Part shown: piece by piece, positions 1-21,604 of the stretch
Numbering within the stretch: the stretch's first letter is position 1
How the letters are laid out: each line of letters begins with the position of its first letter
Source: a virus
IMG/VR virus record: IMGVR_UViG_3300007511_001192
Coordinates: 1 to 21,604 of that record
Reading direction: 5' to 3' (one strand)
Length of the DNA stretch: 21,604 nucleotides
Translations under genes and position numbers: made by a program
Notes under the pieces: generated by a model
The model's database searches: none
What the model saw: only the letters and a program-made list of their open reading frames with translations
Told to the model about the DNA's origin: nothing

Positions 1-329
1 TGAGCGAGTTTTTTGATTATGACCCTCTGACGGGTGTGAAGTCGTTCTTCGACTACGACGAGCTGTCGGGGGTGGCGACGATCCGCGAGGAGCAGAACAT
101 CCAGCCGTTCGTTGACTACGCGACGAAGGTCCGCAACTCCGGGCTGACCGACAAGGGCATCAAGGAGGACTGGTGGAAGTACTGCATCATCCCGACGGTT
201 GTCCAGCTCGAGCTGTTGAATAAGGGTATTAACATCCTGGACCCAGACCCGGACGTTCTGAAGCGGGCGTTCAAGGAGATCAATGAGAACTACCCACACT
301 TGAAATTGACGGAGAAGCATCACCAATGA
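1..329 (+). CDS. Small phage protein with duplicated FFDYD motif (5' end cut by one base)
   Basis: The frame is open from the left edge and reads S-E-F-F-D-Y-D-P-L-T-G-V from base 3. Bases 1-2 are TG, so one missing A would give an ATG at position 0. The full product is then about 109 aa. An internal GTG at 36 would also open the frame but would cut off the first copy of a repeat: FFDYD-PLTGV is followed 13 residues later by FFDYD-ELSGV. The rest is acidic and soluble, with no signal peptide. From memory, small proteins with this N-terminus occur among head/connector genes of tailed phages, but I know no function. Its TGA overlaps the ATG of the next gene by 4 nt, so it belongs to the virion operon. 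Confidence 0.75.
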   Translation, partial: SEFFDYDPLTGVKSFFDYDELSGVATIREEQNIQPFVDYATKVRNSGLTDKGIKEDWWKYCIIPTVVQLELLNKGINILDPDPDVLKRAFKEINENYPHLKLTEKHHQ

Positions 330-1795
330 GCAGAGCGGAAGAGCGAAAGAGGGACCTGGTGATAGCCAGGCACCTGGCCGACGCCGGCGAGCTGGACCAG
401 GCTTACACGGTTGCGGACAAATGGCTAAACCTGGATCCGAACGATGGGCCGTTCCTGACGGTGCTTACGTCCATAATGATTCAGTCGGAAAAAAGACCGA
501 TCGCGTACGCACTATCCAAGAAGCTGACTCAGCTTATGCCGAACAATGCTGCGTCCTGGATCAACATGGGACAAGTCTCGGCTGACCTGTGGATGGTGAC
601 GGAGGCGAAGAGGTGCTACAGGAAGGCCGCGGAGCTCGCCGAGAGTCCCAGGCAGAAGTCGATGATCTTGATCAATATGGCGGCAATGCTGATCGATTTG
701 GGCGAGTGGGCCGAGGCTGAAGAGTACGCGCTTAAGGCGCAGCAGCTCCGCGAGAATGAGCTGTTCGAGGAGGACCGGCACCGTGACGAGAATGACAACA
801 AGGCGCTCGCTAATCTTTCGTTTTGCCAACTGGCTCGGCGACAGTGGAAGGAGGGATGGAAGAACTACCGGAAAACACTCGGACACGATCAGTGGCGACC
901 CAGGAACCAGTACGCCGAGGAGCCGGAGTGGAACGGCGGCAAGACCAGGCAGCTCGTTCTGTACGGCGAACAGGGCCTGGGCGACCAGATCACGTTCGCG
1001 AGCATGCTTCCTGATTGCCAGGAGCTTGCGGATGAGGTCATCTTCCACTGTAACACCGAGCTCCAGCCGCTCATGGAAAGGTCATTCCCTGACGTCACCG
1101 TCTACGGCGCCCTCGGGTCCGACGAGCTGAACTGGGAGCCTGAGCACCAGGAGCCGACGGCGTCCCTGGCTGTCGGGCAGGCTGCTCAGTACGTTCGCCG
1201 GCATGATGTGGACTTTCCGGGTACGCCCTTCTTGACGCCCGACCCGGACAGGATGGCGATGTGGAAGGCGCTCTTCGAGACCAAGAAGAAGCCTGTCATC
1301 GGTATCACCTGGCAGGGGGGTATCCCCAGGACCGGGGCGAAGTTCCGACAGATGGCGCTGGAGGACCTTGAGCCGGTCTTCGACGCGGTCGACGCGCACT
1401 GGGTGATCTGTCACTACAAGGACACGAAACACGAGGTTCGGGCGTTCAAAGATAAGCGCCCGGACATTGATATTGGCGAGTACCCGTGGGCCACATTGTC
1501 TCGGGACCTCGACAACTCTGCTGCGCTGATCGCGTCATGCGACATGGTGCTGACAATGCAGCAAACAGCGGGCCACATTGCTGGTGCCGTTGGTGCCCCG
1601 GTGTGGGTATTTGTAACGAAGAACTCACAGTGGCGGTACGGCCTGGAAGAGTATGAGGACATGCCTTGGTACAACTGCATGCGCCTTATTCGACAGAGGG
1701 TACGCGGCTCCTGGAAGAGCGAGATAGAACAGGTATCAGGAGAGATAGGTGCTTATATCGAAGGAATACGCAGCGGAACAGCAGAAGCTGCATGA
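326..1795 (+). CDS. TPR-repeat glycosyltransferase (GT9-like C-terminal domain)
   Basis: This 489-aa protein has two parts. Residues about 10-185 are helical TPR-like units (for example ASWINMGQVSADLWMVTEA and the pair around MLIDLGEWAEAEEYALKA). Residues about 205-470 resemble the glycosyltransferase domain of TPR-GT9 proteins. Supporting motifs are GEQGLGDQITFASMLP, the strand VIGITWQGG, the CDMVLT...AGHIAGAVGAPVWV segment that usually binds the nucleotide sugar, and a W-R-Y...PWYNCMRLIRQ ending typical of the family. No membrane segment is seen, so it should be cytoplasmic. TPR domains fused to glycosyltransferases often recruit protein acceptors, as in O-GlcNAc transferase, so glycosylation of a virion or host protein is plausible; that is inference. 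It starts by ATGA overlap with the preceding gene and heads a three-gene sugar cassette. Confidence 0.85.
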   Translation: MSRAEERKRDLVIARHLADAGELDQAYTVADKWLNLDPNDGPFLTVLTSIMIQSEKRPIAYALSKKLTQLMPNNAASWINMGQVSADLWMVTEAKRCYRKAAELAESPRQKSMILINMAAMLIDLGEWAEAEEYALKAQQLRENELFEEDRHRDENDNKALANLSFCQLARRQWKEGWKNYRKTLGHDQWRPRNQYAEEPEWNGGKTRQLVLYGEQGLGDQITFASMLPDCQELADEVIFHCNTELQPLMERSFPDVTVYGALGSDELNWEPEHQEPTASLAVGQAAQYVRRHDVDFPGTPFLTPDPDRMAMWKALFETKKKPVIGITWQGGIPRTGAKFRQMALEDLEPVFDAVDAHWVICHYKDTKHEVRAFKDKRPDIDIGEYPWATLSRDLDNSAALIASCDMVLTMQQTAGHIAGAVGAPVWVFVTKNSQWRYGLEEYEDMPWYNCMRLIRQRVRGSWKSEIEQVSGEIGAYIEGIRSGTAEAA

Positions 1796-2282
1796 GGATC
1801 GACCGGATTACGGAGCGGCGAGCGTAAAGTATGCGCCAATTGTTTCGTCAATTATTGAAAAGCTCAAAGTGCAGCAGTTGCTGGACTATGGGTGCGGAAA
1901 GGGGAGGTTGTTCAAGAACCTCAACGTCGGGCACGAAATGCAACTGCAGGCGTACGACCCTGGGGTGCCGGCCTTTAGCGGCGAGCCTTCCCCGTCAGAG
2001 ATGGTCGCGTGTATAGACGTCCTGGAACATATCGAGCCGGAATATCTCCAGGACGTAATCGACGACCTGGAGCGCGTGACGAAGGAGGTCTTGTTTGCAA
2101 GCGTCCATATGGGGCCCGCTGGCAAGACGCTATCCGACGGGCGCAACGCGCACTTAACGCAGGAGCCGGTGATCTGGTGGCTACCACAGCTCATGGACCG
2201 CTTCGACCTGCAGCAGTTCACCCTGGTGAGTCCGGTGGAGTTCTTCGTTGTGATGACCGCCAGGCCGGAGGTGGAGATATGA
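1749..2282 (+). CDS. Class I SAM-dependent methyltransferase, small
   Basis: The product is 177 aa. Residues about 41-53 (LLDYGCGKGRLFK) match the SAM-binding motif I (hh-D-x-G-x-G-x-G) of class I methyltransferases. ACIDVLEHIEPEYLQDVIDDL is the usual motif IV region, in which an acidic residue precedes LEH as in Methyltransf_11/23 proteins. The chosen GTG at 1749 lies inside the end of the glycosyltransferase gene and is preceded at close range by AGGAGAG. The stop overlaps the next ATG as ATGA. Lying between two glycosyltransferase genes, it probably methylates a sugar or glycan, or a precursor, although the substrate cannot be read from the sequence. It lacks the DPPY or PC motifs of DNA methyltransferases. 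Confidence 0.82.
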   Translation: MLISKEYAAEQQKLHEDRPDYGAASVKYAPIVSSIIEKLKVQQLLDYGCGKGRLFKNLNVGHEMQLQAYDPGVPAFSGEPSPSEMVACIDVLEHIEPEYLQDVIDDLERVTKEVLFASVHMGPAGKTLSDGRNAHLTQEPVIWWLPQLMDRFDLQQFTLVSPVEFFVVMTARPEVEI

Positions 2283-2992
2283 TTCGCATCTTCGTTGGTT
2301 TTGACCAAAGAGAGGCGGCGGTCTACCACACTTTTTGCCAGTCGGTGATTGAGCATGCGTCGGTGCCGGTGTGTTTTATTCCTCTGGCTGAGTCGATCCT
2401 AAAGTTCGACGGTCAGCAAGACGGGACGAACCAGTTTATCTATTCCAGGTACCTGATACCGATGCTGTGCGGGTACGAGGATGTTGACGCGCTGTTCTTT
2501 GACGGTGACATGATCGTCAACCGGGACATCGCCGAGCTCCTGGCGGACGTCGACAGAAGCAAGGCGGTCTCAGTGGTAAAGCACCAGTATGAGACGCAAC
2601 ACCCAAGGAAGTACCTCGGGACGCCGATCGAGAACTTCAACACCGACTACCCGAGGAAGAATTGGAGCTCAGTCGTACATTGGAACTGTGGGCACCCGAA
2701 GAACCGCATCCTGACAAAGGGGTTCGTCGGGAGCGCCGGCGGCGAGTTTCTGCATCGATTCAAGTGGCTTGACGATGACGAGATAGGCGACCTGCACAAT
2801 GACTGGAACTGGCTGGTCGGCGAGTATCCTGAGAACTCCGGGGCGGCCTGCCATCATTACACCCTTGGGGCGCCCGGTTTCGAGTATTATATGGACTGCG
2901 ACCATGCAGATCGGTGGCAGTCCACCCTGGTAAGAGCGATCAACATGGCCGGCGAGAATCCGGTCGAGATGGTCAAACGCGCATGGCAATAA
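2279..2992 (+). CDS. Glycosyltransferase, GT8-like with DxD motif
   Basis: The 237-aa product begins MIRIFVGFDQREAAVYHTF, an edge strand and nucleotide-binding opening common in phage and bacterial GT8-like enzymes. FFDGDMIVNRDIAEL at residues about 73-87 supplies the DxD motif (D75, D77) that binds metal and the sugar nucleotide. ACHHYTLGAPGF near residue 200 matches the C-terminal H-x-T-x-G metal-binding region of the family. The frame stays open upstream to 2009, but the ATG at 2279 overlaps the methyltransferase stop as ATGA and has GGAGG a short distance upstream, so the long version is rejected. It is the third gene of the sugar cassette and overlaps the adaptor gene by 10 nt. The donor sugar and acceptor are unknown. 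Confidence 0.83.
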   Translation: MIRIFVGFDQREAAVYHTFCQSVIEHASVPVCFIPLAESILKFDGQQDGTNQFIYSRYLIPMLCGYEDVDALFFDGDMIVNRDIAELLADVDRSKAVSVVKHQYETQHPRKYLGTPIENFNTDYPRKNWSSVVHWNCGHPKNRILTKGFVGSAGGEFLHRFKWLDDDEIGDLHNDWNWLVGEYPENSGAACHHYTLGAPGFEYYMDCDHADRWQSTLVRAINMAGENPVEMVKRAWQ

Positions 2993-3618
2993 TCACGGAC
3001 TACGACAGCTTGGACGCAGCCGTCGACGGCTACCTGCACCGGACGGACCTGAGTTCCTGGGTGCCAAATTTTATCCAGAACTGCCAGTCGAAATTGTATA
3101 GGAAGTATATGATTCGCGACATGGAGAAGGCCCTGTCGGTCTCGGTCTCGGGCGGCACTGGCGCTGTCCCGTCGGACTACAGGGCGATGAAGTTCTGCTA
3201 TGCCGACGGTAGCCCGACGACACCGTTGCGGTTTGTTAGCCTGGAGGAGCTCTTCGACGAGTACCCCCAGCGCGACGAGCAGGGCACCCCGAACCTAGTC
3301 TCCAGGGAGGTTGGCAATTTCGTCTTCGGTCCCGGCAACCCGGCGGACTTCAGTATGAAGGGCGTCTACTACTACACGTACACGCTCCTGAGCTCCGGTG
3401 GCAAGACGACCAACTGGTACACGGATGAGGCGCCCGAGGTTCTGCTCTACGGATCACTCCTGGAGGCTGCGCCCTTCATTGGCGATGACGAGCGGATGCC
3501 CTTGTGGCAGGGTCTGTACCTTGAGGCATGCCAACTGGCAGAGCTCGAGGTTAAGCGCGAATACCTGTCGGGAGGAACGAAGCGGGTCCGCACACAGGCA
3601 GCAGGGAGTCGTGCCTGA
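2983..3618 (+). CDS. Head-tail adaptor protein (SU10-adaptor type)
   Basis: The 211-aa protein opens MAIITDYDSLDAAVDGYLHR, followed by WVPNFIQNCQSKLYRKYMIRDMEKAL, and then PSDYRAMKFCYADGSPTTPL. This order is typical of podovirus adaptor proteins of the SU10/P22-gp4 sort, which form a ring under the portal and connect it to the tail. The C-terminal helix (MPLWQGLYLEACQLAELEVKRE) also fits that family. The frame is open back to 2914, but the ATG at 2983 gives the conserved N-terminus; its Shine-Dalgarno is weak, so it is probably coupled to the glycosyltransferase upstream, which it overlaps by 10 nt. The portal and capsid genes expected before it must lie left of the window. Confidence 0.75.
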   Translation: MAIITDYDSLDAAVDGYLHRTDLSSWVPNFIQNCQSKLYRKYMIRDMEKALSVSVSGGTGAVPSDYRAMKFCYADGSPTTPLRFVSLEELFDEYPQRDEQGTPNLVSREVGNFVFGPGNPADFSMKGVYYYTYTLLSSGGKTTNWYTDEAPEVLLYGSLLEAAPFIGDDERMPLWQGLYLEACQLAELEVKREYLSGGTKRVRTQAAGSRA

Positions 3619-5039
3619 TGCCGCGCACATCAATAGTGCAGCGGAAGCAGCGGGTCAGGATTGACTTTTTGGCCTGGAACCCCGACCAGGATGCGTTTAA
3701 TAACCCAGGCCTGACGGTTGCCACAAACACCATCCACCAGCCTGGAGGGTATAAGCAACTTAAAAGCCAAGCGACGGTCGGCTCAAAACCTGTCGGCACG
3801 GCAACTATTCTCGCGCCCAGGTACATTCCGTTCCCCGGTAATGACGACGACCTGACGGAGTCAATCTACGTCGGGGTCAATGCCACCTCTGGAGGACACA
3901 GGATTTACGCCAGCGCCAACGGTGGAACGAGCTGGACCAAGAAGTACACCGGAAGTGGATCGGTCTCCTGGGTTGACTACGCGCAGTACGACGACCATGT
4001 GGTGGCGGCGTTCGGCGGTTCAAGCGCGAATAACGCCGTAAACACCGACAACGGAAGCCTGACGTCGATCGGGTTCTCGTCTGACCTCCTGGGGGTGATC
4101 GGTGACTTCGTTATAGCCGGCAGGCCGTCGGGCTATGGAGACGAGGGGGCGCATGCCGTCAGGTGGTGCAATATTGGCGACCCTACGACCTGGGCCACGC
4201 CGGGGACTGACGCGGCCAGGGCGGCCCAGGCTGGGATTGAGTTCCTCGACCCGGTGTACGGCACCGTAACGGGTATCGCTGGGGGCCAGTTCTTTGGTTA
4301 CATCCTGCAGCAGCGCGGCATAGTCAGGGTGACATATGTAGGCGGTGACGGGGTATTTCGATTTCAATACGTGTCCCGAGGAATCGGCTGCTACTCGGTT
4401 AACAACTTCTGCCAGGTCGAGGACCTGGTGTTCTTTGAGTCAGCGAGCGGTTACTACATGCTCCAGGGTGGCGCGGTTGTCGATATCGGCAAGGGCGTTG
4501 TAGCGGAAAGCTACCCACCTGAGGATCACGAGGCGCCAAACAGCTACATCGGATCGGTCCACGCGAACCCGGCGATAAACTGTGTGTTTTGGACGGCGGG
4601 TCTAATCTACAACTACAAGTCCGGCTACTGGACGATCGGCGACGACATTAGTCCTCGGTACTCAATAAACAACGACGCGGGCGTTATCGGCGAGCTCACC
4701 TCTAACGGGAAGCTGTCGCTCCGCACGGGTTCGGCAAAGCAGGCCACGTTCACAACCCAGGAGACTGACCCAAACCCAGCGGGGCGGGCCTTGGTCACGG
4801 GCATACGGCCAATCATCAACAACCCGTCGACCTTGACGAACGTCGTCGTCAGGGTCGGCTCAAATGATCAGTACAACAACTCTCACACGTTTAGCCCTTC
4901 CTCGACGGTAAATAACACTACGTTCAAGGCGGACGTTCTGTGGGAGGGGCGAAACCTAAGGGCGGAGGTTAAGGTTAGTGGAGGATTCACAAGGGCACTC
5001 GGACTCGACGTCGAGTTCATCCCCCAGGGCATTAGGTAG
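3618..5039 (+). CDS. Virion structural protein, tail hub/nozzle candidate
   Basis: This 473-aa protein is dominated by short beta strands and turns rich in Gly, Ser, Asn and Thr. It has repeated units that look like propeller blades (for example HRIYASANGGTSW, DLVFFESASGYYMLQGG and YKSGYWTIGDD). There is no signal peptide or transmembrane helix. Its position just after the adaptor gene and its size match the beta-propeller nozzle or packaged-DNA stabilisation proteins of short-tailed phages (P22 gp10 or the SU10 nozzle); that placement is inference from synteny and composition. The ATG overlaps the adaptor stop as TGATG, with AGGGAG upstream. A part of a tail tube or a general virion protein is the alternative. 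Confidence 0.65.
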   Translation: MPRTSIVQRKQRVRIDFLAWNPDQDAFNNPGLTVATNTIHQPGGYKQLKSQATVGSKPVGTATILAPRYIPFPGNDDDLTESIYVGVNATSGGHRIYASANGGTSWTKKYTGSGSVSWVDYAQYDDHVVAAFGGSSANNAVNTDNGSLTSIGFSSDLLGVIGDFVIAGRPSGYGDEGAHAVRWCNIGDPTTWATPGTDAARAAQAGIEFLDPVYGTVTGIAGGQFFGYILQQRGIVRVTYVGGDGVFRFQYVSRGIGCYSVNNFCQVEDLVFFESASGYYMLQGGAVVDIGKGVVAESYPPEDHEAPNSYIGSVHANPAINCVFWTAGLIYNYKSGYWTIGDDISPRYSINNDAGVIGELTSNGKLSLRTGSAKQATFTTQETDPNPAGRALVTGIRPIINNPSTLTNVVVRVGSNDQYNNSHTFSPSSTVNNTTFKADVLWEGRNLRAEVKVSGGFTRALGLDVEFIPQGIR

Positions 5040-5454
5040 CTCGAGGGGCTCCTGGCTGGTCACGTACCAGGCCGAGGAGATTCCGGGTGTATGGGGCGAG
5101 GTAATTGAACTGCTCGAACCTGTGATCGAGCGTTACGAAGAGGTTATGGATCAGCAGGGCGTGTTCAATGCGCTCATGGACGGCGAGTTTCAGTTATGGA
5201 CTTCCGTTGACGGCACGGGCGAGATGGAGGCGGCGCTGCTGACGCAGATAGCGCAGACCAGGACGGGCAAGCAGTTCTGCCTGATTTACGCGGTCGCCGG
5301 GACGAACCTGGAGTCATGGTTGGAGTTCCTGCCGGTCCTCGAGGAATGGGCGCGGCAATCTGCCTGCGATGAGTTACGGATACATGGGCGCCGAGGGTGG
5401 GCCCGCGTTTTAGGAATGAATGTGCATAGCACCGAGATGAGAAAGGAATTGTAA
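4978..5454 (+). CDS. GNAT-like phage protein (conserved part from about 5056)
   Basis: The conserved part reads LVTYQAEEIPGVWGEV, then a GEFQLW strand, then LPVLEEWARQSACDELRIHGRRGWARVLG. I recall this pattern, with its GRRGWARxLG end and a terminal MRKEL, from small proteins of many podoviruses that look GNAT-like, comparable in position to T7 gp13; no enzyme activity is claimed. The only standard start is GTG 4978, which overlaps the nozzle gene by 62 nt and adds about 26 residues rich in Ser that look like out-of-frame reading of the previous gene. A CTG at 5056 with GAGG about 8 nt upstream lies exactly at the start of the conserved part, so translation may begin there. Confidence 0.75.
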   Translation: MEDSQGHSDSTSSSSPRALGSSRGSWLVTYQAEEIPGVWGEVIELLEPVIERYEEVMDQQGVFNALMDGEFQLWTSVDGTGEMEAALLTQIAQTRTGKQFCLIYAVAGTNLESWLEFLPVLEEWARQSACDELRIHGRRGWARVLGMNVHSTEMRKEL

Positions 5455-5807
5455 TGGGGCCTGTAGCAACAGCAATACCTCACTTAGTGACGGCGGTGAA
5501 GGCCGCCGCGCCAGTCATTAAGGGGGTCAGTACCGCGGCAACGGCGGCGAAGGCCGTCCACTCACTGGCAGGGGGGAACAACCCGACGGCGCCCTCCGTG
5601 CCTGTCGGTCAGCCGCCTCCCCCTAATGTTCCGATCAGGCTGCCCGTAGAAACCTCAGAGCAGGACGAGACGGAACTCGATCGGGAGCTCGACGATATGA
5701 CAGGTGGAGAGCAATTCGTGGCTAACCAGACTCTTTTGTCTGGGCCAAGGGAATTTAACGGGCTGGACGATGAAGACAAGTTCCGTCTTCGCGGCCTTCT
5801 AGGATAG
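5454..5807 (+). CDS. Small Ala/Pro-rich virion-operon protein, function unknown
   Basis: The 117-aa product has an Ala/Val-rich amphipathic N-terminal part (about residues 1-38), a Pro-rich linker (about 45-62) and an acidic C-terminal part with a run of Glu/Asp. ATG 5454 overlaps the previous stop and has AAGGA six bases upstream. I do not recognise the family. Its place between the GNAT-like gene and the ejection-type proteins, in a tightly packed operon, suggests a minor virion or assembly protein. Confidence 0.7.
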   Translation: MGPVATAIPHLVTAVKAAAPVIKGVSTAATAAKAVHSLAGGNNPTAPSVPVGQPPPPNVPIRLPVETSEQDETELDRELDDMTGGEQFVANQTLLSGPREFNGLDDEDKFRLRGLLG

Positions 5808-5817
5808 GGGTAAGAAA

Positions 5818-6435
5818 ATGGCTGGAACAGGACTCAACGTACCACAAGTAGGGATGTCGGCGCCTCCCGGAGTGGGAGCTAACGCACTGCAGGTAGGAAT
5901 GTCGGCGCCTCCCGGAGTGGGCAAGCCGTCAATGCCGGGGTTTCCTGGCGGAAGCAGCCCGCCAATCGGGGGCAAAAGACCACCGCTGTCGTCGTCCACA
6001 AGTTACGGCGCGGCACGGTTCTTGCCGACAGGGATTGAGGGGGCGCAGAACTTTAACCAGCAGGCCCTAAATTTGGCCGGGCCGGCAATCAGCGCCAGCG
6101 GGCAGGCGGGTTTTCAGCCGAACATTCCTGGCACACAGATGCCAGCGGTTGACCAGTCACTCGCCACCTCAGGGATTGCCCCGCACATAGTGGGTGACCC
6201 AACGAATGCTCAATTGCCCCCAGGCTACACGCCGATAGTGCCGGGTTCCCCGTGGACGCCACCCGCCTTTAGGGTGCCGACAATCCCAGGCGGGACGACG
6301 GGCGGTTACGCCACGGACGCGATGAGGGACGAGTACGGATACGGCGACCCCGCCGCGGGTCAGGGCGGGAGCTATCAAAGAGCAGCAACTAGGCCGGCGT
6401 TTGGGTTCGGCGGGCCCCCGAGGAGGATCAGATAA
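5818..6435 (+). CDS. Gly/Pro-rich low-complexity virion protein with tandem 15-residue repeat
   Basis: The 205-aa product is rich in Gly, Pro, Ala and Ser with almost no hydrophobic core, so it is probably extended or disordered. Near the N-terminus it carries two copies of a unit containing VGMSAPPGVG, set 15 residues apart (see the DNA repeat entry). The Shine-Dalgarno region is AGGGGTAAG before ATG 5818. It ends by a 1-nt overlap with the next ATG, which is preceded by GAGGAGG. I do not recognise a domain. Position suggests a minor virion or ejected protein. Confidence 0.72.
   Translation: MAGTGLNVPQVGMSAPPGVGANALQVGMSAPPGVGKPSMPGFPGGSSPPIGGKRPPLSSSTSYGAARFLPTGIEGAQNFNQQALNLAGPAISASGQAGFQPNIPGTQMPAVDQSLATSGIAPHIVGDPTNAQLPPGYTPIVPGSPWTPPAFRVPTIPGGTTGGYATDAMRDEYGYGDPAAGQGGSYQRAATRPAFGFGGPPRRIR
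5848..5921 (+). repeat. Tandem 45-bp-period repeat inside the Gly/Pro-rich gene
   Basis: Bases 5848-5876 and 5893-5921 are 29-bp copies that differ only at their sixth base (GTAGGG versus GTAGGA). The period is 45 bp, so the frame is kept and the protein gains one 15-residue unit. Near identity at the DNA level, including third codon positions, points to a recent duplication or slippage event. Confidence 0.9.
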
Positions 6436-7211
6436 TGGGAGGATCATCAAGAAACCAGCAGCAGTCAACCACTACCAACCCGCCGGGGTACGCGATGCCG
6501 TACCTGCAGCAGGGCCTGCATGAGGCCAGCGCGGACTACGGTAGGGGTGGACAGCAGCAGTTCCCTGGGAACCGCATCGTTCCCCTTAGTCAGCCAACGC
6601 AGGCGGCAATGACGGCCACCTACAACCGGGCAATGGGAGGGTCTCCCGTGACGGGCGCCGCGCAGAACCTGGCGACCAGCACCATGAGGGGCGACTTCCT
6701 TGGCGGGAATCCGTACCTGAACTCACAAATTAACCGCGCGATACAGCTCTCGCAGGGAGGGCTTGCGAGCGAATTCTCAGGTCTGGGACGAGACGTCGGC
6801 AAGATGACCTCCGGTCACTTCCCTGCCAGGGCAGAGCAGATCAAGAACATTACAAATGATTTCTTGTGGCGAAACTACGACGCCGAACGAGCGCGACAGC
6901 AGTCAATGATCAACCAGGCCATTCCGCTTGCCAATCAGGACTACTACGACATGGCGCAGCTAGGCAATGTCGGCGCGACCCTTGAGAGCCAGGCCCGTGA
7001 CATTATCGAGGATCGGGCGCGTCGTTGGGATTGGGACCAGACGATGCACGACCGCAACCTGGATCAGTACCTGGTCAGGACGGGGCAGATCACCCCGCAA
7101 CTAGGCGGTACGACGATCTCATCAGGCCCAGGCGGAAGTTCTGCGTTAGGCAATATTGGCGGATTCATGGCCGGCGCCGGCGGCCTCCTGGAGGCGATGA
7201 AAAAAACATAG
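6435..7211 (+). CDS. Virion/ejection-type protein, Gln-rich
   Basis: The 258-aa protein starts with a Gln/Ser/Thr-rich stretch, followed by PPGYAMPYLQQGLHEASADY and a GNPYLNSQINRAIQLSQ segment. I associate this layout with internal or ejected virion proteins of short-tailed phages. The middle is helical with many Arg/Gln (ERARQQSMINQAIPLANQDYY), and the C-terminus is a Gly/Ala-rich hydrophobic tail (GNIGGFMAGAGGLLEAMKK) that could touch a membrane. It lies in a run of similar proteins. The assignment rests on composition and position. Confidence 0.7.
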   Translation: MGGSSRNQQQSTTTNPPGYAMPYLQQGLHEASADYGRGGQQQFPGNRIVPLSQPTQAAMTATYNRAMGGSPVTGAAQNLATSTMRGDFLGGNPYLNSQINRAIQLSQGGLASEFSGLGRDVGKMTSGHFPARAEQIKNITNDFLWRNYDAERARQQSMINQAIPLANQDYYDMAQLGNVGATLESQARDIIEDRARRWDWDQTMHDRNLDQYLVRTGQITPQLGGTTISSGPGGSSALGNIGGFMAGAGGLLEAMKKT

Positions 7212-7220
7212 GGGATTAAT

Positions 7221-8414
7221 ATGGGAATTCTTGATCAAGACATAGCGCAACAGCCGCCAGCCCAGATTGGGCCGCCCCCCTGGATGCAGCAGCAGCTAAT
7301 GCCGGGCGAATGGGACTGGCTTAACAACGCGCAGGACGCCAACATCCAGGCAGCCGCACAAGCGGCAGCAGGTCCACCCGGACCGACGAAGCCCATCCTT
7401 CCGGCCCCGCCGGTGCCGAGGGCCCCAGCAAGGAGCGTGTTTGCGCCGAACAACCCGAGGACTGGGTGGCGGGGAGTTGTTGACCGGATCAATGACTCAG
7501 GGTTTGTGCAGGGCCTTGAGAGGGGTCTGAATAGTCCGCTTACCAGGATGGGCCTGGCGATGATGCAGCAATCATCCATCCCTGGGCAGACCTTTGCTGG
7601 CGGCCTCGGCCAGGCAGGGCTGCAGACGTTGCAGAACATGAGGGCTCAGAAGGACCGTGAGCTAAAGCGTCAGCTCATGCAGGCGCAGATATACGGTGCC
7701 TATGCCGGGGCGGGTGGCGATCCGAAGACCGAGTTCGGCAAGATCGCAAGAGACCTAGCCCTGAATCGTATCACCCAGGAGGAGGCCGACAAGCTCCGCG
7801 AGAAGATCAATGTGGGCAACGTCCAGGACCAGTTCAAGCTGGAGGCTGATCTCAGGAAGGAATACCGATCGGCGACGGGCGACATTGATGAGGCCTTGCT
7901 GGCGATCAGTCAATCCGAGAACCTGATTTACGAGAACAACCCGGTATCGGTCATGGCCGCTTTCGTGTCTATGATTAAGTCGATTGATAACTCGACGGTA
8001 CGCGAGGGTGAGCTGCGGAACTTCGAGTCCGTGCGCGGTTACATGGGCAAGCTTGATAACCTGTACCAGAGAACCGTCGGCAGGGGGGTCTTCAGTGAGG
8101 ACACCATGATCGATATCCGCAATACCATCCGGGCATTGAGGGAAAACCTCGAGGCCGCTAAGGGCGAGCTGAGTACGTCCTTCAGGTCCACAGCAGAGGC
8201 CTATAAGCTCGACCCATCCAGGGTCGTGACCGGCTATATCCCGTCGAGCCCGCTGGGCCCCAGGGAGACGCCAGGCGTGTTGCCTCCAGGGTCGGACCGC
8301 ACAACCACGTCACCAGTCGTAGTGACCTCAGGTAATGGGGAAGGGGGCAACATAAAGGTTGAGCTTGTCCAACTGTCAAACGGGAACTGGGCTCTGCGAG
8401 AGGTGCCGGAATAA
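7221..8414 (+). CDS. Internal virion/ejection-type protein, Pro/Gln N-terminus and helical core
   Basis: This 397-aa product has a Gln/Pro/Ala-rich N-terminal third (to about residue 80). A segment GLERGLNSPLTRMGLAMM follows, then FAGGLGQAGLQTLQNMRAQKDRELKRQLMQAQIY, which is common in phage internal proteins. A long charged helical or coiled-coil region covers about 170-310. The C-terminal about 75 residues are Pro/Thr/Ser-rich. There is no enzyme motif. ATG 7221 has GGGG six bases upstream. It is probably ejected with the DNA or packed in the head or tail, as inferred from the neighbours. Confidence 0.7.
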   Translation: MGILDQDIAQQPPAQIGPPPWMQQQLMPGEWDWLNNAQDANIQAAAQAAAGPPGPTKPILPAPPVPRAPARSVFAPNNPRTGWRGVVDRINDSGFVQGLERGLNSPLTRMGLAMMQQSSIPGQTFAGGLGQAGLQTLQNMRAQKDRELKRQLMQAQIYGAYAGAGGDPKTEFGKIARDLALNRITQEEADKLREKINVGNVQDQFKLEADLRKEYRSATGDIDEALLAISQSENLIYENNPVSVMAAFVSMIKSIDNSTVREGELRNFESVRGYMGKLDNLYQRTVGRGVFSEDTMIDIRNTIRALRENLEAAKGELSTSFRSTAEAYKLDPSRVVTGYIPSSPLGPRETPGVLPPGSDRTTTSPVVVTSGNGEGGNIKVELVQLSNGNWALREVPE

Positions 8415-10573
8415 TGCCGCAAGAAGCACCAAGCCCACTGGTAGAGTTGGACAGGCCTGACCCGGAGCAACCCTTTCCGGGGAGTGGTTTTGATGTTCTG
8501 CCTGACGATCAGGGGGATATCCCCGCCGAGACGTTCACGTACATTGCGACCATGCCGAACGGCAAGCAGATGCAAATTACCGCCCGTTCAGTTGAGCATG
8601 CCAATCAGCTCCTTAATAGGATGATGAGTGACTCGTTGATGAACGACAGTCAGCTCGCGCGAGAGCTACGGGCGCCCACCAAGACGTCCGGTATGGTCCG
8701 TGCCGGCGCCCAGGGGCTGACGTTTGGATTCGCTGATGAGCTCGAGGCTATGGCCCGTGCCGGCTATCCGTACACCCTCGGCGAGACGGGCTACACTAGG
8801 AACGAACGCTACTATGATGTCATGGAAGACCTCCGCCGGCAGCGAGAGGATTTCCGGGCGGTACACCCCTGGCTCTCGTATGGCTCAGAGATGGCCGGCG
8901 CGATCGGGTCGGCTGCGGGACTACTGAAGACCGCCGGTACTGTCGCTCCTGGGGCTGTGCAGTCCTTCCAGGGGCAGCGAACTGGCGTACAGCTTGCGGA
9001 ACTCGGCCTCGCCGAGGGTGCCTTGTATGGTGCTGGCACCGCGGAGCCCGGCCAGAGAATGTCCGGTGGCCTGCAGGGGGGCGCGTTCGGCGCTGCAATG
9101 GCGCCGGCTATGGGTCTTGGTCTAGCCGCCGGGGCGGCAGGGGTCCGCAACACCTTCCAGTACCTGGCTGACCGGATCATGGGTACCGACCGCAATACGG
9201 CCATGATGATGGTTCAACGCGCTATGGACGCGGACAACATTACCCCTAACGAGGCCAGGCAGCTCCTGAAGCGGTACCAGGAGTACTCTGATGAGGCCAT
9301 GCCGATAGACGTCGGAGGGGCGAACGTCAGGGACCTGGGCCGTTACGCGGTCAGGTCGCCAGGTCCAGGGCGAGCGCGGGCGCTAGAGACTACCAGTGTC
9401 CGACTGCGGGGGTCGAACCGCCGAACCTCAATGTCGGCCCAGAGGGCGCTCCAGGGGGAGGTCTCCGGGCGCTCATTGGAAGATATTCAAAAGGCCGCCA
9501 TCAGAAAGGCGGCCCCGTTCTACAGGAAGGCCTACGAGACTGGCCTGGGCTTCGACCCAGAATTTAGAGCCTTCCTGAATAGCCCCGCGATGAAACCATA
9601 CGTCCGCACCGCGTCGGACAGGATTGCCACCGCGAGCCTTATGAAGGACTTCACGGAGGAGGTCGCCGGCGGCCACGTTGAGTACATCAACTATGTCCTG
9701 GGGGACCTGCAGGCAGCTATCGCCAGGGCGGTCAGGAACGAGGACGCTGACGCCGTTAGGTTTTTGACGCAGGCGAAAGGGAAAATAGAGGCCTACGTGT
9801 ACCCCAGGGTGCCGGCGTTCCAGAGGGCCAGGCAAATCTACGCTGATGAGAGGACCCTTGGCGATGCATACAACCTTGGGGTGGGCCTGTTCAAGGGCCA
9901 GGGCAAGGACCCTGAGATGATCCGTCCGCTGTTAGAGGCGATGGATGAGTCGTCACTTCAGTCGTTCCGTTTCGGGGCTCTAAAGTCAATCCAGGACGCG
10001 GTCGAGACAGTGAAATCCAACTCAGGAGCGGGCATAGGCAAGTTCGGTGAGAACGCCTCTATTCGGGTGCAAGAGCTCTTGCGGGAGCTTTTCCCGGACG
10101 AGGCAACCCTTAGCCGGTTTATTGACGACATTGAAATCGAGGAGGCTTTCCGCTCAACAGGTCAGAGCATACAGCAGGGGCGGGTTCCGACAGGCTACTC
10201 TGGAGACCCGCACACGTTTGGTCGTCAGGCGACCTCCGCCCTCGACCAGACCATGACCTCCGACAGGTGGTACCGCAAGCTGTACAGGTTCTTTCGCAAC
10301 AATGTTGACAACGAGGCTCCGCCCGAGGTCCTGGATGAGGTTATTAATATCCTGATGGACCCGAACATCATCGCCAAGGGAGGTTTTAATTACCAGAACT
10401 ACCAGATTCCAATTATGAAAAAGTTGCCCTTCTCGGCGGCCACAGCCAGCGCCGCGGCGCCGATCGCTGGTGGGGCGGCCAATAACGAGTACATCAATAG
10501 CTACCTTCCAGGCCTTCAGGGTCTCCAGCAGCTCGGCCTGCTGTCGGACTTTGACGGGGAGGCGGACAGGTAA
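8414..10573 (+). CDS. Large internal virion / DNA-ejection-type protein
   Basis: At 719 aa this is the largest product in the window. Residues about 96-170 hold MVRAGAQGLTFGFADELEAM followed by helical repeats ending in LSYGSEMAGAIGSAAGLL, a block I know from big internal proteins of podovirus-like phages. Gly/Ala-rich hydrophobic stretches near 150-170, 200-245 and 670-700 could insert in membranes. Between them lie long Arg/Glu-rich helical regions. No lytic transglycosylase catalytic motif is visible. Its ATG overlaps the previous stop (TAATG), and GAGAGG lies upstream. The likely role is part of the channel or cargo delivered into the host on infection; this is inferred from size, position and composition. 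Confidence 0.72.
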   Translation: MPQEAPSPLVELDRPDPEQPFPGSGFDVLPDDQGDIPAETFTYIATMPNGKQMQITARSVEHANQLLNRMMSDSLMNDSQLARELRAPTKTSGMVRAGAQGLTFGFADELEAMARAGYPYTLGETGYTRNERYYDVMEDLRRQREDFRAVHPWLSYGSEMAGAIGSAAGLLKTAGTVAPGAVQSFQGQRTGVQLAELGLAEGALYGAGTAEPGQRMSGGLQGGAFGAAMAPAMGLGLAAGAAGVRNTFQYLADRIMGTDRNTAMMMVQRAMDADNITPNEARQLLKRYQEYSDEAMPIDVGGANVRDLGRYAVRSPGPGRARALETTSVRLRGSNRRTSMSAQRALQGEVSGRSLEDIQKAAIRKAAPFYRKAYETGLGFDPEFRAFLNSPAMKPYVRTASDRIATASLMKDFTEEVAGGHVEYINYVLGDLQAAIARAVRNEDADAVRFLTQAKGKIEAYVYPRVPAFQRARQIYADERTLGDAYNLGVGLFKGQGKDPEMIRPLLEAMDESSLQSFRFGALKSIQDAVETVKSNSGAGIGKFGENASIRVQELLRELFPDEATLSRFIDDIEIEEAFRSTGQSIQQGRVPTGYSGDPHTFGRQATSALDQTMTSDRWYRKLYRFFRNNVDNEAPPEVLDEVINILMDPNIIAKGGFNYQNYQIPIMKKLPFSAATASAAAPIAGGAANNEYINSYLPGLQGLQQLGLLSDFDGEADR

Positions 10574-11698
10574 GTGCCGCAAATACGTGAGCTCCTGAGG
10601 GGGTCTCTTCTGAGCCCAAATAAGAACCCGGAAGAGGTCGAGATGTACATCGACCGACCCGAGGTTATTATCGAAGCGTTCGCTGACGGGGACACGACGC
10701 CGTCCGTCCTCTCAAGCGTGACGAGCGTCTTCAAGACTGCCAACACCAGCGCGACGACCATTACGACCTTTGACGACGGTCGCGTCGGCCAGGTTGTCGA
10801 TATTATCGTCGGGGATTCAAACACGACGTTTGATTTCTCCGGGGGCGGGAACCTGGTTAATGGCAACGGAGCTGATGTCACGCCGTCCTCAGGCAATCAG
10901 ATGAAGGCGATCTACGACGGAACGAACTGGTTCTGTATCGGCACCGGGGAGGTATCCGGTATTAATATCGTTGAGGACACAACCCCTCAGTTGGGCGGAC
11001 AGCTAGACGTAAACGGTCAGTCTATTAAGTTCGATGACAACGAAGATATTATTTTCGGCACTGGGGATGATGTTCGGATCGACTGGAACGGCTACCACCT
11101 GATCATCGGTGGTGTGACCTCCTCTGGGTATATCCATGTGATCGAGCGTACGCTAAAGATGATGAACTCCGACGCGTCGATGGAGCTTGCGCTGGTTCAC
11201 AACGGATCGAACGGATACGTCGGCACGGGCGTCAACAGCGGCCCGTTGCTTCTTGGGCATCAAGGGACCCCTACGGTCAAGACGCAGAGTCACTTGGCTT
11301 CTGGGAACACCTCTGGCGCGACCCTTATTAATCACGCCGCGGCGGATGTCGACATAGGGTTCAATTTGCTTCCGTCGTTTAATTTTAATGCGTCGGACAC
11401 CCTTGAGGCCCGGCATTGCGGCGCCATCACCGGCAAGACGGACACAAGTTCGTATACCTTAACCGGGCCGACATCAAGTGACACGGACTTTCCGGTGGGC
11501 GGGGTGGCTACTGTTGCCAATTTTGGTTCATCGACCAATTACTCCCTCGCGGATACTGCGTCATGCACAATGTACATCTGCGACGGCTCGAGCGTGTCAG
11601 ATATTTCCGGCAGTGCCGCACTGGCCCCTGGCGGGATGATAACTTTGTACAGGTACTCGACCTCTGCCATATATATAACCGGGTCCGGTGTCAGTTAG
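10574..11698 (+). CDS. Tail-fibre-like / receptor-binding candidate
   Basis: The 374-aa protein is nearly all beta-type sequence rich in Gly, Ser, Thr, Asn and Asp. The first half has a segment around GTNWFCIGTGE that is frequent in phage fibre and appendage proteins. Next comes VEDTTPQLGGQLDVNGQSI, a linker I recall from many marine phage tail fibres. The remaining C-terminal part is predicted to form a beta-rich tip. It lacks a recognisable chaperone or SGNH-hydrolase domain. The start is GTG 10574, immediately after the TAA of the previous gene, with GGGGAGG upstream. Position just before the lysis genes fits a distal tail protein. Confidence 0.72.
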   Translation: MPQIRELLRGSLLSPNKNPEEVEMYIDRPEVIIEAFADGDTTPSVLSSVTSVFKTANTSATTITTFDDGRVGQVVDIIVGDSNTTFDFSGGGNLVNGNGADVTPSSGNQMKAIYDGTNWFCIGTGEVSGINIVEDTTPQLGGQLDVNGQSIKFDDNEDIIFGTGDDVRIDWNGYHLIIGGVTSSGYIHVIERTLKMMNSDASMELALVHNGSNGYVGTGVNSGPLLLGHQGTPTVKTQSHLASGNTSGATLINHAAADVDIGFNLLPSFNFNASDTLEARHCGAITGKTDTSSYTLTGPTSSDTDFPVGGVATVANFGSSTNYSLADTASCTMYICDGSSVSDISGSAALAPGGMITLYRYSTSAIYITGSGVS

Positions 11699-12140
11699 CG
11701 CGTTTCCGTACGGCGTGATTGCCGGCGCTGGAGCCTCCGGGGATGTGGTCACGCTCTCCGGTGAGACCGGAATCCAGGACACTGTGTCGGGCGGTGGCAC
11801 CGCCAGGGCGGGGGTTAGGTTTAACTCTGACGGCACGATCGACAAGCGGGAGGCGTCAAGCTACACGCAGATTGACTCCAGCACCGACTGGATCATCCCG
11901 AATAGTTCAGCGCCCGATGATTACGAGATTCGCTGCGCGTCAATTACAGCCGGCGGCTGGACGGTGGCAGCCGCCTCCACCGGGACATGGGTGGCCCTGT
12001 CTTCCTCCAGGGAGTGGCGAGTCGAGGAGACGTCGGAAGACTCGTCCCAGACCTGTACCGCTGTATTTGAAATTCGTAAAGGGTCTGGTTCGGCAATAGA
12101 CTCGGCAACGTATCAAGCGACGGCAACACTGTTGCCATAG
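11688..12140 (+). CDS. Distal structural protein, beta-rich, function unknown
   Basis: The 150-aa product starts at GTG 11688 inside the last codons of the fibre gene (11-nt overlap). It reads as alternating strands and turns: ARAGVRFNSDGTIDKRE, then DWIIPNSSAPDDYEIRCA, and WVALSSSREWRVEE. From memory this pattern is shared by small proteins found beside tail-fibre genes in many phages and prophages. No catalytic motif is seen. A role as a fibre accessory or decoration protein is inferred only from position. Confidence 0.7.
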   Translation: MSVSAFPYGVIAGAGASGDVVTLSGETGIQDTVSGGGTARAGVRFNSDGTIDKREASSYTQIDSSTDWIIPNSSAPDDYEIRCASITAGGWTVAAASTGTWVALSSSREWRVEETSEDSSQTCTAVFEIRKGSGSAIDSATYQATATLLP

Positions 12141-12149
12141 GAGAAAAAG

Positions 12150-12281
12150 ATGGATGTAGACCCAAGACTTGCACTGTTCCTGGTGGGAATATTTACGGCG
12201 ATTGTTTTCGTCGGGTTCCGCCTCAAGGCGAACCACCCGGACAAGCGGATGATTGATTCTTTCAAAGAGCACATCTTCTGA
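12150..12281 (+). CDS. 43-aa single-span membrane protein of the lysis cassette
   Basis: ATG 12150 follows GGAG by six bases and encodes 43 residues. One hydrophobic helix (LALFLVGIFTAIVFVGF) is followed by a short basic/acidic tail ending KEHIF. The stop TGA (12279-12281) overlaps the CTG start proposed for the amidase, forming CTGA. A short one-span protein directly before an endolysin could be a pinholin, an anti-holin or simply a coupling gene; the sequence does not distinguish these. Confidence 0.7.
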   Translation: MDVDPRLALFLVGIFTAIVFVGFRLKANHPDKRMIDSFKEHIF

Positions 12282-12736
12282 GACGGGCGACAAAGTACAT
12301 AGTCGTCCACTGTTCAGCGACCCCGCCGAGCTCCGACATCGGTGCCGACGAAATTGAAGACTGGCACACCAACAGGGGCTTCGATGAAATTGGCTACCAT
12401 TCAGTTATCAGGCGTAGCGGGCGACTTGAGTTTGGACGTCATTTTGACGTACCCGGCGCACATGTCCGCGGGAAGAACTACCAGTCGGTAGGTGTTTGCC
12501 TGGTTGGCGGTGTCGACGAGGACGGGGAGCCTGAGGATAATTTTACGGAAGAGCAGATGTTTACCTTGGCGGTTCTTCTTGCGTCATTGAGAAGGGCGTA
12601 CCCCCGCGCGGAGGTTGTCGGGCACCGGGACCTGTCTCCCGACCTGAACGGTGACGGGGTTATAACTTCAGAAGAGTGGCTGAAATATTGCCCCTGCTTC
12701 GATGTGAGGGAGTGGTTAAATGAACAGGCCGAGTAG
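12278..12736 (+). CDS. N-acetylmuramoyl-L-alanine amidase, T7-lysozyme type (endolysin), CTG start
   Basis: The frame from CTG 12278 to TAG 12736 encodes 152 aa that align by eye with T7 lysozyme. The VVHCSAT opening carries the first zinc histidine. GYHSVIRRSG holds the catalytic tyrosine. VGVCLVGGVDEDG follows, then VVGHRDLSPD with the second zinc histidine, and KYCPCFDV with the lysine and cysteine ligand. Between histidine and cysteine sits DLNGDGVITSEE, a canonical 12-residue EF-hand-like calcium loop that T7 lysozyme lacks but that I recall in other phage amidases. The frame has a TGA at 12254 and no ATG, GTG or TTG before the HCSAT motif. CTG 12278 has AAAGAG about eight bases upstream and overlaps the previous stop. 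It cleaves the amide bond between muramic acid and L-Ala. Confidence 0.88.
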   Translation: MRRATKYIVVHCSATPPSSDIGADEIEDWHTNRGFDEIGYHSVIRRSGRLEFGRHFDVPGAHVRGKNYQSVGVCLVGGVDEDGEPEDNFTEEQMFTLAVLLASLRRAYPRAEVVGHRDLSPDLNGDGVITSEEWLKYCPCFDVREWLNEQAE

Positions 12737-12926
12737 CACCATCCAGGCGGCGGGCTTTGCCGGATTCCTGGCCGCAACGATCTTGCTATATATCAAGATC
12801 AGGTACCCAGAGATTTATGAGCAGATTCCAGCCAGCTACGAGCCGTACCTGATCGTCGGGATCAGCGTTATCGTCGGCTACTTCAAGAAAGAGAAAGTAC
12901 TGCCGATCGACAGGGACAAGGTCTGA
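12720..12926 (+). CDS. Small holin-like membrane protein
   Basis: The 68-aa product has two hydrophobic segments, AAGFAGFLAATILLYI and YLIVGISVIVGYF, separated by a polar loop, and ends with a charged tail KKEKVLPIDRDKV. This is class II holin topology. ATG 12720 lies within the last codons of the amidase (17-nt overlap) and is preceded by GGGAG. Next to an amidase and a second holin-like gene, it is probably a holin or an anti-holin. The family is not identified. Confidence 0.72.
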   Translation: MNRPSSTIQAAGFAGFLAATILLYIKIRYPEIYEQIPASYEPYLIVGISVIVGYFKKEKVLPIDRDKV

Positions 12927-13252
12927 TGTGGAGTTCAATTGCAAGCGGCATAGTGTCGTTTTTCTCGAAGCGTTCAGAGCGGAAGGACAGAATCAAAGAG
13001 GCAAAGGTTAATGCGGAAATCCAAAGGCTCGCCAACACCAGCGACCAATCAGGGTGGAAGGATGAGTACCTTGTGTTCTTGTGGTCCTTGCCGGCCATCA
13101 TGGCATTTGTCCCGAAACTTCAACCATACGTTCGCGAGGGGTTCCTCATTCTTGAGTCGACAACGCCAGATTGGTACGTCATTGGATGGCTTGGAATTAC
13201 TGGCGCAGTTTTTGGACTCAAGCGACTAATCGATTATCGAAAGCCGAACTGA
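12926..13252 (+). CDS. Holin of the GTA 3TM type
   Basis: The 108-aa protein has a charged N-terminal part (FFSKRSERKDRIKEAKVNAE), then GWKDEYLVFLWSLPAIMAFVP, a YVREGFLIL segment and WYVIGWLGITGAVFGLKRL. This order, a charged lead followed by W-K-D-E and three hydrophobic stretches, matches the GTA_holin_3TM family (PF11351) as I remember it. The ATG overlaps the preceding stop as TGATG. It would release the amidase through the inner membrane at the end of infection. Together with the 68-aa protein it may form a two-component holin system. Confidence 0.75.
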   Translation: MWSSIASGIVSFFSKRSERKDRIKEAKVNAEIQRLANTSDQSGWKDEYLVFLWSLPAIMAFVPKLQPYVREGFLILESTTPDWYVIGWLGITGAVFGLKRLIDYRKPN

Positions 13253-13283
13253 TGAGGGTGTGCTTTGCACTCAGGGGGCGTAA

Positions 13284-13508
13284 ATGCCTGACCTGAAAGT
13301 GGGCGCGATTGTCCGCATCGAATTCCTCGATCACGCACAGAGTTCTGACGATGCGATGCTCTTTGAGTGCTTCGGGCGCCTTACTAATATTTCAAAAACT
13401 GCGTACCGCGTTCATCACTGGCGATATGTCAATGATGTTGACCGGGCGGCGGATAACAACGCGAGCGAGAACGAGGACTGTTTTGCCATCGTTAAAAAGG
13501 CGGTGTAA
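13284..13508 (+). CDS. Small soluble phage protein, function unknown
   Basis: The 74-aa product (MPDLKVGAIVRIEFLDHAQS...) begins with a strand-rich segment and contains a CFGRLTNISKTAYRVHHWRY core, so a small beta-barrel-like fold is possible. GGGGG lies seven bases before ATG 13284. The last 26 nt overlap the next gene. I do not recognise a family. Confidence 0.65.
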   Translation: MPDLKVGAIVRIEFLDHAQSSDDAMLFECFGRLTNISKTAYRVHHWRYVNDVDRAADNNASENEDCFAIVKKAV

Positions 13509-14700
13509 ATCGCGAAATCCGAAGTTCTGCAATGTTGCGGGGCTGGACAAGTATTGCCGGACGGCAACCGAGCAGGAAATTATCGCGTCGGTCAAGAAGC
13601 ACCAGACCGTCACCAAGGCTGCCGAGGTTCTCGGCTATTCGGGCGAGCGATATCTTTACGCGGTAGTCTCCAGGGTGCGAAAGCGAGCGGAGGTCGGTGA
13701 CTTCGATCACGAGGGCATCGTCATCCCGGACGGCCACGAGATATCGGGTGTATCAAGCCTGGTGCGCCAGCCCACCGATGACGGCCAGGTGGTGCTGCAA
13801 TGGGTCAAAACGAAGGCTGATGCGAAGCTCGCCGAACGGCTGCTCGATGAGGCGCGAGCCGCAATGGTCGAGGGGCTGGGCCGCGAGAAGGCCGTCAAGC
13901 CACCAAAGGCGCAGCCGGATGACCTGCTGAACCTTTACATTCTCACCGACTATCATCTCGGAATGTACGCATGGGATCAGGAGACGGGCGGTGAGTCCTG
14001 GTCGACTGAGAAGGCCGAGGAGGTGCTGATGCGCTGGCTCGGTTACGCCATCAAGACCGCACCAGCGGCTCGTACAGCGGTCCTGGGGCAGCTAGGTGAC
14101 TTCCTACACTGGGATGGTGATATCTCTGGCCCCGTTACACCGCGAAACAAGCACGTTTTGGACGCTGACACGCGGTTTGCGAAGGTGGTCAGGGTGGCGA
14201 TCCGGGTCACGCGCAAAATCATCCAGGCGTTACTCAAGAAGCACGAGAGCGTCCACATCATCATGGCAGAGGGCAATCACGACCCGGCTGCGAGCGTGTG
14301 GCTCAGAGAGATGTTCTACGCCTGGTACGCCGACGAGCCGCGAGTGACCGTTGACCGATCGCCTGCGCCTTATTACGCCTACGAGCATGGCGACACGAGC
14401 TTGTTTTTTCATCATGGGCATAAACGCCGCCCGAGCCAGCTCGACGACGTTTTTGTCGGCAGGTTCCGCGAGATGTTTGGGCGCACCAAGTTCAGCTATG
14501 GGCACGCAGGACACATGCACCATGATCTCGTAAAAGAGGGAAATTTAATGCGCGTGGAGCAGCATCGAACCCTGGCCGCATCTGACAGTTACTCGAGTGG
14601 CCTCGGATTCACTTCAGGCCGATCCGCGCCGGTCATCACCTACTCGAAAAAGTACGGCGAGGTTGGTCGATTGCAGGTCACCCCGGAGATGCTTGCTTGA
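13483..14700 (+). CDS. HTH-metallophosphoesterase fusion, TTG start
   Basis: The core shows all calcineurin-like phosphoesterase motifs in order: LTDYHLG (D-x-H), LGQLGDFLHWD (G-D-x-x-x-x-D), IIMAEGNHD (G-N-H-D), FFHHGHK and YGHAGHMHHD (G-H-x-H). Residues about 25-75 (TEQEIIASVKKHQTVTKAAEVLGYSGERYLYAVV) look like a helix-turn-helix, so it may bind DNA. The substrate is unknown; a phosphodiester in nucleic acid or a nucleotide is likely. The frame opens at 13309, but that start is deep in another gene; TTG 13483 has GAGG six bases upstream and gives 405 aa. A CTG at the LDKYCRT segment is a possible later start. It overlaps the next gene by 4 nt. Confidence 0.85.
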   Translation: MPSLKRRCKSRNPKFCNVAGLDKYCRTATEQEIIASVKKHQTVTKAAEVLGYSGERYLYAVVSRVRKRAEVGDFDHEGIVIPDGHEISGVSSLVRQPTDDGQVVLQWVKTKADAKLAERLLDEARAAMVEGLGREKAVKPPKAQPDDLLNLYILTDYHLGMYAWDQETGGESWSTEKAEEVLMRWLGYAIKTAPAARTAVLGQLGDFLHWDGDISGPVTPRNKHVLDADTRFAKVVRVAIRVTRKIIQALLKKHESVHIIMAEGNHDPAASVWLREMFYAWYADEPRVTVDRSPAPYYAYEHGDTSLFFHHGHKRRPSQLDDVFVGRFREMFGRTKFSYGHAGHMHHDLVKEGNLMRVEQHRTLAASDSYSSGLGFTSGRSAPVITYSKKYGEVGRLQVTPEMLA

Positions 14701-14939
14701 GTGCGCGCGATAGCCAGGTTGCTGGTGATCACTACGTCAATATGCCGATTCAGCCGGCGGAGTATTGCGAGGCCAATGGGCTTTCCTATTGCGAGTCTAT
14801 GGTCGTTCGATACATCAGTCGCTGGCGAGACAAGAACGGGGTCGAGGACCTTAAAAAGGCGATCCACGTAATTGAACTATTGATTGAAATGGAGGCTGAA
14901 ACTTATGCCGACGTTTACGCAGGAAAAAACGCAGTTTGA
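14697..14939 (+). CDS. DUF3310 family protein
   Basis: The 80-aa product contains DHYVNMPIQPAEYCEANGLSY, then VVRYISRWRDKNGVEDLKKA, and ends in a helix HVIELLIEME. This is the standard pattern of the DUF3310 (PF11753) family found in many phages, including proteins with the name SaV-like. The biochemical role is unsettled. TTG 14697 overlaps the phosphoesterase stop as TTGA, which supports translational coupling. The next gene begins inside its end. Confidence 0.85.
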   Translation: MSARDSQVAGDHYVNMPIQPAEYCEANGLSYCESMVVRYISRWRDKNGVEDLKKAIHVIELLIEMEAETYADVYAGKNAV

Positions 14940-15105
14940 AATAGCGTGTGAGAGGCGCATCCACGAGCTCGAGGCGGAGCTTTCAGAGCTCCAGTCGGAT
15001 TGCGATGCAAAGGACAGCCTGATAGACGACCTTCGGGTCGAGCTTCACTCGAAGTCTGTGACCCTGAGTCGTGTTATCTCCGATCGGACCTATACACCTA
15101 GATAA
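14905..15105 (+). CDS. Coiled-coil protein, function unknown
   Basis: ATG 14905 is preceded by GGAGG nine bases away and gives 66 aa. An earlier in-frame start at 14884 has no such site. Residues about 15-55 (ACERRIHELEAELSEL onward) show a heptad pattern with regular Leu/Ile, a two-stranded coiled coil. The C-terminus is basic. It overlaps DUF3310 by 35 nt. No function is recognised. Confidence 0.65.
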   Translation: MPTFTQEKTQFEIACERRIHELEAELSELQSDCDAKDSLIDDLRVELHSKSVTLSRVISDRTYTPR

Positions 15106-15207
15106 ATGCACAGCCGCGACCAAACTTGTAACATGAAAGCAGGGAGGGACCGCCGGGATCGGTCGGGCGGAATGCTTAGTCGGCGCAATACGGGGCCTAA
15201 GGAACAG

Positions 15208-15480
15208 ATGGACACAGACAGTTTTCTGGTAAGAGTTTTGGAGTGGGCATGGGTGGCCGTCTTTGCGGTTATCTCAACCCTTTACCGGAAGGTGGTCGGC
15301 CTGGAAACCCAGCAAAAACTACTCGAGCAGAACCAGGACAACTACGAACGACGGCGCCAGGAGGACCGGGAGGTAAGGGCGGAGCATAAGGAGGCGGTGA
15401 TGGAAAAGATCGACCTTCACCACAAGGTCATTCTTGAGCGCGTCACGCGCGTCGAGACGCTAATCAAGAACGGGCACTAG
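15208..15480 (+). CDS. Membrane-anchored coiled-coil protein
   Basis: From ATG 15208 (AAGGA four bases upstream) the product is 90 aa. The N-terminus holds one hydrophobic helix (LEWAWVAVFAVISTLY), followed by a long charged helix with heptads (LETQQKLLEQNQDNYERRRQ and onward). This topology resembles haemolysin XhlA-like or i-spanin-like phage proteins, but there is no sequence signature that decides. An upstream in-frame ATG at 15106 lacks a ribosome binding site and adds a highly basic 34-residue lead; I prefer 15208. Its stop codon region overlaps the end of the convergent minus-strand gene by 21 nt. Confidence 0.65.
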   Translation: MDTDSFLVRVLEWAWVAVFAVISTLYRKVVGLETQQKLLEQNQDNYERRRQEDREVRAEHKEAVMEKIDLHHKVILERVTRVETLIKNGH

Positions 15481-15762
15481 GCAGAATCTGCTTATGTCGT
15501 GCTTGACTATGCCCCTCAGGTTGTAGTCCTCAATTGTAAACTGGCAGTCTGGATCGTTCCGACAGTCCTCCAGGGCCCAGAATAGTTGCTTTGCGTTGTA
15601 GCATTTATCGGGCGCGTCCTGCTCGTCGAGCAGCGTGTCAATTATCGGCAAGGACACCATTAGTGCCGCCGCGACCAGAAGAAGAAACGCCATAAACTCC
15701 GTCAGCGTCTGGCCTTTCTCGGCTCTCCTGGCGCGATAAAATTGAAAAACATTTTCAGTCAT
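15460..15762 (-). CDS. Type IVb prepilin/TadE-like small protein
   Basis: From ATG 15762 (AAGGAG six bases upstream) the product is 100 aa. After a short basic leader (FYRARRAEKG) comes G17-Q18-T-L-T-E22-F, then a hydrophobic helix MAFLLLVAAALMVSLPII. A Gly before the cut, Glu at mature position 5 and a long hydrophobic helix are the hallmarks of type IV prepilin-peptidase substrates; the G-Q-x-L-x-E-F form is closest to Flp/TadE pilins. The mature part has four cysteines (about 54, 67, 73, 94). It is the last gene of the leftward operon, 60 nt after the methyltransferase. What a phage would do with it is unknown; interference with host pili is possible. A chance single-pass protein is the alternative. 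Confidence 0.65.
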   Translation of the reverse strand: MTENVFQFYRARRAEKGQTLTEFMAFLLLVAAALMVSLPIIDTLLDEQDAPDKCYNAKQLFWALEDCRNDPDCQFTIEDYNLRGIVKHDISRFCLVPVLD

Positions 15763-15822
15763 AATCTTCTCCTTTATGCACCGCATCAATGCGCTGCCCA
15801 ATCCATTTTTTCGCGTTGTCGG

Positions 15823-16608
15823 TCATTTCGACCTTGCACTCAGCACCCGCCAGGCTTTTGCTGCGGTTTGCGGCACGACTCCGTTCCCCAAGAGCCTAAG
15901 TCGGTCAGCCCGATTTTCACACCCATCAACCACTCGCAAAATTCCGGGTTCAGTTGCCCAGTACATTTCTCCCTGCCACCCTCCCTGTTTATCACTACCG
16001 TTGTAAGCGATTCTTGCGTTCCTTTTTTGTTCGTGTCGCGTCTCTGGTATCCCAGCCGTGCCTCGTGGGCTGACGGCGTCGGCCATAATAAACACCCGTT
16101 TTCTTTCGTGCGGCGCACCGACTTCTGCCGCGCTAAATATTCCCCATTCTGTGCGATAACCATCTTCCTCCAAGTCGGATATGACTGTCGACAGTCCAAG
16201 CGAAATGTGGCCGAAGACGTTTTCGAAGAAAACGCGAAAAGGTCTGACTGCTTGAATGATGTCCCTGATGTAAGGCCAGAGGTGCCTGGGATCATCTTTT
16301 CCTGCTCGCTTTCCGGCAGAGGAAAATGGCTGGCAGGGATATCCCCCAGTGATAACGCTAACTCTGTCTCGAAAGCATTCCACTGGGAGGGTTTTAAGAT
16401 CCGTCCAAACAGGTGCGGGAGCCAACTGAGCCGTTTCCATCTTCGCAACCAGGTTGGCAATGGCGAAGGCTTCGATCTCCACATGAGTGATGACTCGATG
16501 TCTAAACCCAGCAAGCTCAAGTCCTCTCTCGATACCCCCATATCCTGTGCAAAGACTGAGTACAGTGGGTAGTTGTTTGGGATTATCCACATCAGATTTC
16601 CCCAACAT
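15823..16608 (-). CDS. C5 cytosine DNA methyltransferase (Dcm family)
   Basis: The 261-aa enzyme shows the motifs in order: I (VLSLCTGYGGIERGLELAG), IV with the catalytic Cys92 (GGYPCQPFSSAG), VI (FFENV), VIII (HERKRVFI) and X (LLGNGVVPQTAAKAW). The target recognition region between VIII and X is only about 55 residues, which is short but usual for small phage orphan enzymes. It adds a methyl group to carbon 5 of cytosine, probably to hide phage DNA from host restriction; no partner endonuclease is seen. ATG 16608 has no good Shine-Dalgarno, whereas GTG 16590 in the same frame has GGGGA at a good distance and would still give motif I. The gene lies in the leftward operon. Confidence 0.93.
   Translation of the reverse strand: MLGKSDVDNPKQLPTVLSLCTGYGGIERGLELAGFRHRVITHVEIEAFAIANLVAKMETAQLAPAPVWTDLKTLPVECFRDRVSVITGGYPCQPFSSAGKRAGKDDPRHLWPYIRDIIQAVRPFRVFFENVFGHISLGLSTVISDLEEDGYRTEWGIFSAAEVGAPHERKRVFIMADAVSPRGTAGIPETRHEQKRNARIAYNGSDKQGGWQGEMYWATEPGILRVVDGCENRADRLRLLGNGVVPQTAAKAWRVLSARSK
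15840..16592 (-). CDS. Possible overprinted ORF inside the methyltransferase gene
   Basis: This 250-codon ORF lies wholly inside the methyltransferase gene on the same strand, in another frame. It starts with ATG 16592, which has GGGGA six bases upstream and overlaps the stop of a nine-codon leader. Segments such as SSLMWRSKPSPLPTWLRRW, SYPTWRKMVIAQNGEYL, LLWPTPSAHEARLG and GQLNPEFCEWLMG (followed by GLTDL) resemble, from memory, free-standing phage and prophage proteins annotated near C5 methyltransferases. Conserved codons of the methyltransferase read one base off would by themselves yield part of this; motif X upstream RVVDG...RADRLRLLGN lies over EWLMG...GLTDLGSWGT. It may be a true overprinted gene or a conserved artefact. 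Confidence 0.35.
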   Translation of the reverse strand: MWIIPNNYPLYSVFAQDMGVSREDLSLLGLDIESSLMWRSKPSPLPTWLRRWKRLSWLPHLFGRILKPSQWNAFETELALSLGDIPASHFPLPESEQEKMIPGTSGLTSGTSFKQSDLFAFSSKTSSATFRLDCRQSYPTWRKMVIAQNGEYLARQKSVRRTKENGCLLWPTPSAHEARLGYQRRDTNKKGTQESLTTVVINREGGREKCTGQLNPEFCEWLMGVKIGLTDLGSWGTESCRKPQQKPGGC

Positions 16609-16634
16609 AAAATTTGCTCATCCGCGTTTCTCCG

Positions 16635-16778
16635 TTATTTCGCCCGCGCGTTCGCCAGCAAAAACCTCAGGGTCCTGGCCCGCGTTGCTCGTCGAAAGGG
16701 GCAGTCCATGATCCACTTGTAGGCGTCTTTTCGCTTCGCCTCCAGCGTCTCGTTCTCTGCTCTCGTAGTAACCCTCAC
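16635..16778 (-). CDS. 47-aa basic protein, function unknown
   Basis: From GTG 16778 the product is 47 aa and strongly basic (RVTTRAENETLEAKRKDAY, then CPFRRATRARTLRFLLANARAK). GGAGG stands six bases before the GTG, and the GTG overlaps the lipoprotein stop as GTGA, so it is well placed to be translated by coupling. A longer reading back to 16892 would run through the lipoprotein gene and is not needed. The basic C-terminus could bind nucleic acid, but no family is recognised. Confidence 0.55.
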   Translation of the reverse strand: MRVTTRAENETLEAKRKDAYKWIMDCPFRRATRARTLRFLLANARAK

Positions 16779-17092
16779 TGAACACCTCCCCACTTCTTTT
16801 TCAAAATAACCATATCGACCTTCTTCTCGGAGTACCGCTCCGCGTTGACGCAGGACTGATGATAGTAGGCGATCGAGAGCCCGTTCTGCCACTCAGCTCC
16901 TATCTCTCCAGTGCCGACGCCACACGCCATTGAGTAATCCTCGCCGGTATCCGGGATCACGACGTTCATCTCGTTAAAGTCATGGCCGGCGCCCAGCTCT
17001 ATGTACGGCGAAGAGCCGCACCCGGAAAGGAGCAGCGCAAAGATCAGTATCAAGACGATACACGCGGCTGACAGTCTGGTAATTTTTCTCAC
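16775..17092 (-). CDS. Lipoprotein, phage-encoded
   Basis: From GTG 17092 the product is 105 aa. The N-terminus is a textbook lipoprotein signal: basic MRKITR, a hydrophobic stretch AACIVLILIFALL, and the lipobox LLSGC with the lipidated Cys at residue 25. The mature part is short and mixed, with cysteines in MACGVGTGE and HQSCVNAE. The GTG overlaps the exonuclease stop (GTGA) and AAGG lies seven bases upstream. It ought to sit in the periplasm or outer membrane; superinfection exclusion or a lysis role is possible but unproven. Confidence 0.75.
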   Translation of the reverse strand: MRKITRLSAACIVLILIFALLLSGCGSSPYIELGAGHDFNEMNVVIPDTGEDYSMACGVGTGEIGAEWQNGLSIAYYHQSCVNAERYSEKKVDMVILKKKWGGVQ

Positions 17093-17769
17093 ATGCCGAC
17101 CTTCTGCATCGCCTCGTAGATATGGACGACCTTCTTGACGTCTTTGATGTTGTACTCGGTCAGCGTGGCAAGGCAATCCGCCGTCCACCAGTCGAACACC
17201 ATTGACCCGTCCTCCTCGCCCACCGGGAGCTCTCCCCCCAGGGCTGCGTACAGGTCGTCCTGCTTCACGTAGGGCTGTCGCCCCCCGTACTGGCCGCACC
17301 ACTCCTTCATCGTGTCAATCGCGTCTGTGCCGCTGCGAGCGTCCTTCGGCAAGGCTATCGTTGGCTGTACGCGATTCACGACGCACCGCTGCCACAGAAT
17401 ACGCAGGTCGAAATCGATCACGTTGTGCCCGACGAACTGGTGGATGACGTCACGACCGCTAGATTCTGTCGCGGCGACCTTCGCGAAGTCTGCCAGGGAG
17501 ACAAACAGAGACTCCAGGAGCCACTGCTCGCCAAGCATATCGTTGCGCGTGATCGCCACTGGCTGGTCGGCGTACCCGAGCGGCTGAAATGCGACCGACA
17601 CAATCTCGCAGGTTAGCCCGTTCAGGGCGCGTCGACGATACTCCTCCTCGCGGTGTTCCTCGATGTACTTGTCGATCGACTCCTGCTTCTTGTAGTTCCC
17701 TGGAACCTTGACAACCGTGTCCTCGACCTTCCCGGACGGGATCGTCTCTATGTCTATTGCGATCTTCAT
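17089..17769 (-). CDS. DnaQ-like 3'-5' exonuclease (DEDD superfamily)
   Basis: From ATG 17769 the product is 226 aa. IAIDIETIP (D6, E8) is exonuclease motif I, HQFVGHNVIDFDLRIL is motif II with its Asp, and a late YNIKDVKKV supplies the final Asp of motif III. The middle resembles PolB-associated predicted exonucleases. It would degrade DNA or trim 3' ends; no DNA polymerase gene is in the window, so it may work with a phage or host polymerase or in recombination. An earlier in-frame ATG at 17832 gives an improbable Pro-rich lead; AGGAAG just before 17769 supports that start. It is followed at once by the lipoprotein gene. Confidence 0.85.
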   Translation of the reverse strand: MKIAIDIETIPSGKVEDTVVKVPGNYKKQESIDKYIEEHREEEYRRRALNGLTCEIVSVAFQPLGYADQPVAITRNDMLGEQWLLESLFVSLADFAKVAATESSGRDVIHQFVGHNVIDFDLRILWQRCVVNRVQPTIALPKDARSGTDAIDTMKEWCGQYGGRQPYVKQDDLYAALGGELPVGEEDGSMVFDWWTADCLATLTEYNIKDVKKVVHIYEAMQKVGM

Positions 17770-17916
17770 TGCTCTTCCTCGTGTTGAAATAGGCGCCCCC
17801 ATTCGCGGAACCGGAGGGGGCCAGCCAGCCATCTACAGACTTGCGCCTGACATCCGCTACCCTATTGCAGCCCTGAGGGTTCAGGCTGGAAGGGAATCGG
17901 CCCTTGCTGCTAATAA

Positions 17917-17944
17917 CGTCGTTGCTAACTAATAACTAACGACG
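17917..17944. repeat. Inverted repeat with AT-rich loop, upstream of the exonuclease gene
   Basis: Seven-base arms CGTCGTT (17917-17923) and AACGACG (17938-17944) flank a 14-nt loop that itself contains repeated TAAC. It lies in the 178-nt gap between the 65-aa gene and the exonuclease gene, straddling the stop region of the former. It could be an operator or an RNA hairpin within the operon. There is no T-run, so it is not a convincing terminator. Confidence 0.45.
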
Positions 17945-17947
17945 ATT

Positions 17948-18145
17948 CTATATTTCTTTTCGCACCCTGATATCCGATGTTTGGTGTACCTTAATATCCG
18001 ATTTTTTGTATGCTTGACTAATTACGCTCTCAAGGAAATCAGCATCAATTATCTTGCCTTTGTTGTGGGTGTCCTCCATGCCAGCAAGAAATCCGGCATG
18101 AAAGGCTGCCCTAATAGCGTCCTCAATGTATGACTTGTGATACAT
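17948..18145 (-). CDS. 65-aa protein, function unknown
   Basis: From ATG 18145 the product is 65 aa (MYHKSYIEDAIRAAFHAGFL...). Residues about 5-24 look like the EAF-x-AG helix frequent in small phage proteins. The rest is mixed charge (DIKVHQTSDIRVRKEI at the end). The Shine-Dalgarno is weak and the local DNA is AT-rich. It is compatible with the operon between the radical SAM gene and the exonuclease gene, but it could be a chance ORF. Confidence 0.5.
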   Translation of the reverse strand: MYHKSYIEDAIRAAFHAGFLAGMEDTHNKGKIIDADFLESVISQAYKKSDIKVHQTSDIRVRKEI

Positions 18146-18271
18146 AAAATTAGGTAATGCTCAACCCTCATATCACGTAATCAATCTTTTATTAGATAAA
18201 ACAATAAGTTACTGATTACTCGTATATAACGCTTACTATCAATTCCATTGGGGCCTAGGTATCACACATTC

Positions 18272-19228
18272 TCAATATGCAACGCACTCTTCGCACACAG
18301 TACCGCTCAAGTCTTTCTTTAGGTGCGCCTCGCGAATCCCCGTGAATTGTTCGTTATTCCAAATCTCCATCCAGTCATCATCATGAAGATTGCCAACCTG
18401 AAATCTCCCGTCTGCGTCAAAGCAGCACAGGGACACAATCCCGTCAGCGCGGACATGACCCTCAGTAAAAGCCGACCAGCAAGGCAAGGGGCTGACCAGG
18501 CCGCCTATTCGCCCCTGGTTTCCAGCGGTCGGCCTATACCCCAACTCCGCCTCTCGCTCGGTTGCTACCGATCCCATCGAATACAGCGGTAGCCAGTAGT
18601 GTTCATCAACAAAAGGCTCAACTCGCTCCTTGACAAGAGTCTCCATTCTCTCTTGCTGCTCTCCGTCATACTTGATTGATGACGCATATATCCTGGTCTT
18701 GTACTTGCACCTGTCTCGTATCTCACTCGTTCGCTTGAGATTAACAAGCGCTTGCTCATAGAGCTTCGCCTTAACCCCCATCACCTCTTCAAATTGCTCA
18801 TCATCAGAGGCGTTAATTGAAAACTTGAGCGAATCCAGCCCCGCATTCATCAGGGCATGAATAACCCTCTCACCGCACAAAGAGCCATTCGTGGTCAGAA
18901 AGACATAGGGCATGGCCAAATCCCACTTCAGCCACTGAACCGCCTGAACGGCTAACTCGGGGGCCATGAGGCTCTCACCCAAGTAAAAAATACCTATTTC
19001 CTCAACACCCGCCTCATGCATTTGAGCGGTTATCTTCTTGAAGAAATCAATACCCATGTCCTCTGAAACCTTGGGCTGCTCATCTCGCATCCTCAAAGCA
19101 CAGAAACCACACCGATAATTGCACCGCCCAGTCAATTCAATTTTGACCGACTTCGGGCAGGGGGGTTTAGCAGTTAAATATTCCGCAGGTATATGCGTAA
19201 TATTGTCGATCTTGTCCGTAATAGTCAC
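18272..19228 (-). CDS. Radical SAM enzyme with SPASM-like C-terminus
   Basis: From GTG 19228 (AGGAGAGG six bases upstream) the product is 318 aa. C36-N-Y-R-C40-G-F-C43 is the C-x3-C-x2-C cluster site that binds the iron-sulfur cluster used to cleave SAM. The following YLGESLMAP segment fits the GGE-like SAM-binding motif. The C-terminal part has LPCWSAFTEGHVRADGIVSLCC and ends C-E-E-C, matching a SPASM/twitch region that binds a second cluster. Such enzymes modify peptides, sugars or other small molecules; the substrate is unknown. The frame is open to 19282, but that start has no ribosome site. A phage gene of this class is unusual but recorded in marine viruses as I recall. Confidence 0.85.
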   Translation of the reverse strand: MTITDKIDNITHIPAEYLTAKPPCPKSVKIELTGRCNYRCGFCALRMRDEQPKVSEDMGIDFFKKITAQMHEAGVEEIGIFYLGESLMAPELAVQAVQWLKWDLAMPYVFLTTNGSLCGERVIHALMNAGLDSLKFSINASDDEQFEEVMGVKAKLYEQALVNLKRTSEIRDRCKYKTRIYASSIKYDGEQQERMETLVKERVEPFVDEHYWLPLYSMGSVATEREAELGYRPTAGNQGRIGGLVSPLPCWSAFTEGHVRADGIVSLCCFDADGRFQVGNLHDDDWMEIWNNEQFTGIREAHLKKDLSGTVCEECVAY

Positions 19229-19383
19229 TCTAGCCCTCTCCTTGTGACGGCTCACAAAAAACACACCGGCTAATTCAACCAATGCATCACAATAAAGTCG
19301 GGGACCAGCCTGGGGAGGGGACAGGCCGCTCTTCCGAGTAAAGTCCCCTATGCCCTAAGGCAATTCCATCCTTGGAAATAATG

Positions 19384-19599
19384 TCATCCTGACACCCTCA
19401 CGTTCACTTTCACATACTCCCCACCATGTAAGTTCTTACATACCCCCGTCGATACCGTTACCCGATCACCACCTTCTCCACCTACACAAATCAGGTCGAT
19501 CCCATCGTTGTCTATCCGTGGGTCACTCAAATGCTCGTACTCAAGAAGCGGAGCGCACCCTGACACAATCAATGATGATGCAAGCAAAATCTTTCTCAT
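19384..19599 (-). CDS. Small lipoprotein
   Basis: From ATG 19599 the product is 71 aa: MRKILLASSLIVSGC with a lipobox and lipidated Cys15, then LEYEHLSDPRIDNDGIDLIC and VCKNLHGGEYVKVNVRV. The segment around EHLSDP and the C-K-N-L-x-G-G ending is one I recall from small lipoproteins of tailed phages, without a known role. The frame is open further upstream to 19698 but that would remove the signal peptide from the N-terminus. The Shine-Dalgarno is weak. It sits 155 nt before the radical SAM gene. Confidence 0.72.
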   Translation of the reverse strand: MRKILLASSLIVSGCAPLLEYEHLSDPRIDNDGIDLICVGGEGGDRVTVSTGVCKNLHGGEYVKVNVRVSG

Positions 19600-19657
19600 C
19601 GCTCTGCGACAAAAATCCATCCACCCCCTCCTAAGCCCCCCGCTAAAGGTAATATTA

Positions 19658-19978
19658 CTAATCGTGTTTTTCCGTCGAATCCGGGGGTAGCACCCCACCC
19701 CCCAACCCCAGCTTTCGACGGATAACCGGCCCTTTTAAATCAAGGACTTGCGACCACGCCTCGGCCTCTTCCTCGGTTGGGTCATATCCAGCCAATTCCC
19801 AGTCATCCGCAGTGTCATCGTGACCAAGATCTTTGGTCATCCAAAGTCGCCCCTGCCCCATCCACATACCAGCCTTAACCATGCTGTCATGCCCCAAACA
19901 GCCCCGCCTTCCATAGTGCAAGTCCAGGGCCAGAGCCGTACCAAAACGCTCCCTGCATTTATTACAAATCCTCGCCAT
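19658..19978 (-). CDS. Zinc-finger-like small protein
   Basis: From ATG 19978 the product is 106 aa. The N-terminus reads ARICNKCRERFGTALALDLH and then GRRGC: C5-x2-C8-x12-H21-x5-C27, a C2HC zinc-binding finger of the C2H2 sort. The middle is Gly/Met/Trp-rich and the C-terminus Glu-rich. AGGAGG stands four bases before the ATG; a GTG three bases upstream is too close to it. It is the first gene of the leftward operon, just below the control region with the LexA-type and Fur-type boxes, so it may be early expressed. Nucleic-acid binding is plausible but not proved. Confidence 0.68.
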   Translation of the reverse strand: MARICNKCRERFGTALALDLHYGRRGCLGHDSMVKAGMWMGQGRLWMTKDLGHDDTADDWELAGYDPTEEEAEAWSQVLDLKGPVIRRKLGLGGGVLPPDSTEKHD

Positions 19979-20054
19979 CACCCCTCCTGGTTGACGTATT
20001 TATTGTTTTTTTGTTGTGGGCGGGTGTTCGTATGCACCTACACCCGATAATGGG

Positions 20055-20066
20055 AAAGCATGCTTT
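20055..20066. repeat. 12-bp perfect palindrome in a larger stem
   Basis: AAAGCATGCTTT is a perfect palindrome. It is flanked by CCCGA (20043-20047) and TCGGG (20067-20071), and TTTT follows on the plus strand, so a plus-strand hairpin with a short T-run could form. It lies 9 bp from the LexA-type box. It could be an operator or a weak plus-strand terminator. Confidence 0.4.
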
Positions 20067-20074
20067 TCGGGTTT

Positions 20075-20094
20075 TACTGTACGTATATACAGTT
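20075..20094. promoter_or_regulatory. LexA (SOS) box
   Basis: CTGTACGTATATACAG at 20077-20092 fits the E. coli-type LexA operator CTG-N10-CAG with a TA-rich centre; flanking bases TA and TT complete the usual 20-bp site. It is about 97 bp above the zinc-finger gene start. If bound by host LexA, the leftward operon would be repressed until DNA damage or SOS induction. The match to the palindromic ends is complete; a chance match in this AT-rich DNA cannot be excluded. Confidence 0.65.
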
Positions 20095-20116
20095 ATGCGT
20101 ATAATCGCTATTAAGT

Positions 20117-20144
20117 TAAAAACCGCATAGGTATAAGGTTTTTA
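20117..20144. repeat. 8-bp inverted repeat between the LexA-type and Fur-type boxes
   Basis: Arms TAAAAACC (20117-20124) and GGTTTTTA (20137-20144) are exact, with a 12-nt spacer. It is a candidate operator half-site pair or an RNA hairpin, with unknown binding protein. Confidence 0.45.
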
Positions 20145-20194
20145 GAGCCTAAATCACCCAAATTTGCGTTGGAATGCTCTAATTAGTGGCTAAA

Positions 20195-20209
20195 TGAGAA
20201 TTATTATCA
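20195..20209. promoter_or_regulatory. Fur-box-like palindrome
   Basis: TGAGAATTATTATCA matches the 7-1-7 Fur core TGATAAT-N-ATTATCA at 14 of 15 positions, the one change being T to G, which is itself common in Fur sites. Flanks AAA and ATT extend the AT-rich context. On the minus strand it reads TGATAATAATTCTCA. It is about 217 bp above the operon start. Iron-dependent control by the host Fur protein is the implied role; it is a sequence match only. Confidence 0.5.
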
Positions 20210-20260
20210 ATTGGTTGACAAAATCCGGGGTCTGTTTTCGCTGGCTCGGCGGGCCATTGC

Positions 20261-20300
20261 GTACAATCACATTCAATCACTAACTATCACACCCAATCAC
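20261..20300. repeat. Four phased 10-bp direct repeats (iteron-like)
   Basis: The bases fall into four decamers, GTACAATCAC, ATTCAATCAC, TAACTATCAC and ACCCAATCAC, each ending in C-A/T-ATCAC. The period is exactly 10 bp, close to one helical turn, so bound proteins would lie on one face of the DNA. A fifth, out-of-phase AATCAC occurs near 20152. This resembles a binding array for a replication initiator or regulator. Confidence 0.6.
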
Positions 20301-20537
20301 GCCCCACCCTAATCCATCCAGGGCGAGTACACGGCTCTCTAATCGATCTAACATCTGTCCCCTATACCTAAAGGTTGGTTACTACATGCTGGCTTGCTTA
20401 GGGCTGTGTATTGGCTGATGGGATGACTCCCCTTCGCGGATTTTCGCCCGATGAATCCGAATACCACTAAAAATAATTTTAAGTCACTGATTCTTAGCGA
20501 ATTATATATTTGCATACTATATTACTTAAACGGATAA

Positions 20538-20562
20538 TCTCTGCGACATCAACACGCGGAGA
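20538..20562. repeat. Imperfect inverted repeat
   Basis: TCTCTGCG (20538-20545) and CGCGGAGA (20555-20562) pair at 7 of 8 positions around a 9-nt loop. No T-run follows on either strand. Function is unknown. Confidence 0.35.
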
Positions 20563-20621
20563 TATCAGTGTACAAAGTAATCGACATCCGAACGAACAGG
20601 GTAGTTCATATCTGCCACAGT

Positions 20622-20635
20622 CACGCTCAGGCGTG
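20622..20635 (-). repeat. Stem-loop just after the small-terminase-like gene
   Basis: CACGC-TCAG-GCGTG forms a 5-bp stem with a 4-nt loop, about 40 nt beyond the minus-strand stop at 20675. It is at a terminator-like position for leftward transcripts, but no U-run follows, so factor-independent termination is doubtful. Confidence 0.35.
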
Positions 20636-20674
20636 GCTGATCATAGTAAAATCGCCCTGGCTGGCTTTGCAGTC

Positions 20675-21202
20675 CTACTGATCAATAACTACCTCATCGC
20701 GGTGGATATTGAGAATAATTCTCGGCCCCTTTTCTACAGTTTCTCCGAACTGCTCTTTAGTCTCAGGCGCTCTACTCAGTAAGAACTGAGCGGCCTTCCA
20801 ATCCTTGGCGGTTGCAATCTTACGGTGCTGCCCGATTAAAAACGCCTCACGCGCTGCGGACATTTCCACCGAAAGTTCTGGTGTGTCGGCTACCCAGTTG
20901 TATAGCGTTTGGTCATTGATACCTACTGCTCGACATGCGGACGCTTTCTTGCCGGTTAGGGCGTACACATTAATCAATTCGGCAATATTGGCCTCACTTC
21001 TAAGCCCCAATGCACTGCCGGGCTTGGGTTCAGGTACGGGCAGTTCCTTGTCAACCTCACACTTGAGCCAACCATCCTTTTTAGCTCGCTTATGTACTGC
21101 TTGCCTACTTACTCCAACGATCGTCGCTATATCGTCATAAGTACAGCCAGGGCGGGTTTCATACTTCAGCCTACCCTTCTCCCACTCTGCTTCTGTAGCC
21201 AC
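20675..21202 (-). CDS. Small terminase-like DNA-binding protein
   Basis: From GTG 21202 the product is 175 aa. YDDIATIVGVSRQAVHKRAKK (residues about 22-42) is a helix-turn-helix. A second helical unit with ELINVYALTGKKASACRAVG and TLYNWVADTPELSVEMSAAR follows, resembling another HTH. The C-terminal AKDWKAAQFLLSRAPETKEQF is typical of terminase small subunits, where the D/E-W-K-A-A-x-x-L-L-x-R motif recurs. It would recognise the packaging start on phage DNA. No large subunit follows; it reads into the control region instead. The GTG overlaps the previous stop by one base (TAGTG). Another HTH regulator is the alternative. Confidence 0.7.
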   Translation of the reverse strand: MATEAEWEKGRLKYETRPGCTYDDIATIVGVSRQAVHKRAKKDGWLKCEVDKELPVPEPKPGSALGLRSEANIAELINVYALTGKKASACRAVGINDQTLYNWVADTPELSVEMSAAREAFLIGQHRKIATAKDWKAAQFLLSRAPETKEQFGETVEKGPRIILNIHRDEVVIDQ

Positions 21203-21552
21203 TATCCCGGCATGTCCACTTCAAACTTAAATGTGGAGCTAATCAGGCGTTTAGATCCGCCGAAATCAGCCTGTATCCACCCTTTCCAGGTTCCTGCTGC
21301 GGCCCCGGCGGATGTTGACCCTGAAAAGTCACCCGCATTTATGATGTACTCAAGCGTCTTGTTCGCTGAGAATACCCCACAAGCGGAGGTTGTGACGTTA
21401 CTCGCCAGCACACTCACTGAGGCAGAATTTATAAAGTGTATCCCGCCACTGGGCGCTGAGAAATGAATCTGAATGCCCGTCGCGCTGGACATATCGAATC
21501 CCGTCTGTAAGAAGATGGTCTTGCCGTATTCTCCGACCCATAAATCGGCCAT
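21202..21552 (-). CDS. Small beta-rich structural-type protein
   Basis: From ATG 21552 (AAGGA about ten bases upstream) the product is 116 aa. It opens LWVGEYGKTIFLQTGFDMS, then IQIHFSAPSGG, and later GTWKGWIQADFGGSKRLISS with FKFEV. This strand-turn pattern is one I recall from small phage proteins near tail or baseplate genes (including BppU-N-like domains). No enzyme motif is visible. It lies directly before the terminase-like gene, in the leftward direction. A virion accessory role is inferred. Confidence 0.65.
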   Translation of the reverse strand: MADLWVGEYGKTIFLQTGFDMSSATGIQIHFSAPSGGIHFINSASVSVLASNVTTSACGVFSANKTLEYIINAGDFSGSTSAGAAAGTWKGWIQADFGGSKRLISSTFKFEVDMPG

Positions 21553-21554
21553 AT

Positions 21555-21604
21555 TTACAGTCCTTGTACTGTCACCGATTTCGTTATCGGCGCATCCTTA
21601 ATCC
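21555..21604 (-). CDS. 3' end of a gene entering from the right edge
   Basis: On the minus strand an open frame runs from the edge to TAA at 21557-21555, giving the last 15 residues IKDAPITKSVTVQGL. The stop lies two bases before the next gene's ATG, the usual tight spacing here. It is too short to identify. Confidence 0.5.
   Translation of the reverse strand, partial: IKDAPITKSVTVQGL

Follow-up and report, generated by a model that had tools for sequence, protein, structure and literature searches.

The window, the whole 21,604-base stretch analysed here, is an incomplete viral contig that opens with a single run of five overlapping genes: a small head-side gene (protein family F6), a TPR-glycosyltransferase (TPR-GT), a predicted SAM methyltransferase (MT), a GT8-like glycosyltransferase and an SU10-type adaptor (Table 1). 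By ORF coordinates, the small gene overlaps TPR-GT by 4 nt, TPR-GT overlaps MT by 47 nt, MT overlaps the GT8-like gene by 4 nt and the latter overlaps the adaptor by 10 nt; AGGAGAG lies just 5' of the MT start codon. The initial annotation had described three coupled genes between a small head-side gene and the adaptor, and both this arrangement and its coordinates proved correct. A Pfam scan of 20 window proteins likewise agreed with its remark that polysaccharide polymerases and transporters are missing: none was found, although the contig is incomplete.

Table 1. Features at the beginning of the window
Feature	Position	Strand	Basis and remarks
Small head-side protein F6	3..329	+	phrog_3982, E 1.3e-4; 5' end beyond window
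TPR-GT, 489 aa	326..1795	+	TPR_2, E 1.7e-8 (Pfam); AlphaFold2 model
TPR-GT Asp220 codon, motif GEQGLGDQ	983..985	+	D in 70/70 aligned sequences
Predicted class I SAM MT, 177 aa, GTG start	1749..2282	+	phrog_24759, 8.7e-17; Methyltransf_23, E 0.0044 (under the Pfam cut-off)
GT8-like (GT-A) glycosyltransferase, 237 aa	2279..2992	+	phrog_28018, 2e-35; Glyco_transf_8, E 6.7e-4 (19.8 bits, below the Pfam cut-off of 24.3)
SU10-type adaptor (head-tail connector), downstream cassette border	2983..3618	+	SU10_adaptor PF24175, 2.3e-19; phrog_2941, 1.5e-29
Next virion gene, head-closure/nozzle-like	3618..5039	+	phrog_3287 virion structural protein, 5.5e-15

Scans for close relatives by single proteins returned only the near-identical contig L002, and alignments were used instead. 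L002 holds a complete F6 copy (1466-1795, 109 aa), and its additional 1.4 kb upstream contains a different ORF of 439 aa or more. No gene for the major capsid protein (MCP) was found in the window, and neither an SU10 MCP nor a portal gene in the L002 extension. Because the MCP gene lies outside both, its adjacency in this phage is deduced from relatives, in which SU10 MCP and portal genes are present and F6 stands between the capsid gene and the cassette.

Predicted enzymes and their bacterial relatives

The AlphaFold2 model of TPR-GT (pLDDT 95.6, pTM 0.92) has a TPR superhelix at its N-terminus (about residues 1-185), followed at the C-terminus by a GT-B domain (about 203-485). This protein had been described as OGT-like, a description that holds for its architecture: OGT (GT41) and SPINDLY, which also fuse a TPR superhelix to GT-B, are the top Foldseek rows. 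Membership in the O-GlcNAc transferase family was not upheld, as whole-length superposition on OGT/SPINDLY gives rmsd values of 8-15 (8.3-14.7 for the OGT rows), whereas the GT half of the predicted structure superposes better on GT9 heptosyltransferases (rmsd 3.2-3.7), including 3tov (Z 17.5, rmsd 3.2, 262 aligned), 1psw (Z 16.8, rmsd 3.3, 256 aligned) and WaaF (rmsd 3.3). In Pfam, the window protein matched neither Glyco_transf_41 nor Glyco_transf_9 at E <= 1; one bacterial relative (L188) matched Glyco_transf_9 at 8e-4 with 19.2 bits, under the 22-bit cut-off. On the model, the catalytic half is GT9-like and not clearly OGT. Asp220 is proposed as the catalytic base, by analogy with GT9. Position 413 is Gln in the window protein and Thr in 63 of 70 aligned relatives. 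A GT9-like fold is also shared with TibC (Z 16.4, rmsd 3.2, 248 aligned), the protein heptosyltransferase of a bacterial autotransporter, whose acceptor is a protein; unlike TPR-GT, TibC is an iron-containing dodecamer according to its PDB title, and the aligned part has no TPR domain.

The predicted MT carries the glycine-rich SAM-binding motif DYGCGKG, which contains D46 and G48; these two residues, together with D90, E93, H94, R132, N133 and H135, are invariant in all 58 aligned sequences, and by sequence the protein belongs to the class I SAM methyltransferases. The GT8-like enzyme has a DxD motif, Asp75-Gly-Asp77, with both aspartates in 64/64 aligned sequences, and profile matches to WbbM (2.3e-4) and to a GT8 structure (0.02).

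As the GT half comes nearest in fold to the GT9 heptosyltransferases, it might act as one on host LPS, capsule or another surface glycan, with receptor masking or superinfection exclusion as the outcome. Serotype-modifying glycosyltransferases are known in lysogeny, according to PMC12619734. Such a role is nevertheless rather improbable here. The TPR half fits a protein acceptor, no flippase or lipid-linked transferase occurs among the 20 window proteins scanned, and the genes lie inside a late virion operon, co-diverging with MCP and portal. Peak hydropathy (19-residue window) stays below 1.6 in the GT8-like enzyme and MT of the window and in all 64 GT8 and 58 MT sequences aligned; it is 1.18 in the window TPR-GT, yet 31 of its 70 relatives reach 1.6.

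Bacterial arrays of the same TPR-GT family (L184-L250), often accompanied by homologues of the cassette's GT8 and MT, are chromosomal, and the acceptor gene there is a filament subunit, either type IV pilin or flagellin. Among 76 bacterial TPR-GT loci, GT8 was also present in 23, MT in 16 and both in 11, while 39 loci held at least two TPR-GTs. Across 50 bacterial genome loci, 13 genes for pilin and 5 for flagellin were counted, far above the 0.19 and 0.25 that chance would give in those genomes; most of them lie less than 1 kb away. These homologues share 26-36% identity with the query TPR-GT and are therefore too distant for their acceptor to be transferred to the phage enzyme. FlmG of Caulobacter crescentus offers a described parallel: according to PMC7591256, its TPR domain binds flagellin and its GT-B domain is required for glycosylation. 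By that published description, FlmG resembles the phage protein in its N-terminal TPR and C-terminal GT-B domains and in being soluble and cytoplasmic; it differs in being bacterial and in placing pseudaminic acid on flagellin, whereas the phage TPR-GT is encoded in a capsid operon that also holds MT and GT8.

The proximity of these relatives to pilin and flagellin genes could also mean that the phage set glycosylates a host pilin or flagellin, thereby blocking a receptor or motility. This is very unlikely, as it leaves both the co-divergence with MCP and the constant position within the capsid operon unexplained, and a scan of 176 sequences (the window and L001-L175) turned up no pilin or flagellin motif. 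Even less probable is hypermodification of phage DNA bases by the cassette enzymes. Virus-encoded glycosyltransferases can modify DNA, as stated in PMC12619734, but the sole base-modifying enzyme among the scanned window proteins is a C5-methyltransferase, and the bacterial TPR-GT homologues go with protein filaments.

Recurrence and co-divergence with the capsid

The cassette is far commoner than a single contig would suggest. TPR-GT adjoined MT in all 80 viral contigs fetched with MT alone, GT8 was present in 57 and a downstream adaptor in 72, counts that take no account of contig ends. In the sample fetched with TPR-GT alone, the best 80 of 566 relatives, an SU10-type MCP lay upstream in 54/54 contigs with at least 1.5 kb there, the adaptor lay downstream in 47/50 with at least 4 kb there, and MT was found in 61/68 with at least 1.5 kb downstream. 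The viral samples share contigs and are not independent of one another; overlapping loci of one contig (L001, L102, L103, L105, L106, L114, L144 and L156) were left out of the MT-fetched counts, the distances and dN/dS, among others. Gene junctions overlapped or fell within 30 nt in 208 of 221 cases, a count inflated because ORFs were taken from the most upstream start codon.

GT8 is absent from many of the sets. A second podophage lineage, with a different MCP family (phrog_334) and portal (phrog_156), has all three cassette genes at this same site between capsid gene and adaptor. The LUZ24/PaP3-like and SU10-type structural module follows the same order (terminase, portal, scaffold, MCP, small protein, adaptor). 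LUZ24-like genomes have this site but not the cassette, and the seven examined records lacking TPR-GT (L176-L182) have no such set there. Other genes inserted in this interval include a GDSL hydrolase (phiM5), an HNH endonuclease and another transferase. A family of about 150 aa between MCP and the small gene, F14, matched nothing in Pfam, PHROG or NCBIfam, and a guess that it is a sialyltransferase was unsupported. Not every viral TPR-GT occupies the capsid site, since relatives L018-L020, like ct7QV12 (L004), lie close to the terminase in a different glycan cluster. Caulobacter jumbo phages, Tetraselmis virus S20, Roseobacter phage CRP-9 and Pelagibacter phage Mosig also have one GT8 or MT homologue, or a pair, near tail or head genes; these were left out of the counts. 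A search of deposited phage genomes found none that both has the full set and names its host, and the papers listed, with partial literature coverage, included no published account of the TPR-GT/MT/GT8 set.

Mapped onto a 109-row MCP tree, presence of TPR-GT requires 2 changes, against a mean of 30.5 after shuffling. The set used for this tree and for the loop comparison below left out MCPs shorter than 290 aa and duplicate identical sequences (116 reduced to 109), as well as capsid loci on contigs ending before the adaptor with no TPR-GT seen. Pairwise distances of TPR-GT and MCP correlate at r 0.93, close to portal and MCP (0.91), whereas GT8 and MCP reach only 0.56. The initial annotation had asked whether the genes move together; divergence of TPR-GT and MT follows the capsid and portal proteins, and that of GT8 does so less. 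Median dN/dS, with saturated-dS pairs omitted, was 0.14, 0.12 and 0.20 for TPR-GT, MT and GT8, compared with 0.16 for the adaptor and 0.095 for MCP, values that place the cassette genes under purifying selection. With the same genes at the same place in many contigs and such selection acting on them, the cassette is not a chance assembly.

Once portal distance is accounted for, TPR-GT still correlates with MCP at 0.53-0.54, with the small protein at 0.32-0.40 and with the adaptor at -0.02 to 0.13. The intermediate value for F6, and its position directly upstream with translational coupling to TPR-GT through the 4-nt overlap, would suit an acceptor other than MCP, whether F6 itself, the adaptor or a further protein of the virion. 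This is unlikely, given the stronger correlation with MCP. Of 57 capsid-adaptor intervals, 52 contain F6, whether the cassette is present or absent, and the particle proteome of phiM5 marks the neighbours of F6, but not F6, as detected.

Within MCP, one loop is longer in TPR-GT bearers (median 35 versus 27 aa) and richer in Ser and Thr (38% versus 30% in non-bearers), neither difference being seen in the rest of the protein. The loop difference has just 1-2 independent contrasts behind it on the MCP tree, and independent-pairs tests could not reach significance. This Thr/Ser-rich loop is a candidate acceptor, through a link confounded by ancestry. The MCP structure model (pLDDT 73.6) is poor over part of the loop region, so the loop is given no location on the capsid.

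A probable glycosylation system for the virion

Gene identity and order, conserved catalytic residues, purifying selection, the place between MCP and adaptor and co-divergence with MCP can all be read from the sequences. Taken together, the three genes probably form a cytoplasmic system that glycosylates a virion protein of the same operon, most likely MCP, and the evidence suggests that phages with the cassette coat their own shells with sugar. Several observations weigh against this reading: the capsid-adaptor interval also accepts unrelated genes, GT8 is often missing and follows MCP less closely, the bacterial homologues are distant, Gln413 replaces the usual Thr in the window protein, and the MCP loop difference has few independent contrasts. 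The initial annotation had favoured a short, methyl-capped glycan on a virion protein, or masking of the particle, over a change of host surface sugars. The capsid site, the MCP co-divergence and the pilin/flagellin-linked relatives support the genomic context of that proposal, a protein-directed cytoplasmic set linked to the virion operon, as opposed to one for serotype conversion; the glycan itself, its shortness and a methyl group on the sugar are predictions.

In the scheme that we infer, from enzyme activity, donor and acceptor to reaction order, methylation target and benefit, the TPR half of TPR-GT would hold the acceptor before assembly, while the GT9-like half would take one sugar from a nucleotide-sugar donor and attach it to Ser/Thr side chains. 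Many of the phages would then add another sugar through the GT8-like enzyme, and MT would methylate the glycan, or possibly the protein; GT8 and MT may thus extend or cap the glycan. A possible benefit would be particle shielding, stability or adsorption.

The apparatus is best read as borrowed from the O-glycosylation of filaments, that is, of pilin and flagellin. More tentatively, and with somewhat less than even confidence, an SU10/LUZ24-type podophage branch may have captured it on one or a few occasions and redirected it to its own Thr/Ser-rich MCP loop. A glycan-coated, possibly methyl-capped capsid would then be inherited as a core feature throughout the branch and not be an accessory gene, and the carrier branch would be large and hardly represented among deposited phage genomes.

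Glycans on the capsid and tail proteins of a few mycobacteriophages have been reported (Freeman et al. 2023) and are tied to phage glycosyltransferases, as described in PMC11256854 and PMC12619734. The likeness would lie in glycans on virion proteins that are linked to phage transferases; those phages are different ones, and the Maravista transferases lie near the genome 3' end. If the present reading is true, a broad podophage branch of the environment would have capsid glycosylation as a fixed, ancestral property, and the phage machinery would be the same modular TPR-GT kit that serves bacterial pili and flagella. The rules by which TPR domains choose self-assembling subunits would then become testable, as would the role of a glycan coat for phages outside an animal host and glycan-dependent adsorption or shielding as a force shaping environmental phage ecology.

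Organization of the cassette and its enzymes

The cassette of TPR-glycosyltransferase (TPR-GT), SAM methyltransferase (MT) and GT8-like glycosyltransferase (GT8) lies near the left end of the linear viral contig, whose 21,604 bases make up the window. Successive genes, from the small head-side gene to the nozzle-like gene, overlap by 4, 47, 4, 10, and 1 nt. A near-identical contig, L002 (99.9% identity across 6,950 bases), extends 1.4 kb further upstream. Its ORF directly upstream of the small gene stands in the capsid gene's place in relatives; this ORF is without match in Pfam or NCBIfam, and a capsid gene is not recognisable in the added sequence.

Features of the window and of related loci
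Contig	Feature	Position	Strand	Remarks
Window	Small head-side protein	3-329	+	Left end of window
Window	TPR-GT	326-1795	+
Window	MT	1749-2282	+
Window	GT8-like glycosyltransferase	2279-2992	+
Window	SU10-type adaptor	2983-3618	+
Window	Head-closure/nozzle-like virion protein	3618-5039	+
Window	Phage_depo_C domain protein	10574-11698	+	PF25692, 3.7e-8; possible depolymerase or tail spike
Window	C5 DNA methyltransferase, 261 aa	15823-16608	-	PF00145, 1.4e-30
Window	ORF of 250 aa	15840-16592	-	phrog_1008 (named DNA methyltransferase), 2.3e-21; overlaps the preceding ORF in a different frame, possibly a fully overlapping gene pair
Window	Radical SAM protein with SPASM domain	18272-19282	-	PF04055, 2.8e-13; PF13186, 6.9e-12
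L002	ORF of at least 439 aa	2-1321
L003 (ctDrO704)	HNH-endonuclease-like gene	15178-15654		Annotated "endonuclease"; probably a homing endonuclease
L060	Family F14 (about 150 aa)	5783-6256
L192 (Planctomycetaceae MAG)	F14 model match	1463-2041		3e-7; beside TPR-GT array
L007	GT8 and MT homologues	9208-11386		Caulobacter jumbo phage
L008	GT8 and MT homologues	7183-9385		Caulobacter jumbo phage
L012	GT8 and MT homologues	5213-7385		Caulobacter jumbo phage

In the structure predicted for TPR-GT from 70 sequences (pLDDT 95.6, pTM 0.92), the second half superposes on the GT9 proteins 3tov (Z 17.5, rmsd 3.2, 262 residues), WaaF (Z 16.8) and TibC (Z 16.4). While O-GlcNAc transferases match the model over its whole length, they do so with an rmsd of at least 8. 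Gly219-Asp220 of TPR-GT is invariant in 70/70 aligned sequences, as are Asp75 and Asp77 of GT8 (64/64) and Asp46, Gly48, and Asp90 of MT (58/58). By analogy with heptosyltransferases, Asp220 may act as the base.

Recurrence between capsid gene and adaptor

When IMG/VR contigs were scanned with the MT pair alone (best 80 of 544 relatives, 80 loci), TPR-GT lay no more than 3 kb away and in the same orientation in all 80, with GT8 in 57, a downstream adaptor in 72 and an upstream SU10-type capsid gene in 53, as raw counts that disregard contig ends. The order was TPR-GT/MT/GT8 in 33 and TPR-GT/GT8/MT in 24; GT8 was not seen in 23. The scan of viral contigs with TPR-GT alone (best 80 of 566, 80 loci), which shares contigs with the MT sample, found an SU10-type major capsid protein (MCP) upstream in 54/54 loci with at least 1.5 kb on that side, MT in 61/68 with at least 1.5 kb downstream, and, with at least 4 kb downstream, an adaptor in 47/50; GT8 occurred in 33/50.

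The Manatee Spring podophage genome ctDrO704 (MW202512.1) carries the cassette downstream of its capsid gene in the same order as the window: TPR-GT, an HNH-endonuclease-like gene, MT, GT8, one more gene at the adaptor's position, then a phage-stabilization protein (identities to the window: TPR-GT 28%, MT 42%, GT8 40%). ctDrO704 and four other loci (L015, L016, L017, L116) represent a second lineage with all three genes upstream of an adaptor. In ctDrO704 and the first three of these, the loci checked for the capsid, the capsid gene upstream belongs to another family, the phrog_334 major head protein, so the interval before the adaptor is occupied again alongside a different capsid family; the L116 portal is phrog_156. 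In other podophages (L004, L018-L020), a TPR-GT relative sits inside a glycan cluster near the terminase, and another L004 gene bears a PLP-dependent enzyme annotation.

The same site also occurs without the cassette. Among 57 loci reaching the adaptor in an MCP-only scan (best 80 of 577), TPR-GT was present in 28 (21 with MT, 14 with GT8, 12 with all three genes), and the other 29 had none. PaP3, Venkman, HTVC106P, two Manatee Spring genomes, ctyzp037, and phiM5 have MCP, small gene and adaptor, and the three cassette families are absent from this site; the site holds a different transferase, GT2/Anp1-like, in ctyzp037 and, in phiM5, a GDSL hydrolase detected in the particle. Family F14, which has no family match, occurs in L060 and 15 other loci, in most cases between the capsid gene and the small gene.

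When 109 MCPs, stripped of the variable loop, are arranged in a tree, 2 changes account for the TPR-GT label (shuffled mean 30.5) and 72/73 bearers fall on one side, all but L245, a Bradyrhizobium MAG locus; the dividing branch is weakly supported and most bearers were sampled via the cassette. Pairwise distances correlate with those of MCP at 0.93 for TPR-GT (49 loci), 0.91 for portal (33 loci), 0.76 for MT and 0.56 for GT8, values that were not attained in any of 200 permutations. Given portal distances, the TPR and GT halves correlate at 0.53 and 0.54 with MCP, 0.40 and 0.32 with the small protein, and 0.13 and -0.02 with the adaptor (25-31 loci). Median dN/dS is 0.14 for TPR-GT (17 pairs), 0.12 for MT (20) and 0.20 for GT8 (10), beside 0.16 for the adaptor and 0.095 for MCP (12 pairs each). 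These correlations and ratios indicate that the cassette genes are functional and show TPR-GT behaving as core virion genes do.

Bacterial relatives and the candidate acceptor

Scanning genome contigs with the TPR-GT alignment (best 80 of 535 relatives) yielded 76 loci, most of them on bacterial chromosomes, with 26-36% identity; 39 hold at least two TPR-GTs, 23 GT8, 16 MT and 11 both. L204 (Reyranella), L224 (Thiotrichaceae MAG) and L245 resemble phage modules. A quick FastTree tree of 167 GT domains, with long branches, sets viral and bacterial members apart with 2 changes. Type IV pilin or flagellin motifs occur in 21/76 loci, against none in the viral and phage sequences compared (the window and L001-L175). 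In the first 50, 13 pilins were observed against 0.19 expected and 5 flagellins against 0.25, with observed counts from motifs and expected ones from the whole-genome totals for Pfam Pilin (52 genes) and Flagellin_N (87) over 206.6 Mb. The observed genes spread over 15 loci and mostly lie no further than 1 kb from a TPR-GT, and of 10 motif pilins checked, 9 matched Pfam Pilin and all had the N-methylation motif. The bacterial relatives thus point to protein filaments.

Glycosylation of a virion protein is the probable function, partly in line with the initial annotation, which had proposed that the set may build a short, methyl-capped glycan on a virion protein of the same operon or mask the particle. 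The acceptor is, more likely than not, MCP. Activity on a host glycan, a host filament or DNA is less probable. One MCP stretch is a candidate: its median length is 35 aa in bearers vs 27 in non-bearers and its Ser/Thr content 38% vs 30%, while outside it bearers are slightly lower (0.167 vs 0.175). Mean Ser+Thr in the stretch is 16.9 with all three genes (12 loci), 10.6 with TPR-GT and MT (8), 11.6 with TPR-GT alone (5), 9.5 with TPR-GT and GT8 (2) and 8.4 with none (29). With no more than one or two changes of the trait across the tree, this difference is a lead rather than a test.

Virion glycosylation by phages and protein glycosylation by TPR-GTs are both of known kinds. The former is reported for mycobacteriophages, and for the latter PMC7591256 describes Caulobacter FlmG, whose TPR domain binds flagellin and whose GT-B domain is needed for glycosylation, which demonstrates the mechanism in a bacterium. 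In the literature searched, no description was found of the two combined as a fixed trait of the capsid operon in a branch of environmental podophages. In Caulobacter jumbo phages, adjoining GT8 and MT homologues lie between the tail genes and the lysis genes, and in CcrColossus a gene with a family 9 glycosyltransferase annotation comes after them. These phages have a cultured host and offer a possible test case.

Follow-up and report, generated by a model that had tools for sequence, protein, structure and literature searches.

A phage C5-cytosine DNA methyltransferase probably built from two polypeptides encoded in overlapping reading frames

C5-cytosine DNA methyltransferases are generally single-chain enzymes. 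In M.EcoHK31I, the small subunit is reportedly encoded within the large-subunit gene in a different reading frame. The large subunit of this enzyme (YGGCCR; Lee, Kam & Shaw 1995) carries motifs I-VIII and X together with the predicted recognition domain, while the small subunit supplies only motif IX (PMC3404938). M.AquI (CYCGRG) is also split, with motifs I-VIII on one polypeptide and motif IX on another (PMC3404938). We describe here a phage locus at which two polypeptides of this kind, alpha and beta, appear to be encoded by the same DNA; a search of the literature on overlapping phage genes found nothing on it.

The locus lies in a viral record 21,604 bases long, called the window below. 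Both frames are on the minus strand (Table 1). Beta is a real open reading frame of 250 aa beginning with ATG, and it lies in +1 relative to a C5-cytosine methyltransferase frame that stretches from 15823 to 16608. An earlier sequence-only reading had reported this ORF on the methyltransferase strand, with an ATG of its own and a GGGGA, and both were confirmed; the GGGGA sits 6 nt before the beta ATG. Alpha would be 261 aa long if begun at the in-frame ATG at 16608, upstream of the conserved GTG. No restriction enzyme was recognized beside the locus among the ORFs scanned. Elsewhere in this phage genome, the window encodes a SPASM-domain radical SAM protein (18272-19282, minus strand; PF04055, E 2.8e-13; PF13186, E 6.9e-12) and a 489-aa protein with tetratricopeptide repeats (326-1795, plus strand; PF07719, E 1.7e-8). 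Antisense to the methyltransferase gene runs a plus-strand ORF of 276 codons (15742-16572) with a match to phrog_38519 (E 2.4e-11). We rejected it as coding, as its openness is what chance would give (P = 0.21) and there was no excess across 147 loci; phrog_38519 may itself be an antisense misannotation.

Table 1. Features of the alpha/beta locus in the window
Feature	Position	Strand	Details and evidence
Alpha, C5-cytosine methyltransferase frame	15823..16590	-	255 aa from conserved GTG; motifs I-VIII and X, motif IX not recognizable
Beta, second ORF, proposed second subunit	15840..16592	-	Codon shuffles, regional silent-site constraint, phrog_1008 E 2.3e-21
Double start, ATGTG	16588..16592	-	Beta ATG 16590-16592, alpha GTG 16588-16590, 2 nt apart; start-region alignment
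Shine-Dalgarno (SD)-like GGGGA, upstream of double start	16599..16603	-	Sequence
Alpha motif IV with catalytic Cys, GGYPCQPFS	16321..16347	-	Aligned to M.HaeIII and M.HhaI
Alpha motif VIII, GAPHERKRVFIM	16084..16119	-	Past here the coding signal moves to the +1 frame
Alpha motif X, RADRLRLLGNGVVPQTAAKAW	15850..15912	-	Aligns to columns 370-394 of canonical motif X; stand-alone score very low
Beta motif IX-like segment, QLNPEFCEWLMGVKIGLTDL	15897..15956	-	+1 frame; aligns to columns 348-365 of canonical motif IX (E 0.0017, probability 15.6%)
Beta core segment over motifs VI-VIII, SSATFRLDCRQSYPTWRKMVIAQNGEYLARQKS	16119..16217	-	Last third constrained in all groups
Beta WPTP segment, LLWPTPSAHEARLGYQRR	16038..16091	-	Alignments A1, A2; opens region of variable length among relatives
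Beta N-terminal conserved segment, SLMWRSKPSPLPTWLRRWKR	16431..16490	-	Window group only; first third of I-VIII constrained

The methyltransferase motifs are divided between the two frames. Alpha matches PF00145 (E 1.4e-30) only as far as residue 196, and its matches to solved structures in the PDB stop at residues 175-178, the end of motif VIII. Its C-terminal end, RADRLRLLGNGVVPQ, is motif X-like; in a profile alignment it falls on the columns of motif X, not IX, with a very low stand-alone score, and an HMM of related alphas detects motif X in split and fused genes (described below). In beta, the segment LNPxxxEWLMG aligns, with a weak stand-alone match, on canonical motif IX. The corresponding match for the beta of another group is weaker still (probability 2.3%), while the C-terminus of the fused proteins aligns on canonical motifs IX-X with E 1.7e-5 (E 1.7e-7 when the set still held family members). 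These placements indicate that the motifs follow one another along the DNA as they do in ordinary C5 methyltransferases, except that motif IX is read in the second frame. As judged from sequence comparison, then, the division of motifs is established: alpha has no recognizable motif IX, beta has an IX-like segment in the right place, and split and fused forms of the same parts exist.

The match of beta to phrog_1008, annotated as 'DNA methyltransferase', covers positions 36-155 and 256-279 of that profile, and positions 286-320 are matched instead by the alpha frame of the window; the profile fits a split-type second gene, in which beta is joined to motif X. Searches of Pfam, NCBIfam and the PDB with beta found no relatives, and six matches to glycolipid transfer protein (E 0.16-0.23) were judged to be chance. 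Modeled alone with AlphaFold2, beta folds poorly (mean pLDDT 54).

Relatives of the locus occur in three layouts, which we call coextensive, split or partly overlapping, and fused. In the coextensive layout, found in the window, in most viral loci and in the bacterial and archaeal loci examined, alpha carries motifs I-VIII and X and beta lies in the +1 frame over most or all of it; of the 80 bacterial and archaeal loci, a few are broken by indels, and in some beta is limited to the downstream portion of the gene. Altogether, in nearly every one of about 280 loci from viruses, bacteria and archaea, the beta sequence is found in +1 relative to a methyltransferase frame, and motifs picked out by the sequence-only reading, LLWPTPSAHE and LNPEFCEWLMG, recur widely. 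The split layout is found mostly in actinophages, where the two genes of a pair overlap and the second closes with the methyltransferase motif X. In Catdawg, gp6 holds motifs I-VIII (176.7 bits), and gp5, overlapping it by about 208 nt, matches the beta profile (100.9 bits) and then continues into motif X in the same ORF; further such pairs are Zaka gp91/gp90, Juno112 gp41/gp42 and Sebastisaurus gp34/gp35. In the fused layout, represented by 36 loci (prophiT46-2 gp23 and 35 others), motifs I-VIII, the C-terminal part of beta, with motifs LLPTPxA... and NPRLAAAFSEWMMGWPxGW, and motif X follow one another in one frame. A model of a fused protein superposed on M.HhaI with Z 22.3 and rmsd 3.2 over 244 residues, an alignment given by its end points alone.

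The layout is common to hundreds of phages and prophages, and annotations nearly always give one protein of the two. Named phage records differ as to which frame is the gene: in several (Vibrio phage 1.291 AUS01725.1, SOVA965 WWO60469.1, Rctr197k APU88996.1, Shamal WWQ72029.1) it is the beta frame that is annotated, with the methyltransferase left unannotated. A prophage region of E. coli PT62 has two nearby C5 methyltransferase genes (L413:42-1028 and 3000-3737), the second of which is of the overlapping type with its alpha frame alone annotated. In other relatives the stretch from motif VIII to motif X has been lengthened by repeats whose beta-frame reading is WPTPTAxD and whose alpha-frame reading is LADADSxR (L070:2102-3328, L091:2484-3875, L291:170-1708), and its length ranges from about 50 to more than 250 codons; the repeat units are possibly recognition modules.

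These layouts bear on what beta does. Beta could be an independent nested gene with another function, such as anti-restriction or regulation, and not a subunit at all; the lack of any relative in Pfam, NCBIfam or the PDB would fit such a gene, as would the separate constraint on its N-terminal third in the window's group. Against this, the C-terminus of beta falls on motif IX, which is what alpha lacks, beta carries motif X in the split pairs, and its C-terminus lies within the methyltransferase chain in the fused genes. We consider an independent function unlikely.

The start region is conserved as a unit. In the window it reads GGGGAAATCTGATGTGG, and a second in-frame start of the methyltransferase, the GTG at 16590, overlaps the beta ATG; the conserved element is this double start. 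Among 95 non-redundant loci with both starts, the two frames begin 2, 4 or 5 nt apart in 79 (offsets of -2 in 50, +4 in 16 and -5 in 13), with double starts of the form ATGTGG (beta ATG, methyltransferase GTG), ATGACATGG or ATGAATGAG, and an SD-like sequence precedes the double start in 69. Where the beta ATG is altered, it has become GTG or TTG (L053, L042) and is still a start codon. In 24 further loci, no beta-frame start was found near the usual place.

Position 3 of the methyltransferase codons is position 2 in the +1 frame, so selection on beta should hold the silent sites of the methyltransferase. For loci at 80-90% identity, 4-fold sites over the whole gene differ by 0.15, versus 0.44 in the flanking genes of the same loci, a figure that pools regions and overstates the constraint over motifs I-VIII; regional figures are therefore preferred. 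In the window's group at 80-90% identity, differences over the successive thirds of I-VIII are 0.25, 0.45 and 0.29, with the middle third unconstrained when set against the 0.44 of flanking genes. The excess synonymous constraint that the sequence-only reading had proposed looking for is thus present relative to flanking genes and, over I-VIII, regional. Canonical enzymes give 0.59-0.63, with no dip by region. Because sequence pairs are mutually non-independent, all of these constraint figures are effect sizes and not P-values. A mixed set of coextensive loci shows little silent-site constraint over I-VIII, and in one group (L117-L196) it is confined to the last third, with little in the first two thirds, where some beta-frame stops also occur. 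This suggests that the core of beta starts near the TWPxxG segment seen in other groups, the counterpart of SSATFRLDCRQSYPTWRKMVIAQNGEYLARQKS in the window, and that the N-terminal module of the window's group was either gained there or lost elsewhere.

Beyond motif VIII the coding signal changes frame. The interval between motifs VIII and X in alpha is only about 57 residues, and the +1 frame is the better conserved of the two there. Between the window and the related locus L008, +1 identity over this region is 0.77, whereas the methyltransferase frame is 39% identical, and differences fall at 0.19/0.12/0.47 on +1 codon positions 1/2/3. L053 and L057 have the same frame switch, with codon periodicity shifting to +1 in the interval from motif VIII to motif X. 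More broadly, conservation of the +1 translation above a codon-randomized null shows a larger excess than that of the +2 translation in every identity bin. Taken together, the beta frame is almost certainly protein-coding and under protein-coding selection, as far as sequence evidence can tell.

The fused genes add a complication. In fused actinophage genes at 70-80% identity, 4-fold differences drop to 0.27 in the last third of I-VIII, compared with 0.52-0.59 in the other thirds, and in fused genes L287, L290 and L293-L322 the +1 reading over motifs VI-VIII matches the beta profile at 63-68 bits. Both observations suggest that the +1 segment may be translated even there, perhaps giving a short peptide of its own, or through frameshifting. 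The constrained last third also makes the fused genes unfit as a clean negative control, and canonical C5 enzymes were used instead. One could suppose that a single chain is made by a programmed slip out of the methyltransferase frame and into +1 around motif VIII, which is where the coding signal shifts and where the fused genes retain their constrained +1 segment. Such a chain would, however, require a second slip to reach the window-type motif X, which is again in the first frame, and beta has a conserved start of its own and a first third under constraint. We regard frameshifting as quite improbable for the window.

The openness of the +1 frame was compared with chance by permuting synonymous codons of the methyltransferase within its gene, which keeps both protein and codon usage. 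In the window 258 codons are open in +1, whereas shuffled genes have a median of 93 (P < 0.001); the +2 frame is ordinary in the same test (P = 0.34). Across related loci, +1 openness reached P <= 0.01 in 179 of 201, compared with 3 of 201 for the +2 control; 80 of the 201 had been chosen by methyltransferase similarity alone, so the openness is not a search artefact. Over motifs I-VIII, the 58 non-redundant loci of the window's group, the close relatives in which stops were to be looked for, have no +1 stop at all (58/58), where 2.78 per locus would be expected. Canonical C5 methyltransferases (n=42) contain 8.07 +1 stops, close to the 8.27 expected, and are not depleted. An untranslated shadow, kept open and similar by the constrained codons of the methyltransferase, is strongly contradicted and hardly credible: nearly every beta-frame match does overlie a methyltransferase frame, and the first two thirds of I-VIII in the L117-L196 group do have little silent-site constraint and some stops, but shuffled codons yield many stops for the same protein and codon usage, canonical enzymes are undepleted in +1 stops, the +1 frame has the better conservation and its own third-position signal over VIII-X, and split and fused proteins contain the beta sequence in frame, as a normal segment. 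Beta is thus probably translated, as the sequence-only reading had supposed; codon shuffles, silent-site constraint and the frame switch all speak for it, and the canonical-enzyme control is negative.

We therefore favor, as the probable explanation, a two-polypeptide C5-cytosine DNA methyltransferase in overlapping frames, similar to M.EcoHK31I, with beta as its second subunit. Ribosomes would initiate at ATGTG in either frame of one mRNA. The GTG frame would give alpha, which would bind AdoMet and attack the cytosine with its catalytic Cys (motifs I-VIII and X), and the ATG frame would give beta, with its N-terminal extension, the core over VI-VIII, the WPTP segment and motif IX. Beta would complete the DNA-binding side, contributing motif IX and, by its position, target recognition, in the role of the small DNA-recognizing domain of ordinary enzymes. 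The two chains would come together as a single active methyltransferase acting on phage DNA, probably to protect it against host restriction. Set against the subunit model are the weak stand-alone match of beta to motif IX, the poor fold of beta by itself, the placement of the predicted recognition domain of M.EcoHK31I in its large subunit and not the small one (PMC3404938), and the silent-site constraint over VI-VIII in the fused genes, which simple fusion does not explain. An extended version is possible, and we hold it tentatively at best: the N-terminal third of beta would be a newly overprinted domain with its own function, the +1 segment of the fused genes would be expressed by programmed frameshifting or as a third small polypeptide, and the gene would have been re-cut repeatedly among the layouts.

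The history proposed in the sequence-only reading fares less well. It had likened beta to a free-standing phage family that, if the likeness held, may have arisen by overprinting and later separated, with this phage in an ancestral nested state. Lone annotated copies turned out to overlie an unannotated methyltransferase or to be split or fused forms; scans of viral contigs, genome contigs, phages and plasmids found no free-standing homologue, and none of the roughly 280 loci or of 87 actinophage-type loci has a beta copy that neither overlaps nor completes a C5 methyltransferase. Three loci (L253, L262, L275) that appeared to hold separate copies are in fact indel-broken. The part of beta over motifs I-VIII may still be called overprinted. 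The C-terminal part of beta corresponds to the enzyme's own motif IX region and so is not a de novo product, and with a single chain the general state of these enzymes, the ancestral nested scenario is unsupported.

If the subunit model is right, hundreds of phage and prophage annotations reading 'DNA cytosine methyltransferase' describe half an enzyme, and the annotated protein, expressed by itself, would falsely seem inactive. The loci would also be a source of many natural split methyltransferases, a kind of enzyme used in targeted methylation. The overlap is extensive, at about 250 codons here and as many as about 460 in relatives, and it is widespread; since natural split, overlapping and fused versions can be compared, direct tests of how overlapping genes arise and persist would become possible.

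Compared with canonical single-chain enzymes (M.HhaI, M.HaeIII, Dcm type), the window has the counterparts of motifs I-VIII and X in alpha and of IX in beta; unlike it, those enzymes are one chain with no second coding frame. The actinophage pairs, Catdawg gp6/gp5 among them, share the division of M.AquI, with motifs IX and X on the second polypeptide, whereas the window has motif X on alpha and genes that overlap over their full length. The locus resembles M.EcoHK31I: alpha lacks a recognizable motif IX, the IX-like segment is on beta, and beta is nested in the +1 frame, a similar motif split with a weak motif IX match in the window (E 0.0017). We tentatively assign the recognition part to beta because the VIII-X region of alpha is short, while that of M.EcoHK31I is placed in the large subunit. 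The window differs further in being phage-borne, in having a beta nearly coextensive with alpha from starts 2-5 nt apart, and, in its group, in the conserved N-terminal extension of beta.
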